A DNA stretch of 64,000 nt, taken from Undaria pinnatifida. Its lineage: Eukaryota; Sar; Phaeophyceae; Laminariales; Alariaceae. Shown piece after piece: positions 1 through 64,000 of the stretch. Numbering within the stretch: the stretch's first letter is position 1; every line of letters starts with the position of its first letter. The stretch is from the NCBI GenBank assembly GCA_012845835.1, contig JABAKD010000021.1:1961685-2025684 (forward strand). The letters run 5' to 3'. The position numbers and the translations under genes are program-made. The notes beneath the pieces are model-generated. The model was given only the letters and a program-made list of their open reading frames with translations. It was not told where the DNA came from and ran no database searches.

Positions 1-1299
1 GGGCTGTCGTAAGCAGCCTCTGGATGGTCTTGCTCCCTGTTGCTCCTGTGTACATGCAGGTTTCGCCACTGTCGTGTAGAGTGGAGGTCAGTAACGAAGA
101 TATATCGCTTCTAAAACAGCTCGGGATCAACGCGTCGCAGTCAGCCACGGTCCAGCGCGTTGCCCTCCCCGGGCACGGTTCCAAATTCACATCATCAGTT
201 AGTTTAATGAGATAATCCATGCTCATGGTCGGCTTGCTCGCGTGGCCCACCTCATTCGAGGGACTTGGTTGCGCAGTGGGTGCGGATTAAATAGAAGTTC
301 CAGTAGGTGTTGCATTAATGCGGAGTACATCCAGGTAGATTACCACAATCAAGACATATGAGTCAATATCGGCCAGAAGGCGCCCGCAAAAAAACAGAAA
401 ATAAAAGTCGGCCATACCGAGACTAAATTAGAGTGGGCGTATTCCATCGGAATCAACTCCGAATCTACCATGCCGTATAGCAAGCATGTTTCAAGAGGGG
501 TGGCCTCCATTCTGACAACATACCATTATCCAATCGAAAGAAATCATTTCCCAATAATATCCTATAACGCTCGTACTAACGTGAATCATTAATCATTTTT
601 CCGTATATTCCATGAAAGTACTGCTGCATCACAGACAGGCTGGTTGCAAGTCTTGGACCTTTCATACCCCCCACCTAAGTCTTGATTGTAATATATGTCA
701 ATACTCTTTGTGTTCGAGCTGACACCGTGTTGCCGGTTCTGCGTCTATCGTGGAATAGTGCTGCACGGCTGTCGGAGGGTGTTGCCGTCACACCGCGGAG
801 ACGTCTAACGCAGCCCAAAGTAATTCCATTGACAGCTTAATAGACGGAAGCCGAAGGATCGTGGGTGTGACCGTGCTAATTTGTTTGTAAAAAGCTAGCG
901 AGATATATTGCGCTTCAGAGCCAGCAACAGCGCAGGAACCCTGGCAAACGGGGCGATAAGCAATAAAACAGCGTGAATACTTAACAAACAATAGAACTTT
1001 AACAGATTAGGGAACGGCCTGCTGGTTTCGAAGAGAAAGTGGTAATCACTAGTCTAGGACAAGCAAAACCGAGTCGAATATAGTTCTATATAGGCCGAAT
1101 ATAAAGCTTTTGTATGGCTGATCCTCAATTAGTATGATCAACCACGGACGACTCCCACAACATCGGACAAGAACCATAATTCGTTCACAATTTTGCCGTT
1201 CGCCCACAGAGCGAGATAGGGATCACAGTGTTCGTCTGCAGCTGATTGCTTTTTCCTGATCTGCGATACATCTTTTTCACGCGTGAACAAGGCTGAGGT
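1..1299. other. unassigned sequence
   Basis: I see no supported gene, RNA or mobile element. Open frames are under 70 codons and look like chance. The sequence has mixed composition without tandem structure. Confidence 0.5.
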
Positions 1300-2460
1300 A
1301 CAGACCAAGACTACGGTGGGGAGAATATCCTGATTTTCAACTGCCTGATTCGGGCCACTCGCACGAGTGACTCTGTATCTCTCCCTGACAAAACGACTGT
1401 TATCGTCTTTTCGGGTGTAGCCTATGTAACGATCCCACTGCGAGGATGCACATCACAAAATTACAAACGCACAAAAGCCTAAGGCTGTAAGGAATAATAG
1501 GGGAGTCACTCGCCCGAGTGACCTCGAGCCACTGCAAAAGGACCCTCCTCTACCGTAGCCTTGGTCTAAGGAGGGATGCTACGACATACCTTCCCTCATT
1601 TTCACATCTCTGGGTTTGAGTGATTCGCTCGAGTGACTCTCTACCTCACGGGCATTTTTTGTGTAGTCGTTTGTTTTGGGCGCAGCGTAGCTTACCATTC
1701 CACATTGCGGACTTATGTTAAGGAATTTGTGGAGTATTAGTCAGTTTGACCACACTTTGCACAAGGTTAACCAATAGCTTACCCAAACTAAGCCTGACAA
1801 CCCTCTCCCCCCCTCAAACGGCGGGATACTAGGTCGGCTGGATATACGGGCTGTCCTGTCATTTACCTAAGCCGTTTCATTCCTGGGGATACCGGGCAAA
1901 GTATTTTTAAAGTTCGACATGAGGTCAGTGTGAAAAGGTATAAACTCTATTTTGGTGGATGTTGGGTTAGGTCCACGTCCCAAAACACCCATGGCCTGTC
2001 GAGACGACGCCATCTGTTAAGGCTATAGGTGGGGACACGGAGTGCCCCCAGCAGGTCTACCAATTGAGCAGGTCCTCGGAGAGTACTCACTTTATTTTTC
2101 GTCGTAGAGACGTTGTTTCATTCGATCCCAACAGAGCCCCGAATAGCTTCTGAGATCGGAGTCACGTGCATCCGACCTATTTCCTAATCTTCTCAAAAAA
2201 TAGAACACCAACCTTATCATACGAAACCCATCTAAACGATATCAAATTCGTATAATTACAGGCCTTTCGAGGCCGTGTCTTAACACTTACACAGCAAATT
2301 TATACGATGTCATGAAAGAAGTTCTGACCAGAAAAGAGCAAGGGTGTCACTCGCGCAAGGGACCCAGATCCACCCTAAAAACAATTCCAAAAAGAGACCC
2401 CGGACCTTGGTCGTCACATTTGGGCCCGCAGCCCTGCATGGCGACACGTTTTGCCTAACC
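1300..2460. repeat. REP-5 palindrome cluster, copy 1
   Basis: This stretch holds four near-palindromes built on TCACTCGCGCGAGTGA: 1354-1371, 1505-1522, 1618-1639 and 2345-2362. It also holds a motif close to CTACCGTAGCCTTGGTC near 1550 and its reverse form near 1303-1318. The same two motifs recur together at 16.5-17.3 kb and near 38.3-38.6 kb, so this looks like a dispersed non-coding repeat family. I see no coding frame and no clear element ends. Confidence 0.5.
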
Positions 2461-5302
2461 CAAGTGAACTCCGTATTTCTCCTTTTAATTGCTATACCTT
2501 GCTTTCTATTTTTATCATAGTGTCCAGGTAAAATATATTTGTCTCACAGACCATTCAAAACCATATGATACCCAAACGATCGGTAGAGAACGCTTTTGCG
2601 TTACCCCTATGAAATACGTACAAACAATACGAGCCGCAACATCGAAATCGGCGCGAGTATCCTAGATCGTGTGCATCTTGTCGTAACACCATGAGTAATC
2701 ATCTGCATTCCATACCTTGTGTTGGAGCTCTACATACGAGACTTTATATATATGGGTGGCGATCGTCTGACACCATGCTCTGCAAGAAACGTTCACGCTG
2801 ACTATCAATGACAATGCTCGTCTCAGACCTTCTTCAAGATATCGACCCTCGACGGTAAATGAACGAGATACCAAATTCCTTCTCGAAAACCAGGATTCCA
2901 TCAATTATAGTGTCGGTACGTGTGCTGAAGGCAAGCGAACACTGCCGACACATGGGGAGTCCTTAGAACGGTGGTCAAGAATATATTCGAGTGTTGGACA
3001 ACGAATCTTGTGGCGGATGCTTACCTTCAGACGATGTGGTGTGACACTTCTCTCTACTTGCACAAGTTTTTGCACGCAAAACGTGTTTCATCGTGTAAAT
3101 CATATTAAAAGCATTTGATCGGTTCATCGTGACGATTACACAAGTATTACAGGAAATGTCCGACTTGCATCTGCTAGTGGTATGTCAGTAGGTGCATCGG
3201 GTGACGCCCGACATGATTGCCAACTTGATTATGGTTCTTCCACACCGAAGGACGACCTCTGAACTTTTTCATGACATGCTTAACATTCTTGTCCGAGGTA
3301 TGTAGGGCGTCGTTGCACTTTGAGCGTGTGCCATACCCTTTGGTCAAGGTTCGCACGAGCGGTTCTCAACGATGCTAAACCCCAACAGAACCTGGAAAAA
3401 ATCCCTTGTACTTCTGGTTGGGGCGGCCTCCTCAGATTCATTCTGTCAACCGTTTTGAATACCGAAAAATTACCTATTACTGTTGAATCTTGCAGCTAGC
3501 TGCCATAGGGATGATAGCCGCCGATCTCTTCGGAACACGCCGCTCCTTGTTGTGCTCAAAGGGTTACATCAAAGAGGGGGGGACATATCACCAGTTAAAG
3601 ATGGGAACTACTTGCATTTGGGAAGGCCCATAACCAGAAAATGCTGCCGTTTGTTTCACGCGGACGTAGTTTCTGCTCATGGCACGTGTCGTCAAGCGTC
3701 CCCTTTATCATTGACATCATCCTCCTGCGATCCCTGGAGCATTTGGGATTGAACTATCTCCTGGTCTTACAGGTCAGTAATCTTGGATGATGGAGGAAGA
3801 GGAAAATTGCAATGCTCAGCGAGGTAGGCGCTTTCCTAGGCAGATGCGGAATGCGTGTGCCCAGTACAATATTACATTTTGATGTTTGGCTACGATAATG
3901 CAAAGATGGAGGCACGTTTCAATGGATGCGTGTCAACAAGTACTCGTTCTTTGCGTGAAAGCTAAAAGGTCCATCAGAATAGTTTCGCGGCGTTCACTCT
4001 GCCTGCACTGTATTCGCACCGGACGCTTGCTACTACACAAACCACACGTTTTCACTCAACCATCTCTTCCTGACTAGACTCCTCTTAAATTGGATCATTA
4101 TGCGACAATTTAAATGCCCTACGTGTGGGTTCTGCCATACTATACGCCACCAATAAGGTTATTTCCAATATTGTCAATTTACCGTTTTCTTGTGTGCAAA
4201 AAGAAAGAATATCTCGGTGAAGTTTAAGGCTCCTCACGTGACGAGCCTTCGAAACGTTGAGCACACCCCCATTGTCCATAGCATATAATCAGCCTTTCAC
4301 CTCATATTCCCGATACCTCCCCTCAGCCTCCGACATGGAACAAGGGAGGACCGAAGAAGGGGCCAGCAATACCTGGATGCGGCAACGTCTGTCCGATTCT
4401 GTATACCTCTGGGCGTGCGGCGAGAAGGCGACCAATGAAGACGGCGATCCGAAGCTATCCGACATGCTCATCGGTTGGATAATCCTCTTCGTGAGTGAGT
4501 GCATGTTTTTGTTTACTAGTAGTGAGTACACGGGGCTTTCTCGACCATTCACAGGGAAACGTGTAAAAACGGAGGATAGGAGCATGAAGACTTGCTGAAT
4601 TTCTTTGCTTGAAGAAATCTAGACTTCATCCTGAGAACCATATATGGGCACGTCGTATTCAACGCCGATAAACAGGCCTGTGGGTTAGCTCCCTAAAGAA
4701 AGATGTTGAGAAAATGTACATCGAATCCAAATATGTAGAGGTAAGCCCCTCAAGTGAGAACCTGCATCAGTAACAAATGCTTCGCTGCAAACGTGCAACT
4801 CCCACGCGGAATGGTACAAGCTCTCATGTTTCTGGGCAGTAGTTGGTCGTAAAACGGAAGGGATATATGCTATCGCTACGGTGGTGGAGCGATACCCATC
4901 TGTTCACTACTACTGGGGTTGAGCTACGTACGTGTCCGAGTGACTTTGTACCCAAACGAAATACAGATTTCGGGACGTTTGGCGCGACGTAGTGAAACAG
5001 TATTCAGTGGATTCGCATTTTTTAAACTGAAAGCGGCATGGAAGCTTTTGATCGCAAAAAGAATACAGGGGTCATTCCCATGAGATACCATGATCCACTG
5101 ATCCAAGAGGGTCTGTACTCTCCTTCTTCAGCCACGGTCAATTATCTAAATTATAACCGTCGTTCTTTGGCGGCAATTCGTGTTGTCAAACCCCACAAGA
5201 CAAGTTTGTATGGTCAACCACAACAAATTCGTAGGGGGCTTTCACGACTCGACCTCCTACTTATTTACTTGCAACGAAATTTGGTGTTCTGTCCGTGTCG
5301 GC
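2461..5302. other. unassigned sequence with weak open frames
   Basis: Open frames at 2662-2904 (-), 3174-3356 (-), 3483-3752 (+) and 4257-4598 (+) show no family I recognise. The 4257-4598 frame is followed inside by a splice-donor-like GTGAGTG near 4492 and is preceded by a CAG near 4291, so it could be an exon. Frames of similar length lie on the opposite strand, which weakens this. Nothing else is supported. Confidence 0.3.
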
Positions 5303-5520
5303 CGCTCGTGCTATCTTAGCTGTGCACCACACTTTTTTCTGATGTTCCTCCGTTTGTGAACTTTAAGAAACTTCTACCCAAAACTGATTTGTTGAGAAAA
5401 ATTGACCAGCTTCTTCGCGGATGAAACACCCCATGTCTTAGGTACACAACGAAAAACACGCAAAAAAATGCCTTTTTTTCACGACGATTTTGGGTTAAGA
5501 AAAAAAACAGCGAAAACGCG
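5303..5520 (+). repeat. REP-4 dispersed repeat, copy 1
   Basis: Roughly 215 bases align with 53044-53225. Shared landmarks in order are GTGCTA, GTGCACCAC, CCCAAAAACT/CCCAAAACTG, GATGAAAAACCCCATG (one copy has GATGAAACACCCCATG), ACACAACGAA and TTTTGGGTTAAG. The copy at 53 kb interrupts a LINE frame, which shows that this sequence is mobile. No inverted ends or coding frame were identified. Confidence 0.55.
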
Positions 5521-6191
5521 CCACTTCTACAGTCGCCTTTGACAATGGCCCTCGCGTTCAGACGTGCTCTCTTGTTCCTCACCATTTTGCTATTTTTGTT
5601 CCCGATCTCCTGGTATAGATACGATTGCGTTCAATTCTCCTGTCGCACGCGTGTTGCCAACCGCTGGTTCAGTTTGGGTTACTTGATGGTAAATTCGATG
5701 ATTATATACCCACATACACTGCATCCATACCTCAGAGAACAGACCTGGTGGCCACCCTTGGTGCAATCTCCACGTGAAAAGGTGACGAGTTTGCGTTGTT
5801 AGTCATTTTTTGGGTTAATCGCCCTTTCGCCTACTCTCCTCGAAGAAGACTTCAGTTTTACGCTCGCTATCCGGCATGCCCATGCCATGGGCTCTTTGCA
5901 CATGCGGTCATTTTCATCAATAACCTGAAGTAGGACTGGTAAATGCCATCTATCATATTCGTCATGCGCAGATTACTTATGGCATAGACTAAAATGGCGC
6001 CCCTTTTATCGTTCAATTCGACAGCCGCAGTGTCATCTTCGTGTCTACGGTCGATTTTAGAACCCTTTTTTGTTCGGACTAGTTACGGCCTCTATGCCAT
6101 ATATATAGTGACGACTGTGGTCTTCAAGGGTGAAGTATGTACTCCGTATCGCTACGCGGCGTGTTTGAAACAAACGGTAGTCATTCATAAC
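5521..6191. other. unassigned sequence
   Basis: Two plus-strand open frames (5539-5802, 5994-6281) resemble nothing I know and overlap frames on the other strand. No repeat structure was seen. Confidence 0.4.
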
Positions 6192-6932
6192 AAGCTACTT
6201 GCATTAAGAACTTTGAATCGTAACTTGACCTGTGGGGGGAAGAAAACCAAGCAAATAATATTCTTGGTTAAAGTAGGGTGATGCCCCAGTTTGCGAGATG
6301 AAGAAAACACAGTAGAATCCCACTTAAAAAAATGAACAAACGACCAAGTAGCCAGGACATCAATAAACCGAAGCACACAGAGTCCACCACAGGGCATCCC
6401 AGACGAACCAGACGGCATCCACAACACTCACGCACTCTCTGAAATAGGCGGCCAGGTTCCTAAAGGACGCTTTGCGGGATTGCCCACTGCAGACAGGCAG
6501 ACGCGTCATCGAGAGTGCCCGAAGAGGCGCAAAGTTTGACCTTTGCTACGAACACGTAACACCCAGCAAACGATTTTCTAAATCAGAAAGCTCGTCTCAC
6601 GTTCGTTGGAGACCGAAGAGCTGTGGCCCACACACAAACGCAACGCGCCACAAAATCTCCACCCACGCCAACGCCACAGGTGCGGAATATTCTCCCGGCC
6701 CTACCCCTGGCCTGCAGCGAAGCCTGTTTGCAGCCCACCAACAGCAGCAGTAGAGTGGCCTTTCGGCGGTTATAAATATTTAGCAGTCTGTTGAAGAATC
6801 AAAATGCCACACCCGTACATGACAACCCACGGACTGTTTGAATTTGGAAAGCTCGGATATCGGAAGACAGGACGACACCAAGCAAGACAGACCAGAAATA
6901 CGGTGCGTCTTCTTTAAGGGAAACAGGCTCAC
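6192..6932 (+). repeat. REP-2 long dispersed repeat, copy 1
   Basis: About 740 bases align from end to end with 12271-13003 at roughly three quarters identity by eye. Shared blocks include GCTACTTGCATTA, GGGATTGCCCAC, GCTACGAACACGTAACA, CTCGTCTCACGTTCGTTGGA, GGCCCTACCCCTGGCCTGCA and GACAGGACGACACCAAGCAA. Short plus-strand frames (6472-6753, 6606-6794) are not conserved as proteins, so I treat it as non-coding. The two copies lie on either side of the membrane-protein gene, 6.1 kb apart in the same direction. Confidence 0.7.
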
Positions 6933-7890
6933 CCCGAGTAGGATCAACTTGGAGTCTGGGTCGCCTATATGTGGCACGTCTTGCCCATCCGAGTGAACAT
7001 CGTTTCCATCAGATTGATCTGTCTGTGTGTCAGCTTTGACGGGGGAGATGTAGCAGTTTACGCCCCGAACAATGACTTCGAAGAGGCATTCGTTTGCACA
7101 AACAACCCGACCGAGCTCTTATGCCTTAGTACCTGTAGCCCAAAACATGCAGTATGTACTCGTGAAATTGCTTCACTACCCGGTAGTTCCTTATATGAGG
7201 AGCTCAGTTGGCAAGGGAAGTTTTGGCGCACAAACTGTGCGATGACTCGAACATTTATCCGAAGTTAAATCCTTACGTGAAATCCAATAGAGCAAGCTAT
7301 CGAGAAGCGAAAAACAAAAAACCATAATTGGGGGAGTGATATCGCTTGTATAGTTAGCTTAACAACGAGTTATGATTAGTCAGTCGAGCCCCGCGTACGA
7401 CGCCAGTCTTAGATCTAGTGGTACTGGGTAGATATGGACCTACAGACAGACTATATATAGTTGTGCAGAGGTGCATGCTGGCTTGGTCTTGGTTACTCAC
7501 GCGAAGGTTTCTTGCTATCCCTCGATACCTTCTGACAGACGGGGCAGGGCGGAGCCGTTCGTGCATGCATGCAGCGATAACGGCTGCCAGCAATAAAGAG
7601 AACCCCCTCGGAGTAGAGGGAATGCCAAGACATAGCCTAGGCTTCAACTTACAACGTGCCACGAGTTCAAATCTCGCGGTGAGCCCGGTTTAGTTTGCAG
7701 CATATTATCCACGGTTTCGGATTTAACTCCCCTTTGGGTTCGAGCTTTATATGTTATCCCATACGTGCTATTTCTAATATGCTTAGTCTAGTCTAATACT
7801 TCTTTCTTTTTCCCATTTGTCACCTATATACGTGTCGGCTTAAGGAGTAAATGCTATATGTTAGGATGTTAGGCATATTTTAAAAATAAA
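6933..7890. other. unassigned sequence
   Basis: Open frames on both strands at 7354-7693 cover each other and cannot be told apart. No family resemblance was seen. The 3' part is A/T-rich and leads into a REP-1 copy. Confidence 0.4.
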
Positions 7891-8131
7891 AATACACTGT
7901 CGCTCTGAGATCGAATATTTGGTCGAAACTCATCATTGCAAGCTGTGTGTGATACTCCGATCGCGCGTATTACGGGTTGTGTGTCCTCTCTAAGGATATA
8001 GGTCGGCTACTCCCCTCGCAACTACAGTGTAGCTCTCAGTCAACAGGGTGATATTAGCAGACTGTGCGCGGAATCTATAAAACCTGTTTCTGAGGCGGAC
8101 AAAATCTGACAGCTGTGGAAGGAAATGTATA
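7891..8131 (+). repeat. REP-1 element, short form
   Basis: This is a 240-base copy of the most abundant repeat in the window. It starts ATACACT, contains GCAAGCTGTGTGTGATACTC, GGATATAGGTCGG, CAACTACAGTGTAGCT and GACAAAATCTGACAGCTGTG, and ends at GGAAATGTATA. The two ends share an inverted AGCTGTnAGAT core in better copies (for example 31045 and 55157), which suggests a miniature inverted-repeat element. A/T-rich sequence flanks it. Confidence 0.75.
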
Positions 8132-9162
8132 CAGGATACTGCTCGTTGCCTGTTGAACTACTGGTACTCCCCCGCTGCTATTCGTGTTTATATATATATG
8201 AACACGAACATATGACTTACGCGACAGCTACTGCTGTCACGAACAAGTTTATAACTTAGGTAAAGAGACCTTCATCAATCAAGGAGATCGAGGAACCCGG
8301 GCATGCCTTTCGTTTACCGTAGTCTTTTACGAGTACGTGCACATTTTTTGCGTTTCTAGTTTCCTCTACACAACGGATAGTCGTAGTTCCCTCCTCGGCA
8401 TGCCCCCTGAGATTATCGAGGAAGCACCGCTTCGAGATCAAGCGTCTTCTGCACGAAGACCATGGTTTGTTGCCGTCCATGTGCCACGTGCGCGGTGACC
8501 AACGGAAGGCCCCTGCTGTCCCACTGTCGTAGCGTTGGCCGCCGGAGGGGCAAGGGGACCAGTTTTGTTGAGATGTCATCCGCGGGAAACGAGAGCAGAA
8601 TCTTTTGGAAGCGATGCCAGGCCGAAAAAAAAAAACATGTTCGATTGGATAGCAAGAACACTACTAGCCGACGACGCTACTTGTGTGGTGGCTATGTGAG
8701 ACTGAGAGTATCCCTGCAGACCTGACTTCTAAGCAAGCACTTGGTGTTACTCACCCTCTTGAAGCAAAAAATTAGGAGAGAAGCAGTTTTTCTATCCCCA
8801 GAGCCGTGATGGCCTCTGACGATGGGGGCTCTCGCTCGTCCCTTCGCATGATTATCTAGAATATTTAACGCAATGGTAGCAATACGAAGACGGATCATGT
8901 CCCGATTTGGACAATAATACCGACCTCCCAAGGCCTTGCCGTAACAGTCCTACTCATACAGCGACAATAATGCAATCGCCAATCATATAGTCCATAAATT
9001 GCATGTGTTGCACGACTGCCCGTGTATCTCAAATTTCCAAAATGTTTATCGTCAGTCCGCCATCAACATGGAGCGGCCAGCCCTCACCCCCAGTAGATAA
9101 TTTGTTGTGAAACATAAATTAAATATAGCACGCGCGGACGACGCCGACTTCATTTTGTGCAG
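8132..9162. other. unassigned sequence upstream of the membrane gene
   Basis: Minus-strand frames at 8256-8579 and 8413-8661 and a plus frame at 8462-8725 overlap and show no family. The sequence before 9163 ends in a pyrimidine-rich TTCATTTTGTGCAG, which fits a 3' splice site. Upstream exons of the next gene could therefore lie here, but I could not pick one. Confidence 0.35.
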
Positions 9163-11010
9163 ATGCAGGGGTTCGCCTACGCCATGCTCATATTCTTGGC
9201 TATTGCCACGCCAAGCTCAGCCCCCAAAAGCTCTGCCAAGGAGAGTGACGAGTCTGGCTACCTGTTGCCATCAGTCACTGGAGCCATGTACCTGCTCGTT
9301 GCGTCTACCGCCCATGATTTCAGAGCTGGCTTCTCGTTGTTGGTGGATGGTGACTGTGCTGCCCATCGCTCTTTCGGCATTGGACTCCTAGTCGTGTATG
9401 GGATCATGATTAGCGCGGCCTTGACGGTGCTGGTGTCGACGTCAAACGACAGCGCCTCTGTTGTGCTTAATGCGGTCACGGTCCTCTTCGTCGCTGATCT
9501 GGTAAGTGGGGCATCGTGTGACATGCCCCCTAGCGCATGACGTTTGACCGTACTACTGTCCAGTAGTGGACGATTCCACGTCGACACGGAAAATGTCGCT
9601 TTGCCTCATCAGGCTTTGGGTTCGTCAACTAGTAGCCAAGCAAGGAACGAGACCTCCAGGTAGAAACAGAGTAAACGACATGCACATAAGTTAGGAGCCA
9701 CAATCGTAATCGCTTGTACTATAGGACCAAAATATGACAAGATATACACTCGTGTCGGCCAATCAGGTGGTCCATCTTGAACAGACAGGCGTATACATAT
9801 TTATTCGAAATCAAAGTGTCCAACTGGCCCACAGTAAACAACAAAACCCCGGTCGGTGTAAAAGTAGTATGAACCAATGGTTCCAATGTCACGCTCGAGC
9901 GGTGTAAACCCAATACAAACTTCCAATATCGACGAGAGCGTTTGTCGTTTCTTCTCATTCTGCTGACCGTGATCCCAGGACGAGAAGGTGCTCCAGCTCC
10001 TGTTGACCGTTCCACAAAAATGGCGTTTTTTTTGGGCGCTAGAGTCTATCGGGATTAGCTTTTCTCTGGCGGTGGCAGCGATCTTCTACATCGGGGAATC
10101 GTCTTCCTTGCTGCAGGAAAGCAACAATGCTATTCAATTTATACCCACATGGTTTGTTTGGGGGGTCAACCCTGTTGCCGTTACGGTGTCCTCATACCTA
10201 CTGAGCTCCGCCGTACAATCAGTTTGCGATTATTTTGGCGAAGCATACCAAGGGTTGGAAAACCCAACTGCGACAGCTATTGTCAAGCGAGCTTTCGCGG
10301 ATTTAGTCGGTTACAGCAACACTGCGAAAGAACAATTAATCGCCGAGCCTTGTTTTTATGCCTTGTTAGCCATTTGGGTTGCACAGGTGGTACCCAACGG
10401 CCACGAGTTGTGGGAAAACGATACGTTCCCTCTCGCTATCACCTTTGCCCCAACTACAACAGCGCCCACAGACGAGAGTTTCGGAGTAGTAGTAACCGAT
10501 CGAAAGACGGTTTTTCTGTGTATGAACGCCGTGCTGGTTGCGGGGTTGGCTATGATGGCATGTCGTGTGCTTCCGTTTAGAAGGCAGGCAGATTGCGTCA
10601 ATCCGGAACACATATCTTCGTTGGACGCAGTCACGCCCAACAATAGGTCGGGCAGTCTTGCAGATTCTCGCGTGCCTTCCCTGTTGGTCGGGTGGGGATT
10701 TGGGTACTGGGTGGCATCCCTGCTATACGTGCTGCTTCTCTCTTGGCACGGAGGTGGCTGGACCAACACTCCGATTATATTAACTATAGCCGGGTACATA
10801 ATTTTGCCGTGTTTCGCATTTGTTTGTGTTTTCATGGTGTGCGACACTGACTTTCTGGGAGCGGGATTCGGAGCCTTTGTCGGGCCTGCCGTTAGCAGGT
10901 TGAAAAACAGGCGTACGGCTGAATACTGGGTAATGGCGTCAATACTTCGCGACATCCTCCTTATATGGATTAATTTTTGTGATTCCATCAAGTCGGAACT
11001 CCTCCACTGA
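9163..11010 (+). CDS. multi-pass membrane protein, two exons, unknown family
   Basis: Exon 1 (9163-9501) and exon 2 (9979-11010) are joined across an intron that begins GTAAGT at 9502 and ends CCCAG at 9978. Both frames stay open and the phase is 0, giving about 456 residues with a TGA-type stop after LLH. The junction reads VADL then DEKV. The start is hydrophobic (YAMLIFLAIATPSSA) and fits a signal peptide or first membrane segment. Further hydrophobic spans follow: FGIGLLVVYGIMISA, SVVLNAVTVLFV, ISFSLAVAAIFYI, CFYALLAIWVAQVV, CMNAVLVAGLAMMA, FGYWVASLLYVLLL and IILPCFAFVCVFMV. That is roughly eight to ten in all, with a long polar loop near TTTAPTDESF. ATG 9163 directly follows a possible AG acceptor, so this could instead be an internal exon of a longer gene. 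I do not recognise the family. Transport or sensing would be a guess. It is the best-supported host gene here. Confidence 0.7.
9502..9978 (+). other. intron of the membrane-protein gene
   Basis: This 477-base intron has donor G|GTAAGT and acceptor GATCCCAG|G. Reading through it would hit a stop soon after the donor (TGA at about 9538). Splicing keeps the membrane-segment pattern continuous and phase 0 on both sides. Confidence 0.7.
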
Positions 11011-12270
11011 ACGGTCTTGTGGTTCACGGCGTGTAATATAATTAACCTATGGTGGCGGCGTTTAGGGATCAAATATAAGTATTTTCTTGTGTATATATTA
11101 CCTTATGTTGTTGTGATATATATTTTTTACATATTCACCGTGGCATCGGAATTCCACTGTTAGGATCCCTGTGCCAACAACACAGGTAATCTGGTCTGTC
11201 TTTGTGCGCGGTACTGAGAAAATGTAGGATGTGGCGACTTTGAGGTAGCTATCGTGGGCCTACCCCCCCCCCCCCCCCTCCCCACCCCCCCGACTCGGTG
11301 AGCTACCAATGGGGCATGCCCGTGCAGAAAACAGAGTGGGCGTGAACAGTCCGCATGAAGACCGACAAAGGCAAGAAATAGTTAACACCGGAGTGCCTCG
11401 TAGATGCCGCGTTATGCTGTTCATTTTTTCTTGAAGTTTAAGTTCAAACCACAGAAGAGTAGAGTGGATAGATACGTGTTTTATTTCCATATCGAGCTTC
11501 GTGAGTCGTCTTTGCGAGAAGAAGCCGACCCGGAGTTGTACGTTGCCCCGGACGGTGTCACCGCACGTCGTGTTCTGCTTCAAAGGGAATTTTTGCTGGA
11601 GGACTTACGAAATCATTTTCAGCGATTCATTTACGTAACAGAGATCGCCGAAAATGCCCCATGTACGTCGTGTATTGACGGCGAAGTTATCTCACGGTGT
11701 AGGCGTTGCATTGTTCGGCGAAGACATTTGTGATTGGTTGATCTCCTCAGACGAGTATCTACCAGTTCGCCTGAAACGCTCAAAATCGATTTGTGTTGTA
11801 TGACTAGCGAATAGACGTGTTTGTCGGATTGCGCGACGGGAACGATTGCCTTCGAAGACACGTTTCGGGTGAGAGGTTAATGCTGATGTTGTGGTTCCTC
11901 ATCTTAGAAGTTCAGAAAAAAATCCGTTTCACCCGCCCACCGTTTGATGACCCTGCGCGGCATGTCACGTTGGTGTCTTACGTTGACCAGGACGACCTTG
12001 GCCGATGTCGGGTTTTGAGCCTCGCCCTATTACCGTGTTGTGGCTGCTATTATTACCGTGTTGTGGCTGCTATCGCGTTAGTCAGGTGACGCGTGGCGGG
12101 ATTCGCGGACTGGTGCCCGTGCGTATTGGGTGGGCATTTCCGCACATCGCACGAAGTGTGGATTGAATCCCTTGCTGGTTCAAAGTGGCTAAGGCTAGCG
12201 AAGGGGGCTACTTCCGTTTACACTGCCGGCGTAATTCTGCATATATATACACACTTTTCATTGGGCTACT
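11011..12270. other. unassigned sequence with a C run and a small tandem repeat
   Basis: The stretch contains a 16-base C run at 11263-11278, a 109-codon plus frame at 11404-11733 with no family I know, and a tandem duplication of about 23 bases (ACCGTGTTGTGGCTGCTATT) at 12031-12076. The 11404 frame begins with ATG and is rich in Arg, Glu and aromatic residues. It could be a real exon or chance. Confidence 0.35.
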
Positions 12271-13003
12271 TGCATTAACGATTTTGAGTCGCGATCTGGC
12301 CTGTGTCGGGGAGAAAATCAAGAAAAAAACAACTTGGTTGATGTAGGGTGATGGCTCAGTTTGCGAGGAAAACAAAAAGTGGTAGAATCTTCAATGAACA
12401 AAATTGGACAAACGACCAGGCAGCCAGGACACCAACGCGCAAAGGCACACAGCGTCTATCACAGCGCATCCACAACATTCAAGCACCATTCCGTTGAGGC
12501 TTCCAGGTTCAGAGAGGACGCTCTGTGGGATTGCCCACGGCAGACAGGCTGACGCGTCGTCAAGAGTGCCCGAAACGGCCCAAATTTAGCGTTTGCTACG
12601 AACACGTAACAGCCAGCAAACCAATTTCGGAAAAGCAAATTTCGTAATAAGAAGGCTCGTCTCACGTTCGTTGGAGATCCACAAGTTGTGGCCCACTCAC
12701 AAATACAACGCGACTCAAACGAGCAATCCGCGCCAACTCCACAGATGCGGAAGACTTTCCTGGCCCTACCCCTGGCCTGCAGCAAATCCTGTTTACATGC
12801 AACCTACAGCAGTAGATAGATGTTGTTGTTTTTCGTCGGTTTTTGAATTTTGGGCAGTCTGGTCAAGAACAAGAAAACCACATCCGTACATGAAAACTCG
12901 CGAACAGTTTAAATTTCAAAAAAGCTCTGAGGTTCGAAGACAGGACGACACCAAGCAAGGCCGACAGTCGACACGGTGCGTCTTTCTTCGCCCGGAAGCA
13001 GCC
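12271..13003 (+). repeat. REP-2 long dispersed repeat, copy 2
   Basis: This is the partner of 6192-6932 in the same orientation. The same landmarks occur in order, with scattered substitutions and small gaps. The plus frame at 12593-13018 is not matched by an equivalent frame in copy 1. No LTR-like TG/CA ends, primer site or target duplication were seen, so I do not call the pair LTRs. Confidence 0.65.
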
Positions 13004-14483
13004 CCTTTTCACCACTGAGGCAGCTGGTCTCCACTCTTGAAGAAACCGATCTCCACGTTGGAAACCTGGAGTTACCCTCTCAAACCGAACCTCTGAGTGA
13101 TTTCATTCCTTGTGCCCCGCTCGCCCGAAGGTCTCGGCCACTCCCGGGCTTAAAAATATGACGGCACACATGCTACTTTCGGTGTCCAGCAAGAAGATCG
13201 AGTCAGACGATAATAGGTCACCAGACGTCGCCCGGATGACCAGGGGCGCTGACGTAAAGACTCGAGAGTATCATTAATCATTGATGTTACACACAAGATC
13301 GACAAGATCGATAAGACCGACAAGATGGGGAATTCACCTTACCTGTAAATACATACTGTACACCATGACGTGGGAATCGACTACCTTTCCGAGGTGTGAA
13401 CTTCTGAATCGTTATATTTTTTTTTGTCTCTCTCCCGTCTCTCCCTGCTCTGGCATAAAACCCAAACCAACCAAACCAAATTATCCGCGTAAATCAAAAC
13501 ATCATTATCATCGTTGAGCTTTCAAACACTTTCGTTTAGTTCCCAGTAGTTGAGCAAATCAACGCAGGAGAGAGATAGTACCAGGAACTCGCGCCACAGT
13601 CAACCACACATCAGCAGGGCACCAGCCGTCTACGCCGTCCGTAACCGGTGTCCATGGTGGGAACCACTCGCTGGGCTCCCTGTCATGTATACGGATGCCC
13701 TATCGTAACGTTTGCTGCGGTGCGATCCTTCGTGCTGCAACAGCACCTCTTGTTCATACTCCCGAACTTCCCACAGCCATAATCAAGCTGCAGCACAGCC
13801 GGTAGCATGGGCAGAAGATTGGTCGTTACAAAGGGGTTGCCATCACAATAAACGTTTTTTGTATCAAACATCTGTACGCCCAGCCCCTGTTCTTGTTCTT
13901 CCTCCTAGAGATATTCAGATTATCATTTGGTCACAGACTGTAAAACAGGGAAAAAAAAAACGCAATGACTAGACTAGTCAATTGATTATTCACGTCGATT
14001 GTTTCGTAAAGCACGTGAAAAGCCACCGTACCAGGTACCAGAACGCAACGAAACGAACCAGACCATGACGAGAGGAATAAAAAGGGGAAAAATACAACAA
14101 CATGGGTTCTCAAGAATGTGTGATGATGGCCAGAACGCCTGCAAGTATAACCGCATACGCGCAAAAGGTAATGGAGAAGAACAGAAAACTGTTGCACCGA
14201 CGAACAAGCAGGAAGAAGAAGAAGAATAAACACCGGCATAAGACCGGCGGAGAGGGAACACAAGGGGACAAAAGAATAACAAGGCGAAAAAAATAGAAGA
14301 GCAAAGCAATGAAGACAACACGTGTCGACACTGCCGCGTTCGCTGTCCCCTCATTAAACTCAACGAAAACAAACTAAAGAAACACCTACCGCTCACTGCA
14401 GGGCTTACAGCATTACTGCACTTGAACACGCGCCACAAATTAGTCGAACCTGTGCCTTGCCATACCATGTCCATTTTGTTTCT
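13004..14483. other. unassigned sequence, purine/pyrimidine-skewed
   Basis: No gene is supported. Positions 14040-14330 are strongly A/G-rich on the plus strand and produce spurious long frames on both strands. A short GACAAGATCGAtAAGACCGA repeat lies near 13300. Confidence 0.4.
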
Positions 14484-15214
14484 TCATTCGTCTACAGCTG
14501 TATCCATACGCCTCTCTCTCCCTCCCCCCCACAGTTTTCCCTTGTCGCTGCTATTGGCGTCCACTGCTGCGTGGCGTATCCAGGTGTTGAGTTCGTCGCC
14601 CCTGTGCCATGTCATCACAAAGCGGTCCGCCGCGTCGACGCCCCATCGGTACCAGTTCCCAATTCTCTTAGCCGCCTTCGGCTTCAGCACAGTATCAGTT
14701 CCGAATAGAAAAGGGGGGCTCTCCATTGACACCCCGAACACTTTCAATACCCTGCTGGTGTCGTCTGCTAGACATTGGGTCCAGGTCGTTTCTTGTCGGT
14801 CGATGATAGCGGATTGTCGCACCCCACCAACCATCGACCCGAACATCATCAGATGTCAGCTGCTCACTCATCGGCCGTAGTACGGCAGGCGTAAGGAGGA
14901 GGCGGCGTTTGCGGGTTGTCGTCCCAACAGAACATCGGCAACCTTCCAACGACGGCCTTGGGAAGCAAGTTTTCAAACGCTAAAGTTGAAACGTCACGCA
15001 ACGCCCACAAACCGCGGGAGATATTTACCCTACAAACGGTGCTCAGAAGGTTGGCCCTGTGACCACCATCCACGACGTCGACCGAACGGGGGGGCGTCCA
15101 GTCCACCGGTGCTGGAGCTGACACCAACGGAGGCAGAGGCAAACTGTTAACGTTATTATCCTTTGGATCTGAGTGGGATCTTCCATAAACAAACGGTCTA
15201 ATGCCGTTTAGCAT
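14484..15214 (-). pseudogene. decayed coding remnant, unknown protein
   Basis: Two adjacent minus-strand frames, 15214-14864 (116 codons) and 14849-14484 (121 codons), have protein-like composition. The first contains VDVVDGGHRANLLSTVCRVN and FENLLPKAVVGRLPMFCWDD. The second contains GTDTVLKPKAAKRIGNWYRW and GVDAADRFVMTWHRGD. They lie in different frames about 15 bases apart, so a frameshift or a mis-spliced intron separates them. I do not recognise the family. Trp and Asp richness and the dispersed setting suggest a transposon protein, but that is inference. Plus-strand frames over the same bases are probably shadows. Confidence 0.3.
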
Positions 15215-15608
15215 TAATGTACAAAATTAGGGACGCACACAATAATTCAGCTACGAGAATCTCGCCGATTATATGTTCTGCCGAGGCCGTGGTTCCGGTG
15301 GGGTGTATAGCTCCGCAAGTCATGATTAATATAACCAATGGTGTAGCACGTGTCAATACACGCTATTTCCTCACGAGCCACACGTATACGTGTTCCTGGA
15401 CGTCGTCGGAGAGCGAAATAGCAATGATAGACGGCGAAGGGTTGAGGCCCTGCAGGAAAAGAAAATATCCTGGTACCGAGCAAAGGATCTCGGGGCGCCG
15501 TTGACGCTTTGCTTCATTTGCCAGATCCTCTCTGCTTCCGATTTTTTCCGCGGCGGGTAGACACGCGCACGGAAGGACGACAAAGCGGTCGACTGCTAAG
15601 AGTGATGC
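15215..15608. other. unassigned sequence
   Basis: Open frames on both strands (15217-15504 +, 15363-15632 -) are mutual shadows with no recognisable product. Confidence 0.4.
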
Positions 15609-15865
15609 ACTGATGCTACAATAGCCCTCCAAAAATGTGCGACTTTCTTTGAAGAACGTGTCATGGCTGTGTTCGATACAAGGAAGGACACTATCGAAAC
15701 CAACGTATCCATATACTTTCTTGTGTGCAAAGGTCTATCGATCGATGACGTCGGGGAGGGTGTCGAGGGCCGCCGTATTTCAGGTGATATGTTCGGGAAC
15801 TGGTTTTGAAACTGGCGATTTCTTTAAAGAAAAGTTGGAGTGCTTTCGTAGAAAGACTCTTCGCA
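15609..15865 (+). repeat. REP-3 dispersed repeat, copy 1
   Basis: About 255 bases align with the clean insertion at 45479-45730. Shared landmarks are TCGATAC, ATCGAtCGATGaCGTCGGGG against ATCGACCGATGGCGTCGGGG, TTTCAGGTGATA against TTCAGGAGATA, GGTTTTGAAACTGGCGAT against GGTTTCAAAACCGGCGAT, and CGTAGAAAGACTCT against CGTAGAACGACTCT. A partial second copy of its right end appears at about 15948-16000. Confidence 0.6.
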
Positions 15866-16559
15866 AATATACATCGAAAAATGACGTCGAGATGGCAAGG
15901 AGCACCGTAGTTTAGAAGACAACGCCCGGATCTGTTTTTTTATACCAGAGATTTCTTTATGGAAAAGTTGGGTGGGGTACCGTAAAACTACTCTATGGCT
16001 CAGCGCCATCTCTCACACCGTCTCAAACGAAACCGTTGCCAATATAACTGGTTTAGCTTTCGTGGTGGGTTTCTATCAAAAGGGCCGTCAGAAACGGAAC
16101 CACGCGAAAGGAAGCGTGGTAGGCGGTGGTCGATTAGCAAAGGCACAAAAACGTTCGCGCGGGCCGATAGAAAACGGAATCTTTACGCACTACGAAACAA
16201 TGTACCAGTCGTCGATAAGGCCCGGTATTAAGGGCCTTTAAGGACATCATCCATCCGAACGCTCAAGAACGAAGTGGTCGATTTGCGGTTGCTTCATCCC
16301 AATCGCACCGCCTGTTGAAAATGGAGCCACTAGTGGAAAAATCATATGCCTGATGGAGGATACCGACGTAACGATCGTGTGGTTGGAAACCGAAACACCA
16401 CCCGAATGCACACGCGACCCGTGTTCGTAGGTTTGCAGCAATGTTCTCGAGCGCACTGACTGTAACAAACGGTATGATGGTATTATTCGACATTTTTATC
16501 GTGTGACATTCGCACCTTGCTTCCGATGTGAGACCCAGGCTACGGTAGGGGGGTCCCTT
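15866..16559. other. unassigned sequence
   Basis: Overlapping plus frames at 15972-16241 and minus frames at 16247-16493 have no recognisable product. The first 130 bases contain the partial REP-3 repeat. Confidence 0.35.
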
Positions 16560-17300
16560 TTTGGGTCTTTTATTTCAGTGGCTAGGGGTCACTCGCGCGA
16601 GTAACCCCTTTGTTCCTGTGCAATCTTACGTTTTCTTTATGTTTTACATTGACGAAATCAATCCGCAATGCAAAGGTGATCTAAGCTGCGGCAAACCAAG
16701 TTCCTAAACCATCTTCATCCGTACGGTACAGAGCTACTCGTGCGAGTGGCTCAAACACACCAGTGAAAATGGGGGTACCCCCCCTACCGTAGCCTTGGTC
16801 GTGAACAGACCGTAACCAGCAAACTACACCCCTAAAAGCACACACAAGTAGTGGCGCATCAATTGGGTCCCCGATCGTACGGGCCATTAGAAACGAACCT
16901 AGGTGGCCATTATCACATGTTCGGTGTAAAGTTGGAACGGGTTCTCTTGTTGGCACATGAAAATCTAGGAAGAATCTAAGCGTTGCACTAGCGGCGCGCG
17001 ATTATTTAGGTGGTGGATCGGCGTTGGGACGCGTGGGGGGGCGAAACAGCCTCACAAACGGGATGTGGCGCCCCCCTTTTCCCTCCTCACGCTTGCAGTA
17101 TTGTATAGAACGGTCATTTACGTCTTTGAGCTACTCGCACGAATGACCGTATGTTCACTTGGACAAGAGTATTTTAGCCAGGTCGTTGGCCGCGGTGTGG
17201 CTAGGTATTAGGTTTCAGTGTTCATGTCGCAAAGTTACGACAACACCAAAACCCCAGACAACAACAAGACGGGGAGGTCACTCGCTTTAGTGAACCAGGT
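16560..17300. repeat. REP-5 palindrome cluster, copy 2
   Basis: Four near-palindromes occur: 16585-16608 (GGGGTCACTCGCGCGAGTaA then CCCC, one mismatch), 16731-16752, 17128-17147 and 17276-17296. CCTACCGTAGCCTTGGTC occurs near 16785 and its reverse near 16530. The arrangement parallels 1300-2460. The minus frame at 16681-16956 crosses the palindromes and is not supported as a gene. Confidence 0.5.
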
Positions 17301-18011
17301 ATTGTGCAAATTTACGGCCCCGAAAATTGCCCCCTAACCACATGCACGGTTTCACTAGAGTGCCGGCGAAGCCAAGCAACTACGGACTTCAGTCAACAAG
17401 CCAACTGAGGCGAGGAGAGCGAAGCGAGCCAAACGCCAAAACATGACCGGTGGGTCCCGGCCAAAATGATGCCCTTCGACACAGAGTTACCCTCAACCGG
17501 TGTGACAAATCGCCCACGTTTAGCTCTGGGTTTCACCACGGAAAAGGTACGTATTCATGTGTGGTTCAAAAAATCAGATGTTGTAGGCCTGCACAGACGC
17601 TATGAGCTTGCTGCCTACGTTGGTGGGTCTCCCACTGGTGTTTGATTGTGTCGTAGCGGTGCCTACTCGTGCGGAGTCAGTATCATCCATCAGTACACGC
17701 CCTTGTTGGAACATATGTACAATTATTGAAAGCAGACTGGGATCGCTTCCAAGGCAAGCGCATTAGAGCACAAAAAATTCGTCGAAGGCGATTCAAGAGT
17801 GATTCGTAGTGGATCGAACGTCCATCCTCCGGGCCCAAGGGGGCCGGCTGGAGGCATCCCCAATACTTCCGCAGGAAGCGATATATAAGCCATTTGATAT
17901 CGCGTAGTGTGTTACACCATACTAGATTGTCCAGGTATAGATCTGGGTTTGGTCGCCGGACAGATGCATAGTAACGTTCCTTTCAGTTAGCCAGACTTCA
18001 TGGTTACTCAC
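17301..18011. other. unassigned sequence with a degenerate copy of the next exon
   Basis: On the minus strand, 17600-17680 resembles part of the exon-like segment at 18012-18173 (both contain CTACGACACAATyaAAC-like sequence followed by a GTGrGAGAyCC block). The copy has no open frame. Nothing else was seen. Confidence 0.3.
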
Positions 18012-18173
18012 CGGATTCATAGATATGACATGTTCCCTTGAGGGGATCTCACAATGGCGTTGAATTGTGTCGTAGTAGTAGGGTGAATACTCGAGCAGCA
18101 CGCAGTGAGTGGTGCACCTCACTTTCCAATGACCGCAAACTATAACCTTGACGATGGGCTGCTGGGTCACCAC
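18012..18173 (-). CDS. possible isolated coding exon, unknown protein
   Basis: On the minus strand an acceptor-like TTTTGACAG precedes 18173 and a donor-like CCG|GTGAGT follows 18012. The 162 bases between them are open in phase 0, giving 54 codons. The peptide contains VIVCGHWKVRCTTHC and PYYYDTIQRHCEIPS, with four cysteines. No neighbouring exons were identified, and the frame also stays open past the donor to 17922. It may be an exon of an unrecognised gene or a pseudogene piece. Confidence 0.3.
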
Positions 18174-19614
18174 CTGTCAAAAGCACACAACAAATAACGT
18201 AACAATTAGACCGAGACCTCTTCTACTACAGCCTGTAGCACGGAGATAATAAAGTATTCATCGTCCGCGGTTCAATAACGACTCATTGTCGAGTTAGCAA
18301 GCACCATGCCACGCTCTTAGTGAAATTGGACGACTTACAAACAAACTCACATAAAAGAGGGTCTGTGCTCTCTGTGAGGCATATTTTCGGAGCTTTATGG
18401 TCTTCGCCTTATGGACACAACGCTCTGGACGAGCACCGCTCAAACACCCAAGCCAAAGATGGCCTTCACCCACCGGACACTAAGTTTACAAAGGAGACAT
18501 ACCAGATGCCATCGTCACAGTCGATCGGGATTGGTTGATGCGCCATGAGGTGCAGAAGAGCTCCCTGTGTGCTCGCGGCGTGGTAATAATTGTGTTGCTT
18601 GGGGGCGCCGGGATTAAAGAGTCCCATACCAAACAAACCTTCCAGCTATCAAAAAACCCAAAATACAAACAAAAAAATGATATTCGAAACTGCCGTAACC
18701 AACAATAATACCCCACGAGGGTTATTAGAGACTGGCTAACTCGCATCGTTACGAATGTCAGCTCCAGGTACAACAGTCGGCCGCTTTTAACACATTGCGC
18801 GAATACGAAAAATGCCCCAGAAAGAACCTCAAGTTCCTGGGCAAGTTTGTTTCGGTTTTGTCGGGACGTGCCACGTGAATTACGCAACACTCAATTTACG
18901 GCCCTATAAACTGGTTTAATTGGCCGTCTGCCGGTTACACAGCACCACATAGGTTGCTATTAATAGAACACAGGCTACGCGTTCCAATAAGCATCTAGAC
19001 GCACTAAACTTGATACAGGGGGTCGGTCGTAGGACTACAAAGGTTGAAACGCGCGGAGGTGTTATGACCCCTTTACGGGACGCACCCCCTGTATGCTCTT
19101 CATCACTTTCGAGAGATGCTGGATCAACGTAAATATCACAAGGTACGTTCGTGTTGACAGTTTACCCAGGACGGTGCAGGGGGTGATAATAACCAGGTGG
19201 GGATGCACAGCAGCATCCATCGCTCGACGTGCTCGAGATTCGTTCAAGATTAAAACGTGTTCTTGGAAAATTTGCACTAGTCTGGACCAGAGGTAATAGC
19301 GATCTTGTGAAGGAGGTGATGGGGGGGCGAGGAGGATGGCCACGGGCAAACAATTCTACATCCATAGCCCGCGCCTATTTGACCGTCACGCAGAACCGCA
19401 ATGTGTTTCGACTAAGTTGACGTGGTACATGTAGTGTACCACACAGTTAAACCCAACAAAACATGACAGCTGACTAAAAATGTACACACGTCACCGATAA
19501 ACTGCAGAAGAAGTTGTTTAGAGCATCGTCACGTTTTTCTATGTAACTCTCAACTCCTACAACGCTGCAACATCCGCAGTCGTTACTTAGTGACTTGACC
19601 CTGTGGGTGCGCTC
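18174..19614. other. unassigned sequence
   Basis: The longest frame is 18486-18890 (-, 134 codons, hydrophobic middle). It has no recognisable family and no splice support. Frames at 19062-19420 on both strands overlap each other. Confidence 0.35.
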
Positions 19615-20336
19615 ATTTTCTGTTTTTTATTTATCCCGTTTATTACCCTCGCACTACTGACGCCCTCCCTCCCAGCAGCACCGCAAATCCGGAGTCACGT
19701 AACGGGCCCTCCTCCCCCGTCTCCACTACGTTACGTCGCTTCTTTCATTTCGCGAGAATGCTTCGTCAGCATTTTCTTCCCTCGTCGACTCGCGTGGAGT
19801 TGTATCTACCCACGATACCAGGTGTTTTTAGCAGTGTTGATCACATACTTTTGCTTGTTTGAACATAATGTCAAATCTCACCACGGTGGTAATCGCACTC
19901 AAGGGCCAACGCTAGTAAGTAGTAGTTGCTGTTGTGTTGTTCTCGTGTTAACTCGCATAATCAAGTCCCTAGTAATCCAGACAGTCTGGACTTCCTCCGC
20001 CAGCAAAACATAAATAAGTGGAATCAATCGGGAAATAGTCTACGATGTGTCAAGTCCGTGCTGGTACATACGTCTTACTACTCGTACCTAAACAAAATAC
20101 GACTACCCCGCTTGCCACCCACGAAGCATTACCACGTAATCTATACTACGCGTGGTACCTATCACCACGCATACGCACGTCAGACCCAAGTCATTCGGAA
20201 AAAGGACAACAAAAAAAAAACAAGAAGGAAAGGAACATTAAATAACAGAGAAAGTGAAGACAAGAACAAGAAGGAATGAAAGGAAAGGAAAAGTTGTATT
20301 CCAGTGTAACTACTAGACCACCGGGGCGGCCGGCTA
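19615..20336 (-). mobile_element. SINE-C, copy 1, split by a SINE-A insertion
   Basis: The body (19615-19917) matches 33003-33341 and 40010-40350, with landmarks CCCTCCCAGCAGcacCgCAa, AACGGGCCCTCCT and TTTTCTTCCCTCGTCGACTC. The tRNA-like head is displaced to about 20293-20336, where CTAGACCACCGGGGCGGCCG occurs. Between the two lies a complete SINE-A. Read on the minus strand, the head carries an A-box-like TGGTCTAGTAG. The T-rich start on the plus strand corresponds to the 3' A tail. Confidence 0.6.
19918..20292 (-). mobile_element. SINE-A, copy 1, nested in SINE-C
   Basis: On the minus strand it has the head TGGCAAGCGGGGTAG (A-box type, 20108-20117 on plus) and a 3' end GCGAGTTAACACGAG followed by an AAC-type tail (19920-19938). 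It aligns with 21704-22050 and 33452-33810. The B box is degenerate. It interrupts SINE-C, so it is the younger insertion. Confidence 0.6.
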
Positions 20337-20597
20337 CGTTCTCCCTCGCTCCCTTAGTTTTTTTTTACGTGATGCAAATATTTTGAAAATCTATGTTGAA
20401 TCTCTGGGTTATACTGGCTGTCGAAGTTCTGAGATGCGTTTTTGCACCAACCTTTTTATATCTGTTTGGCAACACTCGTCTGCCACGACAGGCTGTGCAT
20501 ATTCCTGTCGTCCACCAGGGACATAAGTAAATGTCTGTAGACATTACTCAATCAGTTACAACGACACAAAATTTTTACCTTCGAGCTGTTTGCCATC
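20337..20597. other. unassigned sequence
   Basis: About 260 bases with no recognised feature. Confidence 0.4.
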
Positions 20598-20917
20598 TTT
20601 TTTTTTTTTTTTTTTTTTTTTTCAGCACACTTTCACTTTCAAGCTTCTGGACAAGCCGTGTTCACAGGTGTCATCCCTTCTCCTCCCCGGTTCTTGCCTT
20701 CAATTTTTATCGCGCATAGGGTTCAGCAATCCCACTGCTCGTCGATTGTACATCGAATGATGCTAACTCACGCTCTCGCGCTTTCCGCAAGTCAATTTGT
20801 GCACAAGAAAAACTCCCAACGAATTTATACGAGTATGCACTCGGCGGGGCTCGAACTCACGAAACTGACCTATACCAGGCTCGAGGATAACCTGATACGC
20901 CACCGGGGCGACCGGCT
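20598..20917 (-). mobile_element. SINE-B, copy 1
   Basis: This tRNA-derived SINE lies on the minus strand. The head starts GCCGGTCGCCCCGGTGG. The A box TGGCGTATCAGG lies at 20891-20902 and the B box GAGTTCGAGCCCC at 20846-20858 (plus coordinates). The body runs to a 3' A tail seen as 25 T bases at 20598-20622. Other copies lie at 43653-43955 and 45368-45927. The plus frame at 20658-20984 across it is chance. Confidence 0.8.
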
Positions 20918-21208
20918 ATCTAATCACGCATGGTCGTTTGGTTGTACTGCAGGCGTAACAAAAAGGGCCAACCATCCTCCATAGTTGTCCATGGCTCTCA
21001 AGACACAACGCGTGGTACGTGGTACCCCGCGGGAAATTCCGGTGTCCGACCCGGTTATTACGTCGATTGTCCTGTTGGCCGGACCTTCCGCTACGAAGTG
21101 AAAAACAGGATGAAGTACCGCTTACAATATTTCACAATATTTGTTGAAATTTCAATGTGATCAAGAGTCCATCGTTCATAACTATGTATGGGCGTACAGG
21201 GCAACTCG
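20918..21208. other. unassigned sequence
   Basis: Positions 21165-21208 (AGTCCATCGTTCAT, then GGGCGTACAGGGCA) resemble 25530-25572, beside the LINE endonuclease region. This may be a short shared LINE-flank fragment. Nothing else was seen. Confidence 0.3.
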
Positions 21209-21703
<495 letters not shown>

Positions 21704-22050
21704 CATTAACTCGCATAATTAAGTCTGTGCGCAAAAGACAGGCTCCAGTAACTCTGGAGCTCAGGAATACCCTGGGAAAATCACACACACAACCCAAGGT
21801 GACACACGCATATAATATATCACAGCTGACGCAATTTATGCCTTCACCAGAAACATATATATGTAAGTGAAATCGGGAGTCGATCTACGATTACCCAGGT
21901 CCATCACGGCCCATACGTCTCGTTACTCGCGCCTATAAAAACCGACTGAACCGCTTGCCACCCAAGAAAGACTACCACGTATTTGTTACACGCAAAATCT
22001 ATCACTACGAATACGCCACGACAGACGCAAGTCAATTGGAAAAAAGAAAC
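21704..22050 (-). mobile_element. SINE-A, copy 2
   Basis: On the minus strand the head carries A box TGGCAAGCGG (21951-21960) and B box GATCGACTCC (21877-21886). The body includes ACTGGAGCCTG and AACCTTGGGTTG-like blocks shared with 33452-33810. The 3' end is GCGAGTTAATGTGAAAC, running straight into the AAC tail. Boundaries at the 5' end are approximate. Confidence 0.7.
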
Positions 22051-22340
22051 CAAGGCAAAAAATAGGATGGAGGAAATGAAGAAAAGACAAGGAAACGAGA
22101 AAAAACGAAAAGGAAAGAAAAGAAAAGAAAGGGCAAGAAGAGCACTGAAAGACAAAACAAGAAGAGGGAGCAAAGAATGGAAAAAAAAAAAAAAATCATG
22201 CTATCAGATCCTAGGAACTGACTAAAGATGGCATTGAGCTCATGAAGGGTGTCAAGTGCATTATCAATGGCGCTTGGGAGATAACGCAACATGGTGAAGA
22301 AGTCAGGGCGGTCTTACGCTATGTTGTGACGGCCATTGTA
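22051..22340. other. purine-rich spacer
   Basis: The plus strand is A/G-rich (AAGAAAAGACAAGG-like tracts and 13 A bases near 22180), which produces false frames on both strands. No gene was seen. Confidence 0.5.
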
Positions 22341-25300
22341 AGGCCCACAACTTTCAAGACGATGACGCCCAAACCCTGACTTCAGTCTCTTGGGCACGAC
22401 GCCCCCCCCTCCCCCGCTCCCCTGTCACTCCCTCCTCCCCCCCCCCCCCCCCCCCTTCCCCCTCCCCCAGGTCAACCAGAGATGCCGACAACCGATGACG
22501 CTGCTGCAGCCTTTGCGCGTCGCTCTGCAGCTTTTCGTCTCTCCGTTTTATGTCAATTCCGCATGAACAACTCGGCTCCCTCCTGTACTCGTCGAAACCA
22601 TCTGCCAGCCGTCTGAGCAGCCCTTCGCCACCCTTCAAATTTCATTCCAAAGACCGACACGTCCTCCTTTAGACGATCCAGTCTTTCTCTTGCCCCCCTG
22701 AGAAGCCCTTACCCCCAACAAGCTCTCCAAACACCACCCTCTTTGGCAGGCGCTCCTCCCCTATACGTGCTACAAATCTCGCGAACAATATCCTCCGTTT
22801 GCGCACTATCGCCTCTATGATCCCTGAAGCGGTCTTGGCAAGCGCGTCGGCGTACGATCGGGTGTGGTCGTCGCGCTTCCGTTTCCGCCATCCAAGGCAT
22901 CGGGGGGGCAAGGAGTGGTGAACCCGTCGTAGACAGTCATAGTCAGGCTTCTTCGGGATCACTTCATGCAACGGTAAAGAAGTGTCTCGGCCACCTCAGC
23001 TTTCAGCAACCGCACCTTCAACCGTAAGCACACACCCGGGCGATCATAAATTTCCATCTTGTACCGCTGGAAGCACGCTCAGGCCATCTGAAGACTCCGC
23101 GATATTTCAATACTAAGGTCTCTGTCTGCGGTGATAGCCCCGCCCAAGTACACAAACTCGTTGATTGTTTTTGTGTACCTGGCCGGCTGCATTGATTGTG
23201 AATGACATTTTTCCCCCGCCTTTGGTTTCCAGGCACATACTCTCTGTTTTTGCCTCCAAGGCCATACGCCCGAACGACGAGCATGCAGTCACGATCGCCG
23301 TCATCATCCTCATTAGCCTTTCTAATGATCGCGATACGATGCCCGCATCATCCGCGTACAGCATACCCCACAATCTCTCCACCTCATCCCCCTACTTTCC
23401 CCTCCGCCCGTCGACTTTGCCTGTGCGTGAAGTGCCCTTCTTCTCGCCTTTCTCCCTTCGTTGGAGCTGCACCATGTTGTGCGTGATAGCTGTGTCAATG
23501 AGGAAGCGTTTCTCGGTCACACGCATTACCACCGTGAAACATAGTTGGACACCAGTGGCGCGAGCACGCATCCTTGCCTGAGACCTTGCCCCACGTCGAA
23601 CTCATCCGAGCACTCTCCATCATCCAGCCGTACGCATGCTTGCATACCGTCCTGTAATTGGCGGATGACGCCGAGCATTCTCGGTGGCACGCCTAAACGA
23701 GCAAGAAAATCCTACAAAGGGTTCAGTGGACGGAGTCGTATGCTTTGGGGAGGTCGATAAAGCAAAAGTAAAAGGGGGTGTCCTTCTTCCGCGTCAGTTC
23801 CTGCAGTCGTCGTACTACGAACATCATGTCAACCGTCGAGCGTTCGGGTCTGGACCCACACTGTTCCTCCGGCAGAATGCTCTTGCGTTTGCAATATCAA
23901 TCAGGCCACACGCGATGACTTAGAAGAGTACTTTGCCAGTGTGAGCCACGAGGGAGATGCCATGATAATTCCCACACTCATTCCGATCATTCTTCTTGTG
24001 AAGCACCTTGATCGTTGCAAATTTCTATTGTTGGGGCACGCCACCTCCCCTCCAAACAGCGTCGATAATATCGTGGAATTCTCCGAACGTGTTCAATTCC
24101 CCTTTGTCGGCCAAAACCTTCAAGAGCTCGACTTGGAGACCATTGGGCCTGATTGTCGTTCGGTGCGTCAACGCGCGGATCGCCTCTCCTGTACTTCGAA
24201 CCTAAACGGGACATCATCCAGTGGTCGGCACGGGCTCACTGCCTAAGCTCGTTCACAATGCTCGGGTCGAGGGTCGGCGACTTGGTGTTGACCAGTTTGT
24301 GAAACCACCTCACCCACTGGTCGCGGATGAGGGCATTATACCTCATCAATCGACCTTCCTCGTATTTGATGTACTGCCAGTTAAACGTCCCCTTCCCTTC
24401 CACATCCATCCTCTTGATGTGGTTTTAGAAACCAAACTGATCACCGCTTCGGATACGCCGATCGAGTTGGCTAACTTTGAAGAACCTCTGAACAGCTTCC
24501 GCCCGCGTGCGTTTTAGCTCTTTTGTAGTCGCCTTGAAGGATAGCCGTAGACGACGATCGTTTGGAGAAGAACGAACCCGTTTCCTCACCTATTTTTTAA
24601 TCTGCCATCGTGCGTTCAACTCCTCTTTCGTCGCCTCGGTCTCACACCAGCCCCTCTCTACTTGTTTGCGCCGAATAGGGAGCGCTATGTCGGCCGCATT
24701 TGACAGTAGCGTATCGGTCAGTAATGAGGCCATGTCATCAACGCTTCCAGCACTAGTACCGGGTGTCGGAGAGACAAGCTTGGATGCTATCGCGTTTTTG
24801 CAACTTCACCCGGAGATGCGGGTCCGCCATTCATCTCGGTAGATCAATAGCTCCTTGGTTTTTGGTACCTCTCTTTGGACGATTTGGTGCGGTACGGCCC
24901 AAAACGTGAATGGTTCCGATTACGAGGTTGTGGGCCGACTCAGCGTTTTCCCGGGGTGGGGTCCGCACAGTGACATTACGTACCAATCGTTTATCCACTT
25001 GCCGTGTCAGTATATAGTCAGGCCTGTCCTGGGCCTTTCCTCAGTTAGGGCTCTGAAACGTGTACGATATACCTTGAGCAGGTGTAGCATAGTACGTGTT
25101 GAGGAGGGCGAGTTTGTTATCAGTTGCGTGAGTCAATAGTCCCTCTTCGTTGTCACTCAGCTCGTCACGTTCGTTTGCACCCAATGCCCTGCTGTCGTTC
25201 CACACAATCCGTCTCATGCCTGCACGAGCATTTGCGTCCATCAGGACAAAGAGATGGTCCCTACTGGGTACCCCCTTGATTGACCACCTCGTCAAGTTAA

Positions 25301-25502
25301 CTCCAAAAATAATCATTTTCGCTGGTGTTCTAGTCGAGAGTGGGAGTATAGCCGACAATGAAAGGCACACCGTATACTTCTCTTTGAGTTGGATGCAAAC
25401 CTTCATCAATCTAGCACTGATACACTCAACCGCGACGTCTCCCTTATTCATCCCTGCTACGATAGACTCCCTAACAGCTAAGCCTACGCGGTTATTCCCC
25501 AT
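22341..25502 (-). pseudogene. decayed non-LTR retrotransposon (LINE), endonuclease plus reverse transcriptase
   Basis: Pieces of one LINE frame appear in order on the minus strand, broken by frameshifts. At 25502-25041 an endonuclease-like segment holds HLFVLMDANARAGMR, followed by GANERDELSDNEEGLL and a Tyr/Thr-Phe end (ISYTFQSPN). Around 24000-23500 the reverse-transcriptase blocks include [22 protein letters not shown] and [13 protein letters not shown]. At 23382-23113 the catalytic block LWGMLYADDAGIVSRS is present. At 22971-22669 the C-terminal block contains RRILFARFVARIGEERLPKR and GGKGFSGGQEKDW. Several stops and frameshifts make it inactive. A run of 19 C bases (22437-22455) lies near its 3' end. 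The plus-strand frames over this region are shadows. No poly-A tail or target duplication was found. Confidence 0.8.
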
Positions 25503-26532
25503 ATTTTCGTACTTTACACCTTTACGTCAACAGTCCATCGTTCATCTCACGAAAAATGGGCGCACAGGGCAGCTTACATGTTTGCGTGGTCCGCCTCAGT
25601 CCGAGACGAGTCATGTAAAAATTAGCGTGTGGTGGCATTCGCTTCCGCTTAACAACATCGACAACCGTTATCACTGCCGTGTGGGCCAAACCCTGGACCC
25701 AAGTTTATGGACCGTCTACGGGCACGCTGGCTGTGAACCATCCCCGGTTCCCGCTTTCACTTTTTGAATGCATATAGACAAATTTCGTTTTTTTTTACGG
25801 TTTCGAGAACAGGACTGCTCTTTCTTCGCGATCAATAAAAGTCTGCCAGCGGCCCGATGTTGTGGAGAAATCACCCCAGAGCCGCAAGAATTGCCAGGTG
25901 ATTTGTTTGGGTGGTCGGCGCGGCGTGAGCCTGCGGCATCATGGCGACTCCACAAGATAAGGGGACTACCAACTACCCAAAGCAAGGCGCCTGAGAAAAA
26001 TTGGTGGCCTTTGGTGCTCTAGTCTGGACTGTTTGTTTAGAACCGGTGTGCACATAGTTTTAGGTCCGACCAGCCCATGTCCTCGCACGCGTCCCTGCAC
26101 AGCGCAGACACCACATCCTGGTTCGCGGCTTAGGGGGGTTGCAGCCACCTGCTCAAGGGTCAGCACGCCGAGCTTTCTTGTTGGAAGCAACCTTTTACAG
26201 CGCAATACTATATATGATCACGTACATGTAGTGTTTAGGCCCAAAATGTGACTATTTGGGTGAAACATACCACCTGCGCGTTTGCCGAGGACCCCGCGGT
26301 AGCGTAGTGCATGTACAGACCCACGAACGCCTCCACAAAGGCCGGCGACCCGCGAGGTTGACCAATATCGCTGCCCTGGAACATGGTAGGTGGCGTGGGG
26401 AAACACTGGACCACAATTTCATGCACAGCAGTAGATTTCCTGTCTTTGAATTTCTGGTGTTGGCCTCCTTTGTGGTACATGTGAACACTCCCACGCCAAA
26501 GCTTATTCAAGATTAGACCTAGTCCGTGATTG
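25503..26532. other. unassigned sequence
   Basis: Frames at 25716-26022 and 26235-26558 overlap on both strands with no recognisable product. Positions 25530-25572 resemble 21165-21208. Confidence 0.35.
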
Positions 26533-27090
26533 GCGCTGCTGTACGCAGTGGCTTCCACACAATCGGCAAACTACCTTGAACGCAAACGATAGCTGGCGTC
26601 TAGGCGAATCGATAAACCAATTAACCCCCCGTCGACTCTAACCTTGTGTTCTGGAAAAAAACGATTCCGCAAAACCAGAATCGACACCTTTGAAGCATGC
26701 ATTTCATACCGCTTTTTGTATTTTTGTCTCACCCACCCCGAACAAAACAAGTTGGAACAATGTTTTCTGCGCTGCTGTACCCAGTGGGTTCGACACATTC
26801 GGCAAAGTACCATGGAGACGAAAGATAGCTGACGTCTAGGCGAATCGATGAACCTGTTGAGCCTCTGTCAACTCGAACCCTGCGTTCGGCAAAATTCTAC
26901 TCCGCGAAACCGGAATCGACATAAAAATTGGGTTTTCACACCTATGAAGCGTATTTTTCATACCGCTATTAGTATGTATTGCCCCGCCCACCCCTAACAA
27001 GACAGGCCGAAACTGTGTTTGGTGCTGCTGTACGCAGTGTGTTCAACACATTCGGTAAACTATCTCGAAGACAAAACATTGCTTACACAC
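26533..27090 (+). repeat. tandem repeat, about 240-base unit, 2.3 copies
   Basis: The phrase GCTGCTGTACGCAGTG begins units at 26533, 26769 and 27022, giving spacings of about 236 and 253 bases. Each unit also contains ATTCGGCAAA, GATAGCTGaCGTCTAGGCGA, AACCGGAATCGACA-like and TTTCATACCGCT. The units have diverged clearly from one another and carry no shared open frame. Confidence 0.7.
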
Positions 27091-27417
27091 TGTTCCTCCC
27101 GGCAGAGGAGGTCGCTCGATGATAGCAAACGTAGTACATTTCCGCATTATTTGCAGTGTACACTAACACAACGCTTGTTTTTCAGTTGTGAATATGCAGA
27201 CTCGCCCATAGCGAGGCAGCTCCAGCTATGGAGACACCGGCCATGTTGTGTGCGCAGCCAGCTAGGAGTCATTGGTGCAAGCAGGTATACGTAGAACGTG
27301 ATCTGGGATTGGAACACCGCGGTATCAGTACCTATTTTGTGACCAGCGTAGTCTTCCGGAGGGGAACAAAAGGCTCAAGGAGATATCCACCAACCTAACA
27401 GCAGCTGGGGGTTACAG
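27091..27417. other. unassigned sequence
   Basis: Nothing supported was seen. The only frame runs to 27294 and has no family. Confidence 0.4.
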
Positions 27418-27960
27418 ATTCCTCGGTAGCAGGTTTCCAACCAGGGTGTGGTTGCTCGCATTTACTGGAAAGGGTGGGGCGGAATCCATATTTGCTGAGC
27501 GGGGAGAGGATAACTCTTTCGGGCGAGAAGGGGATGGTTCTGGAGAAGCGCCTGTCGCGGCGCCAAGGACGGCTGTTGTTTCCAGAGACAAGGGGGAAGT
27601 GCTTCCGGTGTATGTAGATGGAGAAGATGTACAGACACTAGGGTAATTTACAGATCCCTCGGTAGCAGGTGTTTAACAAGGGCGTGGTGGCTCGCGTTCA
27701 CTGAAAATGGTGGGACGGAATCCATATTCGCTGAGCGCGGAGAGGATAATTCCTTCAGGCGAGAAGAGGGTGGTTCTTGCGAAGTGCCTGTCGCGGCGCG
27801 ACGGATTGCCATTATTTCCGGAGACAAAGGGGAAAGTGCTGCCGTTGTAGATGAACAAGAGGTAAACACTGCGGCAGGGACGACAGGAGAAGACGGTGAT
27901 GTCGTCGCTGGCAAAGACTCGGCTGGAAATGGCCAAATTTCTGAACTACTAGAACGGTCT
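27418..27960 (+). repeat. tandem duplication of about 230 bases with coding-like content
   Basis: Copies begin near 27418 and 27652 with CTCGGTAGCAGGT, GGCGGAATCCATAT/GACGGAATCCATAT, GCTGAGCG and GAAGtGCCTGTCGCGGCG. In one plus frame each copy translates to similar peptides: ERGEDNSFGREGDGSGEAPV and ERGEDNSFRREEGGSCEVPV, followed by VVSRDKGE and IISGDKGE. The frame is broken between the copies. This could be a decayed repetitive protein, or the similarity may simply follow from recent duplication. Confidence 0.5.
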
Positions 27961-29540
27961 GTTTCGTGACAAAGATAGACTAGACTATAGGGTATAGAAC
28001 GGGATTCTTCTCCATATTTCATGCCCTGTTTGATTTTGGTGTTTTTTTCGCGACGTGTTTCACATTTACACCCGATGTTGTTGGAGTGCGCAGAATAAGA
28101 AGAACAACCCGAGAGGCAATCCCATCGATCACCCTTGGCCTTGGATTGCCTATACGCTAGCGACTGACCGTCGGACATGATTAAGACAGCTGCAATAATA
28201 TGATGGAAGAAGGCTTGGTGAAATGGCGGCTCCGTTTTTGTCGTTGCGTGCTTCGAGCGTCGATCTGCTGCGTACTCGCACTGCTGTGGACTGTCTGGCC
28301 TCCTTTCCCCTTGCCGTCTCAGTAAGGCATGCTGCGAAGCATGCCGTAGCAGGCTTGTAGCGTGTGTGGGGGGGCCTTTCCGGCCGGTGTAAGGCCGGAC
28401 TCACCCTCAAGGAGTGATAACTTCTTGCTGCTGCGTGTGGCCGCGAGGCATATGCGTGGCGGTAGAGTTGGGTCGTGCGTGGTGCGTTAGGCATGATCAC
28501 CTACGATTCGCGCGTCATTTAAGGCAGCAGCGTCGAAGCTGCAACGCCTGATCGGGATGCTCGAGTGCGCGGAGGCAGTCGCCACCACGAGCCACGCTAC
28601 AGGGCAGTCTCTGTTTGCGTGGAGGAAACTCCGCCGGCATGAGGCTGGACTCGACGATGAATGAGGGGGGCGACTGGCCATCGACGAGCGGGGAAGAGAC
28701 AAGTTGAACTCTCTCTGAACGAGAACGTTTTCTTTTCAGATCAGCACCGCAAGCTGCGTGGAGCATTTTGTTTTTTTGGGGCGGAGGAGAAGGGTAACCG
28801 ATTGGAATTGAGTGTCAACGAAAGCAAGTGCGAAGGAGCGGGCCGAGTGAGCTAAAGCGATGAGGCGGTCATAGGAAACCGCAGCAGGATAATGGCGCAC
28901 GGAGACCCACCACCCGCACGCACACCATCATCATCACGAGAGCAGCAATTGTCGTTTTTTCAGTTTTTCTTTTTAACATGGCAGTAGGACAAAATGTTTC
29001 TTACGTCACTGTTATTGTAGAGTTGGTAGAAGAGTTGTATACCATTTATGGGGAACAACCTCTCACATTTTTTTTTCAGGCACGGTCGTAGTAGCTACGC
29101 TGCAACCTGTCAAATAACTCGGGAAGGCGGGGCGACCATTAATTTTTGTGTTGTGTTTTTTTATTCGATTGCTCTTGTTTCACTGCATGCCTGCGGGTTG
29201 TCACTCTGAGAGCACTCCAGACAGCAGGCGCGTTCGTCTGTGCTCATGATTACCGTGCGGTTCGTACGGTGCAGGCAGCTCAACCGCTATAGTTTGTAGC
29301 CGCGAGTTGGTTAGTTGGGGGAACGTGGGAAGTCTATGCTGTAGTTGGGTTGATATCCGCGGCCATGTGAGTTCAGCTTGCACATTGGATCTTTTCCCTC
29401 GTGGGTCATTCTTCGTAACGTGCGTTTTTTGCGGAAAAGCGTGGTACTTCCCGGGCGCATTTTTATTTAATTTGGTGTTTCGGATAATGTTAGGGGCTCC
29501 AGCACCCCTGTGCGACCACGGACTTAGTTTTTTTGACAAG
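27961..29540. other. unassigned sequence with two perfect hairpins
   Basis: Two perfect inverted repeats lie close together. One is 28326-28345 (arms GGCATGCT and AGCATGCC, four-base loop) and the other 28379-28399 (arms TCCGGCC and GGCCGGA, seven-base loop). Frames at 28150-28855 are short shadows on both strands. The rest shows nothing supported. Confidence 0.4.
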
Positions 29541-29552
29541 AGTTAATGTGAG

Positions 29553-29584
<32 letters not shown>

Positions 29585-29586
29585 AC
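29541..29586 (+). mobile_element. SINE-A 3' end fragment with AAC tail
   Basis: GAGTTAATGTGAGAACAAC begins about eleven AAC units on the plus strand. This is the same junction seen, reversed, at 21700, 33467 and 19940. No SINE body is present upstream, so this is a 5'-truncated or eroded copy. Confidence 0.5.
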
Positions 29587-30135
29587 AACAACTGCTGTTG
29601 AATGCTGCATGATCGCAAAACCCATTCTTCTTGTTGTTAAAAGAAAATCGATCGATTGTACGGGTAAGAGGGTACACGACATTGGCCCAAAAAACCAGGG
29701 GAGAAATACGAATTGACCGGTCGAAATAACGGCGCCGCTTCTATACAAAACCGGGATTCTTTTCTAAGGCCAGGTCAATTTTTCTTATATGCGTCTGTTT
29801 TGTACACCTTGATTGAACAGATTTTTCCACCCTTCCTAGTCGACATTCAGCAAAAAGTGTCCGTGCCGACCCGTCCTTGAAAGACGAACCTTGTGGCTAC
29901 AAACAACGAGGCATAGACACACATTCCAACATAGAAACGTGATTTGAGCCATGCAATGGGCCGATGACCACACGGCGGGCGAAGAACGATGATAGCCAGC
30001 ACACCAGGCTATAGTTGAATCGAAACGGTAACGAGCAGGAAAATATCTGGAAAATATAGAAGTCGATACTATGAAGGAGAACAAAAAAGAGAAAAGATCA
30101 GGTAAAAGTGTACCAGGTATATATAAAAAATGACA
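29587..30135. other. unassigned sequence
   Basis: No gene is supported. Minus frames at 29836-30180 are low in family signal. Confidence 0.4.
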
Positions 30136-30375
30136 AATATACTTGAGCTGTGAGATTGACGCAAAATAGATTTTGACCAAAACTTAGCTTTGCAAGCTGC
30201 GTGCAATACTTCAATCCGGCGTGTTACGGGGTGTGTACCCTCGTGAAGGATGCAAGTCGGTGACTCCCCTGCTCTTGCCAGGGTCAACAGGACTAAGACG
30301 TTCAGCCTTGTCCTGCGCACGGAAACTGTATAACCCGCGTGAGGGGGACAAAACCAGACATCTATCTGTAGAACG
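30136..30375 (+). repeat. REP-1 element, diverged short copy
   Basis: It contains GAGCTGTGAGATTGA, TTTGCAAGCTGCGTGCAATA, AAGTCGGTGACTCCCCT, AGGGTCAACAGG, CGCACGGAAACTGTATAA and GAGGGGGACAAAAcCaGACA in the family order. It is the most diverged of the full-length short copies. Confidence 0.65.
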
Positions 30376-31044
30376 AAGTATGCATGAAACAATAAGTGTT
30401 GTACTTTGGGTGAGCTTTGCAGTGGGCTACTTCAGTCTACCGGGTTTGTACGCAAGTTCCTGTCTGTGTACTCTCTGTATTGTGCTAGGCCAGCGGAGCT
30501 CCAGCCCATGCCTGATGCTCGGGGTTTCTGCTGTCCAGTCATGATGGAACGTGGGGTGGACGTCGATCGCTTCTTCTTGAAGCGATCTCTCTTCTGCACT
30601 TACTTACTTGATGTAATGCGAGGAACACTCACACACCTGTATTGGTCGATCGAATACCGACGAGAGAGATCTGGCGTTCGCATCTGCGTCGGGCAGTGCG
30701 CACTTGATCCCAAAGCTCTACGAGCGCCCGCGTCTCACACACTACCAGGGAATACACAAACGAAAGCGTGGGTTCAGAACGACTGATCCCCGCACTCTCT
30801 ACAGATGAAAGCTCTTGCGCTAAAACGGAAATGGTCGAAAGTGCGTCACCGTATCCGATTGTTTTTGGTGCTCCAGGCAACCTCCTCCATGGATAATTTC
30901 TGGTGGACGCACCGAAGGCCACAAACTGGCGCATCTGCAAAGAGGTGTTGGGGAGGGTCGGAGTTCGTATCGCGAAGAGCACGGAATGACTTCCTCCATA
31001 TGGATGCTAATCGAGACAATTAATAGTTGTGTTATAAAAAATGA
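30376..31044. other. unassigned sequence
   Basis: Frames at 30406-30786 (+) and 30629-30982 (-) overlap each other and have no recognisable product. Confidence 0.4.
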
Positions 31045-31272
31045 AAATACACTCCAGCTGCGAGATCAAAGATTTGGTTGAAACTCATCTTTGCAAGCTG
31101 TGTGTGATACTCCGATCGCGGGTATATTACGGGTTATGTGTCCTCACTAAAGACATAGGTCGGCAACTCCCCTTACAACTACAGTGTAGCTATCAGGGTC
31201 AACAGGATGATTTTAGTCAGTCTGTGCGCGGAAACTATAAAACCTGTTTCTGAGGGTACAAAATCTGGCTAT
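31045..31272 (+). repeat. REP-1 element, short form
   Basis: A clean copy from AATACACTCCAGCTGCGAG to GGTACAAAATCTGGCT, with the A/T-rich lead TTATAAAAAATGAAA also found before 55157. Confidence 0.8.
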
Positions 31273-31726
31273 ATACAACAAACAAGACAGGTATTTATAT
31301 ATGTACTTACTAACTAATATCTTCGTGCTGAAAGCGCTCGGTTGGTGCATCCCTGGCATCTCCGTCGTCGGGCGGTCCTGCTTACCTGCGGAAAACAGTA
31401 CAGCTTTTCTTTGATTTCTTGCCCTACCTTATCTATTTTTGTTACAATTGGTCCAGCTTTTCTTTGATTTCTTGCTCCACCCGATTTTTTTTTACATATA
31501 TATATATATTGTAAACGCACAGTCTATCCACTAGATAGACCACAATGTCACAGCAGCATCGGTGTCTACCAGAGCTATTTTTTTGTGTGCAACTGCTATT
31601 ACTGTATAATACTAGCAAACCATATACCTTGTATGTACTACGCAGCTTGCAAAGTTGAGTTGAAACCATTCAATCGACAGTACTCACAGCAAACGTTTAC
31701 CCATTTTTGTTATATTATAAAATTTA
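31273..31726. other. short tandem repeat and a tRNA-like fragment
   Basis: CAGCTTTTCTTTGATTTCTT occurs twice 52 bases apart (31401 and 31453). On the minus strand 31504-31575 carries TGGTCTATCTAGTGGATAGA, which matches the A-box arm of SINE-D, so this is probably a truncated SINE-D head. Confidence 0.45.
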
Positions 31727-31845
31727 AAATACACTCCAGCTGTGAGATCGAAGATTTCGTCGAAACTCATCTTTGCAAGCTGTGTGTGATACTCCGATCG
31801 CGCGCATTACGAGTTGTGTGTCCTCATTAAGGATATAGGTTATTA
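31727..31845 (+). repeat. REP-1 element, truncated at the GGATATAGGT site
   Basis: The 5' half of the family (AAAATACACTCCAGCTGTGA to TTAAGGATATAGGT) ends in TTATATATATTAAT. The copies at 62222 and 42097 break at the same internal place, so the breakpoint is recurrent. Confidence 0.75.
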
Positions 31846-31869
31846 TATATATTAATACTCCGGAGTATA

Positions 31870-32150
31870 TCATCTTTTTTAAGACGACTATTTTTTTCCC
31901 TGATGACACCTGGATTCAACCAACGAAAACCACGCTTATAAGTGGACAGTTTATCCACTAGCCTACAAAGTCGCATTGCCATCTATCTATCATTTTTTTT
32001 ACAAACAACTAGACTATTGACTTTTCATGAGGATTATATTCATTCTCGATGACACCCGGATTCGAACCAGCGATAGTCACCAGCATTATAAGCGGGCAGT
32101 CTATGTACTACACCACAATATGTCTCAGCAGCAGTGTGGTGTATCTACCA
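31870..32150 (-). mobile_element. SINE-D with two tRNA-like heads, copy 1
   Basis: On the minus strand two tRNA-like units follow one another. The first has A box TGGTGTAGTAC and B box GGTTCGAATCC (32058-32068). The second has A-box-like GGCTAGTGGATA and B box GGTTGAATCC near 31909-31918. T-rich tracts on the plus strand separate them. Both B boxes fit the Pol III consensus. Neither looks like an intact tRNA gene, because the acceptor stems do not pair. Confidence 0.6.
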
Positions 32151-32180
32151 GGACTGATATCATATAAATACAAGGGCTAC

Positions 32181-32211
32181 GCATGGGCGCCGGCGATGCC
32201 GGCGCCCATGC
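32181..32211. other. perfect 14-base-pair hairpin
   Basis: Arms GCATGGGCGCCGGC and GCCGGCGCCCATGC enclose a three-base GAT loop, with no mismatch. This is the strongest short hairpin in the window and is GC-rich in an A/T-rich setting. No T run follows on either strand, and no CTRR end of Helitron type was found beside it. Confidence 0.85.
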
Positions 32212-33002
32212 TTTGGGTAGGGCAGGGCAGCACTTCGACAACTTAAGGTGTAGCTGTCCGATTCGGCATGCATTGAACTTTAAAGTAATGCCGAGAGTTC
32301 AATACGAACATGGGATTATGAAAGTCATGATTTGACAGAAAAAAAACGTAATACGGACTATTCTACAACAAAGAAGGCAAGGATAAGCGAAACACACTAT
32401 GTAAAATACGCCGTCAAGTAAAAGTTGGTGTCTATCAAACAAAAATACCGAAAAGAGTATTATTGAGAACCTGCGGGGCCTCTAGGCGAAACGAAAGAGG
32501 CCTTGGCATTAATGCAGAGACTGCACTGCTGTCCCCGTGGCAATGGAGGTTCGAAGGCGACTGGATGCAAAGTCGGTTTGCATCAAACGTCGGCATGGGG
32601 CCATGTCAGCCGGCGAGGTTTAGGAAGAAGATTGCTTTGTTTGTTACGTGAAGGCTGTCGCATTGATTGGTTTGCGTGGTTGCGGGTGAGGAGAAAAACG
32701 AAGAAGAGGAGGGCGATCTCTCGTTGCGTCGGCGTTGTCTAAGATAGGTGCCGGGGTGGCTTTGCTCGTACGGGAGGTTGGCCGTAGCGCTTCTTCTCTT
32801 TTTTTTATCGAGAAGGCGGGATATGTGTGTCTGCTATCTTTGCTTCGTGGGTGCTTTCACGTTGTCGAAATCGGACGCGTCCGCTCAATACATAATATCC
32901 GGAGTGTCTCTACCATGACGACTGCTGATGGTGCCGTGCGTATTTCCCAGAGACTGACATATTATTTACTGGTAGAAATAATCATATACCTTTCTTTGCA
33001 AC
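32212..33002. other. unassigned sequence
   Basis: No gene is supported. Short plus frames at 32463-33058 have no family. Confidence 0.4.
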
Positions 33003-33341
33003 ATTTTTTTTTATCCCATTTATCATCCCTGCACCATTCTCGCGCTCCCTCCCAGTAGTAACTCAGATCCGGGGTCACATAGCGGGCCCTCCTCGTCCCT
33101 CCCCACTTCGGCACGTGCGTTCATTTTTACCGCGAGCAGAATCGAGCATTTTCTTCCCTCGTCGACTCGCGTCGAATTGCACCTAGCAGGCGCTCTCAGC
33201 TGCTGCTGCCGTTGATCTCTTTTTTTTATAGCATTTTTGCAAATAAAGTCAAATTTCATCGTGGTGGGTGTCGTACTCAAGGACAACCAAACGTTGGAGG
33301 TATTCGAGGGTAAAACCACTAGACCACCGGGGCGGCCGGCT
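33003..33341 (-). mobile_element. SINE-C, copy 2
   Basis: Minus-strand head GCCGGCCGCCCCGGTGGTC holds A box TGGTCTAGTGG (33316-33326). A weaker B box GAGTACGACACCC lies at 33266-33278. The body ends in an A tail, seen as T bases at 33003-33012. This is the most complete copy of the family. Confidence 0.75.
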
Positions 33342-33451
33342 GACAATTGATTAAAACAAAACAGGATATTTGCATAGGGTTCAAAATCTTGTTGGCAGAA
33401 AAAACAAATTTGCAGGAAGCAGCTGAAAGGTCAAGAAACAGGCAATATTTC

Positions 33452-33810
33452 AGTTGTTGTTGTTCTCACATTAACTCGCACAATCCAGTCCGTGGTCACA
33501 GGACTGGTTCCAGTCACTCTGGAGCAGAGGAATACCCTAGGGAAAAACACAAACAACCCAAGGTGGTACACGCATAAATCACAAGCTGACGCAATTCATG
33601 CCTCCACCAGAAACATATAAAGTGAGATCGGGAGTCAGTATACGATGTGCCAGGTCCATACCGGCGCATACGTCCCATTACTCGCGCCTGGGAAAACGGA
33701 CTATACCGCTTGCCACCCAAGAAAGACTACCACGTATATATCACACGTAGTATCTATCACTACGCATACGCACAACAGACGCAAGTCAATTGGAAAAAAG
33801 AAGCAAAGAA
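33452..33810 (-). mobile_element. SINE-A, copy 3
   Basis: A box TGGCAAGCGG lies at 33706-33715 (minus). The B region is TGACTCCCGATCTC (about 33626-33640). The 3' end is GCGAGTTAATGTGAG with a short tail of four AAC units (33456-33467). It shows the ancestral short-tail state of the copy at 21704. Confidence 0.7.
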
Positions 33811-34075
33811 GAGAAAGGGAAGGAAATGGGTGCATGGGGCCAAGAAAAAGAAAAGGTGAATAAATTTTGGGGGGTCTACTGGCGAGGCTGCCACCAGAAC
33901 GGGATGTCACATGTCACGTGGTCTTTCGACGGTCTACAGCAGTAGTACTACGAACGACTTCCGATACACTCACCGGAGCACGGACTACCGGCCAATTACG
34001 CGATCGACAGCTGGCCGTGGTTGTCACGTGTCTCTGTGTTGGGGGCCCCTGCCCTGCCTCTTGTTGGCTCTTGAG
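33811..34075. other. unassigned sequence
   Basis: About 265 bases with no recognised feature before the tandem array. Confidence 0.4.
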
Positions 34076-35503
34076 AGTGATGCGTGTACGACTATACTTG
34101 CCAGCGAACGGCACTCGCACTGCACTTTGAGCTATCTGCTGTAGTTCTCGTTGCTACTTGTTGCCGCCTTATGTGCTAGACGTTTCGCCCTTCGGCTACT
34201 GCTGCTACACCTGCTGTTGTGTGTTTGCCAATGTCGTCAGTTGGCGTTCATGCTCGTCGTACATACTGATGTTCTCACCGAATATGTGCGGGTTTCCTCG
34301 TACCTCAACCGTACGACGACGAGCTCAAAACCGAAGGGAGGTGACATGAAATGGCATTGACAATGGCCACATAGAAGCGAGCACAGCGGGATAGTTCGCT
34401 GCGAATCAACCGCACTCGTTCAACCGCACTCGTTCATGCCTACAGCAGAGGCTGTCTGGAGTGTCAGCGGCCGTGCTAAAGCCAGGGCCAAAGGCCGAAG
34501 AGACGGCTCTACCTGCTTGGTTTTGTCTCGAGATTCTGTTATATATATTGGACAGAGTGATGCGTGTACGACTAAACTTGCCAACGGCACTCGCACTGCA
34601 CTTTGAGCTATCTGCTGTAGTTCTGGTTGCTACTAGCTGCTGCATTATGTGCTAGAAGTTTCGCCCTTCGGCTACTGCTGGTACACCTGCTGTTTTGTGC
34701 TTGCCAATGTCGTCAATTGGCGTTAATGCTCGTCGTACATACTGCTGTTCTCACTGAGTACGTACGGGTTTCCTCGTACCTCAACCGTACGACGACGAGC
34801 TCAAAACCGAAGGGAGGTGACATGAAATGGCATTGACAATGGCCACATAGAAGCGAGCACAGCGGGATAGTTCGCTGCGAATCAACCGCACTCGTTCAAC
34901 CGCACTCGTTCATGCCTACAGCAGAGGCTGTCTGGAGTGTCAGCGGCCGTGCTAAAGCCAGGGCCAAAGGCCGAAGAGACGGCTCTACCTGCTTCGTTTT
35001 ATCTCGAGATTCTGTTATACATATTGGACAGAGTGATGCGTGTACGACTAAACTTGCCAACGGCACTCGCACTGCACTTTGAGCTATCTGCTGTAGTTCT
35101 CGTTGCTACTAGTTGCTGCATTATGTGCTAGAAGTTTCGCCCTTCGGCTACTGCTGCTACACCTGCTGTTTTGTGCTTGCCAATGTCGTCAATTGGCGTT
35201 AATGCTCGTCGTACATACTGCTGTTCTCACTGAGTACGTACGGGTTTCCTCGTACCTCAACCGTACGACGACGAGCTCAAAACAGAAGGATAGTGATATG
35301 AAATGGCATTGACAATGGCCACATAGAAGCGAGCACAGCGGGATAGTTCGCTGCGAATCAACCGCACTCGTTCAACCGCACTCGTTCATGCGTACAGCAG
35401 AGGCTGTCTGGAGTGTCAGCGGCCGTGCTAAAGCCAGGGCCAAAGGCCGAAGAGACGGCTCTACCTGCTTCGTTTTGTCTCGAAATTCTGTTACGTGAAA
35501 GTA
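34076..35503 (+). repeat. tandem array, three 476-480-base units
   Basis: Units begin AGTGATGCGTGTACGACTA near 34076, 34556 and 35032. Units 2 and 3 are nearly identical. Unit 1 differs more and has a four-base insertion (CCAGCGAACGG against CCAACGG). 476 is not a multiple of three, and the 63- to 69-codon frames that recur are by-products. The array ends inside a unit after TTTTGTCTCGAaATTCTGTTA, where unique sequence begins. Confidence 0.9.
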
Positions 35504-36074
35504 TCATGATTTGGGAGTTTTTTGTCACGAAACCTCTTGCCGTCGGTAATTTGTGTCGCGAAGTTGTGGGATATCGTCGGTAAGTTGTGTCACGTTTTAA
35601 GTGAACCCACACTAAAAAATTGAATTTCCAGCTGGAAAAACGAGCAGAAACAAAAGCAATAAAATGCCGAGCAAGAAACCAGACGAACTAGTGAAAAAGT
35701 ACAGCAAAGAATCTAACGCTCGAGAGTACGCCACCGCAAAATTCCAAACATTATCATGAACCGTTTGGAAATTATGCCAATTTTGTAAATCATTCAGGCG
35801 TTGCAGCCATTATGATTCAACAATTTTTCCGAAATTCCTCCTCGACACTCGCTCGTCTCGCTCGGCACCCGTCCGCGTTCACGTCGTTGTGCGGAACGGA
35901 CACGGCAGGGCGAGGGGCGTTGGAGCCGCCCTCCGAAGGCGGCGCTCGAACCAAGCCATATTCGACCGAGGATTCCAGTTCCGCGAATCGCATACTTAGG
36001 CAGAGACAAAAAACTCCTGACCAAAGTACATGACACCAAGGAATGACTCGATATTCAAGGAATGATTTTATGTA
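35504..36074. other. unassigned sequence
   Basis: Frames at 35794-36039 lie on both strands and are mutual shadows. No family was recognised. Confidence 0.4.
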
Positions 36075-36350
36075 TATTTATATTTCAATTTTTTCGAGGA
36101 TATTTTTTTTTTCGTGTGACCCCAGGATTCAACCGACGAAAACCAGGCTCATATGCGGACAGTCTATCTACTAGAAGACCACAAAGTGACATTGATACGT
36201 ATCTATTAATTTTTTTCATGAGGACCATTTCTTTTTTCTCCGATGACACCGGGATTCGAACCAACTGAGAAGACACCGGGATTCGAACCAACTGAGAAGG
36301 CCTTGAGGCTTATAGTACATACCGGTAATACTACACCAGGTTAGTACATG
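36075..36350 (-). mobile_element. SINE-D, copy 2
   Basis: On the minus strand it carries B boxes GGTTCGAATCC twice inside a 28-base tandem duplication (36245-36300). A further tRNA-like unit at 36114-36195 has A-box-like GGTCTTCTAGTAGATAG and B-like GGTTGAATCC. The layout of two heads separated by a T-rich tract matches 31870-32150. Confidence 0.55.
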
Positions 36351-37060
36351 CCATCGGGTACTACTCTGTTAGATCACAATGCACGCCCAGCTCATATCAG
36401 TTCGGCTGTATACAGCCCAGCGTGGAAGCGTAGCGCTGTGCCAAGCCGTGCGGAGCCGTGCGGTGCGGTGCGGTGCGGTGCAGTGATGTGCGCTCTTTGC
36501 TGCGGTGCTGTGTCGTGCTGCGCTGTGTGCTTTCTTTCGAACATAGGGCAGTACCGGGTACAACACGTGTTGTTGTGTACTACTTTTCTTCTATTTTCTT
36601 TTTTTTCGTGTAGTTGATCTTTCACGGCCCCCTGTTCTTTCCCCCACGCAAAGTACCCCCGTGCTGCCGATCACAACGTAACACCGGCAACATACGCAAA
36701 CAGCCCAGCTGAGCACAACAAACAGGGCAATTTGCTCTGCACAAGCAGCTGTTGGCAATATATAACCGCTGCTCGCACCAAATCATGGGCCTCTTCTTTT
36801 CGCCCCCTCTACATGTTTTTAGTTGTATTCTTTGTATTACGCGAGCGTGGCGGGCGGCGTCAGCCGCCTGCGGACAGGAGCCCTTGTATATTATACCAGT
36901 TTTGACGTTTATGTCCCACCGAAGAAATTGACGAAATTGTTTTATCCGACAATGAGAAGGAATGAAAAAAAAGTTGGTGCATAGTCTATATGTACACCTA
37001 ACATCGTAATCTGCCAGAGTAATAAACACTTCCACGCACTTGATATCACATCATTGTCTT
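36351..37060. other. unassigned sequence with a GTGCG pentamer run
   Basis: GTGCG-type pentamers repeat at about 36450-36482. No gene is supported. The minus frame 36622-37035 has no family. Confidence 0.4.
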
Positions 37061-37727
37061 TCTAGAGCCATCCATGCCCCTGCTGCAACTCAGCCCCCCC
37101 CTCCTCCCAACGCCCCCAAGGTCCCCTCCTTGCCTGCCACCCGCACCATCGCTTAGAGCGCACTATCGCCTAGAGCACCACCCTATATCTATGCGACCTG
37201 AATATATGCTGTTTAAAACCCGTTTCGCCCCCCACCCCCAGCCCCCCATCCGCCCCCCACCCCCACCCCCACTCCTTGGAACGCTCCGCCCTCCCCTCAC
37301 TGAGACTGGTTGTTCGACCTACAGGATAGGATTTGTAGTTTCCACGCACACATTTAGCTGCCCCGGCATCCCCCCCACCCACACGCCCCCCCTTGATAAA
37401 ACCCAGGCTCCAACGTCCTTAAACCCTCCGCCCTTCCCTCACCCGTTATTCGGCTTACAGGATTCACTCTATAAACTGATGCATTACCTTCCTCAGCTGC
37501 CAGTTTTTGTCCCCATCAAAAAAGGGTTTTGTAGTTTCCGCGCACATACTGACTAATATAATCCTGTTGACCCTGATACGTACACTGCAGTTGCAAGGAG
37601 ATTCCGCCGACCTTTATCCTTAATAAGGATACACAACCCGTAATACGCGATCGGAGTATAACACACAGCGTGCAAAGATGATTTTCTACAAAACCTTCGA
37701 TCTCACAGCTGTAGTGTATTTTTTTTT
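37061..37727 (-). repeat. REP-1 element, long form with G-rich interior
   Basis: Read on the minus strand, it begins with the standard REP-1 start near 37727 (AATACACTACAGCTGTGAG) and passes GTGCGCGGAAACTACAAAAC and TGGGGACAAAAACTGGCAGC. It continues into a G-rich domain with repeated AACTACAAAtCCTaT and GAATCCTGTAAGCCGAATAA blocks. The same order occurs at 55157-56490. On the plus strand the domain looks C-rich and yields a false Pro-rich frame (37074-37556). Confidence 0.65.
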
Positions 37728-38249
37728 CTTCAAAATATATGTACACATTGACATAATGTAATGTTTTTTGTCCAACTAACACAATGCAAAGTATTCCATA
37801 TAGTATAAACCAGACGTCATGCCGCATATATATGGATATTTTTCCAAAATCAATTTCTTTCTTGGAAATAATGCCAGTTTTGTTCGAAAACTGGCGAATT
37901 CAACACCTACTTGTAATTTGTAGGAATGATACCGAGGGGTTCTTACCGACGGGTGGTCAATTGACATAGGAAAAAGCATTCCACGACCATCACTCTCGAG
38001 GCATCGAGCTTCTCATGTTCATAGCTCCGACACCATAACGGAGCACACGACGAGCGGAACCACACTTTCCTTCCCGACGTGTAAGGCAACAGAAGAGGCT
38101 AGCCTACCACTGCCGCTGCTTATCCTGCTGTGGCTGTGAACGTTTCTCTTTGAGGTGGTGGACGGCAAGCGACAGCGGCACACGGAGCACGCGATCCTCT
38201 CCTTCTTGCAAGGAGCCTGCAGCTTCCGACCTCGATCTTCCGGGTATGT
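37728..38249. other. unassigned sequence
   Basis: Nothing supported. Frames on both strands at 37776-38270 overlap. Confidence 0.4.
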
Positions 38250-38760
38250 GTTCGAGCCGAGTAGCACCAAACGGCTACGGTAGCAGGGTCACTTTTGGGG
38301 GCTTGTTGGGTAGTGGCTCGGGGTTTCTCGTGAGAGTGACCCCTCTCTTCCTTTGCAACCTTGAGCTTTCGTGCTGTTAAAATTTTGCAAAACAAAAATT
38401 CGCGGTGGAACGGTAAACTGCGTTGCCCCAAAACGATCTCCCTAGTCGTTGTCGTCGGTGGAGTAAAGCGTCATTCGTGCGAGGGGTGAAAACAAAGAGT
38501 ATTGGTTGAATGCATGGGTATCCCCCATACCGTAGCCTTGCCCCTAGTCTGTAGTACCGTACGCACGTGTAGGGCAGCAATCGGGTCCGATAAACCTCGA
38601 ACGCGATAAGGGTCGACTGATTGGTGCGTTTTGAATCGGTTTCCTTCGTCGATTCGAAGGCCGCGGGCGTCGCCGTGTGTAATGCGTCATCCCTCTATAG
38701 TGCCGTTACGGTTGTATACCTGGGGCCTAACGCTCACTACCGTTTGAGCTCAGACTCAAA
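38250..38760. repeat. REP-5 related segment, copy 3
   Basis: GGGTCACTTTTGGGG, TAGTGGCTCGGGG, GAGAGTGACCCCTCT, CCTTTGCAACCTTGAG and CATACCGTAGCCTTG match landmarks at 16550-16800 in order. The palindrome here is degenerate (TTTCTCGTGAGAGTGAC). Confidence 0.45.
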
Positions 38761-39200
38761 TTTGTAACTAATTATCGGTTTTGTACGATCAACTTAGAAG
38801 TTATCAATAAACCCACGGCTGGACAATATCTCACGGGCAGGAGTCTAAAGACTAGCGCATAGAAATGTTGGCCAGCTCGCGCGAACGAGCGTCTTCGAAG
38901 CCATGTTTCAAGTGAGATATTGAGCTCCTCAAACGTTCAGGAGCTCAAACGTTTCCTCCTGTTGCCCCCAAATCGTGTGACGACTCCATCGGTGTTTTTG
39001 TGCATACGAATTGGCAACAACAACCATACGGTGTTCGAGATATTGTGGACACACGGGTGCAACGTCACTGGGTCATGGAGACTCACGCACCCTCCAGGGG
39101 CATGCGAGCGACGCACAGTCGGTGTTGCAAGCAAGCATACAGGAGTGATCGGGACCTATATACCTCAAAAATGCGATGCGGATTGGAGGGTCGGGGCGCG
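38761..39200. other. unassigned sequence
   Basis: No gene is supported. A weak inverted repeat GCTCGCGCGAACGAGC lies at 38875-38890. Confidence 0.4.
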
Positions 39201-39300
39201 CGTGTGCGGCAAGTCTGGTTTTTTCCCAGGTCTATTTACGACCCAACCTGCGTGTGCGGCAAGTCTGGTCTTTTCTCAGGTCTATTTACGACCCGACCTG
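39201..39300 (+). repeat. 50-base tandem duplication
   Basis: Two adjacent 50-base units begin CGTGTGCGGCAAGTCTGGT and differ at only a few positions. Confidence 0.85.
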
Positions 39301-40009
39301 GCGGCAGATAGGTTGGGACCAAGACATGCCGCTGATACCAATACACCATGACAATATCTCGTAACAAGGCGAAACCCCAACGTTAACCAACGTCATTAGC
39401 TCGGCTAATAAGCACTGAAAAGGTCTACCTGGAATACCTTATTATGCCGTTGGCTGGGTCTGATAATATTGGCAATGTGACTGGCTTTGCAGAGACTGAC
39501 CTTGAAAAACATATATTATTACTGTCGGCAGGGTGTGTGACTCTGGCATTGTGGTCTTCTGATCAGATTATTACTCACATTCCGAAGAACGTTGCATTAC
39601 GTTTTAAGGCAAGGCAAGGTGAGCATAACTGGCAGTATGTTATATTAATAGCGCGAACAAAACTGCACGCAACAACACCAATCTTGATATAATGGCATAC
39701 ATTTTATCATGTGTCTCCCTGTTGCACACATCGCATTCATTCGTGTAGACCATCGTACCTAAACTAAGGTACTCACATAGTGTTGGTGTTTTTTTTTCGC
39801 CAGCCATGTGACACTAGCGGGCAATATCAGAACAGAATCACGAAGAAGTTACAACCTTTTTTCCACCAGGAGCACGACATCGTGGTATCTCCGGCAGGGA
39901 CACTCCTTGTTGTGTTGGATGGAATTAGGTGGAAACATCCAAATGGAAACGTCAGCTAAACGCGAAGAAACGAATAAACAGACGCACACGACATTTCTTG
40001 CCTTTCTTT
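39301..40009. other. unassigned sequence
   Basis: The longest frame (39444-39692, +) has no family. Nothing else was seen. Confidence 0.4.
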
Positions 40010-40350
40010 TCTTTTTTTTTTTCATCTAAAATATTTTCCTTGCACTGCCCTCGCATTCCCTCCCGGTAGTTATTTAGATCTGCGTCACGAAGCGGGCCCT
40101 GTTCCCCCTTCCCCACTGCGGTGCGTGCCTGCATTTTTTCCGGGAAAATGATTCAACCTTTTCTTGCATCGTCAACTAGGTAGGGTCGACTTTTACACAC
40201 GCACCCTGCTAGGCCCTTTCAGCAGTTGCCTTGTTTTGTTCTTCATTTATATGCAATTAAAGCAAAATATTCACAACGATGGGAATCGAACTCAAGGACC
40301 GATGCTAGATATCGAGGGTAACCAATACACCACCGGGAGTCGACCGGCTA
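40010..40350 (-). mobile_element. SINE-C, copy 3
   Basis: The minus-strand head GCCGGTCGACTCCCGGTGG carries A box GGTGGTGTATTGGTTA (about 40320-40334) and B box GAGTTCGATTCCC (40281-40293). Both are close to the Pol III consensus, and this is the best-preserved promoter of the family. The A tail is seen as T bases at 40010-40022. Confidence 0.75.
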
Positions 40351-40391
40351 ATAACAGCCATTATTGAATACATTTTTCCAGCACAAAATAT

Positions 40392-40555
40392 ATGTTCACT
40401 CAGCTGCTGTGGGATCAAATATTTCGTCATGTTCACTCAGCTGTGGGATCAAATATTTCGTCTGAACTCATGTTCGCAAGATGTGTGTGATGCTCCAATT
40501 GCGCGTATTGCTGGATATTAGTATTGTGTGCCTTCATTAAGGATAGAGGTCGGCA
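40392..40555 (+). repeat. REP-1 element, truncated, with a duplicated start
   Basis: The start of the element (TGTTCACTCAGCTG...TGGGATCAAATATTTCGTC) is repeated in tandem over about 37 bases. The family sequence continues to ATTAAGGATAGAGGTCGGCA, where it stops. Confidence 0.65.
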
Positions 40556-42094
40556 ACAGTGGCACCTGTATTAAGGCCGATTTGCCGTATTCAGCGTTTG
40601 TTGTGGTGGGCTCACATATTCGGAGGCATGACGACGGAAATCGGAAGTTTATGGGAAATCAGCATTTTTTGTGGGATTTCCAGTCAAGGAGATTTCATTT
40701 GAAGCCCAGGTAGGTGCGTTCGAGTGAGCGCGCACGTCGGCGCTTCTGTCTTCCTGGAGGTTAAATATCCCGCTAACCGTAATGCTCGAGCAACAATGGG
40801 CTAAACTGGTTGCAATCGATGGGGCCACGAGGCAATGCATGAACTGGATTTATTGGGGGATTACACACAACCTGGTCAAAACTGTCAAATAAATGGCGGA
40901 GGAAACGACTGTGGATATCCCCTTTTTTCTGCCGAGTACGAGAGCAAAGCTTGTGCCACACAGATGGCATCAGGGAGTCAACGGTGAATCACCTCGAGCC
41001 CGCGACCGAGGAAACAAAGGCGACGCACACTGGAGAGGCAACGCACGGAGGGAGTAGGCTTTCGCACTCCCTAGCAACCGTCAAAAAAAGAACTAGGCTT
41101 TCGCCATAGAGATGCCGCCAAGAAGTCAACAGCGAAGGCGAAGCCGATGACGCTCTACATTGGGGTAACATATACAGTTTGTACTCGTCGTCGTAGTGTC
41201 CGTGCTGCTTGCTGCAGGTGATATGCAGAGAGCGGCATGTACTACATATGTTTTACACAAGGTCCTATGGACATCTGACGGCTTGTTCATGACTTCTGAA
41301 CGACTTCGAGAATCCCGCCGCCGGCATTAGCGTGAGAGCGCACGGCAGCGCGGGAACACCAATGAGAACTACTGCTGAACACACCCCATCCTGTTTACTC
41401 ATATATATGTGGTTGGTGGGCCACGATCCGCGTTTTGTCAAGACCCAACAACATCTGGCAGAAAAATGTATAAAAATGACAAGAAAAGAAAAAAAAAATC
41501 GGCATTAGGTCGATGGTTGGTTTCTGTATTTTTGACGTCAATGAATAGCACATCACAAGAAGGAGTCTGAAAGCACGCCCGTTGGCCGGCAACAACTCCG
41601 TAGAGAGTGGGTGGTTGTGGAGCTTTTTCCACGCGAGATGCCGTCGAAATATGCAACGGGGGTGTTGGGTGGGGATGGGAGCTTTTCCTCTGCAGCCAGG
41701 AGCTAATAAACCAGTACGAGTCGTATAAGTTCTTTTTAAGTTTCTTCTTCCAGCGTCAGCTGGAATGTAAGAGTATATTTGCTTGTGTACAGAGATGATG
41801 AGCATATTTTTCAGAACTAGACTATATACCAAAAACGTACCTTAATGTCAATTGCATCATGCTGTCGTGTATGCCACAGAGCTGCACGCTGCTGTTGTGG
41901 ATACTCGCTTGCACACCACACACATCCGGCGATGTCTAGAGGGGATACTGCACACACTCCATCACGGGCTCGAGATAATTCCAACTCTGCTGCACGTTGA
42001 GATTACTCTCTCGAGGCATGCCGTGCTCGAGGCATGCCGTGAAGGTGATGAATATTATACAAAATTAAAAAGGTGATATATATAATACTATATA
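40556..42094. other. unassigned sequence
   Basis: No gene is supported. Frames such as 41395-41832 (-) have no family. GAGGCATGCCGTG occurs twice at about 42012-42041. Confidence 0.4.
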
Positions 42095-42152
42095 GTCGCC
42101 GACCTATATCCTTAATGAGGATACACAACTCGTAATGCGTGCGATCGGAGTA

Positions 42153-43074
42153 CAGTGGGGGTTGCGGTTTAAGATAGCGGTGTGCCATACCGACGAAAAC
42201 TATCTTAAACTCGTAGCTCTCCTAAATCGGTTTACGATATGTTTTATCTTAAATAAAGCGAGATTTTGGGTTAAAATAAACATATCTATATCAGAACATA
42301 TGGGTTTTAGAGAGCCCGGGCCTGGGGTCAAGAGCGCTTAAAGGGCAGGTTGTTGTCGTTGTGCCTATTCGAAGTGTTGAAAGCGCATTTCGTATTGTTT
42401 ACGCAATATTTACCGTACGTTAGAGGGCCGACACGCAGCACGATCCTTCCTTGTTGCGTACTCGCGGAGTATATATTAAAACAAAAGTAAATATAAAGAA
42501 GAAACACCTGCGTGGGATGAGCTCACTAGGCTGCGTAGAGTATATTGTCGAATGAATTGTTCTCTTTGGCAGGGTTATTCCAACATCATCTATACCCTGT
42601 AAGCAGCCAACATAACACAGAGAGAGGTGAAGCAGCATGGGCATCACTTGTCGGGGTTGACACATCCGTGGCAAACACGTTGCATCTCGTTGTCGCCACG
42701 CGGGTCCGCCAAACCGCAGATTCCATGAAGGTAGACTTGACAGACACCGCATCTGTGAGTCGTAAAGTTCGGAGGGCCCGGCGTGTGGTCCGGAACCACA
42801 GCGCACTTCGAACCCGCGGCGCAGGGCATTGTGCTACAGCCAGTAAAGCTGTGAGCTGTGTGTCTACCTTGTTCTGCTGTATGCCTACATGCCTACGGGT
42901 GGTAGTTACTCAGGGTTTCTAGGCTACAGCACTACACGGGCAGGCGGGGTTGGGGGTATGTTCGGTTTAAAATAATCCATGTTCGGTTTAAGATAAAGTG
43001 TGCCAAGCCATTTTTGACTCTCTAAAACACGTGATTCTCTTAAACTAGGCTTTCTTAGACCGCAACCCTCACTG
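42153..43074. mobile_element. TA-flanked inverted-repeat element (Tc1/mariner type ends)
   Basis: The 922-base element begins CAGTGGGGGTTGCGGTTTAA and its far end, reversed, reads CAGTGAGGGTTGCGGTCTAA, a match of about 20 of 22 bases counting two more. TA flanks both ends (42151-42152 and 43075-43076). TA duplication and CAGTG ends are typical of Tc1/mariner elements. TTTAAGATA-like motifs recur inside both ends. No transposase was found, but a small zinc-finger-like frame is present at 42644-42829. It sits inside a REP-1 copy. Confidence 0.8.
42644..42829 (-). CDS. small PHD-like zinc-finger protein inside a TIR element
   Basis: A complete 61-codon frame with ATG (42829) and TGA. Cysteine/histidine spacing is C-x5-C, about 18 residues, then CGVCQVYLHGIC (C-x2-C-x4-H-x2-C), 14 residues, then CHGC (C-x2-C). 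The second half follows the order of a PHD finger, although the first pair is irregular. Such a domain would be expected to bind chromatin or DNA, perhaps as a remnant of a transposase. It lacks any catalytic region. Translation is not shown. It could also be an exon of a longer spliced frame. Confidence 0.45.
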   Translation of the reverse strand: MPCAAGSKCAVVPDHTPGPPNFTTHRCGVCQVYLHGICGLADPRGDNEMQRVCHGCVNPDK

Positions 43075-43328
43075 TATCACACACAGCTTGCAAAGATGAG
43101 TTTCGACGAAATCTTCGATCTCACAGCTGGAGTGTATTTTCATTTTTATATAATATATATGAAGAACTCCATCTATCTGTGAGATCGAATATTTCGTCGA
43201 AATTCATATGTGCAAGCTGTGTGTGGTACTCAGATTACGCATATTATTACTGGGTGTGTCTCCTCTCTAGGGATATAGGTCGGCGACTTCCCTTAGAACT
43301 ACAGTGTAGCTTTAGGCCATTTATTATA

Positions 43329-43611
43329 TAGTCGGGTTTGTCAGTCGAAAACGACATTTTCGACTGAAGCCCACATCGAGCATTCTTACACGGGCGAAAA
43401 AGGGCTTCTTCGACTCTACTTTTTTCGACGGAGAATTCCTACTGGCGAATCCAGTAGAAAAGCTTGACTTTTTCAAAACTGAATCCTCCAGTCGAAAACC
43501 TCGGTCGAAAGAGTCTTACACGTGTTTTTTGAACGGATCGCATCGTTCATCCAACCACCAAACACACACCCACACGGCCACACAGCCACACACCCATACC
43601 AGGTACCACAC

Positions 43612-43643
<32 letters not shown>

Positions 43644-44430
43644 GTATATATATTTTTTTTCTCTCACACCTTCACTTTTCGGCTTCTGGACAAGCCGTGG
43701 TCACAGGTGTCGACCCTTCTCCCCCCCGGTTCCTGCCTTCAATTTTATCGCGCATAGGGTTCAGCAATCCCACTGCTCGTCGATTTTTCATCGAGTGTTG
43801 CTAACTCACGCTCTCGCGCTTTCCGCAAGTCAATTGGTGCACAAGAAAGAGTGCCACCGAATTTATACGAGTATGCACTCGGCGGGGCTCGAACTCACGA
43901 AACTGACCTATACCAGGCTCGAAGATAACCTGATACGCCACCGGGGCGACCGGCTATATCATGCAAGGCGATGACGCTGGCGTGGCTATCACTTCTGTTG
44001 TTACTTCTCGCAGCAAGTCAGCGTGGCGCGTTTCAAGTTCCGCTCGCCAGCAGCGTGTATCACAAGACGGCAGCAGCCGCGGTATCGATCCCATGCTGCC
44101 AACAACTGCTTGCGCCGCCTGCGGCTTTTGCGGCTCTCGGCTGAGTGCAACCCCACGAACGTAGATTTATCGGCTTTCGCCTGACCCAAAGTCACCAACT
44201 CGCTGGGACGAGGGTTCGTCGAGCCATTGGTCCCGGAGAAAGTGCGAACCACAGAGCTGCCAACCGATTTCGACTGCTGTACAGAAGTACGCCCTCACAC
44301 CAACCACCTCTAAAAAGAGCACAAAAACTTCAAAATCGACTCGACTGACGATAAGAAGGACCAGAAGAATCCACCAGTCGAAAAATAATCCAGTCGAAAA
44401 GGGCCGTTTTCGACTGGGCGAATCCGACTG
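43329..44430. mobile_element. TA-flanked inverted-repeat element carrying a SINE
   Basis: The left end reads TAGTCGGGTTTGTCAGTCGA. The right end reversed reads CAGTCGGATTCGCCCAGTCG and continues AAAACGGCCCTTTTCGACTG, matching AAAACGACATTTTCGACTG on the left. TA follows the right end (44431) and precedes the left (43327). The motif AGTCGAAAA recurs inside both halves. SINE-B copy 2 (43653-43955) lies within it and supplies about 300 of its 1100 bases. No transposase was found. Confidence 0.65.
43653..43955 (-). mobile_element. SINE-B, copy 2
   Basis: The minus-strand head is GCCGGTCGCCCCGGTGG with A box TGGCGTATCAGG. The B box is at 43884-43896. The A tail is seen as T bases at 43653-43660. 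It closely matches copy 1 at 20598-20917. A GT and AT dinucleotide run (43615-43650) lies just beyond the tail. Confidence 0.8.
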
Positions 44431-44545
44431 TATAAGAACTGGGCTTACCACGGTGAACAGGGTTATTATGGTAATCAACTTGTGCGCGGAACATATAAAA
44501 TCCGTTTTTGAGGGGGACAAAATCTGACGGCTGTGGAATGCACCA

Positions 44546-45010
44546 AGTTTTAACGTATATACGGTAGTCGTATGATCGGTGACGGGAGGAGACGAGTATA
44601 AGGGCGATCGGTTACTTAAATTACTATTAACTTACTTCATGCGTAATGCAAGTAGGTGATGGCGGGAGCGGCGAGGGAGGGGGGGGAGGGGGGTTAATTG
44701 AAACTTTCATAACAAACAAGTGAACCAGGGCTACTGCATGGGTGGCGCGAAAAGCGGTGAAGTCATAATATTATCACCTGTCGGCTAGTGCTTACAGTTC
44801 TGCCGGTGCGTGATTTTCGGTGGGGTGGAGTTGGAGCGAGGGGGGAGGGAGGGGGGAGGGGGGTGAGGGAAGTTGCTCGTGGGGGAGGGGGGAGGGGTGA
44901 CGAAGGTGAATGGGAGCAAACGAGGCTACCTGCGTGCAAAATACAGATGCCCAATATTTTCAAGGAACTCTATGAGGTACATGAGGAACCTATTGGTAGT
45001 GTTGTTTTTT
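44546..45010 (+). repeat. REP-1 G-rich downstream domain
   Basis: After the REP-1 end, GTATGATCGGTGACGGG and several GGGGGAGG tracts (44680-44900) are followed by GAATGGGAGCAAACGAGGCT and TACCTGCGTGCAaAATacAG. Related blocks occur at 46660-46830. This looks like the long form of REP-1. The plus frame 44788-45015 is Gly/Arg-rich by composition only. Confidence 0.5.
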
Positions 45011-45277
45011 CGTAAATGTTGCGGTTACTAATGGTTTAAATATCCGTATATGATGGATACCACCACCAATGGTACACTTGATGCTCTTTACCGTCGCTGC
45101 CGTGTCCAGCTCGAGGTCTAAGTGAAGTGTGTTCAGTACACGCTTCAGGTAGGTTGATTACATTACAGGGCGTTGCATGGAACTTAGTACTACCTGGATC
45201 TTTAATAATAAATGTCTGTTATGCGCCGACCCACGCACACACTTATTATAAAAATCACTAAGCCATCGGTCCATATG
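45011..45277. other. unassigned sequence
   Basis: Nothing supported in this short gap between REP-1 copies. Confidence 0.4.
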
Positions 45278-45367
45278 TGACATTGAAAAATGTCATCGGA
45301 ACTCGTCTTTGTAATCTGCGTGAGATATTCCAATCGCGCGCAATACTGGGCGCGTTACCTCTCTCTT

Positions 45368-45927
45368 GTTTTTTTTTTTACTTCTCAAACTTTACTTTCC
45401 AACTTCTGGAAAAGCCACTGTCACAGGTGACGTCCCTTTCCCCCCCCCAGTTCTTGCCTTCAACTTTTGTCGCGCATATGACTGATTCTGCGATATCTCC
45501 CCCAAAATCCAGCGATTCTCTTTCATGAACACTTCGTCGCTGCTCGATACGATGAAGGATTCTATGAAAAAAATACATATTCCCACATGTTCTTGTTCGC
45601 GAAGTACTATCGACCGATGGCGTCGGGGTGTCGAACGGCAATGTACTTCAGGAGATACGGCTGAAAGCTGGTTTCAAAACCGGCGATGCCATTCAAGAAT
45701 AGTTGAGGGGCTTCCGTAGAACGACTCTCAGGGTTCAGCAATCCCGCTGCTCGTCGATTTTTCATCGACCGTCGGTAACTCACGCTCTCCCGCTTTCCGC
45801 GAGTTTATTTTCGCGCAAGAAAAAGTCCCAACGAATTGATACGAGTATGCACTCGGCGGGGCTCGAACTCACAAAATGACCTATACAAGGCTCGACGATA
45901 GCCTGATACGCCACCGGGGTGACCGGT
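45368..45927 (-). mobile_element. SINE-B, copy 3, split by REP-3
   Basis: The T tract begins at 45368. The body matches other copies up to CGCGCATA (45478) and resumes at GGGTTCAGCAATCC (45731). In copies 1 and 2 these two sequences are directly joined. The head carries the A box near 45901-45912 and B box GAGTTCGAGCCCC near 45855-45868. The head is slightly eroded (ACCGGTCACCCCGGTGG). Confidence 0.75.
45479..45730. repeat. REP-3 dispersed repeat, copy 2 (clean insertion)
   Basis: The 252-base insertion is defined by uninterrupted SINE-B copies. Its ends, TGACTGATTCTGCG and, reversed, TGAGAGTCGTTCTACG, share a loose inverted match. It aligns with 15609-15865. No coding frame was identified. 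Confidence 0.7.
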
Positions 45928-46036
45928 CGAGAATATAGGTCGGCGACTCCCCTTAGATCTAACTTGCAACAGGGTCAATATTAGCATGCAAATGATTACA
46001 AAAAAGGTTTAATGGGGAGAAAAAATCTGACGGCCA

Positions 46037-46860
46037 AGGTATGCGCCGGTATAACATGTGCATCCTGTGGTCGTATAATCGGTGGCGGGGTACCCAATTC
46101 GTGCATGGCCGTGGCTGTACGACCGTAGACCTTCGTATGCCTACATTTCGGGGACGGAGCATGTCGGGTTTCCACCTACCAGGCAGGCATTGCTTGCCCC
46201 AAGCGCAAAGCGCCGTAAGGGATTCTGGGAGTCGCATGAAGGCTAAACTCCAGTGACAACAATGGATAATACTATGTAGCTGTCTCATGTGTCTCTCGAT
46301 GCATTCGCACTACGTCTTGCGATCATTCCCCTTGTGCGGAGTTACGGTTTTCCACACCCCGCACAATGTGATATATCTCGAAAACCATCACGGATACCTA
46401 TAAAACGAAAAGAACGGCACCCAGGCTGTCTACCTCACAGAGTGACAGGCATGCTTCACGGCGTCATTGCCAACCAACGGCAACACTAACGGCGGCAAAT
46501 TGTTTATCGCGTCGGTGCCAACTGTAGCCAACAATTATGTACATATATTTTGCGGGGTGTTAAGTGGAACTTGAAGACACTATAAATGTAATGGAGCCAC
46601 TGATTGGATGACTCGTAGTTCAAAGAGATGTTACTAGCTGTCGGGTAGTATTTAATCTGTAGCGGGCTTCTCTTTTTGGGTGAGGTAGGGGGGAAGGTAG
46701 GGGAGACAAGGTAGAGGGGTTGCTGGCGGGGCGGGGGGGGGGGGTACGAGAGCGAAATACTCTACCTGCATGCTTAATGCAGATGAACGATATTGTACAT
46801 AATAACTATGAAGTGGGTGGGAGCAAAGCGTAAGCGGTGTTGTTTTTTCTCTGACATTAT
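46037..46860 (+). repeat. REP-1 downstream domain with a REP-6 segment
   Basis: GGTATGCGCCGGTATAAC and GTCGTATAATCGGTGGCGGG continue REP-1. A segment of about 140 bases at 46101-46242 (REP-6) is repeated in reverse at 48290-48432. The G-rich part at 46670-46745 and GTGGGTGGGAGCAAAGCG near 46812 match 44680-44930. Confidence 0.5.
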
Positions 46861-48289
46861 CATTGGATTGTTGGCGAAAACCCATCGTGGTAAAAAATAT
46901 TCCTTCAAAATTCGCCCCAAATACGGTATATGCGGCTTGTAGGTAAGTTTGTTTTTCAAATTTAATACTCCAGCAAAGGTAGGTTTTGATGAAATATGCT
47001 GAACGCTTTTGGCTGTCCGCTTCATGGGCCTACAACGCATCGCGCATTGGCCCAACGCAGCTGATATCAGTTATCACGGAGCATCGTCCCTGCTTTGCAC
47101 GCGCCACCAGCTGACTGCCGTATTATTAGTGCTGTGCTGTGTCAATATTACACCTGGTGAGAACACAAAGACTGAAGACACGAGAAATGTGGCTAGAGTA
47201 TGACGCGGCTTAGCGGTGCTGGGTGGTCCAGCCAGCCGATACCACGATGGTGCGCTCTCTCCCGCTTGGAATCGTGAAGAACGCGCCGCTTACTCGTACT
47301 TGTGCCAGTGCGCTATCCTGAGATAATTGCCCGTGACAACAGTATACACTTCTGTTCCCGCCAACTTCGATCGCAGCAGCCGCGGAGGCGGTGGGGCGGT
47401 GCGAGGCCACCGAAGTCCAAGTGTCGGGTGCAGGGCGTGCTCGAAGCTGAGCGCGTCTGAGCTGTAGCAGCATACGCTGTGAGCAGCAGCAACTGCAGCA
47501 GACGACGATAATATTGCGAACCTGGTCCTAAATACCGCTAAAAAATTGAAGCTGTTGCCTTTGCCGGTGCTGGTGCTGATGCTGTATACTTTCTTGCTGA
47601 AGCGAGTGCTGTCGCTATCTGCCCCCAGCCGCTCCTTGCTGCGCTAGATGTGCTGCTGCTTGATATGGTGGGATATCGGCGGCGGCACTACAGTGATCTT
47701 TGCCACCCCCATCGCTGCTTGGTTGCCATTGCTATGTTCCTGCTACGCTATTATTTTGTTTTTTGTTTGTCTTCTTTCCTTTTTTTCGACTTGTTGCCGC
47801 AGACGTAACCTTCTCTGATCAATTTGAAAGGCCCCGAATGCAGGATTTTCTTTACGCCCAACGCAAACACAATCTATGATGAAGAGATTTGAGTTTTTTA
47901 GCACAAGAAAAGTATTTTCCGAAGAAAGGTTTTCGCCAACGCATATCCACAGTCTTTTTTTTTTCTGCGAAGTGTACGTACTCATGGCGTTCGATGGTCG
48001 TAGCACAGTCGATTTTTTATTTTATTTTGTATGACATTGGCTGTCGTCCTAGGCGTATCTTAGCGTGATACCGCAAACAACATGAAAGGACATATTGGAC
48101 CGATCGAAGCAACGATCGGTATCAGATCGTCTCCAGCACGACCTGAGGCATAAGCAAAGTAGATGGCAGGAGAAATTTTAGAGTGCGATAAAAGGCAATC
48201 CAAGCCTTGTACGCAGCCATCCATAAGCAAAACAGTAGGCACAACGTGCGAAGTCTGTCTTGCAACGGGATCTTGGAAGGATGCAGTAC
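46861..48289. other. unassigned sequence
   Basis: No gene is supported. Positions 47460-47720 are rich in GCTG/CAGC trinucleotides. The frames at 47210-47473 and 47743-48006 (-) have no family. Confidence 0.4.
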
Positions 48290-48432
48290 ACCCTTCATGC
48301 GACTCGCCGGACACCTCACGGCGCTTCTCGATAGGTGCAGGCGATGTTTGCCTGGTAGGTGAACACCTGACGTGCTCCGCCCCGGCATAATATAGATGCA
48401 ATGGTCTATGGGCACACGACTACGGCCATGCA
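48290..48432 (-). repeat. REP-6 segment, copy 2
   Basis: On the minus strand GTGCATGGCCGTAGTCGTGT, GGGGCGGAGCACGTCAGGT, CACCTACCAGGCAAACAT and GTCGCATGAAGG follow the order of 46101-46242. Minus and plus frames across it differ between copies, so it is not clearly coding. Confidence 0.65.
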
Positions 48433-48929
48433 CACATGGAGAACACAAACCGCATCCCCCCTACCGTGCATGGCCCGGGTGCGCACGTCTTCCCTCGTTC
48501 CGTTCACGTCCCCGCCTGCCCCTTGTCACCCGTATAAGGCACGGCACCCATGCGTACTTTCGTCCGCGGTGCGTGCCCGGTCCCCCCACTAGGCCTCCTC
48601 ACCCTCACCATTGGATCCAAATGTGTCAGTTGGTGGATACTGTCCTGTTCGGCGAACAATTCCATCACCCAAACAGCCTTGATCTGCGGTGAAGTAACAT
48701 ATCACCCAGCTCGCCCAGCGCCTCTGCTTAAAACAACTCCTTCCCGTTGAGACACCTCCCTGAAGATGTCCTGCACCACGACTAACAGGTGTTTGTTCTT
48801 TTCCTCATTGCCTACTGTCTTTCTTATTCGCACTATCGCCCCCTTTAATCAAAGTATCTCCTGCCCTTCGTCCTCGGTTGTCGCCCCCACCGTGCCTTGA
48901 TCAATTGGAGCACCCTTGCCCCCAAACTA
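48433..48929. other. C-rich lead-in, no gene
   Basis: Pyrimidine-rich sequence with spurious Pro/Ser/Arg frames. No repeat unit is yet clear. Confidence 0.4.
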
Positions 48930-51350
48930 TTGAGTGCGGCGCCCGTTGAGCACTCTCTCCTCCGTTCTGTACGCTTCCTCGTTGCGCACTTTCCCCGGCG
49001 TTTTTAACCCATCTTCATCGCACCCCCTCTCACCCCCGTTGTATGCGCGGTGCCGCCGCATCGTTTTCTCTTACTCGGTTCCGCGCCCGGCCTTACCGCG
49101 CCCTCCCCCGATCGTTCCGTGTGCTGCCCGGCTTGCCGGTTCCCCTTCGTTTTCTTTGCCCCCTTCCCCCCTTCAGTTTCTTGTTCGGCCTCGTTGCCGC
49201 GCCATCGTCCTTCCTCGACTGCTCCCCCCCGTCCATGCATGCCCACTAACTCTCAGGTATCCGCCTTTTTCGTTCGCGACCTCTAGCTCGTCGCCTCCTT
49301 ATTTGTACCTGGACTCCTACTTGCCCGGCCCGTCGGTTTGTGCGCGGATCTACCACGCACTTACCCCACCGATCTGTGCGCCTCGTTCCGTGCACGTCAC
49401 CGTGACGGGCTAGCCCGCCGCAACCGATGCCACCGTCGTTTTGTGCGCGGATTTACCACGCACTTACCCTACTGCTCTGTGCGCCTCGTTCCGTGCACGG
49501 CACCGTCACGGGCTAGCCCGCCGCGACCGATGCTACCGCGCCGTTACCTCCCCGGTCCCGTGCACGGTCCAATGTTGCCTTGGCGCCACCATTTCGCATG
49601 CGGCCTCGCCACGCGCTTGCCCGCCCGTCCCGTCCGGCCCCCCCGTTACTCACTTTCCCCGTCTGACCTGTCAACGGTCCCACCATGCACTTTCCTGCCT
49701 AGTCTGAGCGCAGCCCCGCTGCAAGTTTGCTCCTCCACGTTTCGTGCCAGCGCTCCCCCCGCGCACCCACACCCCCATCGTTTCGTGGGTGACTCCGCAC
49801 CTCGTCCATCGTTCCATGCACGCCCCGACTCGCGTCCGCCGCGCATGGGTGGTCTCGGTTTGTACACGCCCTCCCTCGCGTTTCCCTTGTTCCGGGGGTG
49901 GTCCCGGGCATACAACCGCCCCCTAGTTCCGTGTTGGGGCCCGCTCCGCATTTGCCCCCTTTCTGATACCTGGGCAGCCCCGTCGCAGGGTGACGCCGGC
50001 TCCGAGCATGACCCCACTTTGAACTTGCCCCCCCCGTTTCGTGCGTGGGCCCGCCCTCCACTCTCTCTAGCCATCCTCGTTTCGTGCACGGCCCCGCCTC
50101 GCATTGGCCTCGCACTTACGCCCCTGGCCTCGTTTCGTGCGCGGCCCCCTCAACACACTCAGTCGCCTCGCCACGGTTCTTGCGCCACCACGCCGCGAAC
50201 TCGGGCCCCGCCTTCTCCGTTGTGTGCGTGGCCCCGCCACGCACTCACCCTCTCGGTATCGATTCGTGCGCGGCCTCGCCGCGCACTCGCCCCCCCTCCG
50301 CCTCGTTTCGTACGTGACCCCCCCCGCGCACTCATCCCCCTCATTGTGTTTCGTATGCAGCCCCGGTACGCACTCACCCTCCCATCGCAATTTCGTACGC
50401 CGTCCTGTCGCCCACACATCCCCCCACCCGTGCCTCCTTTATTGAGCGGTTCCGTTTCGCCCCCTCTCTTGCGCACGGTTTCGCCTCACACTAACACCCT
50501 CCACTACGTGGCACGGCCCCGCCGCTGATTTCCGACCTTGTTCTGTGAGCGGAGCCTTTCCCACACATTTCTTCTCTCGGTCAAGCACCCCCCGTTTGAT
50601 GCGCACCTCCGCTGCCTACACCCACCCTCGTTCTGTACAGTGCCTTGCCAACGCCTTGCCCCCGGATTCCGTGTGTGCCCCGTTGCCATACGTTTCTCCC
50701 TTCTTCTTAACGCGCACACCCGTACCCCCTCCCTGCGCCGTCCCGTCGCGCACTTTTTCCCTCGTTCTGTGTGCAGCTCCTTTACCGCTCCCTTCTCCTT
50801 TCCGATGGGTGAAAGCCTTCCCGCGCACACGCACTCCGTGCGCGCCTACCACAACGCACCATCCTTCCCCGTCCCGGTCAGGACCACGGGCGTGCACACT
50901 TCCATTCGTTTTTGTGTTCGGTCCCAGTGCCTCAAATTGCCCCCACTTTGAAGATGCACGCCCCGCATCAAACGCCCCCAAGGTGCGCGGGCGCGTGGTC
51001 ACTTGCCCACCACGTTCCATTTACCGCCACGCCGCGCATTTTCCGGCTCGTTCAATGAGCAGCCCCGTTGCAGCACCGTCCTCTCTCTGTTGGAGTCCCG
51101 ACTACGCGCTGTGCGCACGACCCCCGCCATGCGCTTCACCCCAACGTTCAGTGCACGACTCTACCGCGCACTTTCCGAATCATTCCATAAGATGCCCCTT
51201 GTCTGCCCCTTTCAATCGCTATCGGCACGCCTGCCTTTGCGCGGCCCCGTGGCCACACACTTCCGCTTTTCCCCGTGCCCTGCAACGGTGACACGCAGAC
51301 CCCTTCGGCCACCTTTCCCTCCTTTCTCCCTCGCCTGAGTTCATCGGTCG
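48930..51350 (+). repeat. degenerate C-rich hairpin minisatellite, about 2.4 kb
   Basis: Units of roughly 45-55 bases follow TTCGTGCGCGGCCCCGCC then ACGCACTCNCCCCC. A larger exact-looking duplication of about 103 bases covers 49335-49437 and 49438-49540. The core of many units forms a hairpin: GTGCGCGGC/GCCGCGCAC at 50266-50286 and GTGCGTGGC/GCCACGCAC at 50224-50244, both perfect nine-base-pair stems. The strand is strongly pyrimidine-rich outside the stems. The 396-codon plus frame (49338-50528) and long minus frames reflect low complexity and the lack of A/T-rich stops. I do not call them genes. Confidence 0.75.
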
Positions 51351-51788
51351 GATAGACCTCCCCGTGATTGCTCCCACCACATCTGATTTCCCCCCACTAT
51401 GTGGCTTGGCCAAATGCCCAACATCCCGCGCCATGCTCTCACCTGCCGATCCGGACTACCCTCCTCGACTCACGCTCTCCGTTGTTTGCGTGTTTGCGTG
51501 TTTGATTGTTGCCTGTGACTGCACCCATCCCCCCTCTCCGCGGGACTCCTAATATTCGACCGGAACTGGGCCAACATGTTGATTATGGACTGTACGCCTC
51601 CCATCACGTCCTTCCTGGACAAGATTCCTTGATTCGCCAACCCTCCCACCCCCGCTGTCGTTGATCTTCTGTTGGCGTAAACGTATACGCACATATATTC
51701 GTTTTCCCGTTCCCCCCTCGGTCTCCCCCCCCCGTGAGAGTACACCCCTTCCCCCCCACCCCTCCTGGATGCGTTGGACGCGGAAATG
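51351..51788. other. C-rich sequence, no gene
   Basis: The pyrimidine bias continues without the hairpin unit. Nothing supported. Confidence 0.4.
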
Positions 51789-52060
51789 AGGAAGGTTTAC
51801 GTAAGTGACATGGATGAGTTCGAAGACGAGATATAAGGGAGAAAACGATCGCTATTCTAGGAGATTGATGGTGGCCGCAGACGGGGAAACAAGACGGGGA
51901 TAGGCTAACAATATTTTTTTTTGTAAGATGTGGAAAAAGCGTAATGAGCACCCAAATGTTACAGGTATCTCTATCAGAAGTAGGAACGGTGCCCCGTCTC
52001 GAAAGGGGTTGTTGGTCAATGGTCAAATGACTAAGGCAAATAACTGATCAGTACCCGCCC
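51789..52060 (+). pseudogene. LINE C-terminal fragment, copy 1
   Basis: Translated pieces include KMWKKRNEHPNV, then SIRSRNGAPSRKG and VNGQMTKANN. The DNA aligns with 53382-53550 (GATGGTGGCCGCAGAC, GTAATGAGCrCCCAAATGT) and then with 63177-63290 (GAGTAGGAACGGTG, CTCGAAAG, GGTCAA). It therefore represents the unbroken state of the site into which the large element at 53559-63176 inserted. Confidence 0.75.
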
Positions 52061-52259
52061 CCCCCCCCCTCTTCCGGCTCTCCCTCCTCCATCCTCTCCG
52101 TCTCTACCCCCCCCAGACATCAACAACTCCCGAAGGGTTGAATAAACAGATAAATGAAAGCACTAGGAAAGTGAACGTGATAAAGGTCCAGTAGGTGTAT
52201 GTAACAAAGATACGGTTAACCCGGAAAATTTCAAATGGAAGCGTGGAGAAAATGAGCGA
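52061..52259. other. spacer with C run
   Basis: A short C run at about 52058-52068 and unassigned sequence lie between two LINE fragments. Confidence 0.4.
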
Positions 52260-53549
52260 CCGTTCGTAGAGCAGTATACGTATGTTACGCCGAAGATGTT
52301 TCAAAGGACTGCTCGTGAGGTGCACACAAAGCGAAAGGAACAGGGAATGGCAAATTAGAGGTAGTCAAAATGGATGCGATCCTGACAGACCCGCACCTTG
52401 ACACTGGGATTAAAAATTGTTTTCTGATGAATGCGATTGCACCTAAGTTGTTTGCAGAAGAAGTATTAATATGGAACGCGACGTTCGTAAAACAACTGCA
52501 ACAAGTGCAGATGACAGCAGCTGGAAATATACTAGGATGCTCAAGTACGACGACTAATAGAGTATAGGAGCAGAAGAAAGAACGTACCCATTCATAGCCA
52601 ATAAAGACATGCGAAAGTTGAAACATGACAAAATAAATGATGAACATGTCAGAAAACAAGTTGCCAGACGTAGCTGAGAGGGATGTATGGGAGAAAACAA
52701 GAGGTCGAGTTGGAATAAGATGGGAGAACGTTGGCAAGAAAACATGTAAATATAAAGTGGGAGAACAAGAAGAGGTAATGTCTGTAAAGATGTTTGGCGG
52801 GTACAACACAGAAACAGAAGCACTCATAAAAGAGAAAGGGAATGGCTAGCGCTATGATATAAGATGAAACAATTAATAAATGGTATCTGCACGGCCCCAT
52901 GGATTACCCGAAAATGGTGAAACTGCGATTTCGAGTGGGGGACCCAGACCTACCAGAAACAAGAACGAGATATACCGGTAGTCGGGAGGAGGAAGACCTG
53001 GCTCCCAACATGTGCCCGTGTGGCCCAACAATAGAACATAGGACTGACTCGTGCTACGATAATGGTGCACCACCTTTTTCGGTGGTTCCTCTATTTAGGA
53101 ACAAAAGACCTCTCCCAAAAACTATTTTGATTAAACTAGAACTGCTACCAGATGAAAAACCCCATGCCCAAGCACACAACGAACATCACGCAAAAACAAA
53201 ACCTATTTCCGACAATTTTGGGTTAAGAAGCCTATTTCCGATAATTTGGGCTTTAAAAATCCCCGTCATCAAAAAACCATTTCAGAAGAGGAGAGGTACA
53301 AATTATATTATAGCCTTGATCGACTCACATAGTAGGAAAATGTGGAATGTGCTAGGAAGAACGGAATGCGTTAAGAGGATATGAGGAAATGTGACGTATG
53401 TGACATGGAAGGGTATTGTAGACAAAAGATTAGCTAGAAACGATCGCAATCATAAAAGATGGATGGTGGCCGCAGACAACGATACAGAACGGGAATGGGA
53501 TATGCAAACCGGTTCTATGAAACATTTTGGACAAGGGTAATGAGCGCCC
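52260..53549 (+). pseudogene. LINE reverse-transcriptase C-terminal region, decayed, copy 2
   Basis: On the plus strand IKNCFLMNAIAPKLF, FVKQLQQVQMTAAGNILGCS and STTTNRV (52390-52560) fit the region after the LINE catalytic domain. Pieces that follow in other frames include REREWLALR and the GPMDYPKMVKLRFRVGDPDL block near 52890-52965. MCPCGPTIEHRTD near 53010 and DGWWPQTT near 53460 complete the order. Frameshifts and stops are frequent, and REP-4 (53044-53310) interrupts it. The last codons continue after the large insertion, at 63177-63290. Confidence 0.75.
53044..53310 (+). repeat. REP-4 dispersed repeat, copy 2, inside the LINE
   Basis: The LINE frame stops after GAACATAGGACTGACTC and resumes at GACTCACATAGTAGG near 53322. 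The repeated GACTC may be the target duplication. The inserted part matches 5303-5520 through TTTTGGGTTAAG and continues about 85 bases further. Confidence 0.55.
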
Positions 53550-53574
53550 AAATGTCTGCACACCCTGTACAACT

Positions 53575-53880
53575 ACACTAGTTGGTAGTTGCCTGCCAGA
53601 CACTACTTGTTCGAATTTCTGCGCAACTAGTTGTCTGCAGGCAACTACTGTCTTGAGATCCTGCACAACTAGTTATCTGCAGGCAACTACTTGTTTGAGA
53701 TCCGGCGCAACTATTTTCCGGCAAACAACTACTGTCTGAAGATCCCCCGAAACTAGCTGTCTGCAGGCAACAACTTGTTTGAATTCCTGCCCAACTAGGT
53801 TTCTGCAGGCAACTACTTGTTCAAATTCTGCGCAACTAGTTGTCTACGGACAACTGCTTGCTTGAGATCCTGCGATACTA
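53575..53880 (+). repeat. subterminal array 1, 41-base palindromic unit
   Basis: About seven units of 41-42 bases are each centred on AGTTGTCTGCAGGCAACTAC, whose core GTTGtCTGCAGgCAAC is an almost perfect palindrome around a PstI site. Units are joined by TTGTTTGAGATCCTGCGCAA-like spacers. Confidence 0.85.
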
Positions 53881-54600
53881 TTAGTTGTAGTCGTTTTGGC
53901 AACTACTTTCCAAATTGGTTCTTCGTCATAGAGAGGGAGCGAGGGATCGGAGGGAGCCTGTAGCCATAAGCCATATGTCATGAGATGGGAGAGATTGATA
54001 ACGGGACAGTACCGACTCAAATGCGTCCACATTTATTTGGGCGTAAGTCAAAGAAAACAATATTGAAAATTATTTTGCCAACCACCAGTGTTGTTGCCTC
54101 TCCACTATTGCCTCTATCCTGTCCTTTGTCGCGGATTGAAGCCACCCAGAACACAAAACGAAACACACCGCAACAAACTCCAACACCAGCCTCGCCGCCA
54201 CCGTCCGCGTCACTACGCACATTACATAAGACTGCTGTGTACAATTTGAATATCCACCCAAAACAACCACCCAACAGGTCTCTATGCACTAGTTCTTGGA
54301 GACGGTGTGGCCGCCATCCGGCGCGCCATGCCACCCCCCTTCCATAATCACTGCTGCTGCTGCTGCCGAACAAGACCCGCTACCTCCTTCCTCAGGTGGC
54401 GGACCATCACCATTTGCTAGGTCAACAGATGACATGTAGACAGTTGGCGAGAGCCCACGTATGTTGCTCGTGCGCGCGTGATGTGCGGCGCTGTTCTCGT
54501 TTGCACCACTGGATCTTGGTGATTTGTTTTAACTGTTCTAGGCTGAAGACGTCAAATTCAACGGTCCTCGGAACTCGGGACCTTAACCATCTCCGCTCGT
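53881..54600. other. unique interior of the fold-back element
   Basis: About 720 bases separate the two arrays. Frames at 53985-54347 (+) and 54017-54373 (-) overlap and have no recognisable transposase motif. I found no DDE-type or zinc-finger signature. Confidence 0.5.
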
Positions 54601-54917
54601 CTGTCAACTCAACTAGTTGTCTGCAGACAACTACTGTCTAAGGATCCTGCGCAACTAGTTGTCTGCAGGCAACTACTAGTTTGAAATATTGCGCAACTTG
54701 TTATCTGCAGGCAACTACTGTCTATAAATCCTGCGCAACTAGTTATCTGCCCGCACCTACTTGTTTGAGGTCCGGCGCAACTAGTCTCTTGCAAACAACT
54801 ACTGTCTGAAGGTCCTCCGCATCTAGCGGTTTGCAGCCAACTACTCGTTGAATTCCTTCGCAACTTGTTGTCTGCAGGCAACTACTTGTCGAAATCCTGC
54901 GCGACTAGTTGTCTACG
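54601..54917 (+). repeat. subterminal array 2, 41-base palindromic unit (left part)
   Basis: Units recur every 41 bases from 54617 (54658, 54699, 54740 and on) with the AGTTGTCTGCAGgCAACTAC core. The minus frame 54609-54881 is simply the array translated (SSCLQTTSCAG repeats). The array is cut at 54917 by the copia element and resumes at 63016. Confidence 0.85.
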
Positions 54918-57154
54918 TCTTGATTTCTAGATGAAGCTCTCGAGGCTCATAACCTGTTGATTCTTAGATGAAGCTCTCGAGGCTATAGCCTATTGATAGC
55001 TGCTTGATGCGTTGACGCAAGACAAGGCTGATAACCTGTTGATTACAACCTATTGAACTTAGGTGGCATGTGGCGTGTATCAGCTCTCTTGGCTGGTGTA
55101 CGCTCGTAGGCTCGCTTTCGGATGACCCGATGAAGACACAGCCTATATTATAAAAAATGAAAATACACTCCAGCTGTGAGATCGAAGATTCCGTCGAAAC
55201 TCATCTTTGCAAGCTGTGTGTGATACTCCGATCGACCAGCATTACGAGTTGTGTGTCCTTATTAAGGATATAGGTCGGCGACTCCCCTTACAACGACAGT
55301 GTAGCTATCAGGGTCAACAGGGTGATTTTAGTCAGTCTGTGCGCGGAAACTATAAAACCCGTTTCTGGGGGGGACAAAATCTGACAGCTGTGAAGGGAAA
55401 TGTATCCTTTTATGAAGTGAATCTTGTAAGTCGAATAACCGGTGCGGGGGGGGGGCGGAGTTTTTAGGGACCTGGAGGCCTGGTTTTGATCAAATGCGAG
55501 CGGGTTTGGAGGGGGGGGGGGGGGGGGGGGGGCGGGAATTTGTGCGTGTAAGCTATATATCTTTTCAAGGGGATAAATCTGACGGTTTTGGCGCCAGCTT
55601 ATTACTGGGGGCGGCGGGAGGGGGGGGTTGGGGCGGGGGGGGGGGCGTGTGGGGCAGCTCAATATGTGCGTGGAAACTATACATTATTTTAAGGGGATAA
55701 ATGTGACGGTTTTGGAAATAATGCATCAGTTTATCATGTATATCCTGGGGTAAGTCGTACAATCAGTGAGTAAAGAGAGGGTGGAGTGTTCGAGGGGGTG
55801 GGGTTGGGATGGGTTGGGGGGGGAGGTGGGGGGTGGGGGCGGGGGGGGGGGGGGAGGAAGGGCTTTAGGTGAGGGGTTTGTTATACGTGTGGTGCTAGGT
55901 TTAGGCGATGGTGCGGGTGATGGGGAAGATGGGGGCGTTCGAGGCGGGGGGGACACAGCGGCATGGATGGCTCTCGAAAGATAATGAGGTGATATCCTGT
56001 GCGTAAAGTGTTTATTAATCTGGCGGATTTCGATATTTGGTGGGGCGTTTGAGTAAGGGAGAGCAAGAGGGGGAGGGGGGGAGGTTTTTACGAGGTTTAG
56101 GTCACAAATAATATTCAAATACACTTCGGCTGTGAGATCAAAGATATGTACCAGCTTGTTGTACGCGTGGTGCTAGGTCTAGGCGATCGTGTGGGTGGTT
56201 GGAAAAGAGGGGGCGTTGGAGGGGGGGGTGGGGGTGGGGGGAAAATAATTGAAAACTACGTCATGGATGGTCAGAAAGATAATGACGTGATATCAACTGC
56301 GTATAGGTGTTTATTACTCAGGCCGATTTTGAATGTGAGTGAGACGTTTGGACAAACTAGGGTGAATCGGGGGACGGGGGGGGGGGGGGGGGGGGGGAGG
56401 TTGGGGTTTTTTATGAACAAGAGGGGTCAGGGGAGGGGAGAAGAGGAGGGGGGGGGGGGGGGGGCATTTCAATATATATATATATATATATTTATGATTT
56501 GAGGCAAACGAAGGCCACGGTTAGGTGAGCTTGTAGGAGCAGAGAGCTCGAGCTGAGAAGATGTTGTTCGGCGACCCCAGACCGATATGTTGATTGATGA
56601 TTAGTTTGCTCAGCAGATGAGAGCTGATGGTGAGCAAAAAGGAGTGATCGAGGTGGGCCTGGCCATTGCCTGGTCGAGACGGCACAATGCGTATGCTACG
56701 GACAGATCTACCCTAAGGGTAGATGTCTGATCTACCTACAGCAACGTTTCCTGAGGCTTGCTCGTGGTCCACCGTACCTTTGGCAATGTTCCCTGAGGTT
56801 TGCTTCTGGGAGCTTAGCTACGTCAACGTCCCAACAGTAGTCAACCTGAAATCATATTCCACGAATGTTGCTACCAGGTACTTATTCCGCCGCATTTTTT
56901 TTTATTACACCGCACTACTCGTACGTACAGCATGTACCAGCGGTTGGATATGACTAACCAGCAAGCTGCTGTGCATCATGTATCCAAGATATTGCTGCTG
57001 AGACTTGTGCTTGCTACGAGCTGCATCGATAAACGACAACAATCTGACTTATTTTAAATATCTGTTGTACGAATAACTCGCAATGTATACCAGATGACTT
57101 TTAAGTGTTATCAAGTAACGACATGATAGTTACTGACAAGCAGCATCTCTAATA
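54918..57154 (-). repeat. 3' LTR of the copia element, with REP-1 insert
   Basis: The LTR parts are 54918-55145 and about 56491-57154. They match 61991-62221 and 62346-63015. Between them lies a REP-1 long form (55146-56490). Confidence 0.8.
55157..56490 (+). repeat. REP-1 element, longest copy, extremely G-rich
   Basis: It starts AATACACTCCAGCTGTGAGA and passes all short-form landmarks to GACAAAATCTGACAGCTGTG. It then continues for about 1 kb with G tracts, including 22 consecutive G at 55511-55532. Internal repeats are of two kinds. One is AACTATA...AAGGGGATAAATsTGACGG at 55560-55600 and 55675-55712. The other is CGTGTGGTGCTAGGTtTAGGCGAT at about 55890 and CGCGTGGTGCTAGGTCTAGG at about 56165. 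A second REP-1 start occurs at 56118. Gly-rich frames here are composition artefacts. Confidence 0.7.
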
Positions 57155-57165
57155 TCTCCTCCCGT
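57155..57165 (-). other. polypurine tract before the 3' LTR
   Basis: On the minus strand GGGAGGAGA lies immediately before the LTR start TATTAGAG. This is the expected place for the plus-strand priming tract. It supports minus-strand orientation and the LTR boundary. Confidence 0.65.
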
Positions 57166-59244
57166 TAAGTTAACACTTTCTCACTCTGCGTTACATGATA
57201 AAAAACTCCATAACAGAAATGCATGCAGCAACAATGACAAATGTTGGGAAAAAAATTTCGCGTAGAGCAAATTTATCTTGCTAATACCCGAAGAGTGAAC
57301 ACAAAACAAGCGGACACGAAAAATTCTGCTCTGACACTATACGTGCTTCCGCATATTTATGCAAGTTAACTTACTAGCTCACAATTCTAGAATCATCAGA
57401 TGTGAACTATATTCCAATCGGTTAATCAACCAAGGAATTAAAGATGTTTGAAGTAGTCTAAAACAGTGAATGTATTCATCATTCCGCAACAATCATAGGA
57501 GTGAACAGCCTACCAATGTTCCTGCCGCCCTCAAACAAAGGAACAAAGGGGCACTGCCAGCGATTTACAGCCGGATAAGACCACATATTGTAGTGAGACA
57601 TCATCTCTCGTTTATCTCAACCTTTTGTGTGTACTTGTCCAGGTGGCGGGTTTTTATGTCCGTACATATCCTGAAGTACCGGAGATGGCGTAGTCAAATG
57701 TAAGATTCAACTGTCCAGTCGATATTGCCTATTCGACTTGTACCCTTACTTGGTACTAACTGCGATATTTCGCAATTTGCAAACCATGCACAACACCGGT
57801 CGTTGTCTCTGCTCGCCCCGTACAAAGAGAACATGCGACACTCTACGTAAAGCTTTGGTAAAGAGATAATGCATTTCACACTTCCAGTGGCTTGACCTTG
57901 TTGGTGTAGACGTTGTCGGTGTAGACGTTGTTGATGTAGACGTCGGTAAATGTGCTTGATCTGTTGTTTATCGCTTGGATTTAGAGGCTTAACTTCATCT
58001 TGAAGTCGGAGAGGTAATTAGACTTATTTATCTCAAAACCTGTTGCCGTCATCGGCGCCGCCTCGACTGTTAATTATGCACCCAGTCTCTGCGTCATGGC
58101 CTCGATGTATATGGGCTCGTCGTTCAGGATGAAGAGGAAGCTTGAGGTTGGCTTGCGGGTGTACACGAATGCCGGAGATGTCGCCAGTGGCTCTTGATCG
58201 TCCTGTGTTGATTCCGCAGATCCTGTCTCGGGGTTTGCCCGTGGCTGTCCTTTGTTGTTTTGAGCGTGTGAACCTCCTCCTGACCGTCTATTTCGTTGTT
58301 GAGCTGGGCTCCAAGGCTTGGCTCAAAAATAGCTGATGTGATTTCGGGTGTAGCGGACATTGTCGATCCGTCGACCCTTGGCTCAGCTGATGGTCCGGTA
58401 GTCCCAGATGGCGATGATCCAGCGACTCCAATGGTCCCATGTGATGCTGTTGGTCCAGCTGATGCTCCAGTGATCCCACATGAATTTGATCCAGTGATCC
58501 CAGAAGCAGTGGCTCCGATGTGAAATGGTGATCAAGATTACGTTGCTCCGAAGATCCCATGCGAAGATGCTTTGGAGACCCCAGCTCCGGTAATTCCGGT
58601 TCCGGTGATTCCAAGCGATGCTGATCCGTGAAGTAGATGGCATCTGAGTGTGTCGTTGGGGATTTTAATCACCCGGTTTTCCTCCTCCGAGATCCGAAAC
58701 GGGTCTCTCTCGGTGCAGGTGAAGTTTAAACACGTGGTCGGTGGGGTTGTCCCCGATGCTCCTGTTGCGTGCGTGTTGTCAAAGGTATCCTCGACTCTTG
58801 GATTGGGTCTTGTACTGGCGGTCTCGTGATGCGGTACATCCGGTGCGGCCCCAGTTGTAGTAGAATGTGCGTCTCCGGGCGTCAGAGCAGGTGTGATTCC
58901 TGTCCAGGACACTCCTGAACTTCTTGCGGTAGTGCTCCAGCCCTTGATAACGATTCTCCAATATCTGGTGATGATGACTCTTCTTCTGATGAGGATGCTC
59001 CAGCTCCCGTCGATTACGCTCCGGCTAGTGTCGATGACGTTTCCTCTCCCAGAAGGTTGTTCTCGTAGTAGTGTAGCATGACCTGGACTAGAGCACAAAA
59101 GCGCTCCGTCTCAGTGACAATGGCTTTCTCGGGCTTGTACGGGACTTGCGCATGTTGGCGCTCAGTCTTCGTGACAGTGGCCTCTTTGGGCGTGTTGTTT
59201 CCGCCTGACGGTGTGCACTCCTTTTGGGTCGCGTGATTCTGTCC
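57166..59244 (-). pseudogene. decayed 3' internal region of the copia element
   Basis: Minus frames at 58124-58360, 58288-58614 and 58538-59098 are separate pieces in several frames. The first piece after integrase is rich in Ser, Thr and Glu. Around 58290-58560 a GATCCnnTGATCCCA-type repeat encodes a degenerate low-complexity linker. A stretch near 57700-57880 has weak coding character. I saw no reverse-transcriptase motif (no YVDD-type block) and no RNase H. A TGTAGACGTTG 15-base tandem repeat lies at about 57905-57945. Confidence 0.5.
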
Positions 59245-60972
59245 TTACCTCGCGGATACCCTCTTTCGTTGCGGCGTTACCGTCGTGGTGTGCTCCATGG
59301 CTATGCTGGAGTTGGTGCAGAATTCTTGGATCTCGTCGAAGGTGCAAGCGCATTGATCATCGTCGTTGCTTGCCTGTGCTGCAGGAACTCCAGCAGGCAT
59401 TGATGGCGTATCAGTCGTGTCGCCCAGGGTGCGAAGGAATACGTCGTAAGAGCATATGCTCTTGTCCTCTGGGTGTTGGGTGAGCGGAAGCGAAGTGCTG
59501 CTGTCGAACTGCAAGTGGGGGTTTCTTGTTTCGAGGATAGTGCTTACCCCTGGTTGCATTGCTTTGATGGAGGAGAAGACGTTGCGTCCCAGTCCAGGTA
59601 CGAACATGGCCGAGATGCGAACAGGAGCACGCTTGCCAGCCTGGTCAATGATCTATCCCCATATGGTGCCTGTTGCTGTTGCGAATACGTTCTTCCCGTT
59701 GGTCATGATGGTGTTCGGATCTTTTAGATTCTTGTAACCCTTCAGGCTTTTCCGCAGTATTGGAATCAGCTCCTCGTCTATCAGGTGGTCCGACGCGCCG
59801 CTGTCCACAAGCATGGTGAACCTGTCGCTGTTGGGGTGAAAACCCCTGTTGCCGTTACCATTGGAGTGAAAACCCTTGGGGTGAAAACCTCTGTTGCCGC
59901 TACCAGCTAGCAGCCCTGTAAACGCGAATCCCTCTTCGAAACCATCGTCGAAGTTGGGGGATGGTTTTTCGTCGTCGTTGGGGCGCGTGCTCGCGCCCTG
60001 TACAGCAGAGGCAGTGAGAGCGCGTCCACTCTGCGGTGGGCGTGGCGCTCCTTGCTTGTAGCATTCCGTGTCGTTGTGCGAGGCAGTTTTGTGTACAGAA
60101 CACCACTTGTGCTCAGCTCCAACGTTGGATGCTGCCTTGCCGTTTGAAGATTCCTTGTTGTTCTGCTTGTTGTAGGCGCCAGTAGACTTGCTGTCGTTGT
60201 CGTCATTCCTTTTCCAGCAGTTGCGGGCGTAGTGCCCTTGCTTTCCGCAATGACTGCAAGTCGATGCCTCAGTCATGGCAATGCCACGACCAGCGATCCT
60301 GGTGTCGCTGTTGCGGGAAAGATCATCTAAATAAAGATGGCGCATCGTGCTTGGCATCTGGTCAATGTCGAAAGTCGGGTCTCGGAACATCATCATCTTG
60401 ATGTCCTTGTACTCCGCCGTGAATCCTTGTACACAGATGTCCTTACATCTGCGGTCGGAAATCACCTCGCCCATCTTCTCGAGCTCAGAGCGCGCGAGCA
60501 TCTTTTCCACAAAGTAGGAGTCCGGATCTTCTCCTTGCTCCATGTTGGTGTTGACGAGCTTGACCATTTTCGCCCGGATCACTTCGTCAGTGACCTTGTT
60601 GTACTTCGAGACAAGTTTTTGTAGGGCCTTTTGTCCGTCACCGGTCGTCCCAGTCTCATCCTCGTGCTTGAGTACGAGTAGAGATGCTGGTTTTTCCGTT
60701 AGTAGAAAATGCATGGCGTACAGATCTTGATTTGCCCTTTCATAAGCTGTGATTTCTTGTGCGAGTGCCGGTGAAGGTCCCGTACCGGCCGTCGCTTCGG
60801 TCGGTCGAGGACGCCCTTTAATGAGGTTAGCGACATCGCGTCTGGATACTTCAATTACAACCGCCAATCGTTAATGCCAATCTCGAATATCAGCTGGGCT
60901 GCGCCCATCGAACGTCCTCAGTCCTTCAATAGCGTTGGCGAATGAAGTGCTGCTGCTGTTGGATTCCCCCAT
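59245..60972 (-). pseudogene. copia gag-protease frame with two in-frame stops
   Basis: From ATG at 60972 one frame runs to 59245, broken by TAA at 60871-60873 and TAG at 59653-59655. The N-terminal part matches the copia gag style (YERANQDLYAMHFLL, RSELEKMGEVISDRRCKDIC). A CCHC knuckle follows, CSHCGKQGHYARNC (C-x2-C-x4-H-x4-C), near 60260. The protease motif FTMLVDSGASDHLID lies near 59790-59830, and the typical MFVPGLGRNVFS block at 59607. After HPEDKSICSYDVFL the frame jumps to FDEIQEFCTNSSI and TPQRK, the end of an integrase core. The integrase zinc finger and most of its catalytic core are therefore deleted. Stops may reflect decay after insertion. Confidence 0.8.
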
Positions 60973-61990
60973 GGTGATGATGAGTAGGTGCCAGAGAGCA
61001 GTTCACTCAGATGTCTCGTATGGTATCAGTACTTGTAAAGCAGTGTAGTAGTACCAGTAATCCCGCCGCACGTATGATACGAGCTGCTGTATGAAACAGC
61101 CGTTTCAAGTGCAGTAGTGGTGTTTGTGTAGAAGTCGAAGGCGTTATTATGGAGATTTCCAAAAAAAACTCGGAAACCTCTAAAAAAGATACAGCAGTAC
61201 GAAGGTCCTCCTGATGCAGCTGCTGGTTGCTGGCTTGCACTACAAGTAGTCGCCTTGATGCTACTCTACTGCCGGGAGTGCTCTTGACAAATCTTGTCGC
61301 TTGGAGTTTGGCGAGTTCTTACTGAGAAGTCACGCTTTTGGCCCGCACGCTCAATGAGGTGCGTTGGGCAGTTTTGTTCTGTCTATCACGATGATCACAC
61401 GTGAAGTCTATGGCCCGCCCTCAACGTGAGGTGCGTTGGGCTCGAATTTTGGTCGGTCTATCACGATGATCACACGTGAAGTCCTTGAACTAGAGGTCAG
61501 AGCTCTATTAACAGACAAGTAGGTTGTACCGTCGAGAGTTGCGTCTGTACCGCTGTTGCTCAGAACGACCCGCTTATTTGGAGTCGAGGCACCGTACAGC
61601 AGTTAGTTGTATAATCGAGTATATCGAGGTTTCGTTTTGGAGTCCTTGACGATGTAAAAATGGGTCCCGTGCGCGTGGATGGTTGATTTGGTACAACCTG
61701 TGATGTGGTGGCGTTCTGTACCTCTAAGTACCTCGATTACAGCTCTGGCATCAATTGCTTTCATTGAGTACGTAAGGCCCTCTAGATATGCTCACTCACT
61801 CACCGCGCGTTTCCAATGAAGTACTCTCGTAGTAGTCCTCCGTCTGATACTTCTCGTCGTACTCGTAGAAGTAGATGTAGAAGCTCCCGTAAGCAGCAGT
61901 AGATTTCTTGATCAGTCGTCCTCAAGTGATGATGATGATCGTGAATCCGTGCCTTAGCTCTCCCCGTTTACGCGTGCGAAGGTCGAAACC
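60973..61990 (-). other. copia 5' leader between LTR and gag
   Basis: About 1 kb of non-coding leader. It contains a 75-base tandem duplication around 61381-61484 (GTCTATCACGATGATCACAC and GTGAAGTC twice). No tRNA primer site beginning TGG was found beside the LTR end at 61990. Confidence 0.55.
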
Positions 61991-63015
61991 TGTTGATTAG
62001 TATATGAAGTTCTCGAGGCTCATAACCTGTTGATTCTTAGATGAAGCTCTCGAGGCTATAACCTATTGATAGCTGCTTGATGCGTTGACGCGAGACAAGG
62101 CTGATAACCTGTTGATGATAACCTATTGAACTTAGGTGGCATGTGGCGTGTATCAGCTCTCTTGGCTGGTGTACGCCTGTAGGCTCGTTTTCGGATGACC
62201 CGATGAAGACATAGCCTATATATATATCCTTAATGAGGACACACAACTCGTTATGCGCGCGATCGGAGTATCACACACAGCTTGCAAAGATGAGTTTTGA
62301 CGAAATCTTCGATCTCACAGCTGGAGTGTATTTTAATTTTTAAAATATTTATATATGATTTCAGGCAAACGAAGGCCACGGTTAGGTGAGCCTGTAGGAG
62401 CAGAGAGCTCGAGCTGAGAAGATGTTGTTCGGCGACCCCAGACCGATATGTTGATTAATGATTAGTTTGCTCAGCAGATGAGAGCTGATGGTGAGCAAAA
62501 AGGAGTGATCGAGGTGGGCCTGGCCATTACCTGATCGAGACGGCACAATGCGTATGCTACGGACAGATCTACCCTACGTGTAGATGTCTGATCTACCAAC
62601 AGCAACGTTTCCTGAGGCTTGCTCGTGGTCCACCGTACCTATGACAATGTTCCCTGAGGTTTGCTTCTGGAAGCTCAGCTACGTCAGCGTCCCAACAGTA
62701 GTCAACCTGAAATCATATTCCACGAATGTTGCTACCAGGTACTTATTCCGCCGCATTTTTTTTTATTACACCGCACTACTCGTACGTACTACATGTACTA
62801 GCTTTTGGATATGACTAACCAGCAAGCTGCTGTGCATCATGTATCCAAGATATTGCTGCTGAGACTTGTGCTTGCTACGAGCTGCATCGATAAACGACAA
62901 CACTCAGACTTATTTTAACTGTCTGTTGTACGAACAACTCGCAATGTATACCAGATGACTTTTGAGTGTTATCAAGTAACGACATGATAGTTACTGACAA
63001 GTAGCATCTCTAATA
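61991..63015 (-). repeat. 5' LTR of the copia element, with REP-1 insert
   Basis: The LTR parts are 61991-62221 and 62346-63015. The outer part near 62584-62814 carries the same short frame as 56723-56953 in the other LTR, as expected for repeats. REP-1 lies between the two parts. Confidence 0.8.
62222..62345 (-). repeat. REP-1 element, truncated, in the 5' LTR
   Basis: Minus-strand REP-1 runs from ATACACTCCAGCTGTGAGA (about 62338) to TCCTCATTAAGGATATA (62222). It sits at the same LTR position as the plus-strand REP-1 of the other LTR, in the opposite orientation. Confidence 0.8.
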
Positions 63016-63130
63016 CTACGGACAACTACTGGCTTGAAATCCTGCGCAACTAGTTGTCTACGGACAACTACTGGCCTGAAATCTTGCGCAACCGGTTGTC
63101 TACGGACAAACTACTATCCTGGATCACCAA
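63016..63130 (+). repeat. subterminal array 2, right part
   Basis: The array resumes directly after the copia element with CTACGGACAACTACTGG, then two more AGTTGTCTACGGACAAC cores, before the right inverted repeat of the fold-back element. Confidence 0.85.
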
Positions 63131-63176
63131 GCGCAACTACTAGTTGCAGGTGTTTGTTGTAGTTGTACAGGGTGTA

Positions 63177-63290
63177 AAATGTTGGACATATCCCGATTAT
63201 GAGTAGGAACGGTGTTCTGCCTCGAAAGAGATGCGCGGTGGTCAACGGTCAATTACTAACTAAGGCATGCAACAAATAATTACCCCCCAC
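63177..63290 (+). pseudogene. LINE copy 2, final codons after the insertion
   Basis: Translation pieces MSRNGVLPRKRCAVVNGQL and TKACNK match the end of LINE fragment 1 (51975-52050). They complete the frame interrupted at 53549. Unassigned C-rich sequence follows, as it does after fragment 1. Confidence 0.7.
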
Positions 63291-63497
63291 TCCTGCGTCC
63301 ATACCTTCTCCTCGTTGCTTTCCGCTTCAATCATATTGCGTATCCGGCTCCTCTTAACCTGCCTAACTTGCACCGAGCCGCCCCACCAATGTCGCAGCGG
63401 CCGTACGTTGTCCTAATGGAAGTTGTATCGTGTGTTCAGAGTAATGGGAATAGCAGCAGTAGAAATGGTGGTGGTGGTGGTGATGGTAGAGATAGTT

Positions 63498-63530
<33 letters not shown>

Positions 63531-64000
63531 TGGTGGCAGTAGAGTGTAGTAGTAGCAGCAGTAGCACTAGTCGTGGCAGCAGTAGCGCTGGCAGTAGTAG
63601 TAGCTGTAGTATCAATAGTATAGAAGTAGCAATACCTACAGACCCGCATGTTGTTGATAGCACTGCGATAAAACTCGTGCTGATAGTACCTTGTCGTATT
63701 CGTAGCGGCTGTAGTGATCCAATGGAACTGATCCTCAGTTACGCAATTAATTGGGCTGTCAATGCTACGATCAACGAAAATATACAACTATCTGCCTTTC
63801 AAACCTACGTACATACCATCCTACCTTCTTATTATATATATTTGTAGTTTCCACCCAAATCCATCGGTTGTCTCCGCCATACCGCCTTTTTATATAGTTT
63901 ATGTTCTAACTTTAGGAATGTTTGCATATGCCGCCCATCAATCGTCGTGCAAGGCGACTCCTCTAACGCCACTACTGGAATGTTATACCAAGTTTTTCTT
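63291..64000 (+). other. trinucleotide-rich sequence, no firm gene
   Basis: AGT/TAG trinucleotides dominate 63425-63620, with a pure run of about 30 bases near 63500. The 159-codon plus frame (63368-63847) is poly-Ser across this run and has ordinary residues afterwards. It could be coding but shows no domain and no matching neighbour exon. Nothing else was seen to the window end. Confidence 0.35.

Follow-up and report, generated by a model that had tools for sequence, protein, structure and literature searches.

Joint change of terminal inverted repeats and 42-bp subterminal arrays in a non-autonomous hAT family of Undaria pinnatifida

What kind of transposon occupies positions 53559-63176 of a 64,000-nt stretch of the Undaria pinnatifida genome (GCA_012845835.1, contig JABAKD010000021.1, 1,961,685-2,025,684, forward strand; the whole stretch is called the window here), and what might its tandem arrays be for? 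An earlier note on this DNA had described the interval as a single MULE-like fold-back element without a visible transposase, inserted in a LINE and bounded by a nine-base duplication. The part of that interpretation that stands is a DNA transposon with terminal inverted repeats (TIRs) and no transposase of its own, lying in a LINE whose empty site is preserved; the assignment to MULE does not.

The insertion into a LINE is directly visible. LINE sequence adjoins the element on the left (53366-53558, + strand) and on the right (63177-63330, + strand), and another LINE fragment at 51769-52100 (+ strand), when aligned to these flanks separately and joined, scores 233 with the joined flanks as compared with 159 and 93 for the single ones, for which shuffle controls reached at most 42 and 35. 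Within this fragment the left match ends and the right match starts inside one AAATGT (51954-51959), the junction of the unoccupied site. The empty site proposed earlier is therefore real and preserved in the same window, and a second LINE copy without the insert is held by L166, one of the genome stretches that were fetched for comparison and are designated by L numbers (L148, L166, L217 and so on).

The inverted ends, correctly given in the earlier note as matching at 17 of 18 bases, match at all 18 when shifted by one base (53560-53577 and 63158-63175). The left TIR (53559-53577, + strand), CACACCCTGTACAACTACA, is of the type designated class C, and the right TIR (63158-63176, - strand) has an outermost base unlike that of the left end. 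No further copy of the 16-mer TIR core was found in the window at up to 2 mismatches; matches of the 16-mer in viral (20) and prokaryotic (at least 118) collections were judged to be due to chance, given the size of the collections. Immediately outside the TIRs, AAATGTCTG (53550-53558) and AAATGTTGG (63177-63185) are identical at 7 of 9 positions, as had been noted, and in an ungapped comparison 9 bp (7/9) fits this copy better than 8 bp (4/8). The right target-site duplication (TSD) is the 8-bp AAATGTTG (63177-63184, + strand), and the left one (53550-53558, + strand) can be read as AAATGTTG only by assuming one inserted base. The duplication at L163 has the same odd form.

Much of the interval belongs to something else. 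A separate LTR retrotransposon at 54918-63015 (- strand) accounts for 8.1 of the 9.6 kb (84%), and it is because of this nested insertion that the element appears to be 9.6 kb long. It qualifies as an LTR retrotransposon by its LTRs, a polypurine tract and a 5-bp duplication, CTACG (54913-54917 and 63016-63020, both + strand), that falls inside one 42-bp array unit. The 3' LTR (54918-57154, - strand) carries its own 1.3-kb G-rich insert (55144-56483) and adjoins the polypurine tract (57155-57166, - strand), and the 5' LTR (61991-63015, - strand) carries a 126-bp insert (62223-62348). The LTRs share 94.4% identity in a 234-bp segment and 96.0% in a 671-bp segment, as given by BLAST, their MAFFT alignment being distorted by the inserts. 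The gag/protease appears Copia-like, with a gag-like frame (59653-60867, - strand) containing a weak CCHC zinc knuckle below the Pfam cut-off and a protease-like LVDSGASDH read by eye; no reverse transcriptase was found in the two frames of the nested element that were scanned. An alternative, a single composite transposon of 9.6 kb whose ends carry the retrotransposon part along as cargo, would agree with the intact outer TIRs and with a 12.9-kb family element in L195/L196, whose 8-bp TSD, AAAAGTTT, shows that long family members can transpose. Given that the inner part has LTRs, a polypurine tract and a duplication of its own, the last within a single unit, and that the eight core-bearing copies with both TIRs are only 1.36-1.71 kb long, this explanation is very improbable.

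The element proper, of about 1.5 kb, has the order TIR, array, core, array, TIR. A left array of about 7 units of 42 bp (53586-53882, + strand), with the motif CAACTA in both orientations, is followed by a core (53883-54609, no strand assigned) and by a right array in the same direction as the left one, of which about 7 units precede the retrotransposon (54610-54917, + strand) and about 2.4 units follow it (63016-63115, + strand), resuming the unit that it splits. With arrays totalling only about 0.7 kb, and the retrotransposon making up most of the rest, the earlier description 'built mainly from palindromic tandem arrays' is not borne out. Each unit is nevertheless near-palindromic, its consensus holding the CAACTA motif twice forward and once reversed, and folding of the array stretches is stronger than that of shuffled sequences (DNA z of -7.3 and -5.7); to this extent the term fold-back was apt. 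However, judged by the longer stretches, the two arrays of an element share one orientation with respect to the core in all 11 loci that have a core and two arrays, and the element is therefore not a classical foldback. As the earlier note had it, a transposase is not found in the window copy: none was seen in the reading frames of the core, and a Pfam scan of ten other frames in the window, none of them in the core, returned no transposase. The core is weakly similar to transposase-bearing relatives. Phage records do not match the element, and Rfam and tRNA searches were empty.

The window element is a member of a multicopy non-autonomous family. Its left end has 90 matches in the genome, paired TIRs occur at many genomic places, the genome contains 262 occurrences of the TIR pattern at up to one mismatch, versus 29 of a reversed-pattern control, and the core is common to 12 of 25 fetched loci (one of them partial). 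The insertion target of the family is NAANNTTN, and the duplication is mostly 8 bp. Among 27 TIR pairs (the window copy, 14 of the 25 array loci, 10 end-fetched pairs, L195/L196 and L220), a perfect 8-bp duplication is present in 8, as against 0.6% of mispaired flanks, and one with at most one mismatch in 9; a perfect 7-bp duplication is present in 4. If a duplication is called clear when it is perfect at 7 or 8 bp or has one mismatch over 8 bp, no more than 13 of the 27 pairs possess one. This count leaves aside L150, in which the left TIR has 4 mismatches, and the loci with no plausible second TIR at up to 4 mismatches (L149, L151, L152, L158, L160, L161, L164, L167, L170 and L171), and it includes one chosen end each for L162 and L163, which have several candidate ends. 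With both ends taken in the same register, no pair has a 9-bp duplication, even with one mismatch; L148 shares nine bases only in an uneven register, with the left terminal C counted as flank. The earlier note had looked to a genome search with the ends for copies bearing nine-base duplications and had named another fixed length as evidence against itself; the copies mostly show 8 bp.

Nor did the autonomous MULE relative that it proposed to look for appear beside the listed TIR places. Transposase sequences inside elements with these TIRs and arrays are of hAT type, with the hAT domain PF05699 found inside L166 (1.1e-14), L167 (1.5e-11) and the 12.9-kb element (4.9e-5; frame at L195:870-1238). 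In L217, where one end is seen, a PF05699 frame (1.3e-10) that matches the Hermes transposase in PDB (4e-5) is followed by a 42-bp CAACTA array and then by a class C TIR without mismatch. Class C TIRs bound L220 on both sides, with arrays and the TSD AAAGTTTT, and over 61 residues this locus is 89% identical to the final part of the hAT frame in L217. In L219, where likewise a single end is visible, a 511-aa hAT frame (PF05699) lies beside an array and a class A TIR. Furthermore, of the 262 TIR places 100 are listed; 12 of 62 hAT matches lie within 3 kb of one of these 100, where 0.07 would be expected, and none of 111 MULE matches (PF10551) lies within 20 kb of them. The 62 were kept from 144 protein matches; those dropped are confined to roughly the first 40-90 residues, with many at sites about 6 kb apart, and they look like the LTR of a retrotransposon nested in L217. 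It is the C-terminal domain alone that was identified: no Pfam or PDB match to an RNase H-like core was obtained in the upstream frames of L219 that were scanned, and no BED finger by Pfam in ten L218/L219 frames, whose upstream exons may lie outside the stretches scanned. A search for KDZ (PF18758) gave 0 matches and was also silent in every control genome.

On the basis of the 8-bp duplications and of the hAT transposase C-terminal sequences in and beside the elements, the family belongs to hAT and not to MULE. A MULE/Phantom-type foldback with composite, internally repeated ends and 9-bp duplications, like Tm1 of root-knot nematodes, is closely approached in architecture, as far as the accessible part of the Tm1 description goes (PMC3169594); at least 111 MULE-domain matches occur in the genome, and the window copy taken alone fits 9 bp. 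The absence of same-register 9-bp duplications from all 27 pairs and of MULE matches near the listed TIRs, the hAT domains, and arrays that are direct rather than inverted leave it next to no probability, and it is refuted in practice. A separate candidate, a MULE TIR CACACCCTGCACTTCTGC in the MULE loci L186, L189 and L190, was rejected; it lies, in the longer stretches L192-L194, in internal sequence common to all three, and does not mark an end. The family's TIR, CACACCCTGTACAAMTAC (CACACC...), and its target depart from the usual hAT consensuses, which describe a tendency and do not define the superfamily. Subterminal repeats close to the TIR, common in hAT elements without being strictly defining, are represented here by the 42-bp arrays at each end. 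Duplications of 7-8 bp, as made by P elements, are a point in favour of a P-superfamily element with long, internally repeated TIRs and several transposase-binding sites, as in Galileo. Tandem repeats that hold binding sites are indeed described for Galileo in the portion of the source available (PMC3688188), but the hAT dimerisation domains within the elements disfavour this reading, and it is scarcely credible.

Within this hAT family, the new observation is that TIR and array motif change jointly. The CAACTA motif occurs within the TIR as well as in the units. TIRs with ...ACAACTAC are paired with CAACTA arrays and TIRs with ...ACAAATAC with CAAATA arrays in 24 of 25 elements, as judged from the majority base of unit column 22. 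This number comes from a recount based on the TIR letters of 27 elements, in which L151 and L159 were set aside (T at an end, in L151 at the diagnostic base of its only TIR); L195/L196 was omitted, as were L160 and L170, which have no TIR, and L218, whose TIR is incomplete. A previous count with TIR classes labelled by hand, in which L151 was placed in class C and L217 was represented by one unit, gave 22 of 23, with L195/L196 in agreement. Between the class C and class A unit consensuses 5 of 42 columns differ, and three of these five hold the corresponding base of each of the three motif copies. Because TIR and array motif change together, we infer that the arrays arose by amplification of subterminal repeats to which the transposase binds, and the sequences suggest that the array motif is a putative grip site of the transposase.

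A competing explanation is that the arrays are passive minisatellites of a hAT element, expanded by slippage or unequal exchange and homogenised by conversion between unit and TIR, so that the motif has no function; shared ancestry or gene conversion could account for the co-variation without binding. Copy number does vary, from 10 to 23 alignable units per core-bearing element, and the subfamilies have a common ancestry; L171 departs from the pairing of TIR and array, L162 has an intermediate state at column 7, and column 4 is mixed in class A, where it obeys the rule in only 69% of units. However, one mutated unit alone cannot alter the same base in three motifs in both orientations, and all three diagnostic columns differ between the classes while 37 of the 39 others are kept. 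The units of L217/L220, in which the third motif is CAACTC, retain the three diagnostic bases although 12 of the 39 other columns differ (in the L218 unit, hand placement of the gap shifts the third motif by one base in the alignment). Also significant is the extra conservation of motif columns in class C (0.960 versus 0.868 for the rest, permutation p 0.0013), the difference in class A (0.942 versus 0.899, p 0.08) not being significant. Passive arrays are, on this evidence, unlikely, though far less so than the other alternatives.

The history that we consider probable is that of a non-autonomous hAT element mobilised in trans, with arrays derived from subterminal repeats and a later Copia-like insertion. 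A transposon of about 1.5 kb (53559-54917 plus 63021-63176), now dead, would have entered the LINE with an 8-bp target duplication, its transposase supplied in trans by a hAT family with gene-bearing relatives still in the genome, and the Copia-like retrotransposon would then have landed in the right array and split it. The 42-bp arrays would be amplified subterminal repeats of both ends. Since the motif is repeated in the units and present in the TIR, the transposase could bind at numerous positions next to the site of cleavage, in the manner of the Hermes BED fingers on subterminal repeats; binding to CAACTA/CAAATA is predicted from the sequences, and selection for matching sites would drive the concerted motif change. 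More tentatively, and with slightly less than even confidence, it is proposed that this hAT lineage turned a few subterminal sites into a recognition code of 42-bp arrays, and that this code has undergone one or more switches between its CAACTA and CAAATA forms, in concert in both TIRs and the motif copies of about 10-20 units per element, tracking a change in the DNA-binding specificity of the transposase. The two motif classes amount to a natural experiment on specificity: if transposases of the L218 and L219 types do read CAACTA and CAAATA, respectively, co-evolution of code and enzyme is directly testable. The family also shows a transposon route by which minisatellite-like arrays can be spread to many genome sites.

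Among known systems, the available sections on Hermes (PMC10368747) describe 17 and 14 AAG(T/C) motifs in its two ends, with one copy inside one TIR and a quasi-palindromic pair to which BED fingers bind cooperatively. The family shares with Hermes the 8-bp duplication, the hAT transposase and a short motif repeated beside and within the TIR; unlike in Hermes, for which those sections describe no regular array (PMC10368747), CAACTA/CAAATA is set in 42-bp arrays of mostly 10-23 alignable units, and its binding is putative. Meloidogyne Tm1, in the part of its description at hand (PMC3169594), is similarly non-autonomous: the number of internal repeats in its ends varies, paralogous empty sites occur, and one copy contains a nested insertion. 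It differs in having a Mutator/Phantom-like transposase, 9-bp duplications and 13-15-bp repeats as inverted ends. Galileo, from the corresponding excerpt (PMC3688188), has comparable foldback-like repeated ends and differs in its P superfamily membership, THAP domain and long inverted TIRs. Tetris of Drosophila virilis, as far as its account was available (PMC4079207), resembles the family as a non-autonomous element with end tandem repeats, 8-10 bp duplications and a transposase that was not found, and differs in having 220-bp repeats in inverted ends and in being attributed to Mutator by its authors. The array-ended, foldback-like elements in the portions of the literature consulted are assigned to Mutator or P; a similar look arises here within hAT, and structure alone therefore misleads, as the earlier note shows.

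The transposon at 53559-63176, a non-autonomous element with terminal inverted repeats (TIRs) inserted in a LINE, very probably belongs to hAT, and not to the MULEs as the earlier note had proposed. In the proximity counts, which rest on 100 TIR places listed of 262, none of the 111 MULE-domain matches listed (of at least 111) falls within 20 kb of a listed TIR, and hAT domains are found inside or beside the elements instead, with 12 of 62 hAT matches within 3 kb (0.07 expected) and a hAT fragment in five of ten TIR pairs fetched by their ends. Separately, 41 of the 111 listed MULE-domain matches are on one contig, C30, which makes up 5.4% of the assembly. Among stretches fetched from the same genome (L-numbers), the hAT dimerisation domain sits within the element at L166 and, at L167, beside the one TIR found there, between arrays. 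The frame at L217 (267 residues with this domain, for which the PDB gives a match to Hermes transposase, 4e-5) is followed by a CAACTA array (42 bp, 9.2 copies) and then by a mismatch-free TIR of class C, the class paired with CAACTA arrays, one end being seen; both ends are present at L220 (two class C TIRs, two arrays and the duplication AAAGTTTT), where a run of 61 residues, largely outside the Pfam domain, shares 89% identity with the final part of the L217 frame. A 511-residue hAT frame at L219 is accompanied by a CAAATA array and, at one end, a TIR of class A, the class paired with such arrays, and a 448-residue hAT frame at L218 by a CAACTA array, a complete TIR not being recognised. 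The core of the window copy has weak similarity to hAT-bearing elements (best 1e-7), which none of 20 shuffles reproduces; of six further segments of the window, three match too, through shared repeats, we think.

The length of the target-site duplication bears on this as well. The nine bases previously proposed are not a family rule, as the duplication is perfect at 8 bp in eight of 27 TIR pairs (GAAAGTTT, AAAAGTTT twice, GTAACTTG, CAATCTTC, GAAGTTTT, AAATATTC and AAAGTTTT), at 7 bp in four and at 9 bp in none, with no clear duplication in 14; mispaired flanks give an 8-bp match in 0.6%. The target consensus NAANNTTN fits all eight, save one T at position 2. In a register-free test of 16 pairs, the mean shared string was 5.9, versus 3.5 in mispaired flanks (maximum 4.6 in 2000), and L148 shares nine bases when its left terminal C is taken as flank. 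Read ungapped, the window copy fits 9 bp (seven of nine matching) better than 8, and its 8-bp reading, AAATGTTG, requires one inserted base on the left; L163 has the same ungapped 9-bp form (six of nine). The left duplication at 53550-53558 is the same odd one as in the left flank of L163, NAATGTCTG versus a right-hand NAATGTTG, which looks like the gain of a single base at an identical position in both copies.

The ends noted earlier, 53559-63176, are correct, since the 18-mer ACACCCTGTACAACTACA forms a perfect inverted pair (53560-53577 and 63158-63175) and one further terminal base, C outside the left end and G outside the right, is part of the TIR in most copies. The empty site in the window is genuine: the LINE fragment at 51769-52100 aligns to the left flank (score 159; shuffles at most 42), to the right flank (93; at most 35) and to both joined (233), the two flank matches overlapping at AAATGT. 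A second unoccupied LINE copy, at L166, reads CCCAAATGTTGGAG over the insertion site.

The interval also contains a component that the earlier note had missed, an LTR retrotransposon at 54918-63015 on the minus strand, with LTRs (identity 94.4% in a 234-bp stretch and 96.0% in one of 671 bp), a polypurine tract next to the left LTR, and a 5-bp duplication, CTACG, on either side, both copies lying inside one 42-bp unit. From its sequence we infer a Copia-like element; it has a gag-like frame with a weak zinc knuckle scoring under the Pfam cut-off, a protease-like motif spotted by eye, and no reverse transcriptase in the two frames scanned. Each LTR is interrupted by an insert (55144-56483, 1.3 kb and G-rich; 62223-62348, 126 bp), the two belonging to one repeat family and sitting at a TA-rich site common to both LTRs, where they point in opposite directions and differ in length; several further copies in the window likewise border TA-rich sequence, which recalls TA-targeting transposons. 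Elsewhere in the window are three tandem copies of a 476-bp unit (34074-35493, 96% match) and a GTT microsatellite of 165 copies (21208-21700).

Because the retrotransposon is separate, the outer element is only ~1.5 kb; between its two TIRs come, in order, seven 42-bp units, the core (0.73 kb) and a further ten or so units, which the retrotransposon interrupts. Eight copies that have the core and both TIRs range from 1.36 to 1.71 kb. In the genome searched (511,146,479 bp in 68 contigs), the left-end query gave 90 matches and the TIR pattern, with at most one mismatch, 262 occurrences versus 29 for the reversed control; the core is present in 12 of 25 fetched places, one of the 12 being partial. 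The fold-back description holds in part: the units are near-palindromic and the array stretches form much stronger folds than shuffled sequence does (z -7.3 and -5.7), but the two arrays run in the same direction relative to the core at each of the 11 loci that have the core and both arrays (longer stretches counted), so there is no fold-back at the array level. A 12.9-kb element (L195/L196, C21:2737600-2750750) has family TIRs, three arrays, a hAT fragment containing the dimerisation domain and a perfect 8-bp duplication, and large composites of this family thus seem to have moved.

TIR and array vary together, TIRs with ...ACAACTAC accompanying CAACTA arrays and those with ...ACAAATAC CAAATA arrays. 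In 24 of the 25 elements counted (all 17 of class C and seven of eight of class A; one-sided Fisher 2e-5, relatedness ignored), the TIR letters match the base held by the majority of units at column 22, a count in which some rows are based on three or four units and two ambiguous elements with T at an end (L151, L159) are set aside. The sole exception, L171 (C38:9186500-9192000), has a class A TIR beside an array mostly CAACTA at column 22, and is either a chimera or a genuine exception. The class consensuses differ at five of 42 columns (4, 7, 22, 27 and 28), and columns 4, 7 and 22 are the same base of three motif copies, one reversed (probability of these three among the five 0.0009, judged after the data were seen); column 4 is least complete, 69% of the class A units having A there, and column 7 is intermediate at L162. 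Conversion between unit and TIR, or plain descent, could also produce such co-variation. Of the 39 other columns, window-type units are alike with class A units at 37 and with the class C units of L217/L220 at 27, so that the motif class is not simply tracking the rest of the unit.

In Hermes, according to PMC10368747, short subterminal repeats serve as binding sites for BED fingers, which bind cooperatively where the repeats form a quasi-palindrome; one repeat falls inside one TIR, and most hAT elements have such repeats. CAACTA or CAAATA would be the corresponding repeat of this family, amplified by the 42-bp arrays; a Pfam scan of ten frames at L218/L219 turned up no BED finger. The whole reading, a hAT element whose arrays are putatively bound by transposase, appears reasonably probable to us. 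That the arrays form a multi-site recognition code, switched between CAACTA and CAAATA in concert with the TIRs and transposase specificity, is a tentative proposal falling a little short of probable.

In the open-access literature searched, at the level of listings and abstract openings, neither a hAT family with regular subterminal arrays nor a precedent for TIR and array changing together was found. For the brown alga Ectocarpus, a 2025 survey counts four families of hAT and a single one of MuDR (PMC12477816). Array-ended elements as such are already published in Tm1 (Mutator), Tetris (Mutator-assigned) and Galileo (P), the last being a parallel case in which tandem repeats of the ends carry binding sites for the transposase (PMC3688188).
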